Source of the DNA: a virus
Length of the DNA stretch: 44,586 nt
Reading direction: 5' to 3' (one strand)
Virus record (IMG/VR): IMGVR_UViG_3300048930_000060
Span: 1 to 44,586 of that record
Shown: piece after piece, positions 1 to 44,586 of the stretch
How the letters are laid out: the number at the start of each line of letters is the position of its first letter
Position numbering within the stretch: the stretch's first letter is position 1
The notes under the pieces: model-generated
The model's input: only the letters and a program-made list of their open reading frames with translations
The model's database searches: none
Told to the model about the DNA's origin: nothing
Made by a program: the position numbers and the translations under genes

Positions 1-115
1 GAATGGCCCGCCGCATAGATTGCGCTTGCGAGGCTTTCAAAATAGAACTCCGATACCGCCCACCGATCCGCGTTTGAGAGCAGATCAAACCATGCCGGTA
101 TTGTGCTCGTGTGCC
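1..115. repeat. Direct terminal repeat (left copy)
   Basis: The first 115 bases are identical to the last 115 bases of the window. The gene reading leftward off position 1 continues in frame from position 44471, so the repeat joins the ends of a circular or circularly permuted molecule. An exact repeat of this length inside a coding gene looks more like an assembly overlap than a physical terminal repeat, but the sequence alone cannot settle that. Confidence 0.95.
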
Positions 116-506
116 AAAAATTATTGCCCGCCAGCAGCACGTATATGTTGTACTTGCGAGCGGTTTTCAGGAAGTGCATCAGGTTGGTAAACGGCGTCGG
201 CAATGTGGCTAGTGACGCTATGCCGTCGCCCTCGATAAAGTCCCACAGCTCCATGTGCAAGCGAAAAACATTGGCGTTGCAAGCCTTGGCACCGGCTAAA
301 AAAGTGACGATATCGGCGCGCTCTGACTCCCCGCCCGACGCGAAATACTCCCGCATCCAGTCTTGGAATGACGGTTGCACACCGAATACCTTGAACGGTT
401 GGCCATTCCGCACTAAATCCTTGCCGCTTATAGTGATGCGCGGCAGGGGGAGAGCCAGCCTTTGACCGCCGTAGGTGACAGGCGAGCCGCCGACGGACAG
501 GATCAT
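1..506 (-). CDS. GH5-like (clan GH-A) glycoside hydrolase, N-terminal part (gene spans the circular junction)
   Basis: This is residues 1-169 of a 379-residue protein whose remainder is at 43838-44471. The ATG at 506 overlaps the stop of the upstream fibre gene as ATGA. After a short beta-rich lead, residues 33-43 read RNGQPFKVFGV, the usual opening of a GH5/GH-A TIM barrel. R82 lies in FRLHME at the end of an early barrel strand. The catalytic Glu residues are in the other part (E180, E301). The position among tail-fibre genes suggests a virion enzyme that cuts a host capsule or exopolysaccharide. Base use is clearly richer in GC and CG than the capsid and terminase genes, which suggests transfer. 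The family call rests on motifs I can see; substrate is unknown. Confidence 0.8.
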   Translation of the reverse strand, partial: MILSVGGSPVTYGGQRLALPLPRITISGKDLVRNGQPFKVFGVQPSFQDWMREYFASGGESERADIVTFLAGAKACNANVFRLHMELWDFIEGDGIASLATLPTPFTNLMHFLKTARKYNIYVLLAGNNFWHTSTIPAWFDLLSNADRWAVSEFYFESLASAIYAAGH

Positions 507-1696
507 ACGTCTAGTCCCACAAGCGGTGCGGCGTTCTCAATTTCACTGTAGTGATATGTTACGGTGATACTTGCGCCGGTTGTCCCGGCAGCCTTTTTGA
601 TCACCTCGGCCATGCTCAGGCGCGTCGACACAGCCATCGCCGTCACACCAGAGGCGTTGCGGGGTATGGTCGCCACCAAATCCCCGTTAATGTAAAAATA
701 AGCGGGCCGCAAGGTGTTATCTGTTGGGTGTGATACGACGAGTATCCTGAGTGTATAAATGCCCGCAATCGTCACCGGGATGCCGGTATCTACCCTGCGG
801 TAGTTTGCTGCCCCAGACGCGTTACTTATCCACACCGCGTGCCAGTTGGTGTCGCCTGTTTTAAACTCAAAAAACACGCCAAGGCCAGAACCTAAAACGG
901 CTATCTCAGGTGCGCTGTCGATAAACCCACATTGCAGCGTGTAGCCCTCACCGCCAGTAGGCAGAAGGCCGCCCATCGTGATCGTTTTGCGGTAGTCGAT
1001 ATCGTAAGAAACGGGGTTATACAGTATCGGGTATTCAAGGTGCTCAAGGCATCCTCTACCTGTGGTAGTTGTCCCTGCGGATACCGTCGCTGCGGCTACG
1101 TTTGTGAATGATTGTAAATTATAGACACCCGAATTTGTGCCGCTTCCATAGCACAGAAACGGCTCTAGCCCGCAGGCCACCCCAACCGAGCCATCAGGCG
1201 CGCTGAATGTCTTTGACAGTTTCGTGAAATTGGAAAAACTCTTGTTTACCGTCTTGCTATGCCCCAGCTGCGCCCTGATAGGGTTGCCCGCTATCTGCTG
1301 AACCGTCAGGCTCACCGGGTCGCCGCCTTGCGTGGTGGCGAACTTCTCCACGCCGGTGGGTGCAGTGCCGGGCGTCATGCCGTCCAGATCAGTGACAGCA
1401 TCTTTTATAACTTCAATGACTGTTTTGTTTAACGAGCTGTTATCTAATAGCGTTACACCATCTCCTGTGAAATCGAGGGTTTGTCTTTGAGGGAGAGCAC
1501 TACCTTCATCCGCAACTATGTGGCCGCCGCTGAGGCTAGGGTCAAACGGACGATTGATCCAAGTATCAGTGCTCTCTTCGTACTGAAGGGTATCCCCTTG
1601 TATTGGAGTTGTGATTGTGACATCTTGATGCTCACCCAATTCATGCGGAGTTACAGTGGTGTGTGGGTTGCCCCTCCCTTCAAAGAAACCTGTCAT
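503..1696 (-). CDS. Tail fibre / host-recognition protein, chimeric
   Basis: A 397-residue protein. Residues 1-60 carry a short repetitive fibre-type motif (HELGEHQDV, LQYEESTDTWINRP) typical of podovirus fibre N-termini that attach to the tail. Residues from about 105 on are beta-rich and glycine-rich and end in a segment resembling a lectin or glucanase jelly roll (GDTNWHAVWIS, YTLRILVVSH, YINGDLVATIP). The ATG overlaps the TAA of the adaptor gene (TAATG), and the stop overlaps the start of the glycosidase gene (ATGA), so the three genes are coupled. Base composition changes near 1380-1440: the N-terminal code looks like the neighbouring head genes, while the rest is GC-richer like the glycosidase. 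That fits replacement of the receptor-binding part. Family inferred; no enzymatic motif seen. Confidence 0.7.
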   Translation of the reverse strand: MTGFFEGRGNPHTTVTPHELGEHQDVTITTPIQGDTLQYEESTDTWINRPFDPSLSGGHIVADEGSALPQRQTLDFTGDGVTLLDNSSLNKTVIEVIKDAVTDLDGMTPGTAPTGVEKFATTQGGDPVSLTVQQIAGNPIRAQLGHSKTVNKSFSNFTKLSKTFSAPDGSVGVACGLEPFLCYGSGTNSGVYNLQSFTNVAAATVSAGTTTTGRGCLEHLEYPILYNPVSYDIDYRKTITMGGLLPTGGEGYTLQCGFIDSAPEIAVLGSGLGVFFEFKTGDTNWHAVWISNASGAANYRRVDTGIPVTIAGIYTLRILVVSHPTDNTLRPAYFYINGDLVATIPRNASGVTAMAVSTRLSMAEVIKKAAGTTGASITVTYHYSEIENAAPLVGLDV

Positions 1697-2334
1697 TATT
1701 TACGTCCTATGATTGAACCCGTAGGGGTGATTGCGAGGGTACTACCCGTCCACTGTGCCTTGTCTTCTACAGCCTGAAGGATATTCACTTCTTCTGTAAA
1801 CCTAGCTTTCCACAACTGACTCCCTTCTGTATCTCTGGAATAGTCTGACAACTCAGACAAAGCCCCATATATCAAAACTGTAGGAGCAAACTCACTAAAC
1901 CAGTTGGTAGGGTTTCCTTCATTCAATGGGGGGAGTGCTGCGTAGTAGTAAAGGGTGACTCTCTCCCCTACTTCCCCACTCCATGGAGCTAGCCGGAAGT
2001 ATTCCCCTGCTCTTCCGAATATCTTAGGAGTTCCATCACTGGTATCGTTGTAGTTAGCGAGGCTATCCACTTCGCTAATTGTCTTCCGGTCTAGGATGGT
2101 GGCAGTGTCTCCAGAGATGTATGAAACAGTCTTCATTTCAAGGAAGTCACCGGGAACCTCAAAGTATCCACCCTCGTTAATCTCAGCCTCGTAGAAGGTT
2201 TCTAACGGAGGGACACGCAAAGCCCAGTTAGCGCGAGAGAGAGCAGCTTCTAGGAATATCGAGATAGTGCTATCAGAGATGTTCTTCCTCTGACTCCACT
2301 CCTTCACTGCGCTAATGAGTTCGCTATATGTCAT
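1696..2334 (-). CDS. Head-tail adaptor (connector) protein
   Basis: A 212-residue protein placed after the major capsid gene and before the fibre genes. Its form, an N-terminal helical segment (MTYSELISAVKEW...), then YFEVPGDFLEMKTVSY, and a late LYYYAALPPL followed by FAPTVLIYGALSEL, is that of podovirus adaptor proteins (P22 gp4 / T7 gp11-like role) that sit under the portal ring. The start ATG overlaps the upstream stop (ATGA), with GGGAAG just upstream. A near-perfect AGTCTGA...TCAGACA dyad lies inside the gene at 1842-1859. The role is inferred from position and general sequence pattern, without a search. Confidence 0.65.
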   Translation of the reverse strand: MTYSELISAVKEWSQRKNISDSTISIFLEAALSRANWALRVPPLETFYEAEINEGGYFEVPGDFLEMKTVSYISGDTATILDRKTISEVDSLANYNDTSDGTPKIFGRAGEYFRLAPWSGEVGERVTLYYYAALPPLNEGNPTNWFSEFAPTVLIYGALSELSDYSRDTEGSQLWKARFTEEVNILQAVEDKAQWTGSTLAITPTGSIIGRK

Positions 2335-2630
2335 ATCTTCCCTTCATGTGTTCTAAACCCACACCACTCTCGGCTATTGAGTTTGGCCATAAACCGCTTA
2401 CGCATCTCTGGGTCTTTACCAATCTTACGGTAGTCAATCCCTTCATGGAGTATCCATGCATCCAGCACCGCTGTGGGTACTGAGGCATACTTTCTGCCAA
2501 ATGATAAGTCAGCGAGAGGATCATTCCTCTGCTCCCTAGCTTCTTTCAAGATAGCCCCGCAGTCTTGGCTAGTCTTGAATACAAGCTGCTCGTTACTGAA
2601 GTCTTTAATAATATCTAATTTCTTATCCAC
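2331..2630 (-). CDS. Conserved hypothetical head-region protein
   Basis: A 99-residue soluble protein between the major capsid and adaptor genes. It begins with GTG at 2630 with a good AAGGA Shine-Dalgarno six bases upstream, and its stop overlaps the adaptor start (ATGA). It has no membrane segment or metal motif. The middle (FGRKYASVPTAVLDAWILHEGIDYRKIGKDPEMRKRFMAKLN, read as adjacent stretches) is mostly helical and charged. Small proteins in this slot are common in podoviruses with this head gene order. A structural or assembly role is likely from position only; I do not recognise the family. Confidence 0.75.
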   Translation of the reverse strand: MDKKLDIIKDFSNEQLVFKTSQDCGAILKEAREQRNDPLADLSFGRKYASVPTAVLDAWILHEGIDYRKIGKDPEMRKRFMAKLNSREWCGFRTHEGKI

Positions 2631-2684
2631 GGTAATTCCTTTAAAAAGGTGGGAAGGGGATCACTCCCCCTCCCGAAGCCCGAC

Positions 2685-3665
2685 TTAGGTCAGGTCGTAG
2701 ATAGCACCGCTAGCTGCTTCTTGTTTGGACGTAAGAGTCCACTCAACAATCATCTGCTTGCTTTCATTATCACCAGTGACCGCCAAATCCTTGGTCATGA
2801 ACGGACGATAGTAGGAGATTTCCCACATTTCCGTGTCAAGCACAAAGACGCTATCCTGAGTCATATAACGGTTGGGTACGATAGACAACACACCGTAGTC
2901 AGATTCGTAAAAGTCAACCGCGCTAACAATGCGCTTGCCTTTCAGGTCTTGATCTACAATGCTATCTGCCCTACCAACGAAGCTGTTCGTGATGACACGC
3001 TTCTGGACAGTGTTAGCCATAATCGTATCCGGGTTACCGCCTTCCAGATAGATTTCGTCAATGATACCAGTGAGCATACTTTCGGTGAAAGCACGGTCAG
3101 TACCAGCAAGGGTCATTGCGGCCCAAGAAGCACCACCCGGATCAACCACCTTAACAGACGGAGTACCAGTTGCGGATACATTCACGTTAGATGACAGCCA
3201 GCCTTTCAGCGTAGCAGCACCACGAGCGGTAGGAGAACCACCAGAGTTACCAGTACCAGCAGCCGGGATTCGGTTTACGGCTACACAAGTGTATTCGATG
3301 TCCCGACGAAGTTCCAAGCCTTTTTTAGCTTCTTGGTATGCCATTTCAACACCACGACCAGCGTTGTCTGCCACCAAGTCAGAGCCAGAGATGGTGAGTG
3401 CCTTCTGGTTGATCTGACAGATGTTGTACAGACGGACGGTGGGGTCTAGTTGGGTGATTACAGCGTTTGCGCCTTCTGCCACTTTCGAGTCAGACGGAGA
3501 AGCCAGTGTATCTTTCTGCCATTCGTGTCGAATGCCTTTAGCGGAGCCGCTGCCAATATTGCTTACGAACGGGGTATCGGTAGGCGCGATGTTGTAGATG
3601 ACATCTGCCAAGTCTTCACGAATACCTACAGCACGGTAGGTATCAAACGTAGTTGTTGCACTCAT
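2685..3665 (-). CDS. Major capsid protein (DUF5309 / SU10-type)
   Basis: A 326-residue protein following the scaffold gene. The N-terminal pattern (TFDTYRAVGIREDLADVI, then IAPTDTPFVSNIG and HEWQKDTL) is the signature of the DUF5309 'SU10 major head protein' group of HK97-fold capsid proteins. It continues with AEGANAVITQLDPTVRLYN and ends with a typical VEWTLTSKQEAASGAIYDL. The ATG has a clear AAAGGAAA upstream. It should form the icosahedral shell on the scaffold encoded just upstream. Composition matches the other head genes. The family call rests on recognised sequence motifs and gene order. Confidence 0.88.
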   Translation of the reverse strand: MSATTTFDTYRAVGIREDLADVIYNIAPTDTPFVSNIGSGSAKGIRHEWQKDTLASPSDSKVAEGANAVITQLDPTVRLYNICQINQKALTISGSDLVADNAGRGVEMAYQEAKKGLELRRDIEYTCVAVNRIPAAGTGNSGGSPTARGAATLKGWLSSNVNVSATGTPSVKVVDPGGASWAAMTLAGTDRAFTESMLTGIIDEIYLEGGNPDTIMANTVQKRVITNSFVGRADSIVDQDLKGKRIVSAVDFYESDYGVLSIVPNRYMTQDSVFVLDTEMWEISYYRPFMTKDLAVTGDNESKQMIVEWTLTSKQEAASGAIYDLT

Positions 3666-3677
3666 TATAATTTCCTT

Positions 3678-4724
3678 TTATTTAGGTTTTATGATTTCTC
3701 TGCTATTCCGCATTTCCCACATCAGGGAAGCGGCATCTTTTAGTGAACCGGATTTACGGAGAGCTGCACTCTTTTCGGTATAAATCTGAGCTTTGGCTTT
3801 TGCCTGTAAAGAACCTTTAGGAGCTACCCCTTTCACCTTCACCCTCTTGCGTACAGCAGGGGTGGTGGTCTTTTTGGTAATCCCTTGTTTGGCTTTTACC
3901 ATCTCGTCATATTTCATAGCCTTGTCGAGTACAACTAAGTCCAGAGCATTGTTGACTCCACCCATTTGCTCGTCTGTATAACCAACGGTCTTGCCGTAGT
4001 TGAACAGTGCAGCCTTATGTGCTTCAGCCTTTTCGGAGTCTCGCCAGTCTGGAAATCTCTGCATCGCTTCCTTCCGTTGCAGTTCCAGATATTGACTCAT
4101 CTCCTGTGCCTGTACTTGTTGATTGTACTCATACGCTTGCTGGGCTTGTTGCTGCAACTGTTGCTGCCTCTGCCTCACATCGTTGAGTTCAATCTGCTTC
4201 TGCACGTAGCCAACTGGGTCTGTTAGTTTCAAACTTTCCCAATCTACCACCTCAAACTTCTTCAAGTCCCGGTTCAAAAGCTCATTAGCGAGCTGGGCCT
4301 GTTGTAAGTATTGAGTTTGCAGTTGCTCTAGCTTAGCTGCTTTCGCTTCGTATTCCTTACGCTGCTCTGCTAGTGCTTGAGTCTTCTTTGTGTAGTCTTT
4401 CTGACGTTGATATCCACTCTGAAGTTCATCAAGGCTTACTTCAATCTCTTCACCATCTACTTTGATGGCATAGTATTCAAGTGCCTCTTCCTCTTCAGAA
4501 GATTCTTCATCTTCATACTCACCTTCTTCCTCGTCTGGAGCAAGTTCCTCCTGCTCCTCACCTTCCAGCTCTTCACCTTCCAGTGGTTCCGCAGTATCTT
4601 CCGGTTCTTCTACAAGAGGTGCTGATTGCTCAGGCTCTTTGAGAAGTCTAGATACAGCAAATTCAATTGATGTAGTGTTATCACCCTGTAATGGGTTGGT
4701 GCCTAATATTGCTTCATGTGCCAT
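3678..4724 (-). CDS. Capsid scaffolding protein
   Basis: About 348 residues, placed between portal and capsid genes as scaffolds usually are. Roughly residues 30-85 are extremely acidic (runs of Glu/Asp). Residues 110-220 are Gln/Lys/Glu-rich with strong coiled-coil character (QRKDYTKKTQALAEQRKEYE, then LEQLQTQYLQQAQL). The C-terminus is basic, as expected for the capsid-binding helix-loop-helix of P22-type scaffolds. I chose ATG 4724 over the TTG one codon earlier because GGGGA lies at good spacing. It overlaps the upstream gene by 11 bases. Confidence 0.82.
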   Translation of the reverse strand: MAHEAILGTNPLQGDNTTSIEFAVSRLLKEPEQSAPLVEEPEDTAEPLEGEELEGEEQEELAPDEEEGEYEDEESSEEEEALEYYAIKVDGEEIEVSLDELQSGYQRQKDYTKKTQALAEQRKEYEAKAAKLEQLQTQYLQQAQLANELLNRDLKKFEVVDWESLKLTDPVGYVQKQIELNDVRQRQQQLQQQAQQAYEYNQQVQAQEMSQYLELQRKEAMQRFPDWRDSEKAEAHKAALFNYGKTVGYTDEQMGGVNNALDLVVLDKAMKYDEMVKAKQGITKKTTTPAVRKRVKVKGVAPKGSLQAKAKAQIYTEKSAALRKSGSLKDAASLMWEMRNSREIIKPK

Positions 4725-4956
4725 CAAATTTCCCCTTCATTGCGAGTTCATATTGACCGTTAGTAACGATCTGTTCGAGTATAGTCTTGAAGCGTTTAGC
4801 TCCTTGTAACGTATACCATAGTTCCTCTCGCACGAGGGTGTCTTTAGTGTCCATCCATTGGTCAATTAGTGCTGATTCAATGATGTTTAAAGACTCTTGT
4901 AAGAGAGGGTTAGCCAGTAATTTACTGGCTGCTTGCCCTTCTTCGATGATTGTCAT
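4714..4956 (-). CDS. Hypothetical protein between portal and scaffold
   Basis: An 80-residue acidic, largely helical protein (for example LNIIESALIDQWMDTKDTL and EELWYTLQGAKRFKTILEQI). It starts at the base next to the portal stop and overlaps the scaffold start by 11 bases, so translation is coupled to both. Small proteins with this WMDTKD...GAKRFKTIL pattern are familiar in the same slot in podovirus head operons. It has no transmembrane or metal-binding motif. A role in head assembly is suggested only by position. Confidence 0.75.
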   Translation of the reverse strand: MTIIEEGQAASKLLANPLLQESLNIIESALIDQWMDTKDTLVREELWYTLQGAKRFKTILEQIVTNGQYELAMKGKFDGT

Positions 4957-6912
4957 TTATTTCCCTTGTTGTATACCTACCGGACGCTTCTGGCTATCTT
5001 CTAGTGTCACTTCCGCAGCATCTATCTTCTTCTGCCACAGGAACTTCTCACCTTCCAGATCAAGCTTGGCTTTCTTCTCTTGCCCCATGATCTCCACTTC
5101 CTGTGCTCTTGCCTGAGCTATGATCTGCTCCGGTGAGGGCTGATCTTCTGGCGGCTGGACAGTGGCAGGGTTCTGGATGAACTTAGTGGGGTTGGGGTAG
5201 CCACTGTTCTTGATAAACTCACTAGCCAAGTGGAACACATTCTCCGGGCCAATCAGATAGCCGTAAGGAGAGGCTCCAATCGTCTGGAGGAGTTGGCTGA
5301 TTTGACTCAGATGGAATAGTTGCTGGTCTTTATTCCCATTGCCAATACCCACAGTGACGTGTACATCATAACGCTCAACCCACTCACGGGGATTGACGAG
5401 GGCATAACGACCAGAGATAGGTACTAGGTCAGGTGTAGTCTGGTGCTCACGGATGAGATTGTACATCTCAATGAACAACTCCTTCACGCCAGTCTCAGCG
5501 AAGTTACGCGCTATAAGTAGTATCTTCCCTTGAGCAGCAGTCATCACTTGGTTAACAGCAGCAGCCGTTTGATGGGAACTCAAAGCCGACTGATCCAACC
5601 CAGCCGTCATACGGGACACGCCAGTACGGTTCTCTTTGATAAGGTCGAGTTGATCCAAGACGGGGATAGTGAACTGGGACAGGTCAGGGGTATCCAACCT
5701 ACCTACAGCGTTGGGCATCTTCTGCCGTACAATGCCACCAATTCGGTTGTCAATCAAGTCTTGAAGGTTTACTTGTCCTTCTACTGCTGTATATCGTCCA
5801 GAGTTTTGCAATGCCAAGTTGTCCAGCATCTGCCTGAACACTGTGCTTCTGATCTCTTGTACATCCCGTACAAGGTCAGCCACTGCAATCCCTGTAAACT
5901 TGTGAGGCATCATGATGGGGCTAAGAGAGATTAGCGGCACTCTGTCCACTTCTTCCCACTCTACACACTCATTCCCTATCAAGGTGGAATAAATAAGTTT
6001 GACACGCTTGTCTTCGGGGCAATAGAGACGAGTCCACGAGTAGGCTACTTGTATCTCTCTCTCGTTCTGGTTGAAACCATACGACCAGTCACTCTCGTCT
6101 GGGGACTGGAATCTAGCGTCAGCTACGCCATTAGATGAAAAATAGGAGGAAGAAGCCCCGTCAATAACATCTTCTTCATACCCTTCTTCCAGCAACTCAC
6201 CACGAGTCTTTGAAGTGACGTGAGATACGAACGGAGTGCTCTGGAGACACGTACTCCTCTCTTTAATCCTAAACTCTTCAGATGGGATGGGGGTGATAAC
6301 CGGGCGTCCACGCTTGCGTTCGATCTTGACCCGGCAGTCCCAGTATTTAACACCTTCGATTTCATACTCTTCGTAGCTTTCGATTTCATACTGTGCCCCA
6401 ATGAACATCTCATCATCACTCTCTCCGTCCTTGAGGATGGTGTACTCTTGCTCAGTGAGCATAGCGAAGTCCCTAAACTGGACTTGCGTGGAGCTATCCC
6501 AGTCCACTTTGATGATGCCATTCTTCATCAGCAGAGCATCTTTAAACCAATCGTAGAGGATTTTATATCCATTACTACGGTTCATAAAGATGTGGTTGAT
6601 ATACTTACCTTCAATCTCCACTTGCTCCTCGTCAGCAGGGCCGATAGGATCAAACTCCACCACCATATCCCCGGAGGCGAATATCTTCATCAGTTCTGGT
6701 AGGATGCCTTCGACAGTCTCCATTACGTCACGGGTGACTACTTGGCTAAAGCCTGCTTCTTCATTCCCGAACTTAGCGCCATAGTAATAGTCGAGGTTGC
6801 TCTCCTGCTCGGAAGCAAGATCACTGCCCATCCATGACTCAGCAGAGCTAAGCTCTTTTGTCACGACAGAGGCAATATACTCCTCGTCTATTTTATGGTT
6901 GTCTGCTTTCAT
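4957..6912 (-). CDS. Portal protein (SU10/P22-like)
   Basis: A 651-residue protein immediately downstream of the large terminase gene. The motif series QVVTRDVMETVEGILPELM, FASGDMVVEFDPIG, then YINHIFMNRSNGY and ILYDWFKDALLMKNGIIKVDW is the recognisable core of podovirus portal proteins of the SU10/P22 type. A long C-terminal helical, Gln/Glu/Lys-rich tail (from about residue 600) would be the barrel. Twelve copies are expected to form the DNA channel that binds terminase and the adaptor. The gene begins with ATG at 6912. Length is in the family's usual range. Confidence 0.9.
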   Translation of the reverse strand: MKADNHKIDEEYIASVVTKELSSAESWMGSDLASEQESNLDYYYGAKFGNEEAGFSQVVTRDVMETVEGILPELMKIFASGDMVVEFDPIGPADEEQVEIEGKYINHIFMNRSNGYKILYDWFKDALLMKNGIIKVDWDSSTQVQFRDFAMLTEQEYTILKDGESDDEMFIGAQYEIESYEEYEIEGVKYWDCRVKIERKRGRPVITPIPSEEFRIKERSTCLQSTPFVSHVTSKTRGELLEEGYEEDVIDGASSSYFSSNGVADARFQSPDESDWSYGFNQNEREIQVAYSWTRLYCPEDKRVKLIYSTLIGNECVEWEEVDRVPLISLSPIMMPHKFTGIAVADLVRDVQEIRSTVFRQMLDNLALQNSGRYTAVEGQVNLQDLIDNRIGGIVRQKMPNAVGRLDTPDLSQFTIPVLDQLDLIKENRTGVSRMTAGLDQSALSSHQTAAAVNQVMTAAQGKILLIARNFAETGVKELFIEMYNLIREHQTTPDLVPISGRYALVNPREWVERYDVHVTVGIGNGNKDQQLFHLSQISQLLQTIGASPYGYLIGPENVFHLASEFIKNSGYPNPTKFIQNPATVQPPEDQPSPEQIIAQARAQEVEIMGQEKKAKLDLEGEKFLWQKKIDAAEVTLEDSQKRPVGIQQGK

Positions 6913-6919
6913 TTAAGTC

Positions 6920-8419
6920 CTATATGGATGAATAGTTTCTAATGGGTAGGGATTCGTTAGCAGGGAAGCCATAACCCCCACTACTGCCATACCCAGCAAC
7001 ACCCCACTGCTTCACGGACATCACTGCGTAGCGGGTGGCTGACATAACATCGTCGTTCATTGGAACGATCTTCCCGTCTTTCCGGTGGTACTGCCTAAAC
7101 TCTTTGAACCAGTTCATCAGGTGGGGGAAGACCTTCAGTCTCCCTGTCTCCATCCGATGCAACATCTCCATTATTCCCGGCTCAATAGCTTGGTTGCCTT
7201 TTGCAGTATCTCCCGTAGTTTGCGGGTTAGTAAAAGGCAGTGGAAGAAGGTTGCATCCCTGATCCCTGTAATGTTGAGCCAGAGATATTCCGCTTCCTTT
7301 ATCGGTTTGAAGTCCGTCCCTCGGCCACACAATCGGGATGAAGGGGGGTCTGGATCGTATTGCTGCTGCGTGTTCAAGTGGAGTTTTCTGTCTCTCTGAG
7401 TATTCATCATATACGTATATCACATCCGCTTGTTGGTCATAGGCTATCCACGCTAGAGCTGTGGGGTGATCCCATCCAAAGTCTAGTCCAGCGATTCTGG
7501 GCCAGTTGGCGGGAATATCAAAGTAGTCCGATGTAATGTCTCCTTCAGAGATTGGAAATACAAGGCCAGAGCCAAAGACTGGAATACCCTTGCTACGAAG
7601 CTCTCGCTCGTGAGGAGGGTATTGACTAAGGAGCTGGTTCTTAACTTCTTCTGTGAGGTGTGGAGCGTCATCCCAAGATGCCTGTAGTAGAAACTGTCCG
7701 GGCTGTCTCTCGTGCATAAACTGATGCACTACTGGTGTAATCCCCTGCTCTGGTGTAAACGTCATAATAACGTCCCCACCTGTGGCCACTGTCCGTGTAA
7801 TACACTGTGTGTAGATGTTGCTGGGGGGCTGTTCGTCTAGCCAGATAAGGTCTACTGGCCTTCCGTAGAACTTCTCCTCCCCCATCTCGTAGGACTTAAA
7901 GCCTATCCTGCTCTGCCCTCTGGGTTCCCCCTTCTCGTTGTGCCACTGCACCATTACAGAGTCGTAGGAGTTGCCTGTGGCCCCTCTACGGCGGGTTCTA
8001 GCCCCTATCAGGTCACGAGGTACCATCCCTGTACCCCAGCTCTCTTCGTCCTCTGCAAGCCCAAATAGCTCTGTCTGGATGATGTCACGAGTGGTATCGT
8101 TACTTACCCCAGCAGCCCATGTATACGGGGGTTTCTTGAACTTCCTACCATCCCACCAATCAGGGTAGAGGCCGGTCATATGTACTGCGACAATATAAGC
8201 CCCTATCGTACTCTTCCCAATCTGGTTGGCACACATGGCAAGACACTGCCTACCATCCTTACTCCCCTTGATCAGCTTCCTCTGCCACTCATAAGGGGTG
8301 AACCACTGGAGTTTGTTATGCCGCCTTCTTTCCTCTTTCTCTTCCAGAAGCTTTATCAGTTCCACCTTCTCGGCTGGAGACAGTTCCTTCAGGATTGCTG
8401 GCTCGACTATCAAGTTCAC
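6920..8419 (-). CDS. terL: Terminase large subunit
   Basis: A 499-residue packaging motor. The ATPase Walker A is at residues 64-70 (ANQIGKS), and the Walker B with catalytic acid is VDLIWLDEQPP near residue 195. The nuclease domain starts at AGLDFGWDHPTALAW (near 311) with its metal-binding Asp, and MNDDVMSATRYAV near the C-terminus supplies another acidic cluster. It cuts and pumps DNA into the head through the portal encoded next. The apparent start is GTG 8419, but GAGGGG touches it, and TTG at 8413 is better spaced. Either way its 5' end overlaps the preceding small gene by about 100 bases in another frame. Confidence 0.93.
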   Translation of the reverse strand: MNLIVEPAILKELSPAEKVELIKLLEEKEERRRHNKLQWFTPYEWQRKLIKGSKDGRQCLAMCANQIGKSTIGAYIVAVHMTGLYPDWWDGRKFKKPPYTWAAGVSNDTTRDIIQTELFGLAEDEESWGTGMVPRDLIGARTRRRGATGNSYDSVMVQWHNEKGEPRGQSRIGFKSYEMGEEKFYGRPVDLIWLDEQPPSNIYTQCITRTVATGGDVIMTFTPEQGITPVVHQFMHERQPGQFLLQASWDDAPHLTEEVKNQLLSQYPPHERELRSKGIPVFGSGLVFPISEGDITSDYFDIPANWPRIAGLDFGWDHPTALAWIAYDQQADVIYVYDEYSERQKTPLEHAAAIRSRPPFIPIVWPRDGLQTDKGSGISLAQHYRDQGCNLLPLPFTNPQTTGDTAKGNQAIEPGIMEMLHRMETGRLKVFPHLMNWFKEFRQYHRKDGKIVPMNDDVMSATRYAVMSVKQWGVAGYGSSGGYGFPANESLPIRNYSSI

Positions 8420-8525
8420 CCCTCGCTATTAGCAACTGAGCTGTCAACTTGTTCACAAGTAGGTGCAGCTCTTCATTCTCTTCCTGTATTTGTATGAAGT
8501 TGGTGGAATTAAACGGCAATCTCAT
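8316..8525 (-). CDS. Hypothetical 69-aa coiled-coil protein overlapping terL
   Basis: Starts with ATG inside a TAATG overlap with the preceding gene, which supports real translation. Residues 8-40 (IQIQEENEELHLLVNKLTAQ onward) have strong heptad character. The C-terminal 30 residues are basic, polar and low in complexity. The last 104 bases lie over the start of the terminase gene in another frame, and that part may be constrained mainly by terL. No family recognised. Possibly a terminase- or portal-associated small protein, from position only. Confidence 0.55.
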   Translation of the reverse strand: MRLPFNSTNFIQIQEENEELHLLVNKLTAQLLIARGELDSRASNPEGTVSSREGGTDKASGRERGKKAA

Positions 8526-8782
8526 TAGATCACCGACACATCAATTGTACTTCCGGCATTCCCGCCGAGGATTGTAGCCCTAATTGTGGTGCCAGTTTTT
8601 GTGTCATAGAAGCGCCAACACGGGGCAAAGATCACCTCCAGAGGGGCATAGTCGAGGGAGTCGGCACTCACCTCCAAAAGAACGGTGTTTCCTGCCATCG
8701 GCCCAGAAACGATCACTTGACACGTTGATGTCAACGCTTGTGTCGCTGTAAGCGGGCTACTGTTTGTAATTAGTGCTGCCAT
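8525..8782 (-). CDS. Hypothetical small beta-rich protein
   Basis: 85 residues, beginning in a TAATG overlap with the basic protein gene and ending in a TAATG overlap with the next one. The sequence alternates hydrophobic and Thr/Ser/Gly residues (TCQVIVSGPMAGNTVLLEVS, then IRATILGGNAGSTIDVSVI). This suggests an all-beta sandwich such as a small head-decoration or fibre-like domain. It has two Cys, no signal peptide and no membrane segment. No family recognised; the virion role is an inference from the late operon. Confidence 0.65.
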   Translation of the reverse strand: MAALITNSSPLTATQALTSTCQVIVSGPMAGNTVLLEVSADSLDYAPLEVIFAPCWRFYDTKTGTTIRATILGGNAGSTIDVSVI

Positions 8783-9219
8783 TACTTCTTCCTCCCCATC
8801 TGTCCTTTAGTCTTCGGCCTACCCTTCACAGATTTTACCTTCTTGTTCTCACTGCGGATAGAGGAGACAGCATCTGCTGCCAACAACCCCATCCCAACTG
8901 GGCCAGCGAAACGGCTAGCCGCTTTCAAAAGCCCCTTGCTTGCTGTCTTAGCCACTGGTTTCAGGTTGGCTTTCATAGCCCTCTTCGTTTTAGAGACTAC
9001 AGCCTTCTTCTGGGCCTTGTCCATCCTACCTTTAGGATCAGTTGTACGGGAGACAATGGCCTTCGTGTTGGGTGAAGCGTTGGTTTTCGCTATAGACTTG
9101 GTGCCTAAACGGCTTACACTACCACCTCTTGGGCCTAAATCAGCGGGTGCTCCCTTAAGCCGGGGTTTCGCTGTATTCGCTCTCGCACCTATCTTCGTCT
9201 TCGGGTATGCCTTCGCCAT
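8782..9219 (-). CDS. Very basic hypothetical late protein
   Basis: 145 residues, very rich in Lys, Arg and Ala and almost without acidic residues in its first 110 positions. A short hydrophobic Gly/Ala patch (FAGPVGMGLLAADAV) lies near residues 107-121, and the end is strongly basic (GRPKTKGQMGRKK). Such composition suggests DNA binding or packing with the genome. It overlaps the 3' end of the preceding gene by 65 bases in another frame. GAGG lies directly against the ATG, so the exact start is less certain. No family recognised. Confidence 0.65.
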   Translation of the reverse strand: MAKAYPKTKIGARANTAKPRLKGAPADLGPRGGSVSRLGTKSIAKTNASPNTKAIVSRTTDPKGRMDKAQKKAVVSKTKRAMKANLKPVAKTASKGLLKAASRFAGPVGMGLLAADAVSSIRSENKKVKSVKGRPKTKGQMGRKK

Positions 9220-9547
9220 CCTCTACCTCTGTGTATTCAGTCTCTATGTAAGTGGCTGTAGCCACCCCCATCAGGTTATTCAGTCTGTCATTAATCTCCC
9301 TCTCAGACATATCTTTAACATCTGTCTTAATAGTGAGACGGGTTTCTTTGGTTACACCAGCCAGTTCCAGCACTTCGACAGCAGCTTTCAGCCTTACGGA
9401 GTCTGCCTTGCTATTCCTCATCAGGTGTTCTAGGGTGTCTACGGCCTCTGGAGCTAGCACTTCTATCTTCTTGAGCACCTCTCTGGGGGCTAAGTAGGTG
9501 CCACTGGTACGAGCTACCAGATCAATCATAGAAGATGTGGCTTTCAT
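9155..9547 (-). CDS. Putative terminase small subunit
   Basis: About 130 residues and the first long gene of the late operon. Helices around residues 15-70 (LAPREVLKKIEVLAPEAVDT, then RLKAAVEVLELAGVTKETRL) look like the compact helical repeat seen in small-terminase-type DNA-recognition subunits (pac-site recognition). The C-terminal 40 residues are acidic. The position ahead of terL, separated by three small genes, supports the call. The chosen start is ATG 9547; an in-frame TTG at 9568 is possible, and neither has a strong Shine-Dalgarno. The family is not certain; a small regulatory DNA-binding protein is an alternative. Confidence 0.55.
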   Translation of the reverse strand: MKATSSMIDLVARTSGTYLAPREVLKKIEVLAPEAVDTLEHLMRNSKADSVRLKAAVEVLELAGVTKETRLTIKTDVKDMSEREINDRLNNLMGVATATYIETEYTEVEDGEGIPEDEDRCESEYSETPA

Positions 9548-9689
9548 TGTACGTATGTCTTTAGACAAAGGGAGTCTCTAAGTTATCTCCCCCATTGGAT
9601 TGGGGAGGGAGTGTCTGTTGTCACTATCTCAACAGTTACCTATCTACTATAGCTACAGTAGGTGTCTGTTGTAAGAGAAGAATAAGAAG
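9548..9689 (-). other. Untranslated leader of the late operon
   Basis: Non-coding stretch between the short leader reading frame and the putative small-terminase gene. It holds two exact copies of the 11-mer GTGTCTGTTGT (9611-9621 and 9662-9672), 51 bp apart. It also has a hairpin CTCCCCC...TGGGGAG at 9587-9607 and an imperfect dyad around 9640-9661 (TACTATAGCTACAGTAG). These may control late expression (antitermination or a protein-binding leader), but nothing identifies the factor. Confidence 0.4.
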
Positions 9690-9770
9690 CTAGAAGTACC
9701 AATCACCATGAATCTTCGATTCACGCTTCTTGGGAAACTCTAACCTCGCTAACGCTTCGGAGAGTTTCAT
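9690..9770 (-). CDS. Possible leaderless 26-aa leader peptide of the late transcript
   Basis: A 27-codon frame (residues begin MKLSEALARLEFPKK) whose ATG lies only about six bases downstream of the expected transcription start of the strong late promoter. It would therefore be translated from a leaderless mRNA. The same DNA also contains an 8-bp inverted repeat (9734-9741 with 9761-9768), so a hairpin covering the frame is an alternative explanation. The composition is protein-like (amphipathic helix, then basic), but the frame is too short to be sure. Confidence 0.3.
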   Translation of the reverse strand: MKLSEALARLEFPKKRESKIHGDWYF

Positions 9771-9781
9771 TCTGTACTAAT

Positions 9782-9811
9782 ATTATACCATTTTGTTTCC
9801 TACCTTGTCAA
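9782..9811 (-). promoter_or_regulatory. Strong sigma-70 promoter for the late (leftward) operon
   Basis: On the minus strand: TTGACA (9811-9806), an 18-base spacer, an extended minus-10 TGG and a perfect TATAAT (9787-9782), followed by ATTAGTACAGA. The word TGGTATAATATTAGTA is shared with the promoters at 16621 and 21283. Both boxes are consensus for the host RNA polymerase, and no phage polymerase gene is present. It would drive the genes from 9770 leftward through the circular junction. Confidence 0.85.
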
Positions 9812-10037
9812 TAGTCATTTAGTGACAATTTTCTTCTTTTCTTCCAACTCCTTGATATTTCAGCAGTTTTATTTTCTGGTAGTAGTCCCCTTCGTAGTGC
9901 AGTTTTGCCCCTGTTATAACCAAAAAGCATACCACTTGGGCAGAAGACCCCCTCTCCGGCAGAGAGAGGATGGAACCACCCACCCGCGAAGGCAGCGCTC
10001 AAGGTGGTGCTGGGGGTGTCGCTGGCGCTCCTTGTAG

Positions 10038-10138
10038 ACACCACTGTTGATCACTACCGCGACTAGTGAACACCACTGTTGACTACTAGCTAAGTCTGAG
10101 ATTCAGACTTACTAATGAACACCAGTGTTGACTACTAC
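10038..10138 (+). repeat. Three direct repeats in the divergent control region
   Basis: Copies begin at 10038, 10070 and 10120. The second (10068-10088) and third (10118-10138) match over 20 of 21 bases of GAACACCA(C/G)TGTTGACTACTA; the first shares the core ACACCACTGTTGA followed by tCACTAC. Offsets are 32 and 50 bp. The AAGTCTGA dyad sits between copies two and three. They could be iterons or operator sites. Confidence 0.7.
10092..10110. repeat. AGTCTGA-type dyad, perfect copy
   Basis: AAGTCTGA and TCAGACTT arms of eight bases each around a three-base loop. It is one of a dispersed family in this genome with the core AGTCTGA-N3/4-TCAGACT. It lies between two direct repeats in the non-coding divergent region, so it is the copy best placed to be an operator. 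Confidence 0.8.
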
Positions 10139-10323
10139 TGAAACATAGCCCGCACTATAAAACAATTGGCATAGTGTGTGACGAGAGGTGAAGGTTACCT
10201 TTACGTTAACGTAAGCCTGCCCTCCACCTTGCTTGCCTGCCAGTGTTGTAATCAACACGTTGTTCACTACTACCTAGTAAAAGTTAGTTAGTATTATTAA
10301 AGCAATTATTTGTTATTGCCCGC

Positions 10324-10352
10324 TTGCAGACAGTAAATAGCGCAACTATAAT
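10324..10352 (+). promoter_or_regulatory. Sigma-70 type promoter for the first rightward gene
   Basis: TTGCAG (10324-10329), a spacer of exactly 17 bases and a perfect TATAAT (10347-10352). The start codon of the 10398 gene follows about 40 bases later, after GGAGGA. The minus-35 is weak (three of six), so an activator may help. Confidence 0.6.
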
Positions 10353-10397
10353 CTACCTATCCGCCCCATTCAGGTGGCGGCATTGGAGGATACTGTT

Positions 10398-11213
10398 ATG
10401 AACACCAACTATTCACAGTTTGGGCCTATTGATTCCGTATTGAATGAAATCCACGTTGATGATAGCCGTGAAGCTAAAGCACAACGCAGCGCGTCATTGG
10501 CCCACCACATTGCAATAGATCAGCACAATATACACTTGTATCGCGGCGACACTTCTCGCGCCTTTGATCAGGAAGCAGAAGAGACACGAGAGCATAACAG
10601 CCAGCGTCTGGTAAACAAGCGCTTGCGAGCGGTGATTAAATCAGCGGAGGTGCTGCGTGGTAGGCCGTTATCTATTGATCCTTGGAACCGTATCACTGAC
10701 CCTGAGGTAGCGTTAGCGGGCGGCATATCTCCGGAGGTTTTGGCAATACTACAAGCGGAAGAAGGGTATACGCCAGACTGTGGCGAGGATGCTGATTATG
10801 ATAAGGCTATGCGTACCATTGACTACCTGCCACGCAAGCTCTCAAAAGAAGAATGGAAGCGGCACAAGCAAATCAATGAAAACGTATTAGGTTTGGCACA
10901 CTGGCAATACGATAGCAGGATGCCAGCTAAGCCAGAAGTAATTGCAGAATACGTGGAAGATAATGCGCGTGTCACTGTCCTGTCCCCGTCTACTACGCGC
11001 TCACAGTTTGCCGGGGATTATTTGCTGGATGCTGACAAATACCGGGAACACTTGAACACTTGCGCCCACCGTCGCGTATTGTCTGTGATGAAACAATGCG
11101 GTCTTGTGTACGCCGACCGTCCGACAAAGATCAAGAAAACAACTCGCAAGCCACGCCGCTCACGCGACCAGATACGCGCTGATTTAATAGCGGCTGGAAA
11201 GACCGTCCGTTAG
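10398..11213 (+). CDS. Hypothetical 271-aa protein in its own transcription unit
   Basis: I set the start at ATG 10398 because GGAGGA lies seven bases upstream; an in-frame ATG at 10374 has no ribosome site. The protein is hydrophilic and mostly helical, with a strongly basic C-terminus (TKIKKTTRKPRRSRDQ). A long central part carries many acidic and His residues. No catalytic or zinc motif is evident and I do not recognise the family. It is bracketed by its own promoter and a strong intrinsic terminator, and its codon use is more CG-rich than the replication genes. These are the marks of an independently acquired early gene, possibly acting against the host. Confidence 0.8.
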   Translation: MNTNYSQFGPIDSVLNEIHVDDSREAKAQRSASLAHHIAIDQHNIHLYRGDTSRAFDQEAEETREHNSQRLVNKRLRAVIKSAEVLRGRPLSIDPWNRITDPEVALAGGISPEVLAILQAEEGYTPDCGEDADYDKAMRTIDYLPRKLSKEEWKRHKQINENVLGLAHWQYDSRMPAKPEVIAEYVEDNARVTVLSPSTTRSQFAGDYLLDADKYREHLNTCAHRRVLSVMKQCGLVYADRPTKIKKTTRKPRRSRDQIRADLIAAGKTVR

Positions 11214-11232
11214 TCCTACACTTCCCATCTAT

Positions 11233-11257
11233 AGCCCCGACTAGTCGGGGCTTTTTT
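11233..11257 (+). terminator. Rho-independent terminator
   Basis: A perfect inverted repeat AGCCCCGAC-TA-GTCGGGGCT is followed directly by six T. It lies about 20 bases after the stop of the preceding gene and should end its transcript, separating it from the rest of the rightward operon. Confidence 0.93.
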
Positions 11258-11383
11258 ATGCCTGCTAGATTCACCGCTATTGAACGATACACTTACCCTG
11301 GGCGTTGCTAAGCTTCCCCATGCTAGGATTATGAGAGTAACTGTTAGAGTAGCGTCTGGTAATCGGGCATTATGTTAGTTATC

Positions 11384-11611
11384 ACTATTAAAACACCTAG
11401 TCACCTATTAGTAAGAATGCGGCATTCTAACGCATTCGGGCGAGTAGATAGTACGGCGCTAATCACAAAAGGTTAGCAATGACTATTAAAACAGACACTC
11501 GCCTATTAGTAAGGAAAGGCAAGTTACTAGCCAAGCGCAGCAAGCGCGACAAGGTAACAAAAGCTAGTGATGACTATTAAAGCATCTAGTCATCTATTAG
11601 TAGGGAAAAGC
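11384..11611 (+). repeat. Three ~35-bp direct repeats spaced 98 and 91 bp
   Basis: Copies start at 11384, 11482 and 11573. All share ACTATTAAAxCA at the 5' end and CTATTAGTAxGgAAAxGCAA-like sequence at the 3' end (copies two and three share more of the tail). Regular spacing in non-coding DNA suggests binding sites, an origin array or repeated small-RNA units. Confidence 0.75.
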
Positions 11612-11933
11612 AAAGTCGCCAGCTAAAGCGATGTTTCATCGCGCCTAAAGGCGACAATCTTTAAACGCTACCTACTGGCGTATAAATGCAGGAAGGCTAT
11701 CTATTGACACGATAGTCACAGCACTCAATGGATAATGCGGCGGTTGGGGTAGTTCGGCCCGACGTGCAGTGAGAATCCGTGCAGAAAGTGTACATAGATT
11801 GGTGATATGTCGGTGAAATGGACTCGTCGGAAGGCGGGGATTTCCCATTGATGTTGAGCTGGTGCTACGATTGTGCATAAGTATGTGAAGGGCGACGTCA
11901 TTGAGGATATATGATATAGGTGTTTGGTCAAGA

Positions 11934-11952
11934 AAGTCTGACTTTTCAGACT
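11934..11952. repeat. AGTCTGA-type dyad, perfect core, upstream of the 11994 gene
   Basis: AGTCTGA-CTTT-TCAGACT, about 40 bases before the start codon of the next gene and just ahead of a TATACAAT-like box (11963-11970). The position suits an operator or a 5' leader hairpin. Confidence 0.75.
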
Positions 11953-11993
11953 ACCAGACCCCTATACAATGTATCCTAACGGGAGATATGTAT

Positions 11994-12473
11994 ATGAAAT
12001 ATATAGAAAAGCAATTGAATGACGTTGATGGCTCTATCAAGGCGGCTATTGCTAGCTACGGCAAGACTAAAAACCTTGTACAAGTAGCGGCTGTGGCTAT
12101 CCTGATCCATGCTGAAAAGTGCGGGGATTATTCCAAGGCTAACACCTTGATTGAAGGGCTTGTTGGCCTGAATCAGGCGGCATTGGTGGAATTCTTTGTG
12201 CAATTCGGCGGATTGACGGTATCGAAAGGTGCTAAAAAGTTCGACGGCTGGAGCGGGAAGGGCGCTGTCAAGGTGGAGGAGGGCAAGCTCACGATGTGGT
12301 ATGACCTGAAGAAGCAGAACCCGTGGGCAGGGTTTAACCTGAAGGCGGAGATGCTCAAGCTGGTCACTAAGGCGGAAAATGCTATCGAAAAGGCAGAAGA
12401 AGCGCCTGAATTGGAGAGCATTGTCACTGTCGATGCCCAAGTATTGGGCGAGCTGCGCAGGCTTTGCGCCTGA
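11994..12473 (+). CDS. Conserved phage hypothetical protein, 159 aa
   Basis: The start ATG 11994 (MKYIEKQLNDVDGSIKAAI) is preferred over the upstream in-frame codons because GGGAG lies eight bases before it. The N-terminal half (SIKAAIASYGKTKNLVQVAA, then HAEKCGDYSKANTLIEGL) is helical and resembles a small family of podovirus proteins of unknown function. A central YDLKKQNPWAGFNLKAEM is more polar and the C-terminus is acidic. It is soluble with no enzymatic motif. It is the first gene after the repeat-rich stretch and the AAGTCTGA dyad, so it is probably expressed early. Confidence 0.75.
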   Translation: MKYIEKQLNDVDGSIKAAIASYGKTKNLVQVAAVAILIHAEKCGDYSKANTLIEGLVGLNQAALVEFFVQFGGLTVSKGAKKFDGWSGKGAVKVEEGKLTMWYDLKKQNPWAGFNLKAEMLKLVTKAENAIEKAEEAPELESIVTVDAQVLGELRRLCA

Positions 12474-12498
12474 TAGTCTGAGTACCAGACATTTAACA

Positions 12499-12526
12499 AA
12501 GAGTGTTAGTGGAGGCTAGCACTCTT
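12499..12526 (+). promoter_or_regulatory. Hairpin displaying GGAGG in its loop
   Basis: An 11-bp stem AAGAGTGTTAG / CTAGCACTCTT (one G-U type pair) closes a six-base loop TGGAGG. No T-run follows, so it is not an obvious terminator. A second inverted repeat, GTACTTCC...GGAAGTAC, follows before the 12612 gene. It may be a leader hairpin that presents or hides a ribosome-binding sequence. Confidence 0.5.
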
Positions 12527-12611
12527 GATTAAGTGTTTGTATTGTACTTCCTGTAAGTCGGATATGTTACAATCGCAGGGAAGTACCTCTATTGATTGGA
12601 AGGAGTGGGTT

Positions 12612-12779
12612 ATGTCTATACAAGAGATGCTTGCAAGGGAATTGTTAGATCAATACAACCTTGCATTGGTAGGAATAGGGCCGGATTGTGCTGCTACTAT
12701 GCCAATCAGTGAGTATATCGCTATGATGAAGCGGTTCACTGAGTTGGAAAAGGAAGTAATGTTCCGTTTGGTTGGGTAA
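12612..12779 (+). CDS. Hypothetical 55-aa protein
   Basis: The start ATG 12612 follows AAGGAG at good spacing; the frame is open further upstream from a TTG, but without support. The peptide (begins MSIQEMLARELLDQYN) is a soluble helical protein with a central IGPDCAATMPISEYIAMM stretch. No known motif. It is part of the string of small early genes ahead of the vWA protein, and its function is unknown. Confidence 0.65.
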   Translation: MSIQEMLARELLDQYNLALVGIGPDCAATMPISEYIAMMKRFTELEKEVMFRLVG

Positions 12780-12831
12780 GAAAGGACTCCGTTACGCACA
12801 TGGATGTGCCAATTATTCGAGGAGAAGGGCA

Positions 12832-13044
12832 ATGACAAAGAAAGATTATGAAAAGATGGCTGCATTCATAGCCTCTCAAGTGGAGTATTACCTAGCATTG
12901 GGTGCTGTTCCAATTGTTGAAGCTGCGTATTGCAGGGTGTTTGGTAGCATTGTTTCTGGGATGGCTGACTTATATGCAAGTGACAACCCTAGATTTAATA
13001 GGGAGAAGTTTGTACAGGCGTGTCTTAACGAGGTCAGAAAGTGA
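12832..13044 (+). CDS. Hypothetical 70-aa phage protein
   Basis: The start ATG 12832 has GAGGAGAAGG just upstream and is preferred over the earlier in-frame ATG. The sequence MTKKDYEKMAAFIASQVEYY continues to a C-terminal DNPRFNREKFVQACLNE. This pattern (an N-terminal KKDYE..A.. helix and a final DNPRFxxxKFxxAC) is widespread in small early phage proteins of unknown role. Its stop overlaps the next start (GTGA). Confidence 0.75.
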   Translation: MTKKDYEKMAAFIASQVEYYLALGAVPIVEAAYCRVFGSIVSGMADLYASDNPRFNREKFVQACLNEVRK

Positions 13045-13163
13045 ACATCTTCTATGGCTTGGCCACTGGCGTGGCGTTTGGGTTGATGATAGACTACCCG
13101 ATGTATTCTAGCGGCATACTTGTGCTATCATTCATTGGATGTTACATTAACAGCGACGATTAA
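13041..13163 (+). CDS. Small 40-aa membrane protein
   Basis: A short gene starting at GTG 13041 in a GTGA overlap with the preceding stop. The peptide (NIFYGLATGVAFGLMIDYP, then SSGILVLSFIGCYINSDD) is almost wholly hydrophobic with two short membrane-like segments and a charged tail. Coupling to the gene before it and normal codon use support expression. It may be a small inner-membrane protein; function unknown. Confidence 0.55.
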   Translation: MNIFYGLATGVAFGLMIDYPMYSSGILVLSFIGCYINSDD

Positions 13164-13200
13164 AGGCGGCTGTTATAACATTGTTATAAGGAGAAAGACA

Positions 13201-13299
13201 ATGCACAAGTCTGACTGTTCAGAGTATGCAATTGACAGGCAACAACTTGTACAACAACTGATACAGCAATGGCTGGAGGGGGTGAAAGGTGTACGATAG
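13201..13299 (+). CDS. Hypothetical 32-aa peptide
   Basis: ATG 13201 follows AAGGAG at ideal spacing, and the frame (MHKSDCSEYAIDRQQLVQ onward) runs to a stop that overlaps the start of the vWA gene by 11 bases. It is helical and Gln-rich. One imperfect AAGTCTGA...TCAGAGT dyad (13207-13225) lies in its first codons. It may act as a coupling leader for the large gene behind it. Confidence 0.5.
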   Translation: MHKSDCSEYAIDRQQLVQQLIQQWLEGVKGVR

Positions 13300-14965
13300 T
13301 AGAGGGTTATTCCTAGCAGTACAACGTGTAGCAGGGGCTAACAAGCTCAAGCTGGTGCAAGAAGAAGGATGCACTCAGCCGTGTACGGATATGAAATCAG
13401 GGGAGGTGTTTGTACCTAGACTTAATCCCTTCTGGCCTCCTGAACTAGTAGATAAATGGCTTGGTGAGGTGTATCACGAGATTGGGCATCATGCCCCAGA
13501 GCTTGGTGATATGCTGCCGTTAATGGACGCTATCAAGCTCAAGTGTGACAGCTTGCTGGGTAAGCTGATGAATGTGTTTGAAGATGTACGTAATGAGATG
13601 AATCATCGCGGTAGATTCCCCGGTAGGGATGTATCACTCTCTCGTATACAAGCCTTCTATTGTAAGAAGGGCGTTGAGTCTATCAAGGAACATGGCCTAC
13701 CTACTGATGATAAGGATATGTGTCTAGTAGCTCAGGCATTAGCATTGGCCTACGACTGGCGTAAGAAGTACCAACCTGATCTTGCCTTGCCGTCCTTGCA
13801 GTTCAGCGAGATGGTGGAGTGGGGCCGTTACTCTCATCTGCAATCGCGGCTTGATACGCTGCTCACTGCTCAGGATGTACATGACCTGGCTCTTGAGTTC
13901 CTTGAAGAATCACCTGACCACGATAAGGAAGAAGAGGAGGAGAAAGCTACTCAACCCGGAGAAGGTGAGGGTGAAGAGGGGGAAGGCGAAGGTGAGGGGG
14001 GAAGTGGTAAGTCTGATGGTTCAGACGATGATGAAGGTAAGCCTACCGGTGGTAAGGTGAGCTATAAGGACTTGATGGGTCATCTGCACAGTGATAAGCG
14101 TGGGGAAGGCTACCAAGTAGAGATTGTCTACGACCATGAACACCGACACGACTACATTCCGTGGGAGGGGATGCGTGTTGTTCGTGCAAGGGACTTGGAT
14201 GCTGGAACCAAGACTACTAAAAATCTTATAACACGTTATTACGACAGCGGTAAGGTGTTGGCTAGCGTGGCTCGTAGGCTGTTCCAATCACGTACACAGT
14301 CCCGTACTAGCCACAATCATCTGACTGGTAGGCTGGATAAGCGTGATCTGTATCGTGTACCTAGCGGGAATAAGGATGTGTTCAAGCGTAAGGAGTTGGC
14401 TACCAACCCAAAGGGTACAGCACTGTTCCTTCTCACTGATGCATCTGGTAGTATGCAAAACGCTGATAAGTTCGAGGTGACAGGGGCAGCAGTTGCCCTA
14501 CTCAACGATGCCTGTAGTCCGCTGGGTATACCGTTGAAGATAGCGGCATTCACCGAGAGGTACCCGCAATGCTCACACTTTGTCGTGAAGGAGTATGACG
14601 AACGGAGAACACCCGAAGCTATCATTGATGACTACACTCGCATCGAAAAGGAGTTGTACCAGAATGCTGATGGTGAGTCAGTGATGTGGGCAGCAACTGA
14701 TCTAATCCAGCGCAAGGAAGCTAGGAAGATACTGATTGTCTTGTCTGATGGTCAGCCTTCTGCCGACAACGAAGGGGATGTATACACCTATACGAAGGAG
14801 GTGGTGAAGGCTGTTGCGAAATGGCCTAACATGGAAGTATATGGGATAGGGATACTTAGCGATGCTGTTAAGGATTTCTACCATGAGTACACTGTACTTA
14901 ACGATGTACACAAGCTCGAAGAATGTTTAATCAACCTTGTCAAAACCAAAATCTTTAAGGAGTAA
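13289..14965 (+). CDS. CobT-like protein: HExxH zincin-type domain plus vWA domain
   Basis: 558 residues from GTG 13289 (GGAGGGGGTGAAAG upstream). Residues 61-69 read VYHEIGHHA, an HExxH metallopeptidase-type zinc motif (H63, E64, H67). It is followed by LMNVFEDVRNEMNHRGRFPG, which could supply the third ligand and matches the CobT family pattern. Residues ~215-260 form a very acidic Glu/Gly linker. The C-terminal vWA domain has a MIDAS motif TDASGSM (D384), and LSDGQPS supplies a later metal-site Asp. The next gene encodes a MoxR/CobS-type AAA+ ATPase, so the two should form a remodelling complex like CobS-CobT or MoxR-vWA systems. Whether it acts on cobalt chelation, host proteins or phage particles is unknown. 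Confidence 0.85.
   Translation: MYDSRGLFLAVQRVAGANKLKLVQEEGCTQPCTDMKSGEVFVPRLNPFWPPELVDKWLGEVYHEIGHHAPELGDMLPLMDAIKLKCDSLLGKLMNVFEDVRNEMNHRGRFPGRDVSLSRIQAFYCKKGVESIKEHGLPTDDKDMCLVAQALALAYDWRKKYQPDLALPSLQFSEMVEWGRYSHLQSRLDTLLTAQDVHDLALEFLEESPDHDKEEEEEKATQPGEGEGEEGEGEGEGGSGKSDGSDDDEGKPTGGKVSYKDLMGHLHSDKRGEGYQVEIVYDHEHRHDYIPWEGMRVVRARDLDAGTKTTKNLITRYYDSGKVLASVARRLFQSRTQSRTSHNHLTGRLDKRDLYRVPSGNKDVFKRKELATNPKGTALFLLTDASGSMQNADKFEVTGAAVALLNDACSPLGIPLKIAAFTERYPQCSHFVVKEYDERRTPEAIIDDYTRIEKELYQNADGESVMWAATDLIQRKEARKILIVLSDGQPSADNEGDVYTYTKEVVKAVAKWPNMEVYGIGILSDAVKDFYHEYTVLNDVHKLEECLINLVKTKIFKE
14010..14027. repeat. AGTCTGA-type dyad, one mismatch, inside the vWA gene
   Basis: AGTCTGA-TGGT-TCAGACG, within the acidic linker code (KSDGSDDDE). 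It shows that the dyad family also occurs inside genes. Confidence 0.6.
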
Positions 14966-14970
14966 TGATT

Positions 14971-16050
14971 ATGTCAGAAGTTAAATCAGTAGCAGACGAG
15001 CTGATGGAATACCTTGCCTCACGTAAGGGTGGGGTAGTGCCGCCAGTTGAGTGTATACCAGCAGAGCCAGAGGTTGAAGTGGAAGAGCTGCTCCCCGCAC
15101 CTAAGCTGGAAGCTACCCCGTGGAGCACTCGTGCTGATGGGAAGAAGATGCGGCTTGTCCCCTTCTCTGAGAAGTTCTGGCCACCCATTGTTGTACCTGA
15201 TCACATGGTAGCAGAGTTTGATGGGTATGACAGCTCTACCCCGAAGGCGCTGTACATCCCACCTAAGTCGGAGTTTGAGTGGTACTCCTTTGCAGTGACG
15301 AGTGGTATTAAGACGCTGATGGTAGGCCCGACAGGGTGCGGTAAGACATTACTCCCTGAATACTACGCAGCGGTATGTGGTCGTCCCTTCCTTCGTGTAG
15401 ATAATACACAAGAGCTGGATAAGGCTCAGGTGTTTGGTACTATTCACATCACTGACGGAGATACAAACTTTGTGCCGGGGGATATCCCACTGTCCTGCTC
15501 TGCCCCTACTATCGTCGTACTTGACGAGTTATCGAGGGCTACTGGTGGGGCTAACATGATCTACAAGCGTATGCTTGACCGGGGTGAAGTGTATATGCCT
15601 GAGATGAAAGAGGCAGGCACCAAGGCTATCACCCCTGATGAGTATTGGTCGCTGTGTGCCACTGATAACACTAAGGGTGACGGGGAGGACATGGATAAGT
15701 ATCCTATGTCTAACGTGCAAGACGCTGCATTCCGTAATGCATGGGGTATCTTGTTGGAGTTTGACTATCTCCCAAAGGAGCAAGAAGCCGACATGATAGC
15801 AGCACTTTCCCCGAAGATGAAGAAGAGTGATGTTAAGAAGCTGGCTAGCTTTAGTGAGCTGGTACACTCTGGATTCAAGAAGGGGGAGATTAACACAGCC
15901 TTCTCTCCTCGCCAGATTGACACCATCTGTAAGATATTCAACAGCGGGGTGCCGTTGCCTAGTGCTGTAGCAATGGCTTACATTAACTTCTGCTCTAAGT
16001 CTGAGATGTCAGATGTACGAGAGACTTTCCGAGCCGTGTTCGGGGCGTAA
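14971..16050 (+). CDS. MoxR/CobS-type AAA+ ATPase
   Basis: About 359 residues. ATG 14971 is chosen because AAGGAG lies eight bases upstream; an ATG six bases earlier overlaps the previous stop (TAATG). Walker A is GPTGCGKT (residues 119-126) and Walker B is IVVLDELSRA. A sensor region (WSLCATDNT) and a C-terminal lid with FSPRQIDTICKIF follow. This is the layout of MoxR/CobS ATPases, which work with a vWA partner, here the upstream gene. It should use ATP to remodel or load metal into a target through that partner. The N-terminal 60 residues are acidic and proline-rich, unlike the core. Confidence 0.9.
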   Translation: MSEVKSVADELMEYLASRKGGVVPPVECIPAEPEVEVEELLPAPKLEATPWSTRADGKKMRLVPFSEKFWPPIVVPDHMVAEFDGYDSSTPKALYIPPKSEFEWYSFAVTSGIKTLMVGPTGCGKTLLPEYYAAVCGRPFLRVDNTQELDKAQVFGTIHITDGDTNFVPGDIPLSCSAPTIVVLDELSRATGGANMIYKRMLDRGEVYMPEMKEAGTKAITPDEYWSLCATDNTKGDGEDMDKYPMSNVQDAAFRNAWGILLEFDYLPKEQEADMIAALSPKMKKSDVKKLASFSELVHSGFKKGEINTAFSPRQIDTICKIFNSGVPLPSAVAMAYINFCSKSEMSDVRETFRAVFGA

Positions 16051-16096
16051 GCCCCGGCGAGCTACTCTCATTAACTTATTGATTTTGGAGGATATT

Positions 16097-16624
16097 ATGT
16101 CAATATCTATAACTGATTTAGTTGAGATGGCGGTTGATGCATCAAAGACTGGTGGTAAGCTTCAGTCATCTGTTAGGAAGTTTATCGAAGATAGGCTTGA
16201 AATAGAAAATTATGGCGAGGTTGCGGCTCGTGTAGGGGACGTTATAACAATCTACCGCAATGAGATTGAAGATTGGGTGATGCAGAACGAGACCAAGATA
16301 CGCCGCAAGGTGGTGAATAACATCATCAACGATGTGTCACGTATTTGCCGTGATGAGTTGCGGCATTCGATTGTATGCACGAAGCGTAAGGGTGGGTATG
16401 TGTATGAGGCCAAGGAGATAGCTCCCAAGACTACTACCTTATTCACTGGTGGCCCGACAATACCCATGCCACCCGCAGTGGACTATGAGGAAGAACTGCG
16501 TGACCTCAAGCGTCAGGTATCTACACCTCGCAAGGCTTTCGAGTACCTCATCTCACAAGACTGGAGTGAAGATTTTATAGCCAGTGAACTGGTAGCTTTC
16601 CTCAAAGCACGCGAAAGTGCTTGA
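16097..16624 (+). CDS. Hypothetical protein downstream of the AAA+ gene
   Basis: 175 residues from ATG 16097 with TTGGAGGA upstream. A helical N-terminal two thirds (SVRKFIEDRLEIENYGEVAA, then IRRKVVNNIINDVSRICRDE) leads into a Pro/Thr-rich linker and a C-terminal helix pair (RKAFEYLISQDWSEDF). No catalytic motif. It is last in the transcription block with the vWA/AAA+ pair, so it could be a third member or substrate of that system. A strong promoter begins over its stop codon. Family not recognised. Confidence 0.75.
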   Translation: MSISITDLVEMAVDASKTGGKLQSSVRKFIEDRLEIENYGEVAARVGDVITIYRNEIEDWVMQNETKIRRKVVNNIINDVSRICRDELRHSIVCTKRKGGYVYEAKEIAPKTTTLFTGGPTIPMPPAVDYEEELRDLKRQVSTPRKAFEYLISQDWSEDFIASELVAFLKARESA

Positions 16625-16650
16625 CAACTACAAGGTATAGTTGGTATAAT
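16621..16650 (+). promoter_or_regulatory. Consensus sigma-70 promoter of the replication block
   Basis: Perfect TTGACA (16621-16626), an 18-base spacer ending in extended minus-10 TGG, perfect TATAAT (16645-16650), then GTTAGTACC. It shares the word TGGTATAATRTTAGTAC with the late promoter. It overlaps the stop of the preceding gene and drives the genes from 16718 on. Confidence 0.88.
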
Positions 16651-16717
16651 GTTAGTACCAACTGTTTTCCTACCCCCCTCTATAGCACTGTTATATCCTA
16701 CAGACAAGGAACTATTT

Positions 16718-16993
16718 ATGAGTGAAGACAAGAACTACGCTAGATGTAAAGCTTGTGACAGCAGCTTCTACCCCGCTTGGAGGAAGGATGTTGGTATGTT
16801 TGAAGACCTGTGTCACAGGTGTCTACCAATAGCTCTCTATGCTGCTATCTCAGATGATGAGTATGTAGATGAGGATGCTACTATTGTTCAACGTGTAACG
16901 GAAGAAAGCGAAGTATACCCTGACCTGTATGCAGAGGATGAGTATCTTTCAGCAGGAGAGTGGGGTGGGCTGGACTTCTTAGATAGGTATTGA
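16718..16993 (+). CDS. Small zinc-finger-type hypothetical protein
   Basis: 91 residues from ATG 16718 (AAGGA upstream), the first gene after the strong promoter. Residues 9-45 hold two CxxC pairs (CKACDSSFYP, then LCHRCL), a four-cysteine zinc ribbon. The C-terminal half is strongly acidic. Small proteins of this type are frequent early in podovirus replication operons and may bind nucleic acid or a host protein. Function unknown. Confidence 0.75.
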   Translation: MSEDKNYARCKACDSSFYPAWRKDVGMFEDLCHRCLPIALYAAISDDEYVDEDATIVQRVTEESEVYPDLYAEDEYLSAGEWGGLDFLDRY

Positions 16994-16994
16994 T

Positions 16995-17240
16995 ATGAAA
17001 GAACGATACGAAGTGTGGATAGACGAGTCAGACCGCGCTATCTACTTAGAGAATGATAAGGGTAAGTACTGCCCTTTTTCCTCTCTCTATGCAGATGATT
17101 TTATGTGGTTTGAGAGTCGCTATGCGGAACTAGCGAGGGGTGTCTTTTCTGGCTACGATACCCCACCAGAGTCATCCATACTGTTTGGATTCATAACACC
17201 AGAAGGGTTGGTGCATTGGGGGGAAGTGTGTGATAACTAA
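16995..17240 (+). CDS. Hypothetical 81-aa acidic protein
   Basis: Starts at ATG 16995, one base after the preceding stop, and overlaps the primase-helicase gene by 11 bases. It is acidic and aromatic-rich (YEVWIDESDRAIYLENDKG, then DDFMWFESRYAELARG) with no recognised motif. It is co-expressed with replication proteins. The ribosome site is weak, so it probably relies on coupling. Confidence 0.7.
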   Translation: MKERYEVWIDESDRAIYLENDKGKYCPFSSLYADDFMWFESRYAELARGVFSGYDTPPESSILFGFITPEGLVHWGEVCDN

Positions 17241-18891
17241 AACAGCTTGCCCTGCTTGTCGTGAGAATGGAAGAGATCGTAGTGGGGATAACCTTACAGT
17301 ATTCCCCGAAGGGAACACCTACTGCCATGCTTGTGGCTATAAGGGGTTTGGGGATAAACTATTGGATGACAAAGAGGAGAGTGTAGTGGACTTAACCGAG
17401 ATAGAAGAGTTGCCATTCGGTAGTAACCCTGACAGACAGGTAGCCGAAGATGTAGCTGAGATGTATGGGGTGAGGGTGGGGTGTAGCCCAACAACAGGGA
17501 AGGTGGACAGGGTGTTCTACCCCTACTACCACGGGGAGGAAATAGTAGGCTTTAAGGAACGTAAGCTGGGAGTGCCTAAGAAAGTAGCCTTCTCTGTCGT
17601 AGGGAAGGTGAGTGGCTTATTCGGACACAACCCCAACGCTAAGGGGGTGGGTAATCTACTGATAACCGAGGGCGAGGAGGATTGCTTAGCAGCTAAGACA
17701 ATGCTGGAGATGGGTATACCAGCTACGTGTGATGTAGTATCCCTGCCCAACGGGGCTGGACTAGACAAGACCACAATGGCTGAGTTGGATTGGATCAAGG
17801 GATATAAGACAGCATTCATCTGTCTGGATAACGATGAGGTTGGGAAGGTGGCAAGTGAGAAGGTGGCAGCATGGCTTGCACAGTCCATCAATGTCCGTAT
17901 CGTGGAGCTGGATAAGCTGCATGGCAAGGATGCTAGTGACTTCCTCATAGCTGGTAAGGTGAATGAGTTTCGTAGTGCAGTGAAACACGCTAAGCACTAT
18001 GTCCCTCTTGGCATCCTGAATGGCGATGAGCTGACTTTAGATGAACTCCTTGAGCCAGAGGAGGAGGGATACCCAATCCCTTTCTACGGGCTTAACAGAG
18101 CGTTACACGGTATCCGTAGAGGGGAGATTGTCACTATCTGTGCTGATTCGGGGATAGGTAAGACTACCTTCAGTAGAGAGATAGCCAAGTCCCTGATCGA
18201 ACAGGGGTGTGGTGTGGCTATGATAGCCTTGGAGGATCAGCTTAAGGTGACAGCTAAGAGTTTGATAGCCTTGGATATGAATATCCCCTTATCAACCTTT
18301 AGGTTCAAGCCACCAAGTAAGTCTGAATGTCAGCCTTCATTTGATAAGCTGATAGCTGGTGGCAGTACATACTTCTATAAGCACAGTGGTACACTGGACA
18401 ATGCTGCGTTGTTAACTACTCTCAGTAGTTATGCTCGCTCTCGCACAGTGGACTTCATCATCCTCGATCACATAGGTGTGGCTCTGGCTGGTACTGAGAA
18501 CTCTAGGCTTGGGGAGGCGAAGGCTATTGACATCCTGATGAACAAGCTAGCTGCTCTGGTGGTAGAGACTGGTGTAGGTATCCTGCTAGTAGCTCACCTG
18601 AAGCGAGCTGCTGATGGTGTAGCACATCCCGAAGGGAGGGAGATTAAGCTAACAGACTTACGCGGCAGTGCTGCTCTGGAGCAATACGCATTCGCTGTGA
18701 TAGGACTGGAGCGTGACCAACAAGCCGAGGAGGAAGCAGACAACAACAAGCTACGAGTTAGACTATTGAAGAACCGAGTGTTCAGCCGTACAGGTATTGT
18801 GGACAGGTTGGTGTATGACCCTGCTACAGGTAGGATTAACAACCCCCCACTACCTCCCATCCCAGAAGCACTACCGGAGTTAACAGCATGA
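17230..18891 (+). CDS. T7-type DNA primase-helicase
   Basis: 553 residues from GTG 17230 (GGGGGGAAG upstream). An N-terminal zinc ribbon (CPAC at residues 7-10, CHACG about 23 residues later) recognises the priming site. A TOPRIM domain follows (LLITEGEEDCLAAK, then CLDNDEVGKVASEK). A C-terminal RecA-like helicase has Walker A ADSGIGKTT and Walker B-like DFIILDHIGVAL. This is the domain order and length of T7 gp4. It unwinds the fork and makes primers for the polymerase encoded next, whose start overlaps its stop (ATGA). Confidence 0.93.
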   Translation: MITKTACPACRENGRDRSGDNLTVFPEGNTYCHACGYKGFGDKLLDDKEESVVDLTEIEELPFGSNPDRQVAEDVAEMYGVRVGCSPTTGKVDRVFYPYYHGEEIVGFKERKLGVPKKVAFSVVGKVSGLFGHNPNAKGVGNLLITEGEEDCLAAKTMLEMGIPATCDVVSLPNGAGLDKTTMAELDWIKGYKTAFICLDNDEVGKVASEKVAAWLAQSINVRIVELDKLHGKDASDFLIAGKVNEFRSAVKHAKHYVPLGILNGDELTLDELLEPEEEGYPIPFYGLNRALHGIRRGEIVTICADSGIGKTTFSREIAKSLIEQGCGVAMIALEDQLKVTAKSLIALDMNIPLSTFRFKPPSKSECQPSFDKLIAGGSTYFYKHSGTLDNAALLTTLSSYARSRTVDFIILDHIGVALAGTENSRLGEAKAIDILMNKLAALVVETGVGILLVAHLKRAADGVAHPEGREIKLTDLRGSAALEQYAFAVIGLERDQQAEEEADNNKLRVRLLKNRVFSRTGIVDRLVYDPATGRINNPPLPPIPEALPELTA

Positions 18892-20855
18892 AGATTGATT
18901 ATTCATTTGATATAGAAACAATGATGCCTTATACAAACGGCATTAGGGTGTGTGGGTTGTACCAGACAGGCAGGCCGTTCTGCACAGCTTACAACGCTGG
19001 TGGTTTGACCGCTATGCTGCTTTCAACAGAATCTAATACGACTATAGCTACATGGAATGGGCAGCGGTTTGATTGGAAAGTGTTGAAGGAGTTGTATAAG
19101 ATTGACATGGATGGATTCCTCCTTAAGTCTAACATACAACATATTGATGGGATGCTGTTGGCTAAGATGGTATTGCCTGAGCTTCCAAGTTACTCACTTG
19201 CCAATGTAGCTAAGCATCTGTTCCCTCACCACCCTGAGTATCACAAGGATGTAGTACCTAAAGATGAAGAGGGGAAGAGGAAGTTCTACAACGAGACACC
19301 TATGTCTGAGTTGACAGACTACTTGAAGCAAGACCTCATCACTACACTTGCTGTGACACAAAAGCTTGTCGATATTGCAGAAGAGCGTATCCCCTTCGCT
19401 CACTGGCTTCACCCCTTGAAAGTGGAACAGGCTGTAGCGGAGATTATACAGCGTCAGGTGGACACGGGTGTTAGGTTTGACTACAACAAGGCTCTTGCTG
19501 TTTGTGATGCTCTGATAACAACCAAGCTGAGTATGGAAGCTATGTTGGAGGCTTTACTACCAGTAGCTCCTGTCCCCTCTCTTGACTACCCCCCTAAGAA
19601 GCAGTTCAAGTTAAACGGGGAGCCCACTGTCTCTATTACCAACTACTGCGCTAAGTATAACTTCGCTATAGTTAATTTTAGTGGTGTTTGGTACGCAGTA
19701 AATGGAAGTGAGCAGCGCGTTCTCCCACTTATCAACCCGCTAGTAACCGACAGTAAGCTGCGCCCTGCTGAACAGGGGAGGATTAAAGAATACCTCTTAT
19801 CGCAAGGCTGGGTTCCTACACAATGGAACCAGACCAAGGACAAAGACGGTAAGTGGAAGAAGACAAGCCCACGCCTCACTGACAGGACAACCAAAGAGCC
19901 ATGTCCTAACCTCCTGAAGATGGGAGTGGGCTGGGTGAACTTGCTGGCTGACTGGCTGCAAGTGAGGGCTAAGCTTTCTATTTTGGAGGGGGAGAGTGGT
20001 AAGACGGGATGGATACCTACTTGTGAAATTACAGACGATCTCTACCATGTTCTCCGTAGTGATGCAGATACGTGTGGAACACCAACAGCTAGGTTTAAGC
20101 ACAGGAATATTGTCAACGTCCCTCGTGTCACTAGCTTCATGGGGAAGGAATTTAGAGGGCTGTTCATCCCACGAGATGGTATGAAGATAGTGGGGTGGGA
20201 TGCTGATGCTCTTGAGGCTAGGATGGAAGCTCACTATGTCCACCCGTTTGATCCTGATTATGCTAAGACCTTGATCGAAGGGGATAGCAAACTGGGGACT
20301 GACATACACACTCTCAACTGGAAGCGATTAGGTCTGAGAAACAGAGATGATGCTAAGACATTCAAGTATGCTATCACCTACGGGGCTAGACCTCCTAAGT
20401 TGGCAGAGAGTTTGAATGTAGCTCTTTATGCGGCAGAAGACTGGTATGATAAGTTCTGGGATAACAACACTGGGCTGTCTGACCTTATCAATGAATTAGA
20501 AGAAGAGTGGCGTGGGTTAGGTAAGAAGTGTCTGGTGGGGCTGGATGGTAGGTTGCTGACAACACGTAAGCCTCACGCTCTACTGAACACCAAGCTACAA
20601 GGTGGTGGTAGTATCCTGATGAAACACGCCATGATAATGGCTGACAGGCGTATAACGAAGTTATATGGGAGTGAGAAGGCACACGGACTTATCCGTATGC
20701 ATGATGAGGAGCAATGGGAATGTGCAGAGGAGATTGCTGATGAAGTAGGACGAATAGGGTGTGAAAGTGTTGTGGCTGCTGGGGAGTATTTAAAATTGAA
20801 TGTCCCTATGTCAGCTACATATAAGATTGGCAACTCGTGGGCAGACACGCACTGA
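18888..20855 (+). CDS. DNA polymerase, family A (T7-like)
   Basis: 655 residues. The proofreading domain has exo I FDIET (residues 7-11), exo II WNGQRFDWKVL and exo III YLKQDLITT. The polymerase domain has motif A GWDADALEARM, motif B RDDAKTFKYAITYGAR and motif C MHDEEQW. All catalytic acids are present. It replicates the genome with the upstream helicase. The ATG overlaps the primase stop (ATGA) and its stop overlaps the endonuclease start (TGATG). No thioredoxin gene is seen nearby, so a host processivity factor is possible. Confidence 0.95.
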   Translation: MKIDYSFDIETMMPYTNGIRVCGLYQTGRPFCTAYNAGGLTAMLLSTESNTTIATWNGQRFDWKVLKELYKIDMDGFLLKSNIQHIDGMLLAKMVLPELPSYSLANVAKHLFPHHPEYHKDVVPKDEEGKRKFYNETPMSELTDYLKQDLITTLAVTQKLVDIAEERIPFAHWLHPLKVEQAVAEIIQRQVDTGVRFDYNKALAVCDALITTKLSMEAMLEALLPVAPVPSLDYPPKKQFKLNGEPTVSITNYCAKYNFAIVNFSGVWYAVNGSEQRVLPLINPLVTDSKLRPAEQGRIKEYLLSQGWVPTQWNQTKDKDGKWKKTSPRLTDRTTKEPCPNLLKMGVGWVNLLADWLQVRAKLSILEGESGKTGWIPTCEITDDLYHVLRSDADTCGTPTARFKHRNIVNVPRVTSFMGKEFRGLFIPRDGMKIVGWDADALEARMEAHYVHPFDPDYAKTLIEGDSKLGTDIHTLNWKRLGLRNRDDAKTFKYAITYGARPPKLAESLNVALYAAEDWYDKFWDNNTGLSDLINELEEEWRGLGKKCLVGLDGRLLTTRKPHALLNTKLQGGGSILMKHAMIMADRRITKLYGSEKAHGLIRMHDEEQWECAEEIADEVGRIGCESVVAAGEYLKLNVPMSATYKIGNSWADTH

Positions 20856-21286
20856 TGAAAGTTTGTACTGATTGTAAAGAAGCTAAACACTTAAACGATT
20901 TCTTCAAACAGAAAGCGAATAAGGATGGTCTGCGTGGTATGTGTAAAGTTTGTGATAATAAGAAAAGGAAAGTACATAACGCAAAAGACCCTGAAAGATG
21001 GCAACGCAACAGAAGAAATACGCAACTACTCCATAAATATAATATAACAATCGAAGACTACGAAAGTCTATTGAAGAAACAAGGAGGGAGGTGTGCAATA
21101 TGTAACGGAGAACAAGAGTATGCTTTATACGGAACTAACAAGTCTCTTAGTTTGGCTGTAGATCATTGCCATACAACTAATAAAGTTAGGGGGTTATTAT
21201 GTAACAATTGCAACAGAGGGATAGGAATGTTAGGTGATACTGCGGAAGCTCTACAAAGAGCAGTGGACTACCTAATTAAAACTTGA
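20855..21286 (+). CDS. Recombination endonuclease VII (HNH/zinc)
   Basis: 143 residues starting in a TGATG overlap with the polymerase gene. Two CxxC pairs near the N-terminus (CTDC and CKVC) are followed by CAIC, the VDHCH catalytic motif and GLLCNNCNRGIG, the classic His-Me-finger pattern of phage T4 endonuclease VII. The enzyme resolves branched DNA before packaging, although homing-type relatives are also common next to polymerase genes. The code is more AT-rich than its neighbours, which fits an inserted mobile nuclease. Confidence 0.9.
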   Translation: MKVCTDCKEAKHLNDFFKQKANKDGLRGMCKVCDNKKRKVHNAKDPERWQRNRRNTQLLHKYNITIEDYESLLKKQGGRCAICNGEQEYALYGTNKSLSLAVDHCHTTNKVRGLLCNNCNRGIGMLGDTAEALQRAVDYLIKT

Positions 21287-21311
21287 CAGACATATCCCTG
21301 CATGGTATGAT
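21283..21311 (+). promoter_or_regulatory. Sigma-70 promoter upstream of the SSB gene
   Basis: TTGACA (21283-21288), a 17-base spacer ending in TGG, TATGAT (21306-21311), then ATTAGTG. It is the third member of the genome's shared promoter word. It overlaps the stop of the endonuclease gene. Confidence 0.85.
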
Positions 21312-21355
21312 ATTAGTGTAGGGTGAAAAGTAACATTAACCAAGAGGAAGTAGAT

Positions 21356-21850
21356 ATGGCAATGGTAACAGGAACAGTAGAAGTGGCACTCAACCCCAAC
21401 AAATACGGGAAGTTTGCTATGCTGGTGAATGAAGTGTGGTATAGCACCAACCCCGAATGGCTGGAGAATAAACCTAGCAAAGGGGATACTGTCTCCTTCG
21501 ATGATAAGGGGAAGAAGTACATCCACAACCTCACTATCACAGGGAAGGGTAGTTTCTCTCCTGCGGCTTCATCCAGTGGTGGCAGTAAGGGGTATTCTAC
21601 GTTGGGTGTTGAGCTTGGCCATGCTAGTAAGCTGGCTATGGATATGGCTCTTACAGCAGAGTTACCTGTAGGAGGTGATGAGTTCTACAAATTCTGGATA
21701 GAGCATACACAGAAGGTGCATACTGTTATGACTGGCTTGAGGAAGAAGTATGAAAGCTCAGACGTAGTGGAAGGAACAGCTTCTCCTACGACAGTGATTA
21801 AAGGGGCTACTAAGCCTTCTGCTACTGACGTAGTATCAGACATCTTCTAA
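21356..21850 (+). CDS. Putative single-stranded DNA-binding protein
   Basis: 164 residues from ATG 21356 with AGAGGAAG upstream, right behind its own promoter. The N-terminal 70 residues have an OB-like pattern (YGKFAMLVNEVWYSTN, then GDTVSFDDKGKKYIHNL). A Ser/Gly linker, a helical segment, a long polar linker and a short tail ending DVVSDIF follow. A flexible acidic-hydrophobic tail is typical of SSBs that contact the replisome (T7 gp2.5 role). Position after the polymerase and high expression fit. Sequence identity with known SSBs is not obvious by eye. Confidence 0.7.
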   Translation: MAMVTGTVEVALNPNKYGKFAMLVNEVWYSTNPEWLENKPSKGDTVSFDDKGKKYIHNLTITGKGSFSPAASSSGGSKGYSTLGVELGHASKLAMDMALTAELPVGGDEFYKFWIEHTQKVHTVMTGLRKKYESSDVVEGTASPTTVIKGATKPSATDVVSDIF

Positions 21851-21866
21851 ACACAACTAGCCAAGG

Positions 21867-21914
21867 ATGGCGCTTAAACAGAAACCAGTGCCGAAGCCCA
21901 AGGGGGAGAAATGA
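21867..21914 (+). CDS. Possible 15-aa coupling peptide
   Basis: ATG 21867 follows AAGG directly, and the frame (MALKQKPVPKPKGEK) ends in an ATGA overlap with the next gene. It is very basic and Pro-rich. Overlap and composition suggest translation, but its length makes this tentative. Confidence 0.3.
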   Translation: MALKQKPVPKPKGEK

Positions 21915-22345
21915 TACCGCATTTGAAAGAGCGCATAGAGTACGCCAAAGATGAGTTGGTGTGGTTGCAGGCCGGGGCGAAGGAAGACGAGGAGCCTTGG
22001 CGGGGGTGGCAAGTATACTCGCCGCAGCATGGGAAATGGCTAGACGCCACAGGCCGTATAAGCTGGATAGATGTTGTCGATTACCGCCGCCGCCCCGCCA
22101 TGCTCCACGTCATCGACGCGAAGGGTGTCAAGCACGAGTTCCCGGTGCCGATGCGGGATGAGCCGCCGCTACAAACGATATACTGGTTTGTCGGGCTTGT
22201 TTCGGGGAAGGTTAGCCGCGACAGTTGGGATGGTCTGTTTTTTGAACACAACGCGCTTAAAGCCGGACTCTGCCAATCCACCGAGGAAGGCGCACAGCAG
22301 CAGCTCGCAGCACTGAGGGCGGTGTGTCGTGGGGGTGATGTGTGA
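21911..22345 (+). CDS. Hypothetical 144-aa protein, start of GC-rich cassette
   Basis: ATG 21911 after GGGGGAGAA. The protein contains WRGWQVYSPQHGKWLDAT and DVVDYRRRP, a pattern common in small accessory proteins of proteobacterial phages. The end is helical and Gln/Ala-rich. It begins a run of genes, each overlapping the next, with clearly higher GC and CG use than the SSB gene before and the exonuclease after. No enzyme motif; function unknown. Confidence 0.75.
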   Translation: MIPHLKERIEYAKDELVWLQAGAKEDEEPWRGWQVYSPQHGKWLDATGRISWIDVVDYRRRPAMLHVIDAKGVKHEFPVPMRDEPPLQTIYWFVGLVSGKVSRDSWDGLFFEHNALKAGLCQSTEEGAQQQLAALRAVCRGGDV

Positions 22346-22857
22346 GTGAGCAATGGTACTGCCCTATTCACGGCCCTATAGCTGACACATGGGTTAGCCG
22401 TATTTCGATGGAGCGACATTGTAAAAAGTGCGATACACCTGTTGCTGATGATATGCCCCCATTCGTCACCGCCATGCAGGAGGAGATAGCAACACTCGAA
22501 ACATCCCTTGCCGAGCGGTGGGAAAACCTGAATGTGCAGGATGGGGTTATTGCTGGGTTGCAGGAGGAGATAGCGGCGTTGCGGGCAGAAAACGCAGCAT
22601 TCAGGCGCGATATGAAAGGCGATTATGATCTGGACGCGTGGCTTGATTGGTGTTACGAGGCCGAAGAACTGCGAGGCAAGGTCGCCGCACTGGAGAAGGT
22701 GGCGGTCAGACTATACAACCTTGGCTACCACTCCGGTCACGAGGACACAGTTGAGGGTTGTTACACTCATATCTACGAGGCCGATATGGACGAATATCAC
22801 GACGATATTGTTGCTGACATCCTGCGCGAAGCCAGGTACTTGGGAGGCGGGGAATGA
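22342..22857 (+). CDS. Hypothetical zinc-ribbon plus coiled-coil protein
   Basis: 171 residues from GTG 22342 (GTGA overlap). An N-terminal ribbon (CPIH, then CKKC) precedes a long coiled coil (IATLETSLAERWENLN, then IAGLQEEIAALRAENAA). A C-terminal acidic, His-rich segment follows (HSGHEDTVEGCYTHIYEAD). This layout recurs in tandem accessory genes of temperate-type phages. Part of the GC-rich cassette; function unknown. Confidence 0.75.
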   Translation: MSEQWYCPIHGPIADTWVSRISMERHCKKCDTPVADDMPPFVTAMQEEIATLETSLAERWENLNVQDGVIAGLQEEIAALRAENAAFRRDMKGDYDLDAWLDWCYEAEELRGKVAALEKVAVRLYNLGYHSGHEDTVEGCYTHIYEADMDEYHDDIVADILREARYLGGGE

Positions 22858-23258
22858 GTGACGTGTCAAGTAATCCTTTACAGCTGATAGAGCAGACGGA
22901 AATGAAACCATTAATTGAGGGCTGTGTAAAAAAGGCGCTTTTGAGTTACTGCAAAGGTACGCCTGCTAAAATCCCTTGGCCGCATAGGGTTCTGCATGAT
23001 GCTGTGCGTCGGATTGAGGAGTTGGAATCCGAACTCGCCGCTGCCCGTACGCAAATCGCCCTCTATTTGGACGATTACGAACAACTGTGTGCGCTGATGC
23101 TCCGTCGTGACAAAGACCTCGCCGCTGCCCGCGAGGAGATTGCGAGGACAAAAGAATTGGCGCGAAAGGTGTGCGATGAAGTGGAAGAATTGCGCAGCAA
23201 AGATGCCCGCAGAATATTAGGGATGTCGGTGATAGCCCATAAGGGCGAGGAGAAGTGA
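22854..23258 (+). CDS. Hypothetical coiled-coil protein (cassette member)
   Basis: 134 residues, ATGA overlap. A helical head with PWPHRVLHDAVRRIEELESE is followed by a long coiled coil of Ala/Glu/Arg heptads. It ends with VIAHKGEEK, almost the same as the end of the next gene product because a 26-bp DNA repeat lies at both 3' ends. Function unknown; possibly a paralogue of its neighbours. Confidence 0.75.
   Translation: MSDVSSNPLQLIEQTEMKPLIEGCVKKALLSYCKGTPAKIPWPHRVLHDAVRRIEELESELAAARTQIALYLDDYEQLCALMLRRDKDLAAAREEIARTKELARKVCDEVEELRSKDARRILGMSVIAHKGEEK
23227..23252 (+). repeat. 26-bp direct repeat, copy 1 (3' end of a cassette gene)
   Basis: Identical over 26 bases to 23658-23683. Both copies encode the last residues (VIAHKGEE) of adjacent genes and include the GGCGAGGAG ribosome site for the following gene. 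They suggest cassette duplication or recombination. Confidence 0.9.
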
Positions 23259-23689
23259 TGAGTGACTGTCCAGTGTGTTTAGGTGTGCCGGGGTACGATA
23301 TTCATATGTGCGGAAAGGGCGGCTTTGATGAGCCGAAACCTTGCATCGACGATGACGTGTGGAACAGATCAACAAGCGCGGAGCAACAATCGCTAGTGCG
23401 CGAGATAGATAACCTGCATGGACTAGCGCAGGAGGCAAACGACCTCGCTGCGCTAAAGGCAGAAAACGAGAACCTGAAAACGGTAATGATTGCTGCGGCA
23501 GAGGAAATATCCGCCCACTGGGAGGCACACTGTGACGCCGACGGTTACGGCCCCGCAACCCTGCTGCGTAGGCTTGAGAAGGGGATACCCTCTGAATACG
23601 GCTATACAGCAGGCGCGTTTGCGAAGCTGAAAGCCGAGTTAGACCGAGCCAAAGCGGCGGTGATAGCCCATAAGGGCGAGGAGGGTTAG
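23258..23689 (+). CDS. Hypothetical Cys/coiled-coil protein (cassette member)
   Basis: 143 residues starting at ATG 23258 in a TGATG overlap, with GGCGAGGAGAAG ahead; the GTG one codon earlier is less likely. The N-terminus has CPVC and a further Cys at MCGKGG (a loose zinc site). It is followed by coiled coil (LVREIDNLHGLAQEANDLAA) and a helical end closing in VIAHKGEEG. This type of small protein is common in proteobacterial phages; role unknown. Confidence 0.75.
   Translation: MSDCPVCLGVPGYDIHMCGKGGFDEPKPCIDDDVWNRSTSAEQQSLVREIDNLHGLAQEANDLAALKAENENLKTVMIAAAEEISAHWEAHCDADGYGPATLLRRLEKGIPSEYGYTAGAFAKLKAELDRAKAAVIAHKGEEG
23658..23683 (+). repeat. 26-bp direct repeat, copy 2
   Basis: Second copy of the 26-bp repeat at 23227-23252, again covering the last codons of a gene and the ribosome site of the next. 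The distance between copies is 431 bp, one gene length. Confidence 0.9.
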
Positions 23690-24079
23690 GTGAAACATTT
23701 ATGGGAAGCGAAGCACCTGTACTATTGCAATGAGGGTAACTATTTCGCCCGTGAGTCAGTCGGCTCGCATTATAAATCTTTGGTTGATTTCCTTTCTGAA
23801 GAAGCCGAATCAGACATGGATTACAATCTGGTGTTTCGGTGGGATTGGGACGAAGAAGACGGCGACGAACAGTCTACCTATAATGGCGACGACTACTATC
23901 GCAACGGAGTGCTCAAAGTGTTTTTTATGGGGCAGCGGAAGGGTCTTTATCGCTACTCAACTGTAGAGGTTTGCAGGGCAGACGAACCGGCAGTCATTGA
24001 ATATCTACGCCCTCGACTGGGGCACCTATTGTCTCTGTGGGAACCATTGTCAGCACCCGCCGCTAGCGGGGAGGAGTAG
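23690..24079 (+). CDS. Hypothetical acidic 129-aa protein (cassette member)
   Basis: GTG 23690 directly after the preceding stop, with GAGGAGG ahead. The protein is acidic and aromatic-rich (EAKHLYYCNEGNYFARE, then NLVFRWDWDEEDGDEQ) with a more conserved-looking centre (GVLKVFFMGQRKGLYRY). No motif known to me. It belongs to the GC-rich cassette. Confidence 0.75.
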   Translation: MKHLWEAKHLYYCNEGNYFARESVGSHYKSLVDFLSEEAESDMDYNLVFRWDWDEEDGDEQSTYNGDDYYRNGVLKVFFMGQRKGLYRYSTVEVCRADEPAVIEYLRPRLGHLLSLWEPLSAPAASGEE

Positions 24080-24082
24080 AGA

Positions 24083-24292
24083 ATGACACCAAAAGAAGCA
24101 GTAGAGTGTTTGTCGGCAGCATTCAAGGCTGACCCGGATTACGCGCACACATGGCACTGCAATATTGCTATGGCTATGTATGACGAGTTGACGCCAACAA
24201 CACCTAACCCGATAGAGGTATGCAATCGTGCTGCCACTCGATTTATGAAAAACGCCTTTGACGTTGAAACGGCGCAGGAGCCTAAGCCATGA
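24083..24292 (+). CDS. Conserved small phage protein (69 aa)
   Basis: ATG 24083 after GGGGAGGAG. The peptide reads MTPKEAVECLSAAFKADPDY, then AHTWHCNIAMAMYDEL. The 'WHCNIA' core is a familiar pattern in small proteins of proteobacterial phages, function unknown. It ends in an ATGA overlap with the next gene. Confidence 0.75.
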   Translation: MTPKEAVECLSAAFKADPDYAHTWHCNIAMAMYDELTPTTPNPIEVCNRAATRFMKNAFDVETAQEPKP

Positions 24293-24480
24293 AACCTGAT
24301 GAATTTGAGTTTTGGCAGAAGGCTTATCTGGCGGCGTTGGCAAGTGCCGCAAATAACCCTGACAATTACAATGCAAGTGATTGCACAATTCTCGCCGCTG
24401 CTCATGCGAATGATTCTGTGGTGCAATACCGCGCCGCAAAAGCCACGGTAGTGAAGACTACCTATGCGACTGCGGATTAA
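24289..24480 (+). CDS. Hypothetical 63-aa protein, end of the cassette
   Basis: ATGA overlap with the preceding gene. The peptide (MKPDEFEFWQKAYLAALASA, then AADNPDN-like spacing to ASDCTILAAAHANDSVVQYR) is helical and Ala-rich. It is the last of the GC-rich cassette; after its stop the composition returns to that of the replication genes. Confidence 0.7.
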   Translation: MKPDEFEFWQKAYLAALASAANNPDNYNASDCTILAAAHANDSVVQYRAAKATVVKTTYATAD

Positions 24481-24484
24481 GTTT

Positions 24485-24547
24485 ATGGCAGGAACCACCG
24501 GGAGTCCGGTTGGGATTAGCAAGGAGTGACGCCCTGCCCTGCCACCA
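24485..24547 (+). promoter_or_regulatory. Possible structured RNA element before the exonuclease gene
   Basis: A 7-bp outer stem TGGCAGG (24486-24492) / CCTGCCA (24538-24544) encloses a perfect hairpin ACCGG-GAGT-CCGGT (24497-24510) and a GGG/CCC pair (24512-24514 with 24532-24534). No T-run. It could be a leader structure for the exonuclease mRNA. A 14-codon frame from ATG 24485 is an alternative. Confidence 0.35.
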
Positions 24548-24568
24548 TTAACAGAAGAAGGACAATCC

Positions 24569-25552
24569 ATGAAAGAGATGAAGTTTGAAACTGTCTTGAT
24601 AGACGCAGACCAGATCATCTATGCTACAGGGTTTGCAGCTAAAGGGGAGCCAGTATCCCACGCTCTCTCTACAGTGAAGGCTGTATTGAAGAGGATACAA
24701 GAAGAGTGTAACGCTGATGATCGGAAAGTGTACATCAAAGGGAAAGGGAATTTCCGTGAGGACATAGCCACCACTCGTGGCTACAAGGCTCACAGGAAGA
24801 TGTCAGACAAGCCTGACCACTATGATGCTATCTACAATTATCTGATAGAGCATCAAGATGCTATACCGTGTGATGGTATGGAAGCTGATGACATGGTATC
24901 TATCTTGCTGTTCAGGGACTATGTAGACTGTATGGGTGAGATGGAGAATGCTACTCTCATACTTTCCTCTGGTGATAAGGACTTGAACAACACTCCCGGT
25001 TGGCATCACAACCCACGGACTGGAGAAACGGTCTGGCTCTCAGACTTACAAGCCACTCGCCACTTCTGGTTTCAGATGCTGACAGGGGACTTAACGGATA
25101 ACATCAAGGGGTTGCCGTCTCTCCCGTGGCACATAACACAGAAGTACAAGATCAGCAAGACGGGAGTGGGGAAGGCTTCAGCTAAGAAACTCTTAGCCAC
25201 TACATCTACTGTAGATGAAGCTGAACAGCTAGTCTACCAGATGTACCTAGAATGGGGGGCGGCAGAGGAGCTTGATGAACAGACAGTGAAGGAGTACATC
25301 CTAGAGAATGCTCAACTCCTCTGGATGGTGAGAGAGTTGGGTAGCGACGATAAACCAGTGATGTTTCAAATTGATGAGGAATTATATGAAAGAGCCAAAA
25401 GACAAGTCGAATATTATACAGTTCCCAACGAAGCGGAAGCAGGAGGAGGGGGAAGCCTCTCATGTGCTAATCAAGCTGAAGAAGGGGAGGATGGAGATTC
25501 ATACAACTCTCGATCCCCTTTACGCACACGCCCTGCTAGCGTTGGCAACTGA
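24569..25552 (+). CDS. 5'-3' exonuclease (FEN / T7 gp6-like)
   Basis: 327 residues from ATG 24569. Acidic metal-binding residues occur in order as in the FEN family: TVLIDADQIIYA (N-terminal Asp), GMEADDMVSI (the DD motif) and LSSGDKDL. LTGDLTDNIKGLP then supplies the last Asp pair, before a helix-hairpin-helix (GVGKASAKKLL). The enzyme would remove primers and degrade host DNA. From about residue 270 the sequence is low in complexity and unlike the family. It lies over another gene in a different frame for 167 bases, so the C-terminus is either expendable or formed by a late frameshift. Confidence 0.88.
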   Translation: MKEMKFETVLIDADQIIYATGFAAKGEPVSHALSTVKAVLKRIQEECNADDRKVYIKGKGNFREDIATTRGYKAHRKMSDKPDHYDAIYNYLIEHQDAIPCDGMEADDMVSILLFRDYVDCMGEMENATLILSSGDKDLNNTPGWHHNPRTGETVWLSDLQATRHFWFQMLTGDLTDNIKGLPSLPWHITQKYKISKTGVGKASAKKLLATTSTVDEAEQLVYQMYLEWGAAEELDEQTVKEYILENAQLLWMVRELGSDDKPVMFQIDEELYERAKRQVEYYTVPNEAEAGGGGSLSCANQAEEGEDGDSYNSRSPLRTRPASVGN

Positions 25553-25604
25553 CAGTATGCTAAGTGCTGTAGCTGACACCTACCTCACTACCACGGTGCA
25601 TTGA
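25386..25604 (+). CDS. Hypothetical 72-aa protein overlapping the exonuclease gene
   Basis: ATG 25386 has GAGGAA five bases upstream. The peptide (MKEPKDKSNIIQFPTKRK, then LLALATDSMLSAVADTYL) looks like a normal small phage protein with a basic linear N-terminus and a helical end. Its first 167 bases lie out of frame over the exonuclease 3' end. The stop overlaps the HNH gene (TGATG). Function unknown. Confidence 0.65.
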   Translation: MKEPKDKSNIIQFPTKRKQEEGEASHVLIKLKKGRMEIHTTLDPLYAHALLALATDSMLSAVADTYLTTTVH

Positions 25605-25981
25605 TGGGTAGGCGTGTCAACAAACCCCGTGCTGGTGGTATCTGGTCTGAGGCTAGGTACTTTGCCTTTATAAGGGGAGCGTTACGCAAGGCAGCTTCTC
25701 GCTACCCTGTAAAACTCTCTATCAAGAAGAAGGCAAGAAGAAAGAAGCCAGAAGGGGTGGAAGGTAGACACGTCTATGAGTTCCAGTGTAAGCATTGCAC
25801 TGGGTGGTTTCCAGATAAGGACGTGGAGGTTGACCATATCATACCAGCCGGGACACTAAAGACATACAATGACCTCCCTCGCTTTGTGGAGCTTCTATTC
25901 TGCGAGGAAGATAACTTACAACTGCTCTGTAAGACTTGTCACGGAGCTAAAACCAAGAGGGAACGTGAGGAACGGAAATGA
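25604..25981 (+). CDS. HNH endonuclease
   Basis: 125 residues, ATG in a TGATG overlap. A basic N-terminal half (SIKKKARRKK) precedes the HNH fold: CKHC zinc pair, EVDHIIPAG (catalytic His), then NLQLLCKTCHGAKT with the second zinc pair and the final His. It cuts DNA and may help packaging or act as a homing or host-DNA nuclease. It is coupled on both sides by overlaps, which favours a phage function over a free mobile nuclease. Confidence 0.88.
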   Translation: MGRRVNKPRAGGIWSEARYFAFIRGALRKAASRYPVKLSIKKKARRKKPEGVEGRHVYEFQCKHCTGWFPDKDVEVDHIIPAGTLKTYNDLPRFVELLFCEEDNLQLLCKTCHGAKTKREREERK

Positions 25982-26196
25982 CTAAACGGGATCAAGTAAA
26001 AGAGATTGTAGATAGTATGCTGGATTACTTTGATGCAGCCAGTTTTGATGAGTTGGATGACAGCATGATGGGTGATCTAGTGACGGAGTTGGAAGACTGT
26101 CTTGAGATAGAACTACCACTACAGATACTGGATGAAGAACTGACACGTAAACAATTCATTGATGTTGTTCTACAAGTGTATGAGGAATCATTCTAA
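25978..26196 (+). CDS. Small acidic acyl-carrier-protein-like polypeptide
   Basis: 72 residues, ATGA overlap with the HNH gene and TAATG with the next. It is strongly acidic. After a helix (RDQVKEIVDSMLDYF) the centre reads SFDELDDSMMGDLVTELED, CLEIELP, then LTRKQFIDVVLQVY. Order and spacing match acyl carrier proteins (DSL-x-x-x-ELV-x-x-LE...I.IP...T...), with Ser in DSM at the place of the phosphopantetheine serine. It may mimic or replace a host carrier protein. This is by-eye similarity; a chance acidic four-helix protein is the alternative. Confidence 0.5.
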   Translation: MTKRDQVKEIVDSMLDYFDAASFDELDDSMMGDLVTELEDCLEIELPLQILDEELTRKQFIDVVLQVYEESF

Positions 26197-26372
26197 TGTC
26201 CAAAGGGAGTAGGAGGAGGAAGACAAATGAAGAAGTCTACAAAAGCAACTGGGACAAAATCTTCGGAGAAAAAGAACGGAGAGGTGACAGTAGAGTGGAT
26301 AGAAGCAAAGATAACAGCACACAGGCAAATGATAGCCACTTACCAACAGATGATGAAGGAGATAAAGTATGA
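26196..26372 (+). CDS. Conserved small phage protein (58 aa)
   Basis: ATG 26196 in a TAATG overlap. It begins MSKGSRRRKTNEEVYKSNWD and continues KIFGEKERRG. The 'MSKGSR+R...NWDxIFG' pattern is a widely seen small phage protein of unknown role. Its end is acidic and polar. The stop overlaps the 26369 gene (ATGA). Most of its length also codes for another peptide in the next frame. Confidence 0.7.
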   Translation: MSKGSRRRKTNEEVYKSNWDKIFGEKERRGDSRVDRSKDNSTQANDSHLPTDDEGDKV

Positions 26373-26391
26373 GCAATCAGACAAACAGTGA
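26227..26391 (+). CDS. Nested 54-aa protein in an alternative frame
   Basis: ATG 26227 is preceded by AGGAGGAGGAAG, a very strong Shine-Dalgarno formed by the Ser-Arg-Arg-Arg-Lys codons of the overlapping gene. The peptide (MKKSTKATGTKSSEKKN, then VEWIEAKITAHRQMIATYQQ) has a basic head and a clear amphipathic helix. It is nested out of frame in 26196-26372. Expression is likely from the ribosome site; function unknown. Confidence 0.55.
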   Translation: MKKSTKATGTKSSEKKNGEVTVEWIEAKITAHRQMIATYQQMMKEIKYEQSDKQ

Positions 26392-26578
26392 CGGCGGGAC
26401 TGTATTCATTGTCGAAACTCCTGATGAGATATTCTGGAGTAAGAGGGCTATGGATGCTCAGTACCGACATATGGACTTCCTCTGGAGAGATCGGGCTAAG
26501 TACAAAGAACTGTCTGGGTTCCGCTTCAAGAAGCTGACTGAGACAACTAAAAAACGCGTATGGGAGATAGTGGCATGA
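26369..26578 (+). CDS. Hypothetical 69-aa protein
   Basis: ATGA overlaps on both sides. The peptide (MSNQTNSDGGTVFIVETPDE, then FWSKRAMDAQYRHMDFLW) is charged and aromatic with a helical C-terminus. No motif recognised. It belongs to the compact run of small genes ahead of the phosphoesterase. Confidence 0.7.
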   Translation: MSNQTNSDGGTVFIVETPDEIFWSKRAMDAQYRHMDFLWRDRAKYKELSGFRFKKLTETTKKRVWEIVA

Positions 26579-27054
26579 AGACTGGAGGTCCACGGGTGAG
26601 TAACCCAAAGAAACCGAAGAGAAAAGTAGAAGAGGCGAATACCCTTACATCGCCCCCCTCTATTCATACTTGGGCAGATAGCATAACAACATCAACTCCA
26701 TTCGATACACTTCATCTTCCCCGAGAAGAGTACGGGTCTATGCAGGAAGCTGCTGTTAAAAAGTCTACAGAGGATATGATAATAGCTCGTGAGGAAGTTT
26801 GGAAAGCTGTAGTGAGGGAGGCAGCTACTTTTGGTAAGTCAACCATCGGTACGGGATTCCGACCAAAAGAGAAGACTTGTGTAATACCTGAAGAGTTACT
26901 GAGGGAGTTACTAGATCATGTGAAAGCTTTGGAGAAGGAAGTGGAGGCTATTAAACACCCAGTGTATTATACTGCTGATGTTTCGGATAAACCGCAAATG
27001 CCCCTCTTCTCAGATATGGCTCTAGAGAAACTCTTTGGAAAGGGGAAGATATAA
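26575..27054 (+). CDS. Hypothetical 159-aa protein
   Basis: ATG 26575 in an ATGA overlap is preferred to the in-frame ATG 26560. The N-terminus is basic (VSNPKKPKRKVEEAN). Two helical segments (KKSTEDMIIAREEVWKAVVR and LLRELLDHVKALEKEVEAI) suggest a coiled-coil oligomer. The C-terminal DKPQMPLFSDMALEKLFG looks like a linear interaction motif. Coupled to the phosphoesterase gene (TAATG). Family not recognised. Confidence 0.7.
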   Translation: MKTGGPRVSNPKKPKRKVEEANTLTSPPSIHTWADSITTSTPFDTLHLPREEYGSMQEAAVKKSTEDMIIAREEVWKAVVREAATFGKSTIGTGFRPKEKTCVIPEELLRELLDHVKALEKEVEAIKHPVYYTADVSDKPQMPLFSDMALEKLFGKGKI

Positions 27055-27821
27055 TGGCTAGACATCTTATTTTGCCGGACACACAAGTGAAACCCGGAGA
27101 GAGTATAGATCACTTGCTTTGGGCAGGTAAGTATGCTGTTGATATGCAACCTGACACTATCATCTGCATTGGTGACTGGTGGGACATGGGGAGTTTGAGC
27201 AGCTACGACAAAGGGAAGAAATCATTCGAGGGGAGAAGGTATGTTAAAGACATTGAAGCTGGCAATAGTGCTATGGATTTATTCATGGAGCCAATCCGCA
27301 GTTTACAGCTTACGCAGAAGCTTAATAAGAAAAGGGTATGGACACCGCGCCTTATATTCACAAGGGGCAACCATGAAGAGCGAATCGAACGCGCCATTAA
27401 CGATGATGCAATGCTGGACGCTCTCATGTCGTTTGACAATGACACCAACCTCAAACAGTGGGGATGGGAAGTTCATCCATTCCTTAGCGTGGTGGTTGTT
27501 GATGGTGTCGCTTATTCTCACTATTTTACTTCCGGTGTTATGGGTAGGCCAGTCACTTCAGCTCGTGCTCTTCTAACCAAGAAGCATATGTCCTGTGTCA
27601 TGGGCCATGTACAGCAACGAGATATAGCCTTCTCTGAAACAGCAGATGGTAGGAGGATGACAGGGATACACGTTGGGGTATATAGCCCTCACGAAGAAAC
27701 ATATCTGAACCCTCAGACTAACCAGCATTGGAGAGGGTTGTGGGTGTTACATGAAGTGAAAGATGGCAGCTTTGATGAGATGCCAGTGAGCCTCTCTTAT
27801 CTGGAGAAGAAGTATGGATGA
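27054..27821 (+). CDS. Calcineurin-like metallophosphoesterase
   Basis: 255 residues. Metal-binding motifs occur in order: LILPDTQVKPG (D-x-Q/H), CIGDWWDMGS (GD.xD), FTRGNHEERI (GNHE), SHYF and GHVQQ. Such phage enzymes may process nucleic acid ends or nucleotides, or remove host phosphate groups. The code of its central part (27340-27560) is slightly richer in GC. It starts in TAATG and its end overlaps the next gene by eight bases. Confidence 0.88.
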   Translation: MARHLILPDTQVKPGESIDHLLWAGKYAVDMQPDTIICIGDWWDMGSLSSYDKGKKSFEGRRYVKDIEAGNSAMDLFMEPIRSLQLTQKLNKKRVWTPRLIFTRGNHEERIERAINDDAMLDALMSFDNDTNLKQWGWEVHPFLSVVVVDGVAYSHYFTSGVMGRPVTSARALLTKKHMSCVMGHVQQRDIAFSETADGRRMTGIHVGVYSPHEETYLNPQTNQHWRGLWVLHEVKDGSFDEMPVSLSYLEKKYG

Positions 27822-28059
27822 AGTGAATAAGCCTCAACATTACAAGTTGTTCCCTGATATGGAAGTGGTGGATTTGATTAGAGAAGTACTGACAGACGAA
27901 GAATGGAAGGGGTATTGTAAAGGGAATATCCTTAAGTATCGACTACGAGCGGGAAAGAAAGGGGATGGTATGAGGGACTTAGCTAAGTCTAATGTGTATG
28001 ACGGGTGGTTGAGGACAGAAGTTGCAGCCAATCCATATTGGAAGGAGCCAGCAGCATGA
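27814..28059 (+). CDS. DUF3310 (SaV-like) protein
   Basis: 81 residues. NKPQHYKLFPDMEVVDLI followed by GNILKYRLRAGKKG and DLAKSNVYDGWL is the DUF3310 pattern, found in many phages and sometimes described as nucleotide-kinase-like from structural comparison. Its position before the ribonucleotide reductase fits nucleotide metabolism, though activity is unproven. Confidence 0.82.
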   Translation: MDEVNKPQHYKLFPDMEVVDLIREVLTDEEWKGYCKGNILKYRLRAGKKGDGMRDLAKSNVYDGWLRTEVAANPYWKEPAA

Positions 28060-28361
28060 TACTATCCAACCAGAAGCAATGCGATAGCTGTGGGGATGTT
28101 ATATTTAGTAAGTATCGACATGACTACCAAGCGTGTTCATGTGGCAGGACGATGGTTGATGGTGGGCAAGCATACCTACGTCAGAGTGTGAATGGGATAC
28201 AGCAGTCTATTATCATCTCTGATGACGATTGCGATGCACTTCTAGCAGCTATCGACGATCCCACTAAGAACACTCTAGGTAAGCTGTGTAACGTGTCAAG
28301 GGTATTGAGGGATAAGATGGGGGTGAATATTGGGCCAATTCCAGAGAGGGATAAAGAATGA
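28056..28361 (+). CDS. Zinc-ribbon hypothetical protein
   Basis: 101 residues from ATG 28056 (ATGA overlap). The N-terminal CDSCGDVIFSKYRHDYQACSCG forms a four-Cys ribbon, followed by GGQAYLR, a recurring form in small phage proteins of unknown function. The rest is polar and helical (DDDCDALLAAIDDP). Co-transcribed with the reductase. Confidence 0.78.
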   Translation: MILSNQKQCDSCGDVIFSKYRHDYQACSCGRTMVDGGQAYLRQSVNGIQQSIIISDDDCDALLAAIDDPTKNTLGKLCNVSRVLRDKMGVNIGPIPERDKE

Positions 28362-28552
28362 CGACGATTTACGGAAGCACCTTCGGGGCATCGTGGGCAC
28401 CGCACGGAAAGGAACCAAAGCTAGAGGAACGAAAGCCCATAGCGAAGAAACAAAGTATAACAGGAAAGAAAAGCACAAAGTTGACAAGGCGACAGAAGAG
28501 GATTCTCAATGAAGTCTTTAATCCAGAAGATGCAAAGTGGGGGCCACTATGA
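28358..28552 (+). CDS. Hypothetical 64-aa basic protein
   Basis: ATGA overlaps with both neighbours. A Gly/Ser-rich start (MTTIYGSTFGASWAP) is followed by a Lys/Arg-rich middle (KKSTKLTRRQKRILNEVF). It may bind nucleic acid. A competing frame exists but lacks the gene overlaps that mark real genes here. Confidence 0.6.
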   Translation: MTTIYGSTFGASWAPHGKEPKLEERKPIAKKQSITGKKSTKLTRRQKRILNEVFNPEDAKWGPL

Positions 28553-30183
28553 GCTTTAGAAATCAATTCGGGGAATCAATTTTCCGTCACAAGTATGCTA
28601 ACTCTGCAACTCAGACTTGGGCTGAGAAGTGTGATGATATTGTCAGGGATGTCACTACCAACCTGTTCCCACCTGAGATGCAAGTAGAGCTGCGTACTTA
28701 CATGGAGCAGCTTAAGTTCCTTCCCGGTGGACGGTACATCTACTACGGTGGTAAGCAGGCTAGCTTTTACAACAATTGTTTCCTGTTAAAAGGAGAGGAG
28801 GATACACGTGAAGAATGGGGGAGACTCCTTAACAGGGCTTCTGATTGCTTAATGAGCGGGGGCGGTATTGGGATTGATTACAGCGTTTTTCGTCCACGAG
28901 GGAGTCACCTTGGGCGCACCGGAGGTACAGCATCCGGCCCTATACCTCTCATGCATTCAATTAACGAAGTCGGACGTAATGTTATGCAGGGAGGTAGTAG
29001 ACGTAGTGCGATCTACGCCTCTCTGAACTGGCAGCACAAGGATGTACAAGAGTTTATGCTGATGAAGAACTGGAAGAATCAGTTCGTCTCAGAAGGTGTT
29101 ACAGTGCATGATGCGAAGCGATTCAACTTCAACTACCCTGCACCAATGGATCAGACTAACATCAGCCTAAACTACGACAACAAGTTCCTCGATCACATCA
29201 GTCAAGGACACCTACCACCTACGTTTGTACAGAACTGTAGGCAAGCAATGGAAACAGGAGAGCCGGGATTCTCCTTCAACTTTGGAGATCAAGAAAGTGA
29301 AACACTTAGAAACGCTTGCACAGAAGTTACATCATCTGACGATAGCGATGTATGCAATTTGGGCAGTGTTAACCTTGGGGCTATTTCTAACATCGAAGAG
29401 TTTCGACAGGTCGTTCGACTTGCTGCTGGTTTTCTCGTCTGCGGCACTATTACGGCTGATCTACCTTACGATAAAGTATACGCTATACGCAAGAAGAACC
29501 GAAGGTTAGGGCTTGGTTTGATGGGGATACACGAGTGGCTGCTAAAGCGTGGGTATCCCTATGGGATGAATCCTGAGCTGAGGCAGTGGATGGAAGTATA
29601 TCGAGAGGAGAGTGAACGTGCAGCTAATTCTTTATGTGATAAACTTTCTATTAGTCGCCCTGTTGCTTATCGCGCTATTGCGCCTACTGGTACCATTGGC
29701 ATCTTGGCAGGAACGACTACCGGAATTGAGCCTTTGTATGCTGTATCTTATAAGCGTCGTTATCTTGTTGGTGGGGAGCAGTGGAAGTACGAGTATGTGG
29801 TAGACAGTACGGCAGAAGCCCTCATTACTGAGTATGGCTTAGACCCAGAAAGCATAGAAACATCTTCCGCCATGACTACTAACTTTGAGAAGAGGATAGC
29901 GTTTCAGGCAGATGTGCAAGACTATGTTGACATGGCTATCAGTAGCACAATCAACCTCCCTGCATGGGGAAGTGAAGAGAATAACGAGGATAAAGTGGAA
30001 AGCTTCAGCAGGATACTGGCTAAGTATGCCCCACGCTTGCGTGGCTTTACTGCCTACCCTGACGGGGCTAGAGGAGGGCAACCTCTCACCTCCTGTACTT
30101 ACAAAGAGGCAAAGAGGCATAAGGGTGTGGTGTTTGAAGAGAATTCAGAGGCTGGTTGTGCTTCTGGCGTATGTGGCATTTAA
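28549..30183 (+). CDS. Ribonucleotide reductase, class II (adenosylcobalamin-dependent)
   Basis: 544 residues from ATG 28549 (ATGA overlap). The cysteine pair of the active site appears as NNCFLL (N-terminal half) and CNLGSVNL. The radical-site N-x-C-x-E motif is NACTEV. RAIAPTGTIGILAGTTTGIEP is the phosphate-binding loop region, given in full only by position around 29675-29735. The C-terminal redox pair is CASGVC. No small (class I) subunit or class III activase is present, and the sequence style is the B12-dependent NrdJ type, shorter than many cellular ones. It makes dNTPs from host ribonucleotides. Confidence 0.9.
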   Translation: MSFRNQFGESIFRHKYANSATQTWAEKCDDIVRDVTTNLFPPEMQVELRTYMEQLKFLPGGRYIYYGGKQASFYNNCFLLKGEEDTREEWGRLLNRASDCLMSGGGIGIDYSVFRPRGSHLGRTGGTASGPIPLMHSINEVGRNVMQGGSRRSAIYASLNWQHKDVQEFMLMKNWKNQFVSEGVTVHDAKRFNFNYPAPMDQTNISLNYDNKFLDHISQGHLPPTFVQNCRQAMETGEPGFSFNFGDQESETLRNACTEVTSSDDSDVCNLGSVNLGAISNIEEFRQVVRLAAGFLVCGTITADLPYDKVYAIRKKNRRLGLGLMGIHEWLLKRGYPYGMNPELRQWMEVYREESERAANSLCDKLSISRPVAYRAIAPTGTIGILAGTTTGIEPLYAVSYKRRYLVGGEQWKYEYVVDSTAEALITEYGLDPESIETSSAMTTNFEKRIAFQADVQDYVDMAISSTINLPAWGSEENNEDKVESFSRILAKYAPRLRGFTAYPDGARGGQPLTSCTYKEAKRHKGVVFEENSEAGCASGVCGI

Positions 30184-30196
30184 CTGAGGAATGGTT

Positions 30197-30436
30197 ATGA
30201 AAGAGAAAGTATTTATGGTAGATAGTTCACCTGTGAAGGTGATTGAAGATACCGAAGAGCTTGGTGTGAAGTTCTATGGTAGCTATGGGGCAGTGAGTCT
30301 CTCTATCTACCAAGACTGGAAGACTAAGAAGTTCTCTGCTAAGGGGATTAAGGAGTTTCAAAAGCTCTCTGAAGTCTTCTACGACTTGGCAGAGAAGGCG
30401 CACGATGCTAACGCTAAGCTGGAGGCTAGCGACTAG
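30197..30436 (+). CDS. Hypothetical 79-aa protein, last rightward gene
   Basis: ATG 30197 is best placed behind GAGGAA. The protein has a beta-like first half (VFMVDSSPVKVIEDTEELGV, then GSYGAVSLSIYQDW) and a helical end. No motif. It ends 11 bases inside the convergent late gene, so the two operons meet tail to tail here. Confidence 0.7.
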   Translation: MKEKVFMVDSSPVKVIEDTEELGVKFYGSYGAVSLSIYQDWKTKKFSAKGIKEFQKLSEVFYDLAEKAHDANAKLEASD

Positions 30437-30439
30437 CCT
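30423..30439. terminator. Possible hairpin at the convergence point
   Basis: AGGCTAG-CGA-CTAGCCT, seven-base arms, exactly where the rightward and leftward operons converge. No T-run follows on either strand, so if it terminates transcription it is weak or needs help. Confidence 0.3.
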
Positions 30440-30695
30440 TCCTCCCTCCACGGGCTTTCCCAGCACGATTGCCCACCTTCCCTCCCCTTGACCTGTTGGC
30501 GCTTCGATGCTCAGCTTTGAAGCCACCTCCTGGTTGACGGGAGGCATCTCTTGGATCACCTTTCTTCAGCCCTAAGTCAGCCCTAGCTTTGTTATCTGCT
30601 GCCCTCTTCTTCTTAGCGGCGGGAGTGGCATTGTACTTAGCTTGGTACTTCTTCCTAGCAGCTTTAGTGGCTGGGGTCATATCTTTTACTTTCAA
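30426..30695 (-). CDS. Very basic 89-aa late protein
   Basis: Last gene of the leftward operon. It starts with TTG 30695, which has GGAG at good spacing; ATG 30680 is an alternative. About a third of its residues are Lys or Arg (KAARKKYQAKYNATPAAKK, then GGKVGNRAGKARGGRKASR). DNA or RNA binding in the particle or during packaging is plausible. No family recognised. Confidence 0.65.
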   Translation of the reverse strand: MKVKDMTPATKAARKKYQAKYNATPAAKKKRAADNKARADLGLKKGDPRDASRQPGGGFKAEHRSANRSRGGKVGNRAGKARGGRKASR

Positions 30696-30722
30696 CTTTC
30701 ATTCTCCGCAAGTTGATGGAAC

Positions 30723-33700
30723 TTATTCAACACCCATCGCTTCCAGTATCAAGTCACTAAATGGCATATTGGGCATGGTAGATTTTAAGAAGTTATCAAT
30801 AATCCTATCAGGGTCAGAGCTTTCCAAGGCACGGATAGTGCCACCAACTATACGCTCACCTGTTGCTAGAGCAGGCCCGAGGTTAGCTGTAATCGGCCCC
30901 TTGTTCCACTCAGCAGCATTGATCGTATCAATGAAGTACCCATTAGCCCCAAGATAACCAAAGGCTGTCCTGATACGGTCACTCATCTCCTTCTCATCCC
31001 AGTCATCTAAGTCACCGTTCTTAATAATCTCTCGAACAGCTTGCATCCCTACTTGAGCAGCTAAGTACATAGCTACATAGGGAGCTACCTTGGTTGCCAG
31101 TGCCACCTTCCCCTCTATCCTACCAGCCCTAGCATTCTGTACCCACCCACGCATAATACGGTTGGTGAACACAGTCATAAACCCCTTGAGCTGGGAGACA
31201 AGAAGCAACCTCTCGTCGTTCATCCACAAAGGCTTATCCACTGGGTGTGGATCAACGATAGTGTCGTGTGTCAGCCCTATCAGGGCAGGGATATAGCTTT
31301 CTTTGAAGTAGGTGGAGTCTTCTGAGAAGCCACTGGTAGCCCACAGCTTAGCTTGTTCTACGTTCAGACCAGCCTCTTCCAGCTTCCTTGTCAGGTAGTT
31401 CAGACGGGCAGGGTTACTCACTCCATCTCTTAGTTCTACTAGCATTTCTTTGATATGTACATCGAAAGACCTAGCACTCCACACAGTGAGGAAGTGCTGC
31501 AAGTAGGGAAGTCCAGTGAACCGGAAGAACAACTGCTCCCACCCTTTCACCTCGAAGCTCTCTTCTCCAGTACGGTTGATAGTGCCACGTACAGCATTGT
31601 TCAGCGTGTAGCCAAGCTGCTCAGAAGCCAACCCTGTAGACTTGTGACTAACAGTCTTCAGCATTGTCTGAATCAACCCTTGAAGCGTAGCCTTACCACC
31701 AGCATTCATAAAGATAGTCATAGCCTCTGGGATAGAGACTAGGGCTGACAAGCCAAGCAGCTTCACATTAAGTGCAGCCCTTGTGTTGTTCTGTAGCTTC
31801 CTTACGGTAGCACTAGGGAGAGGCTTCAAGTGGATACGCTGCTGGGTACGCAACACATCATACAGGTGTTCAACGTCTGCTGCTGTGAACGGGTTATCAG
31901 TGTCATGCAACTCAGCAACAATCTCTAGTACCGCTTCGTCGAACAAACGATTGTCTATTCCATAAGCATCTATCATAGCAGCTTGCTCAGACACTTGACG
32001 TATGTGAGCATTGAAGCTGTCTTTAGGATCAACCTTACGGAAGTTCTTGTACATCCACTCATTACTCAACGCAGACAGAGAGCGATCAAGAGTCAACACT
32101 CCTTGCTTGGTAGTCTGCTCATACTGCTTGGAGAGCATAGCCTTCCATGCTTTCTTACGCTTGGCAGTGATAGGTTTACCAGCAGCCTTCTCAATAGCAG
32201 CAACGATCTTCTTCTGCATCTTGTTGGTGTTCTCTGTCTTGGCAGTGAACAGGTGATCGCCAGTCTCTTCAAAGTCCTTCACCTGCTGTTTGAGCTTAGC
32301 CAGTGTAGACACAATCCTCTCAGGCTCAATACCCCTAGCTACCATGTCCGCTTCTGCGGATTGCAGTAAGTCTGACTTCTTAGACATAGCACTCCAGTCC
32401 AGAGCATCACTAGTAGGGAGGTAGGTGGGATCACCAAACAACCCTTTGGATATATCCTTAGCTTTCCCGCGAGTTACTTTGTCATATAGCTTAGGGACTT
32501 GCTCGTTGAAGACATACCACAACGCCCTCTCTACATCATTGGTAGGAGCGATCCCTTGACTCTTCCGCTGGTAGGCAGCTTCCCTCTCTTGACGAGAAGC
32601 GTTATTAAACACCTTAGCTGCTTGCAGCATCTCACCCTCAAACCCACGAGCCTTCTCGTTGTTGGTGAGGTGTCCCGGTGCTCTGTTAATACGGTTGACA
32701 TGAACAGTGTCTAGTAAGGCTTGGAGCTTCTGGCTGTTCTTGAACTTCCTTCGTAGAGGATCAACAGATGCTCCAAACAGAATGTCTGCTCCCTTGGTCA
32801 GGAACCCCGGCTGCTTCACAGCCCCCGGCACTAGTACCAAGTCTCTGAACTCAGTGGACATCTGTCCATCAGCTCCTTGCAGGGGAGTAGAGACGAGTTT
32901 GGGTCTATTAGCGTTGTACTCTGCTTCTCGTAGCGCCAGCTCTTCTGTGGTGCTAATAACACCACCAAAGGCTCCACCAATGACACTACCAATAGCTGCT
33001 TCATAAGCAGCAGCCCTAGCAAAACTGTCTATCTTCTCTGAAGTAAGCTCTCCACCAGTGGACAGCACAGCACCAACACTACCCGTAAAGTCCTGCACAC
33101 CTTCGATAGCACCCTGCGTGGCAGCGGTCTTAGCTACCTCTGTGCCAAACCTCCCCAACGTAGCTCCCACCCCCAACTTCGAGGCTTGGCTGATAACAGT
33201 GTCAGCTACAGCATCACCCAGCGGCTTGAACAGTTTAGCTCCACGGGAGACAGCACCTACACCGGGAATAACATCGGGAGCAGCTAGTAAAGCAGGCCAC
33301 AGCAGGTCACTCCCCTTCACTTCGTAGTTGGGGTCTTCAGCCTTCTGCTTCTGGAAGAAATCACCAGCATTCATACCAAAGGACATAGTGAGTCCTGCTA
33401 AACCAGCTCCTACGGTAGAAGTAAGCCCTACGAAAGGAGCGAGGGTAGCACCCACCATAGCAGCCCCTACCGAGGGAACTACTTGTCCAGCAGCAAACTT
33501 AACATCATCCCAGAACCCCTCCCTGTCCACTGTAGCATCAGCAAGGTTCTTATCAGACATCTTCTTCAGCCAAGCTTCCCCTTCAGGGCTTCCAGCAGCT
33601 CCTACAAGCTCGCCTAAGCCAAGCTGGGCATTCCCCCACCCTGCGTCTATGCCAGCAGAGAAAATGCTCTGACGGGCCTTATAGGGGGTGAAGGGGGACA

Positions 33701-33863
33701 CAGCGGGAGGCCCGCCTTGGATGATACGCTCAGCCCTACTGATTGCTGGAGCCTGTACACCTCTAGGTTTAAGTCTCTCTGCAAGACGATCTGCCCTTGA
33801 CACTGGGACAGCAGCTTGCTGCTCCTTCTTCAAGGTGGCAGCTATCTCATCAGCTCTACTCAT
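30723..33863 (-). CDS. Large internal virion / DNA-ejection protein
   Basis: 1046 residues. Residues 1-45 have tandem SRADEIA/ SRADRLAERL/ SRAERIIQ repeats. Residues 125-330 are rich in Gly/Ala with several hydrophobic stretches (VVPSVGAAMVGATLAPFVGL and later). The C-terminal 700 residues are helical and soluble. This form fits proteins carried in the head and ejected through the cell envelope (T7 gp15/gp16 or P22 gp16/20 role). No transglycosylase motif is evident. Its ATG overlaps the stop of the preceding gene (TAATG). Confidence 0.75.
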   Translation of the reverse strand: MSRADEIAATLKKEQQAAVPVSRADRLAERLKPRGVQAPAISRAERIIQGGPPAVSPFTPYKARQSIFSAGIDAGWGNAQLGLGELVGAAGSPEGEAWLKKMSDKNLADATVDREGFWDDVKFAAGQVVPSVGAAMVGATLAPFVGLTSTVGAGLAGLTMSFGMNAGDFFQKQKAEDPNYEVKGSDLLWPALLAAPDVIPGVGAVSRGAKLFKPLGDAVADTVISQASKLGVGATLGRFGTEVAKTAATQGAIEGVQDFTGSVGAVLSTGGELTSEKIDSFARAAAYEAAIGSVIGGAFGGVISTTEELALREAEYNANRPKLVSTPLQGADGQMSTEFRDLVLVPGAVKQPGFLTKGADILFGASVDPLRRKFKNSQKLQALLDTVHVNRINRAPGHLTNNEKARGFEGEMLQAAKVFNNASRQEREAAYQRKSQGIAPTNDVERALWYVFNEQVPKLYDKVTRGKAKDISKGLFGDPTYLPTSDALDWSAMSKKSDLLQSAEADMVARGIEPERIVSTLAKLKQQVKDFEETGDHLFTAKTENTNKMQKKIVAAIEKAAGKPITAKRKKAWKAMLSKQYEQTTKQGVLTLDRSLSALSNEWMYKNFRKVDPKDSFNAHIRQVSEQAAMIDAYGIDNRLFDEAVLEIVAELHDTDNPFTAADVEHLYDVLRTQQRIHLKPLPSATVRKLQNNTRAALNVKLLGLSALVSIPEAMTIFMNAGGKATLQGLIQTMLKTVSHKSTGLASEQLGYTLNNAVRGTINRTGEESFEVKGWEQLFFRFTGLPYLQHFLTVWSARSFDVHIKEMLVELRDGVSNPARLNYLTRKLEEAGLNVEQAKLWATSGFSEDSTYFKESYIPALIGLTHDTIVDPHPVDKPLWMNDERLLLVSQLKGFMTVFTNRIMRGWVQNARAGRIEGKVALATKVAPYVAMYLAAQVGMQAVREIIKNGDLDDWDEKEMSDRIRTAFGYLGANGYFIDTINAAEWNKGPITANLGPALATGERIVGGTIRALESSDPDRIIDNFLKSTMPNMPFSDLILEAMGVE

Positions 33864-34996
33864 TATTCAAAGTCCGAGAAACTAAAGAACCCTGTTGGTT
33901 GTATTGTCCCATCCATCTGATAGTCTTCAAACATCATATCCATAGCTTCTCCGTAGCTAAGGCCGGTCTTCTGAGCCAGCTCTTGGGCATCTGTGGAGAA
34001 GTTAACACCAAGGGCTGCTGCTGTATCCTTAGACACCCCTTTGTTGGCCAGCCAAGCTGTAGCAGCATCAGCCACCACCTTCTTATCTTGCGGAGACATC
34101 TGCATAGAAGCTTGCGCTCTAACACCAGCAGCTTGTGCGGCCAACGTAGCCGCATCAGCGCGTTGTTGGGCGATAGGAACTCCAGCCGCAGAGACAGCAA
34201 GCTGACCTTTTTTGATAGAGACATTCTCATCACCAATACGGGTCTCGTCCGCTCTACGACCAATCTTGCTTTCAGTATCGAAGGCTTTCATCAGATATTC
34301 TCTATCCAGATTAGCCTGCTCCAAGTCTTCAGTGCGATACTGATCCTTCTGAGCTTTCCCAAGCAACAGAGCCTTCCCTAAGTTAGCGAATACATCCCCA
34401 CCATCATTGTTGGCAAGCAAGGCTAGCCCCACTGTCGTGAGGTCAAACTGGTCAGCAAACTTATCCCACCCTTCCAGTTGCTTCTCATCAGCCCCTTCAG
34501 CGAGGAGTTGCTCTCGTGTACGAGAGGAGATTGCATCCTGCCTCTCCATCATCTGCTTTCGTTGAGCTGTCACTTTCATCTCTTCCAACTCACCGAGGGT
34601 AGTGTTGGGGGTGATCTGAGGTTCAGACTTAGCAGCTTGCTCGGGTACTTGAGTAAGAGGTTTACGCTCACCTGTCACACCAACTGGCGACAATCCATCA
34701 CCAAGAAGTAAGTTCTCTCTTCCTTCTAACCCTGTAACTTTAGCCATTACATTTGCTAGATTCTCTTGCACAGGGTTGCCATTGCCGTAGCTGCTATTAG
34801 AAGAGAGCAACCCGCTTAACGAAGCTCCAGCCCGCTTAGCTGTCCCTAGAAGGCTCATGTCTTTAGGAACTTCATTGAGCCGTGCAGGACTATTCGCAAC
34901 AGTTAACCCAATGCGGGGATCATAACGATCAGCAAGAGGGTTTTCTGGAAGAAAGGCTCGTCGGAATTGATTCTGTGTATACGAAGGTGTTGCCAT
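33863..34996 (-). CDS. Internal virion protein
   Basis: 377 residues between the lysozyme and the 1046-aa protein. It is mostly helical and Gln/Ala-rich, with long coiled-coil stretches (KAQKDQYRTEDLEQANLDRE, then IAQQRADAATLAAQAAGV). It ends in an acidic, aromatic tail (TGFFSFSDFE). The position is typical for the middle-sized ejection protein of podoviruses. No enzyme motif. Confidence 0.7.
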   Translation of the reverse strand: MATPSYTQNQFRRAFLPENPLADRYDPRIGLTVANSPARLNEVPKDMSLLGTAKRAGASLSGLLSSNSSYGNGNPVQENLANVMAKVTGLEGRENLLLGDGLSPVGVTGERKPLTQVPEQAAKSEPQITPNTTLGELEEMKVTAQRKQMMERQDAISSRTREQLLAEGADEKQLEGWDKFADQFDLTTVGLALLANNDGGDVFANLGKALLLGKAQKDQYRTEDLEQANLDREYLMKAFDTESKIGRRADETRIGDENVSIKKGQLAVSAAGVPIAQQRADAATLAAQAAGVRAQASMQMSPQDKKVVADAATAWLANKGVSKDTAAALGVNFSTDAQELAQKTGLSYGEAMDMMFEDYQMDGTIQPTGFFSFSDFE

Positions 34997-35006
34997 AGTT
35001 CCTCTC

Positions 35007-35465
35007 TTATTGCGATGCTTTCAACATTAATGCGTAATGGAGGGCTTCCATCCTCCGTTTAATCCCCTTAGGGGTAGCTGGGTTCTTATACTCAGCGTTG
35101 TTCAGAAACTCTTCAGCAGCAGTCTTCCACCTACCATCTCGTAGATACCCCACTGCCTTGGGGCTAAGTCCTAAATCTCCACGGTATTCTGCTTGTATCA
35201 ACTCACAGCGTAGGTACTCAGGGTAGGAGTGGTAGTTGGGGAGTCGCTTACACACTCTCTCTACGTGGTAGTCAAAGCTTTCACGGAAAGGGGTGTTCAG
35301 CCACTTACCCGTCTGCCCTACACCAGAAGTCTCTATCCCTTTGGTGTCGAGGTACACTGTGGTAGAATAACCTTCCAACATTACCACTCTACGTTCTTCT
35401 GGAGTGAGGAATATCTGGTCTTTGTACTCAACAGCTTTACAAGCTGCTTCCCCATGTAGTATCAA
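35007..35465 (-). CDS. Endolysin, GH24 lysozyme
   Basis: 152 residues. The catalytic Glu31, Asp40 and Thr46 (LEGYSTTVYLDTKGIETSG) have exactly the 9 and 6 residue spacing of T4 lysozyme Glu11, Asp20, Thr26. A later DLGLSPKAVGYLRDGRW and GIKRRMEALHYAL complete the fold. It cleaves peptidoglycan at the end of infection. It starts with TTG 35465 in a TTGA overlap with the holin-like gene; no in-frame ATG fits. No signal peptide is seen, so it depends on a holin. Confidence 0.88.
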   Translation of the reverse strand: MILHGEAACKAVEYKDQIFLTPEERRVVMLEGYSTTVYLDTKGIETSGVGQTGKWLNTPFRESFDYHVERVCKRLPNYHSYPEYLRCELIQAEYRGDLGLSPKAVGYLRDGRWKTAAEEFLNNAEYKNPATPKGIKRRMEALHYALMLKASQ

Positions 35466-35875
35466 GGCTTAGCCACTCCCTGATGCTTCTCGAATGTCCT
35501 CATGCCACCCAGACCTAGCATTCCCAGCAGTATAGGCATCATTTCTCCAGTCTGTAGAGGTGACATAACAACGTCTGTATATGCTTCAATAACTGGCCCG
35601 AACATAGGAGTGATAATGAAGTTGAGAGCGAGAGCTGCAACACACACCCAGCCTACGGCTGGACGCCATCCACCCACAAACGTAGAGCCACTCTCAGCCT
35701 CAGACTTATTCACAGCCAGTTGCCCCATCACTTGCTCATGGGCTTGTGTAGCTGCTAGTGTACTTACTTTGTAGGCTATCTCTGCTGCTTTGTCCTTATC
35801 AACAATAGCTTCACTGATAAGATCAGTGACAGGCTGCACTAGACTACCGAGGATTGCGGTAAAGGGGTTAGTCAT
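35462..35875 (-). CDS. 3TM-type holin-like protein
   Basis: 137 residues from ATG 35875, chosen because GGAG lies about ten bases upstream and the ATG overlaps the preceding stop; an earlier in-frame codon at 35893 is less likely. A helical N-terminus is followed by FVGGWRPAVGWVCVAALAL, the hallmark of the GTA_holin_3TM family, and two more hydrophobic segments. It sits directly upstream of the lysozyme. Confidence 0.8.
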   Translation of the reverse strand: MTNPFTAILGSLVQPVTDLISEAIVDKDKAAEIAYKVSTLAATQAHEQVMGQLAVNKSEAESGSTFVGGWRPAVGWVCVAALALNFIITPMFGPVIEAYTDVVMSPLQTGEMMPILLGMLGLGGMRTFEKHQGVAKP

Positions 35876-36236
35876 TTCTTTTCTCCGTCCCACCTACAAG
35901 GAATTTAACTTTCTCTTGTGCATATGCTTCCATTAAATAGATAGCCCTACCGCCCAGATGCCCAGACACGCCAGTGAAGAAGGCTGTCATCTGCCACGAC
36001 ATCCCCATCTCTACACAAGCAAAAGCTGTCAGCAGCCCAGCAAATCCACTGATAGCCCACTCTCCTATCAACTCTGTTAAAGAGAAGAGTGGCTTGTTAT
36101 CCTTCTTCATGCGCATTAGATAGTTCACAGTACCACCCCACACAGAAAGCAGGACTAGCCAGAAGTACCCAAACAGTTCTTTAAACTCTTCTACAAAAGC
36201 GGTGATGTTATCGTGCATACTATCCTTCGGATTCAT
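35868..36236 (-). CDS. LydA-type holin (phage holin superfamily III)
   Basis: 122 residues with three hydrophobic segments: YFWLVLLSVWGGTVNYLM, EWAISGFAGLLTAFAC, and SWQMTAFFTGVSGHLGGRAI. The order and the GxxGHLGGRA end match the LydA/Phage_holin_3 family. It would form the membrane lesion that releases the lysozyme encoded two genes downstream. Two different holin-type genes in a row suggest a holin and an antiholin or pinholin partner. No spanin was found. Confidence 0.82.
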   Translation of the reverse strand: MNPKDSMHDNITAFVEEFKELFGYFWLVLLSVWGGTVNYLMRMKKDNKPLFSLTELIGEWAISGFAGLLTAFACVEMGMSWQMTAFFTGVSGHLGGRAIYLMEAYAQEKVKFLVGGTEKRND

Positions 36237-36256
36237 ATAAAATCACTATGACTTTA

Positions 36257-37159
36257 TTACCAACCGCCCATAGCTCCAGCCCCGAAGGTATCAAAGCCAC
36301 CACTGGTTACTTTAGCTGCTTCTGGGGCTTTGCTAAACATCCCAGCTAGGCTACCCAATCCACCTCCACTATACATACTAGCAGCCAGTGTCCCAATCCC
36401 CATAGCTGTTTGCCACGGGTTAGCCTTACTCTGGCTTTCGGTAGTGCTGTTACTGGTCTGCTGAAGCTGAGCAAGCGGATACAAGAGTCCACTCTCTTCA
36501 GCTAAAGACCGAAGACGGTTGTTTCGTTGAGCTTCAAACTGAGCAATAGTGTCCATCTGTTCCATTTGCCCACGTTGTGTACGAGCATTACCCACTCCTT
36601 CATACACCTGACCGGGGACAAAAGAACCAGACATAACACCCTGAGCATTAAGCATAGCATTAAACGCTCTATCTCTGTCAGCGTTCATTAAGCTTACTTC
36701 GTTGTCAGCAATAGCCCTACTCAGAGGAGCTGTAGCTGCACCCAAGGCTAGGTTCTGTTGGTTGCCACCAAACTGTCCAGACATCGTACCAATATCTTCT
36801 ATCCCCGGTTGTATCACCTCCCCGAACTGAGCACGAGCATTAGCCCCTAGTGCTGCACGAGAGGCTTGGTTCTGGAAGCTGTTAGGGTCGTAGTCAAGGA
36901 ATCCTTGTAAGGTCTTGTTGACGTTCTGGTAGTCCCTTCCATACTGGTCAGCAGCTCTAAGCATCTGGTTCTGACCAAGCTGAACATTAGGGTCTTCAGC
37001 GCCTAGAGCACTACCAGTCCACAACCCTTGCCCCTCGCGGTAGTCATTCCCCCACTGGTTGACACTAGGAAGGACATTGTTCTGGAACTGATCCATCACA
37101 GGTTTCCACCCAGTGGTGGTGGAGTTGGTTGTTTGCTTCTGTTTACTCTTACCGCCCAT
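36257..37159 (-). CDS. Internal virion / DNA-transfer-like protein
   Basis: 300 residues. A polar N-terminus (MGGKSKQKQTTNSTTTGW), a long Gln/Asn/Ala-rich helical middle (ASRAALGANARAQFGEVIQP) and a Gly-rich hydrophobic C-terminal segment (IGTLAASMYSGGGLGSLAGM) match the smallest ejection protein of podoviruses (T7 gp14 role). ATG 37159 has GGAGAG at good spacing and overlaps the preceding gene by 11 bases. Role inferred from composition and position. Confidence 0.68.
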   Translation of the reverse strand: MGGKSKQKQTTNSTTTGWKPVMDQFQNNVLPSVNQWGNDYREGQGLWTGSALGAEDPNVQLGQNQMLRAADQYGRDYQNVNKTLQGFLDYDPNSFQNQASRAALGANARAQFGEVIQPGIEDIGTMSGQFGGNQQNLALGAATAPLSRAIADNEVSLMNADRDRAFNAMLNAQGVMSGSFVPGQVYEGVGNARTQRGQMEQMDTIAQFEAQRNNRLRSLAEESGLLYPLAQLQQTSNSTTESQSKANPWQTAMGIGTLAASMYSGGGLGSLAGMFSKAPEAAKVTSGGFDTFGAGAMGGW

Positions 37160-37550
37160 TACACTCTCCTAAAGTCTTACTTAGTATTACTTTCTGCTTG
37201 TGAAATCCATAACCTTTCATCACCTTGTCCCAACCCAGCCTGCCACATATCTCTAGCACAGGAAAACCCCACATTGCCACTTCCTCTTCTATCAAAGGGA
37301 GGGTGGATAGGATTTCATCCAAGTCTCCAGCAGCACATTCCAGAAGGAACTTACGCTGGGTGTGGTAGTCTACTGGAGTACCAATCAGAAAGCTCTTCTC
37401 CCCAGCCCACATAATACATTCACCTAGTAGCACTTCCTTGAGCATCTGGTGAACATCATATTCAGGGAACTCCCTACAGTAGCGAGCGAGTTGCTCCTGA
37501 ATAGTCTGATAGTCAGACTTGAGCTGATCTCTGAGCACACGGTGCATCAT
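37149..37550 (-). CDS. GNAT-fold-like small virion-region protein
   Basis: About 133 residues from ATG 37550 (ATGA overlap; a longer in-frame start at 37583 lacks support). The C-terminal part, LEICGRLGWDKVMKGYGFHKQKVIL, resembles the closing 'E..GR.GW.KVL..YGF' of the acetyltransferase-like proteins in T7-type virion regions (gp13 type). The usual acetyl-CoA loop is not clear, so catalysis is doubtful. It contains the perfect AGTCTGA dyad at 37503-37519. Confidence 0.6.
   Translation of the reverse strand: MMHRVLRDQLKSDYQTIQEQLARYCREFPEYDVHQMLKEVLLGECIMWAGEKSFLIGTPVDYHTQRKFLLECAAGDLDEILSTLPLIEEEVAMWGFPVLEICGRLGWDKVMKGYGFHKQKVILSKTLGECNGR
37503..37519. repeat. AGTCTGA-type dyad, perfect core, inside a late gene
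   Basis: AGTCTGA-TAG-TCAGACT within the coding sequence of the 37149 gene (read there as part of LKSDYQT). It shows that the dyad occurs in both operons. Confidence 0.75.
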
Positions 37551-37990
37551 CCTACTAAGACTTCCCGAACAGAGATGTTGCAAAGCGTACCACTAAAGGC
37601 AGTGCCTCCGTTAATCATCCTGACACTGGTGATTGTCTGGGTTAGGGTGATGTCCTCTTCCCAGACGCCTACCGAGTCGCGCACCGTGGCGTTATCGTTC
37701 GTGCCTCCCGTGAACTGAAAGCGGATATCGCCCGCTGTACGTGTCACGATTTGATAGCACACCCGGTACGTTCTACCGGCAACCATGATGCTGGATGACG
37801 CCGTTTGCGTCAGCGCAGTGGCCACCGTCGCAGCGGTCAGAATAGACCCCGCCGAAGACCAGCCCGCGCCACTCGTCCAACCGCCTGTTATACCCCCGAT
37901 AAAATTCGGGTTGCGTAACAGTTCCGGCCCAAGGACAACAGTTTGCTTCGCTATCTTGGTATTGTAGGCTACAATCCCAGCTTGTCTCAT
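37547..37990 (-). CDS. Carbohydrate-binding-like (jelly-roll) small protein
   Basis: 147 residues. After a short lead (MRQAGIVAYNTKIAKQT) the sequence ELLRNPNFIGGITGGWTSGA is the usual opening of CBM4/9-type galactose-binding-like modules. It is followed by TYRVCYQIVTRTAGDIRFQF and a final beta strand. It may be a receptor-binding or capsule-binding tail part. Base use is GC/CG-rich (from about 37640 to 37960), like the glycosidase and unlike its neighbours, suggesting acquisition. Coupled by overlaps at both ends. Confidence 0.65.
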   Translation of the reverse strand: MRQAGIVAYNTKIAKQTVVLGPELLRNPNFIGGITGGWTSGAGWSSAGSILTAATVATALTQTASSSIMVAGRTYRVCYQIVTRTAGDIRFQFTGGTNDNATVRDSVGVWEEDITLTQTITSVRMINGGTAFSGTLCNISVREVLVG

Positions 37991-38337
37991 TAGGTGATTT
38001 CAAAACCTGAGACGTTAGATACGACTACAGTGCTTCCGGTGGAAGTAAATGCTTTGATTGTCCCACCTGTAGGGACGATATGACCAAGGACATCACTGAC
38101 AATAGCGGTGCCCAAAGCAGGAATACTTTGCACGGCTACAGGTCCTGCTGCGGTAGCCGCAACCCCACTTGCTAGTATATACACAGTAAGCGTAACAGGA
38201 GAGGCAGACACGTTTGCTACTGTGAATGCAGTTATATGCGCTCTCACCCCAGTTGCAGTGTAGAGCGTATCCACAGTACCAGCAGTGGAGCCAGCAATTG
38301 TATCGTTTGTTACAAGTTCTTTCATAGTTATAGGCAT
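37990..38337 (-). CDS. Small beta-sandwich virion protein
   Basis: 115 residues, Thr/Val/Ala/Gly-rich with regular alternation (TGVRAHITAFTVANVSASPV, then VQSIPALGTAIVSDVLGHIV). It has no charged clusters and is probably an all-beta decoration or fibre-cap protein. It overlaps the large fibre gene by ten bases and the next gene by one. No family name recognised with confidence. Confidence 0.65.
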   Translation of the reverse strand: MPITMKELVTNDTIAGSTAGTVDTLYTATGVRAHITAFTVANVSASPVTLTVYILASGVAATAAGPVAVQSIPALGTAIVSDVLGHIVPTGGTIKAFTSTGSTVVVSNVSGFEIT

Positions 38338-40634
38338 AACAATTCAACCTCATTAATTCGTGCTTTCAATGCGCCATTAGCTGCAAGGAGTTGCAGCATG
38401 GAGCCGTGTAGTGCAGACATTTCATCACGCAAAGTAGCAACTTCCGTCACTAACAATGCGTGTTCTTGGACAATCTTCCGTGTCTGCGCTGGAAGATGCA
38501 GCAAGCTTGGGTATACATCATCTTGAATTGGAACAGGTCGCTGTGTAAGAGCTAACGCTGCTAAGAGTCCATTATCTACAATAGAGGGGCTGGAAGCTAC
38601 AACCTCATCCAATCCTGCAATCTCATAAGGGCTGTGGATGTGTCCTATATCACTCTTATAACTGATATCAACAACATCGCTTGAAGCTGTCTCAAGCGTT
38701 ACCAACCTGTCTTCTAGCCCAGCAACTTGTTGAGTGGTATGGAGATGCCCGTTATTACTCTTGCTGTCTAAGGCTGCTTCCAACCCTATTGTAGCTTCCA
38801 TTCCATGTATATGGAGGTGAGGGGCTTTACTAGCCAGAGCGCCTTTCAGTCCAGTTACATTGTCTATCGTATGCGTGTGGCTTAAAGGGGCCTTACCAGC
38901 AAGAGCTGTTACCAACCCGGTCACTTGAGACTGGGTGTGGGTGTGTCCCGGTTGGGAAGCATTGTTAGCCAGAGTTAAGGAGTTGTTAACTCCGATATCA
39001 AGTTTAGACGCTGCAACTGATCCAGTACGCAAGTCGGCAGCTATCTGCTGTCCTGTCAGTGTAATAGCTATCTCAGGGGTATCAACTTTAGTTACAGCAG
39101 AATGACGAGCAGCCGTGTTAGCCGCTACATTAGCATTGCTATTCACTGCCGTTGTGAAGTTGGTGATATTAGCTGCTACATGGGTGTGTCCGGGCTGTGA
39201 TGCATTGTCAGCCTTATCCAATGACAAGTTGACACTAGCATCTAGCTTGGTTTCATCAATAGAGCCACTAACAAGCGTAGCTGTTATCTGCTGTCCAGAC
39301 AGAGCAAGATCAATCTCTGGCGAAGAAACAACGGTAACAGCATCATGTCCACCGGGGAGAGCATCCACTCTCGCTTCTAACGCTTCCACTTCTTTCTGTA
39401 TCTGGCGAGTAGCTGCTGGTAGGTGCAACAGGCTTGTCGTAGCCCGCACCATGTCCAAACTGTTGTTAGTGCTAGAGTCTAACTTGCTCTCATCAATACT
39501 ACCAGCAATCAAGCTAGCAGTGATGTCCTGACCCACTAGCGTAAAGTCAATCTCTGAGCTGTCAGTTACAGTGACGGGAACATGACCACCCCCTAGCCCA
39601 GCTACCGTAGTTTCCAAAACATCTAGGTCTTTAGCAATCCTAGCTGTCTGTGCAGGGAGGTGTAGCAGGCTACCGGCGTAGCTGGTATCTTCTATCTTCG
39701 CTTGCTGGGTTAAGGCTGATAACGCAAGGGCTTGAGCTGCTACAACAGAAGTGTTGTTAGACACAGCAGCATCAAAGTCTGAGAGATCAGACGTAGTGTG
39801 GCCATGCCCCGGCCTTGAGGCTGTATTCGCCAATGCTAGAGAAGAGTTGACATCCACATCTAGCTTCGTAGAACTAATAGACCCTTCCACCAGAGAAGCA
39901 GAGATATCATCTCCTACAAGAGTGAACTCGATCTCTGGGCTATCTGTTACGTCAGCTTCCGGTTCTGGGTTAGCAGGGGGATGAAAGCTCATCATCGCTG
40001 CTAGCAGTGCAGTATCTTCAATCTCAGGATGTTGGTGTCCGGGTCTGGAAGCTGTAGCTCCTAGTGCAAGAGCTTCGTGAACACTGTCTGTCAGTGTAGC
40101 TGTGATGTCTTGTACACTAAGGGTTAACTCAATGTCATCCGATTGTGTCACTGTTACAGCGTCATGACCACCCCCTAGCCCAGAGACAACCAACTCCAGA
40201 TCATCCAACTCTTTAGCTGTCTTCTTTACTTGAGCAGGAAGAGAGAGGAGAGAGGCTGCTATTAGATCAGCATTCTCGATGGTGGATAACGCTTCCGAAG
40301 TCTCACCTTTGAAAGCTGCGAGTTGAGCCGGAAGTGACAGCAGTGAATGAGCTACTACTTCATCCCCCATCTCCAAGCCCACAATATCGTCTGCATTGTG
40401 TTGGTGTCCGGGGCGGGAGGCTGTAGCCCCTAATGCCAGTCCTTCGTTCACACTACCAGTCAGCTTGCTCTCGTCGATACTACCATCAGCTATCTCAAAG
40501 GTGTCAGCATCAAACGACAGTTGGGTAATTGTATATGCAATCTTCTCCAACTCTTCAGTCAGATAGCGTTCCTTCCCCTCTGGGTCAGAAGGGATGAGAG
40601 GGTTGGGTGTATACTCAATAGGAGGGAGAGCCAT
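38328..40634 (-). CDS. Long repetitive tail fibre with His-x-His motifs
   Basis: 768 residues built of repeated units. Five or six copies of a block like VTVTDSPEIEFTLVGQDI, (T/S)A(S/T)L.(E/A)GSI..(T/S)KLD..VN.SL, each end in ASRPGHQH or ASQPGHTH, with intervening coiled coils carrying LLHLPAQ. HxH occurs at least six times; in T4 short-tail fibres such histidines bind metal along the trimer axis. The N-terminus (LPPIEYTPNPLIPSDPEGKE) looks like a tail-attachment segment. It begins in a TAATG overlap with the nozzle gene. Imperfect AGTCTGA dyad at 39776-39793. Confidence 0.8.
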   Translation of the reverse strand: MALPPIEYTPNPLIPSDPEGKERYLTEELEKIAYTITQLSFDADTFEIADGSIDESKLTGSVNEGLALGATASRPGHQHNADDIVGLEMGDEVVAHSLLSLPAQLAAFKGETSEALSTIENADLIAASLLSLPAQVKKTAKELDDLELVVSGLGGGHDAVTVTQSDDIELTLSVQDITATLTDSVHEALALGATASRPGHQHPEIEDTALLAAMMSFHPPANPEPEADVTDSPEIEFTLVGDDISASLVEGSISSTKLDVDVNSSLALANTASRPGHGHTTSDLSDFDAAVSNNTSVVAAQALALSALTQQAKIEDTSYAGSLLHLPAQTARIAKDLDVLETTVAGLGGGHVPVTVTDSSEIDFTLVGQDITASLIAGSIDESKLDSSTNNSLDMVRATTSLLHLPAATRQIQKEVEALEARVDALPGGHDAVTVVSSPEIDLALSGQQITATLVSGSIDETKLDASVNLSLDKADNASQPGHTHVAANITNFTTAVNSNANVAANTAARHSAVTKVDTPEIAITLTGQQIAADLRTGSVAASKLDIGVNNSLTLANNASQPGHTHTQSQVTGLVTALAGKAPLSHTHTIDNVTGLKGALASKAPHLHIHGMEATIGLEAALDSKSNNGHLHTTQQVAGLEDRLVTLETASSDVVDISYKSDIGHIHSPYEIAGLDEVVASSPSIVDNGLLAALALTQRPVPIQDDVYPSLLHLPAQTRKIVQEHALLVTEVATLRDEMSALHGSMLQLLAANGALKARINEVELLCL

Positions 40635-42226
40635 TACAGACTACCTACAGGTTTCCATTCAATCGTGTACCCGTTGAGCGTAAACGCCCCTGCACATTCA
40701 AACCTCACACCAATATACCTACCCACTACGTGGACATCTACATCAACATCTATATTCGGATCAAACACTACCACAGCACTAGGTGTAGGTGTGATGGTTT
40801 GCCGATCACTGCAATACACTGTAATGGTAACAGGGAGTGACCCATCAATATGAGGGACTATCCTCTCCACCATCTTGAACCGTCTGTCGTTGTCGAAGTC
40901 TACCCCAATCCTCTGGACATATGAGGTGGGCGAGAAGATATCGCTGCCATTCTCATTCTCCAGAGCAGAGAAGCTTTGATCTACATAGTGACTAACTAAC
41001 AATCCCTCAAGATTGGCATTCAGTGTAGTGTTCTCATCCCACAACGTATTATCCCTATCCCAGCTTTCATCATCGTCATCCCATGTAGTATCAGCGGGAG
41101 TTTCTGGAACGATAAAACCAGAGGCTATCCAGCTAGCTTGGTTCAACGCTTTACGTGACCAACTTTGGGTAGTCCAGTTCCACACTAATGCTCTATCAGC
41201 ATAAGGGACAGCTTCTACGTTCGCTTTCGAGATGTAGTAGATAATCACTTCAGAGTTGTTGTAGTCAGCTACCACTTTAGTCTCTTGTATATAGTCCGTG
41301 TGGACGTTGTTGAAGAATTCATCCTTCACCCAACCATCCATAACGTGTTCTTTCGTACTACCATTGTGGATATAGCAATCTGAAGAACCCAGCACAAAGT
41401 GCTTACCTTGGAATTCTACCACACAGTTTTTAGCTAGTATTCCTGTGTCTTCGGCAAAGAGCTTCCTGAACTTCATGGTGAACTCACCACCAATAAACTG
41501 CATCAACCAGACAGCATCCGTCTTGTAGACAACGAAGTAGTCACCCAGACTTAACCCATCAATCACTCTACCGGGAGAATCAGCGAGGGCATACAGGCCA
41601 GCTTGCTCTCCTACTACACTGGCATCCCAACTTACAGGAGGATCACCGAGCTGTGCAGGGCTGCTCCACCTTACCATGTTAGGGTAGCGGTTAGAATCTT
41701 CGTCGTAACAATCCAACGCCAGCAAGTAGTTCTTATAACTCCGTATCACTTCACAACGAGAGGAGGCACCCCACGGAGATGTGCTTGCCCAGTTAGCCAA
41801 GTCTTCAACCGCAGTGTAAGGAGCTTTAAGCATCTGAGGATGATCACTACGGTTGTTTAGAACGTGCAATTCATTGAATGGGGTTACGCTCCACGGGATA
41901 GAGCGCGAGTCATTAAACCCAGCCCCTACTTCTGTTGCGCCAGCACTATTCACTTTAAACACTTTACTATCCGCAGGGCCAGTTGTTTTCCCACAGACAA
42001 GCCAATAAGGAGCTTCACTATCCTCGAAGTAATGGATCAGAGTAGGACTAGCCCCAAGGACAAGAGAGCTGAATGGGTTGGAGCTTGCTTTGTTAGCATT
42101 AGTCCTTCCTCTACGGAAGTTAATATTATCCCCACTGCTCCACACTTGAGCAGGCATCTCAAACGGAGAGATATCCCCTACGATACCTGTGGGTTGGACA
42201 ACTTCTGTGCGTTCATAACTATCCAC
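40634..42226 (-). CDS. Tail nozzle / tubular tail protein
   Basis: 530 residues from GTG 42226 (AAGGA at good spacing). A beta-propeller-like series is visible: DNINFRRGRTNA, PYWLVCGKTTG, ELHVLNNRSDHPQML, then YFVVYKTDAVWLMQF and HFVLGSSDCYIHNG. This is the pattern of podovirus tail-tube/nozzle proteins (T7 gp12 / P22 gp10 role) that close the short tail. The next genes are fibres, as expected. Confidence 0.8.
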   Translation of the reverse strand: MDSYERTEVVQPTGIVGDISPFEMPAQVWSSGDNINFRRGRTNANKASSNPFSSLVLGASPTLIHYFEDSEAPYWLVCGKTTGPADSKVFKVNSAGATEVGAGFNDSRSIPWSVTPFNELHVLNNRSDHPQMLKAPYTAVEDLANWASTSPWGASSRCEVIRSYKNYLLALDCYDEDSNRYPNMVRWSSPAQLGDPPVSWDASVVGEQAGLYALADSPGRVIDGLSLGDYFVVYKTDAVWLMQFIGGEFTMKFRKLFAEDTGILAKNCVVEFQGKHFVLGSSDCYIHNGSTKEHVMDGWVKDEFFNNVHTDYIQETKVVADYNNSEVIIYYISKANVEAVPYADRALVWNWTTQSWSRKALNQASWIASGFIVPETPADTTWDDDDESWDRDNTLWDENTTLNANLEGLLVSHYVDQSFSALENENGSDIFSPTSYVQRIGVDFDNDRRFKMVERIVPHIDGSLPVTITVYCSDRQTITPTPSAVVVFDPNIDVDVDVHVVGRYIGVRFECAGAFTLNGYTIEWKPVGSL

Positions 42227-42228
42227 GC

Positions 42229-42939
42229 TTAGTCCTTAATCAGATAGATTACTGTATAGTACGGAGGTACGTTGGAGAGGGTTTCTCCAGCAGCTCCTTG
42301 TGCAATTGTGAAAGCGTGGTTGTGGCCTGAAGAAGCGTTCTGCGTAGCATTAGAGTCTGTAGTCAAGACAGTGCTGGTATGACCACCCCCACTGCCCCCT
42401 GAATAACTACCAGCTCCCCCGTCCACTTCAACAGTTACAGTGTGAGTGTGGGCGGGAAGTCCACTCTGGGCAGCCGTTAATGTCGTGTTATCAACGCTAA
42501 ACGCCTTAAGAGTGCCGCCAGAGACAAGTCGTATGTCAGTCTCAGTGTTACCACCCGTGTTACCAGTCCCTGCTGTAGGCCAGAACATACTTTGAGTAGG
42601 GGCAGAACCAAGTAAGAACTTCCCGCGAAGGTCGGGGGCAAATCCACCACCCGAGCGTCTAGCCCTACCATCACAGATAGTATAACCGAACGGGCCTTCG
42701 GGGTTAGTAGTATAGTCTCCTGCCCATGGTATAATCATATCTCGTTGGATCGTACCTAGTACTGCCAACCCTAGCTGTGTTAATGTCCCACCGTAGATAT
42801 CGTCTGAGGTGACATTAGGAAAGCAGGTTTTGAGGACACGTTTAATCTCACGGATAGCATTATCACCCATGCTTTTGGCTTCACTACCTAGTGGAGTAGT
42901 TTCATCCAACTCGTTTATATAGTTTGCGTCGTATGCCAT
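42229..42939 (-). CDS. Tail-collar-domain fibre tip protein
   Basis: 236 residues. The N-terminus (ANYINELDETTPLGSEAKS, then IKRVLKTCFPN) is the common phage fibre start. The middle GYTICDGRA, DLRGKFLLG and the end LSNVPPYYTVIYLIKD form the phage tail-collar (MdpB-like) domain. A Gly/Ser/His-rich insertion (GSYSGGSGGGHTSTV, HNHAF) lies just before the end and is probably the variable contact site. Likely a receptor-binding part. Confidence 0.8.
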   Translation of the reverse strand: MAYDANYINELDETTPLGSEAKSMGDNAIREIKRVLKTCFPNVTSDDIYGGTLTQLGLAVLGTIQRDMIIPWAGDYTTNPEGPFGYTICDGRARRSGGGFAPDLRGKFLLGSAPTQSMFWPTAGTGNTGGNTETDIRLVSGGTLKAFSVDNTTLTAAQSGLPAHTHTVTVEVDGGAGSYSGGSGGGHTSTVLTTDSNATQNASSGHNHAFTIAQGAAGETLSNVPPYYTVIYLIKD

Positions 42940-43836
42940 TTAAGCTCCGTTGAAATAGGCTCTGAGTCTTCGTGTTCCACTCTTTAGTTTGAGTGTCCCT
43001 TTCTTAACAATACAGTTGGTAGTGAGTGGGAGCCCTGCCAGTAACATTTGAGCTGCTTCTTCCCCTATTGCTGTCTGACTGGGTGGGAGAGGGTGTACTG
43101 GGGGGAACACTTGTGACAGTTCAGCCCCTTTCAGATCAACCACTCCTATGTAATCCAGAGGCCGCGTAGAAGCCATCTTCTGCCCTTGCCACCCCGGCCA
43201 TCCGAATGGGATCAGTGATGGGGCGTATGGAGGGGACATAAGTACCACTTGAGTCACTCCCGGCACCCACCATCCAGCTCTCACCATCTTCGCTCGTAAG
43301 ATGGAATACTTACTATAGAAGGTAGCTGCTGTCACCCCTTGTATTACATCGTTTGTTCCCAGACTGATAAAAATAACATCAAAATAAGTAGGAGAGCCGG
43401 GGATCGTAGATAGAGCAGTTGGTATAGTACGTTCTAATGTACTCCATCCACCTAAGTTAGCCCAGAAGTCGGCAGTGGTTCCTCCAGCCGCAGTTTGGTA
43501 CAAGTAAGCTTTAGTGGCACTGGTACTGAGTTGTAGCGTACTGGCCATCTGCATAGCAGAGTTCCCATTACTACCCAACCCCTGTCCGATGTACGTTAAG
43601 TCTCCAATACCTTGAGATGAGATCAGCTCGTTAGCCCTGCTTATTCCATTAGGGTCTAACACCCTCCACCCTAAGTTAGCTTCGCTGTACGGCACTTGTC
43701 CACTGGCAGAAGCATAGCATTCCAGATCAGGGTTGAAGACTTGTCCACCGGGAGGAACAGACCCACCGCTACCATAGCCATTGCTGTCTCCGAGAGAGGC
43801 ACAAACAAGTTTAGTTTTGCCAGTGTGCCAAGCCAT
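42940..43836 (-). CDS. SGNH/GDSL esterase (tail-associated)
   Basis: 298 residues. Block I has the nucleophile in ASLGDSNGYG (Ser18), GG at AAGGTTADFW looks like the oxyanion region, block III is SLGTNDV (Asn162), and block V supplies His248 in PPVHPLPPSQTAIG. This resembles the sialate O-acetylesterase branch. The usual Asp three residues before the His is Pro here, so the acid may come from elsewhere or be absent. The position between glycosidase and fibre genes suggests removal of acetyl groups from host surface polysaccharide. No signal peptide. Confidence 0.78.
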   Translation of the reverse strand: MAWHTGKTKLVCASLGDSNGYGSGGSVPPGGQVFNPDLECYASASGQVPYSEANLGWRVLDPNGISRANELISSQGIGDLTYIGQGLGSNGNSAMQMASTLQLSTSATKAYLYQTAAGGTTADFWANLGGWSTLERTIPTALSTIPGSPTYFDVIFISLGTNDVIQGVTAATFYSKYSILRAKMVRAGWWVPGVTQVVLMSPPYAPSLIPFGWPGWQGQKMASTRPLDYIGVVDLKGAELSQVFPPVHPLPPSQTAIGEEAAQMLLAGLPLTTNCIVKKGTLKLKSGTRRLRAYFNGA

Positions 43837-43837
43837 C

Positions 43838-44586
43838 TTAACTTCCTACAAAGTCAAAACTATAATCAATACTTAGCTGTAAAGCAATAGCGCCGAACGC
43901 ATAAACAGAGTCGCTAACAGTTTCTGTTGTAGCTGGGTAACGCGGTGGATCAGGGGGTGTTGTGTACTTCCACGGGGGGTATCCCCAATAAAACGTAATA
44001 TAGCCCTCAATAATCGGCATCACCGCGTCTAAAAACGCCACGTTTTCACTGTCTACCGTGCTCCAGTTGGACGATTCGCCAATAACAACCGGCATGTCGG
44101 TTTCTGCCCAGTCCTCTGCATACCCTATCGCCTGCGCCAGCGTGACCGGATTCAACAGGAAATTGGGCGGGTAGATGTGCGGCGAGAAAAAGTCGAGCAA
44201 ATCACCCGTGTTGTCAGGCCCAAATGACCCTGTAATAAATGGCAAAACGCCTATGGTCACATTCGCGCGCGGGTCATTGGCGCGGATCGCGGTAGCCAGC
44301 AGTGTCACCCAGTCCCGTACAGCGTCAGGCTGATCTATGGTGGCTACACCCCTTGCAATGCACGGGATGAAGTACAGGTCAGTGCCAGGGAACTGCCCTT
44401 GATACCACTCCGCAGCAGGGTCGCTACTGATAATTGGCTCACTGATCAGCTCATAACCGAGGATGGTAGACGAATGGCCCGCCGCATAGATTGCGCTTGC
44501 GAGGCTTTCAAAATAGAACTCCGATACCGCCCACCGATCCGCGTTTGAGAGCAGATCAAACCATGCCGGTATTGTGCTCGTGTGCC
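43838..44586 (-). CDS. GH5-like (clan GH-A) glycoside hydrolase, C-terminal part
   Basis: Continues the gene that starts at 506 and crosses the junction at codon 169; bases 44472-44586 duplicate 1-115. The full product has 379 residues. LGYELISEP holds the predicted acid/base Glu180, FFSPHIYP the HxY motif (His266 region), and MPVVIGESSNW the nucleophile Glu301. Together these are the GH-A pattern, but the Asn normally before the acid/base Glu is Ser. A strong aromatic loop (YITFYWGYPPWKY) follows the nucleophile and may line the sugar site. It should cleave a beta-linked surface polysaccharide. Stop TAA lies two bases before the esterase start. Confidence 0.8.
   Translation of the reverse strand, partial: HTSTIPAWFDLLSNADRWAVSEFYFESLASAIYAAGHSSTILGYELISEPIISSDPAAEWYQGQFPGTDLYFIPCIARGVATIDQPDAVRDWVTLLATAIRANDPRANVTIGVLPFITGSFGPDNTGDLLDFFSPHIYPPNFLLNPVTLAQAIGYAEDWAETDMPVVIGESSNWSTVDSENVAFLDAVMPIIEGYITFYWGYPPWKYTTPPDPPRYPATTETVSDSVYAFGAIALQLSIDYSFDFVGS
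44472..44586. repeat. Direct terminal repeat (right copy)
   Basis: Identical to positions 1-115. When the two copies are merged the glycosidase reading frame is continuous, giving a circular map of 44,471 bp. Confidence 0.95.

Follow-up and report, generated by a model that had tools for sequence, protein, structure and literature searches.

The question raised by this locus is whether a tailed phage encodes, in a small open reading frame (ORF) lying within a cluster of nuclease and other small genes, a relative of the acyl carrier proteins (ACPs), and, if it does, of which kind and with what possible role. The window analysed here is the entire virus record IMGVR_UViG_3300048930_000060, 44,586 bases in length. 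A first-pass annotation had placed at positions 25978-26196 an ACP-like polypeptide with a serine in the prosthetic-group position, which might draw host phosphopantetheine or bind host lipid enzymes. It had proposed a PF00550 profile search and a structure prediction as checks, and had named lack of conservation of the serine as a ground for refuting the reading. The ORF itself is as described: it lies on the plus strand, starts with ATG, encodes an acidic product of 72 residues (hereafter P0001) and contains all of the sequence strings that had been quoted. Its start codon shares the sequence ATGA with the stop of the HNH endonuclease gene immediately before it (25601-25981, plus strand), and its stop overlaps the ATG of the next small ORF (26196-26372, plus strand) as TAATG. 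Upstream are found a 5'-3' exonuclease gene, a small ORF and the HNH gene, while downstream are found two small ORFs (the one just mentioned and the "VETP" ORF, 26369-26578, plus strand), an ORF of 164 residues, a metallophosphoesterase gene (27054-27821, plus strand), the gene for a DUF3310 protein and that of a ribonucleotide reductase.

The metallophosphoesterase served as a synteny anchor for finding relatives, and 80 viral loci were fetched with it. One of these, L015, is close (78% identity in the metallophosphoesterase) and carries, at the same place after the HNH gene and before the VETP ORF, an ORF of 74 residues (P0002). P0002 was retrieved by P0001 from among 9,460 ORFs with E=2.2e-10, all matches ranked below it being noise (E > 6). 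A gap-free alignment of the two proteins covers 67 residues, 22 of which (33%) are identical. Over the 67 codons, the first, second and third positions differ 35, 25 and 48 times, respectively, the third position being the most changed, as expected of coding sequence. The segment 25978-26196 is a real small gene, which we annotate as a putative carrier-protein homologue from its ATG-initiated ORF, the homologue at the same place in L015 and the helices predicted for its product. It is less conserved between the two phages than its neighbours, the HNH gene and the exonuclease both showing 61% identity and the VETP ORF 46%; the small ORF at 26196-26372 has no counterpart in L015. When loci with less than 1500 bases before the anchor were dropped (15 of 83), 68 remained, of which one has the carrier gene and five have the HNH gene, indicating that the carrier is a rare accessory gene. 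ORFs of 62-67 residues preceding the metallophosphoesterase of MEP401, MEP402 and QDWS535 were considered as the same gene and rejected, as their sequences differ.

Does P0001 belong to the carrier-protein family? The PF00550 search proposed for it was negative: the profile does not match P0001 at E values up to 10, nor does it match anywhere in the window. At the same limit, the only matches in all of Pfam were two that fell short of their cut-offs, KAR9 and DUF5805, the latter (E 0.0021, 18.9 bits where 28.5 are required) being disregarded. P0001 had no match in NCBIfam or among PDB sequences and nothing usable in PHROGs, and neither tblastn against 50,697 phage records nor a single-protein scan of viral contigs found a relative. 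For the sister protein P0002, PF00550 is the sole Pfam match (E=0.0011, 19.6 bits, just short of the cut-off of 20.8), and five of its six NCBIfam matches are ACP or DltC models. When a profile made from both proteins was run against PDB sequences (E up to 10), six of the seven matches were carriers, the best with an E value of 0.074. Compared by phmmer with 103 carriers, P0001 reached a best score of 19.7 bits, whereas 200 shuffled versions reached at most 15.6, indicating a carrier likeness beyond chance, in a control that is flattered by the 59 best-scoring of the 103 carriers having been fetched by family resemblance. Applied to 50 related phage records, PF00550 matched two: the sister and, weakly, a frame of 667 residues.

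The single-sequence model of P0001 (pLDDT 80.4) contains helices at residues 3-20, 28-42, 48-51 and 57-71, in the same order as in carriers and in the P0002 model. Predicted helix II (residues 28-42, encoded at 26059-26103 on the plus strand) is the acidic "recognition helix" containing TELED, and spans the same residues in the P0002 model. A Foldseek search with the P0001 model gave a carrier protein as its best row, at an E value of 1.3; the VIA search placed other helical proteins on top and carriers at Z 4.7 and less, and a BFVD fold search returned no significant match. The P0002 model (pLDDT 88.1) has nearly the same helices. The Foldseek rows listed for it are carrier proteins or entries that contain one, rank 38 being the clear exception, and the best match has an E value of 0.10 and a probability of 0.99. 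The VIA search retrieved carriers or carrier-like domains, the best with an rmsd of 2.3 over 70 residues and a Z of 7.9, a value which is only middling by the tool's own note. The proposed structure prediction gave the carrier helix order for P0001, with no significant match of its own model, and a predominance of carriers in the lists for P0002. Because P0002 has its PF00550 match and a carrier-like model, we consider it very likely that P0001 is related to carrier proteins, mainly by way of this sister.

We then asked whether other phages carry such proteins. A pattern scan over viral contigs gave 38 stretches; inspected by eye, the 33 translated rows included the sister and one further carrier, L120, as the only carriers. 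A scan with the two-sequence alignment, which used N-terminal patterns only, retrieved the known sister alone, and a looser scan returned many canonical AcpP-like phage carriers among the matches listed. The L120 carrier (84 residues, over the PF00550 cut-off with 31 bits) is encoded on a 136-kb contig. As an observation in its own right, the L120 ORF at 1357-1611 (minus strand) is a clear AcpR-type carrier with an intact DSL, and it lies near ORFs which we take to be NUDIX-like and NAMPT-like.

To which cellular carriers are these phage proteins closest? A pattern made from P0001, P0002 and L120 was run over genome contigs that, according to the tool, represent 84,980 species, and yielded 59 cellular carrier loci. 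Of these, 55 contain a serine palmitoyltransferase (SPT), 57 a fatty acyl-AMP ligase and 54 an SDR reductase. The SPT and the acyl-AMP ligase are named by NCBIfam models above their cut-offs in both loci that were tested. This gene set is the aasR-epi-acpR-spt set of PMC9386255, which shows that AcpR, the specialised carrier that feeds SPT in proteobacterial sphingolipid synthesis, bears phosphopantetheine, is acylated by AasR and serves as the preferred SPT substrate, with C. crescentus CC_1163 and E. coli BL21 ECD_02853 as examples. L249 and L252, two cellular carriers that closely resemble the phage family, have no SPT in their loci and only a partial acyl-AMP-ligase match nearby; their helix II ends in IPDYEL, and they possibly belong to another carrier system.

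Since these loci and genomes had been picked by a pattern taken from the phage carrier family itself, wider whole-genome tests were run. Over 21 of the whole genomes, the profile of the phage pair ranked the fetched carrier best in 20, and 18 of these 20 have an SPT in the locus. P0001 alone, run over six genomes, ranked the SPT-side carrier best in five (E 0.01 to 0.24) and second in the sixth, and the short AcpP-like ORFs of those six genomes listed by PF00550 were absent from the matches of both the pair profile and P0001. We also observed second carriers in two genomes, G050:C94:52223-52351 (L312) and G049:C23:311057-311185, which match the phage pair at least as well as the SPT-side carrier does. 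E. coli BL21 was chosen from PMC9386255, not by pattern, and Smith-Waterman scores against its AcpR and AcpP were 55 and 42 for P0001, 64 and 62 for P0002, and 121 and 68 for L120. In a tree of 46 rows, which included 15 of the 59 cellular carriers and BL21 AcpR, P0001 and P0002 fall inside the AcpR group with support of 97/95. The grouping stays when seven long-branch rows are removed (99/96), and also when eight are removed, P0001 included, which leaves P0002 alone (98/96). AcpR proteins are thus the nearest cellular relatives of the phage pair by search and by tree. They share with it a helix II of the MD..ELED type and a proline followed by a hydrophobic residue (IPLN, LPLS or LPLQ), and differ from it in that the phage has no spt or aasR gene, that loop I is shorter in the phage proteins, and that P0001 has an aspartate on the serine column. 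On balance the affinity of P0001 and P0002 is probably with AcpR.

Other readings of these comparisons must be weighed. P0001 might mimic the housekeeping carrier AcpP or be a variant of it, or be DltC-like, and have no connection with sphingolipids, its likeness to AcpR being a matter of convergence or sampling. The AU tests allow the pair to group with AcpP-like rows, since placements outside the AcpR group were not rejected (p 0.344, 0.205 and 0.143), and the BL21 scores of P0002 are a near tie. The pair shares with AcpP (PF00550) its size, acidity and helix order, and P0002 also the DSL, but it lacks the IPDE end of helix II, scores lower, and in the case of P0001 is missed by PF00550. With DltC it shares a Pro-Val-Ser after helix II, and DltC proteins are the top PDB sequence matches of P0002 (E 0.23-0.28); these scores are weak, however, and a DltC identity was set aside as too weakly supported: NF003464 reaches only E 0.073 with P0002, far under its cut-off, and P0001 has no NCBIfam match. 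Against the AcpP reading also stand the profile comparisons, a profile built from AcpR types and L120 giving 24.8 bits with P0001 and 29.9 with P0002 where an AcpP-like profile gives 7.3 and 14.9, together with the 97/95 support for the AcpR group and the preference for the SPT-side carrier in the whole-genome searches. We judge this reading unlikely. A more radical view would be that P0001 is unrelated to carriers and is a small acidic helical phage protein resembling them by chance. This would fit its lack of a direct profile match, its weak single model and the fact that its score against AcpP was reached by 27 of 500 shuffles; against it are the clear homology of P0001 with P0002, whose fold and Pfam match are those of a carrier, and the shuffles that reached the real score with AcpR (2 of 500) or with L120 (0 of 500). 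Chance likeness is therefore very improbable in our assessment.

The position of the serine bears directly on function. In gap-free alignments of P0001 with P0002, with the proven E. coli AcpR and with the AcpR profile, Asp28 (GAC) stands on the column of the modified serine and Ser29 (AGC) one residue later; the two codons occupy 26059-26064 on the plus strand. Thus, D27 D28 S29 of P0001 lies opposite D27 S28 L29 of P0002, and LDDSMMGDL of the window opposite LESIKVMDL of E. coli AcpR. The serine of the P0002 DSL motif, Ser28, opens predicted helix II and precedes the conserved proline by 19 residues, as in AcpP and AcpR. The serine which the first-pass annotation saw in the prosthetic-group position is therefore its neighbour in the gap-free register, Asp28 occupying that position, with a shifted register scoring nearly as well. 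Indeed, when one deletion was allowed against 44 carriers, the one-residue shift scored worse with 18, better with 7 and the same with 19, a comparison in which the second, compensating gap that the shifted register needs against P0002 was not charged. As judged from alignment, score alone would barely settle the register. It is accordingly conceivable, although somewhat unlikely in our view, that P0001 is a working and modifiable carrier in which compensating one-codon changes have slipped the register by one residue, Ser29 of DSM being loaded by host AcpS. The local D-S-M motif with its AGC codon, as in the DSL of the sister, and the 19 carriers with which the shift ties and 7 with which it improves favour such a slip, while the gap-free alignments with the sister (67 residues) and with AcpR, the start of predicted helix II at residue 28 in both P0001 and P0002, and the cost of two compensating gaps against the sister all oppose it. 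The ground for refutation named at first pass thus applies by half: the sister and the cellular relatives keep the serine, which in P0001 is displaced by one residue. As a consequence of this displacement, the proposal that the protein draws host phosphopantetheine is plausible as regards P0002 and doubtful as regards P0001. Another phage protein was seen with an aspartate here: on a different contig, L126, an ACP-like ORF of 126 residues in the 4.0-kb region (minus strand) has DDL instead of DSL and so, among the matches listed, is a second carrier in which Asp occupies the attachment site.

Because the PF00550 search of P0001 gave no match and its serine falls off the modified column, formal PF00550 membership is withheld from P0001; the claim that it works like a carrier is kept. 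The carrier relationship proposed at first pass is upheld through the sister, with PF00550 as sole Pfam match and a carrier-like model, and through the whole-genome searches.

How might such a protein act? No SPT was detected in the three phage records searched (those of the window, the sister and L120), a search which had no positive control; nor was an AMP ligase or a phosphopantetheinyl transferase detected in the same three, all of which may be fragments. A carrier without partner enzymes in the phage could act only through those of the host. Tentatively, we favour the reading that P0001 is an orphan, diverged ACP homologue of a tailed phage, most similar to AcpR, which would dock on host carrier-partner enzymes and which, in this phage, is more likely unmodified. 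The computed part of this reading consists of the homology with the sister, the carrier fold of the sister model, the nearest cellular carriers and the lack of partner enzymes in the phage records. The putative binding to host lipid enzymes, also suggested at first pass, is plausible: acidic helix II may dock on the host acyl-AcpR synthetase, SPT, AcpS or fatty-acid enzymes, and docking would then alter how acyl groups or sphingolipids flow in the infected host. Host AcpS could load the canonical DSL serine of the sister phage and of L120; P0001, with an aspartate in its place, is more likely to be an unmodified, competitor-like form. A more specific version, in which these phage proteins are AcpR-type sphingolipid carriers without enzymes, the sister and L120 keeping a loadable serine and the window's line having lost it and become a decoy by which sphingolipid synthesis in the host is blocked or diverted, appears decidedly unlikely to us.

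Phage ACPs as such are known. Excerpts of PMC5463345, PMC11705849 and PMC8224337 mention ORF 32 of Erythrobacter phage vB_EliS-R6L, gp30 of Alteromonas phage R22Y and ACPs of Rhodobacteraceae prophages, and PMC5463345, in the part available, reports phage acyl carriers as auxiliary metabolic genes whose function it calls unclear. ORF 32 and gp30 are, like P0001, stand-alone phage carrier genes, a likeness that is one of description only. In the open-licence literature we found no report of an AcpR-type phage carrier. Excerpts of PMC6445935 describe an increased adsorption of phage phiCr30 upon ceramide loss in C. crescentus, and excerpts of PMC13001222 transient fitness changes from sphingolipid genes in a screen with phage Circe. 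Since ceramides affect phage adsorption and susceptibility in Caulobacter, a phage protein acting on sphingolipids could matter to infection. If P0001 were to alter host sphingolipids, it might act on a surface trait relevant to infection, the precedent being from Caulobacter. In addition, the two sister phages, whose carriers differ at the attachment residue, offer a direct comparison between acyl carrying and binding only.

Elsewhere in the window, a recombination endonuclease VII gene (20837-21286) lies between the DNA polymerase gene and an ORF of 175 residues. PHROGs matches identify a CobT-like gene (13289-16050) and a CobS-like gene (28537-30183), and the ribonucleotide reductase of the same phage shows a weak match to a B12-dependent insertion domain.
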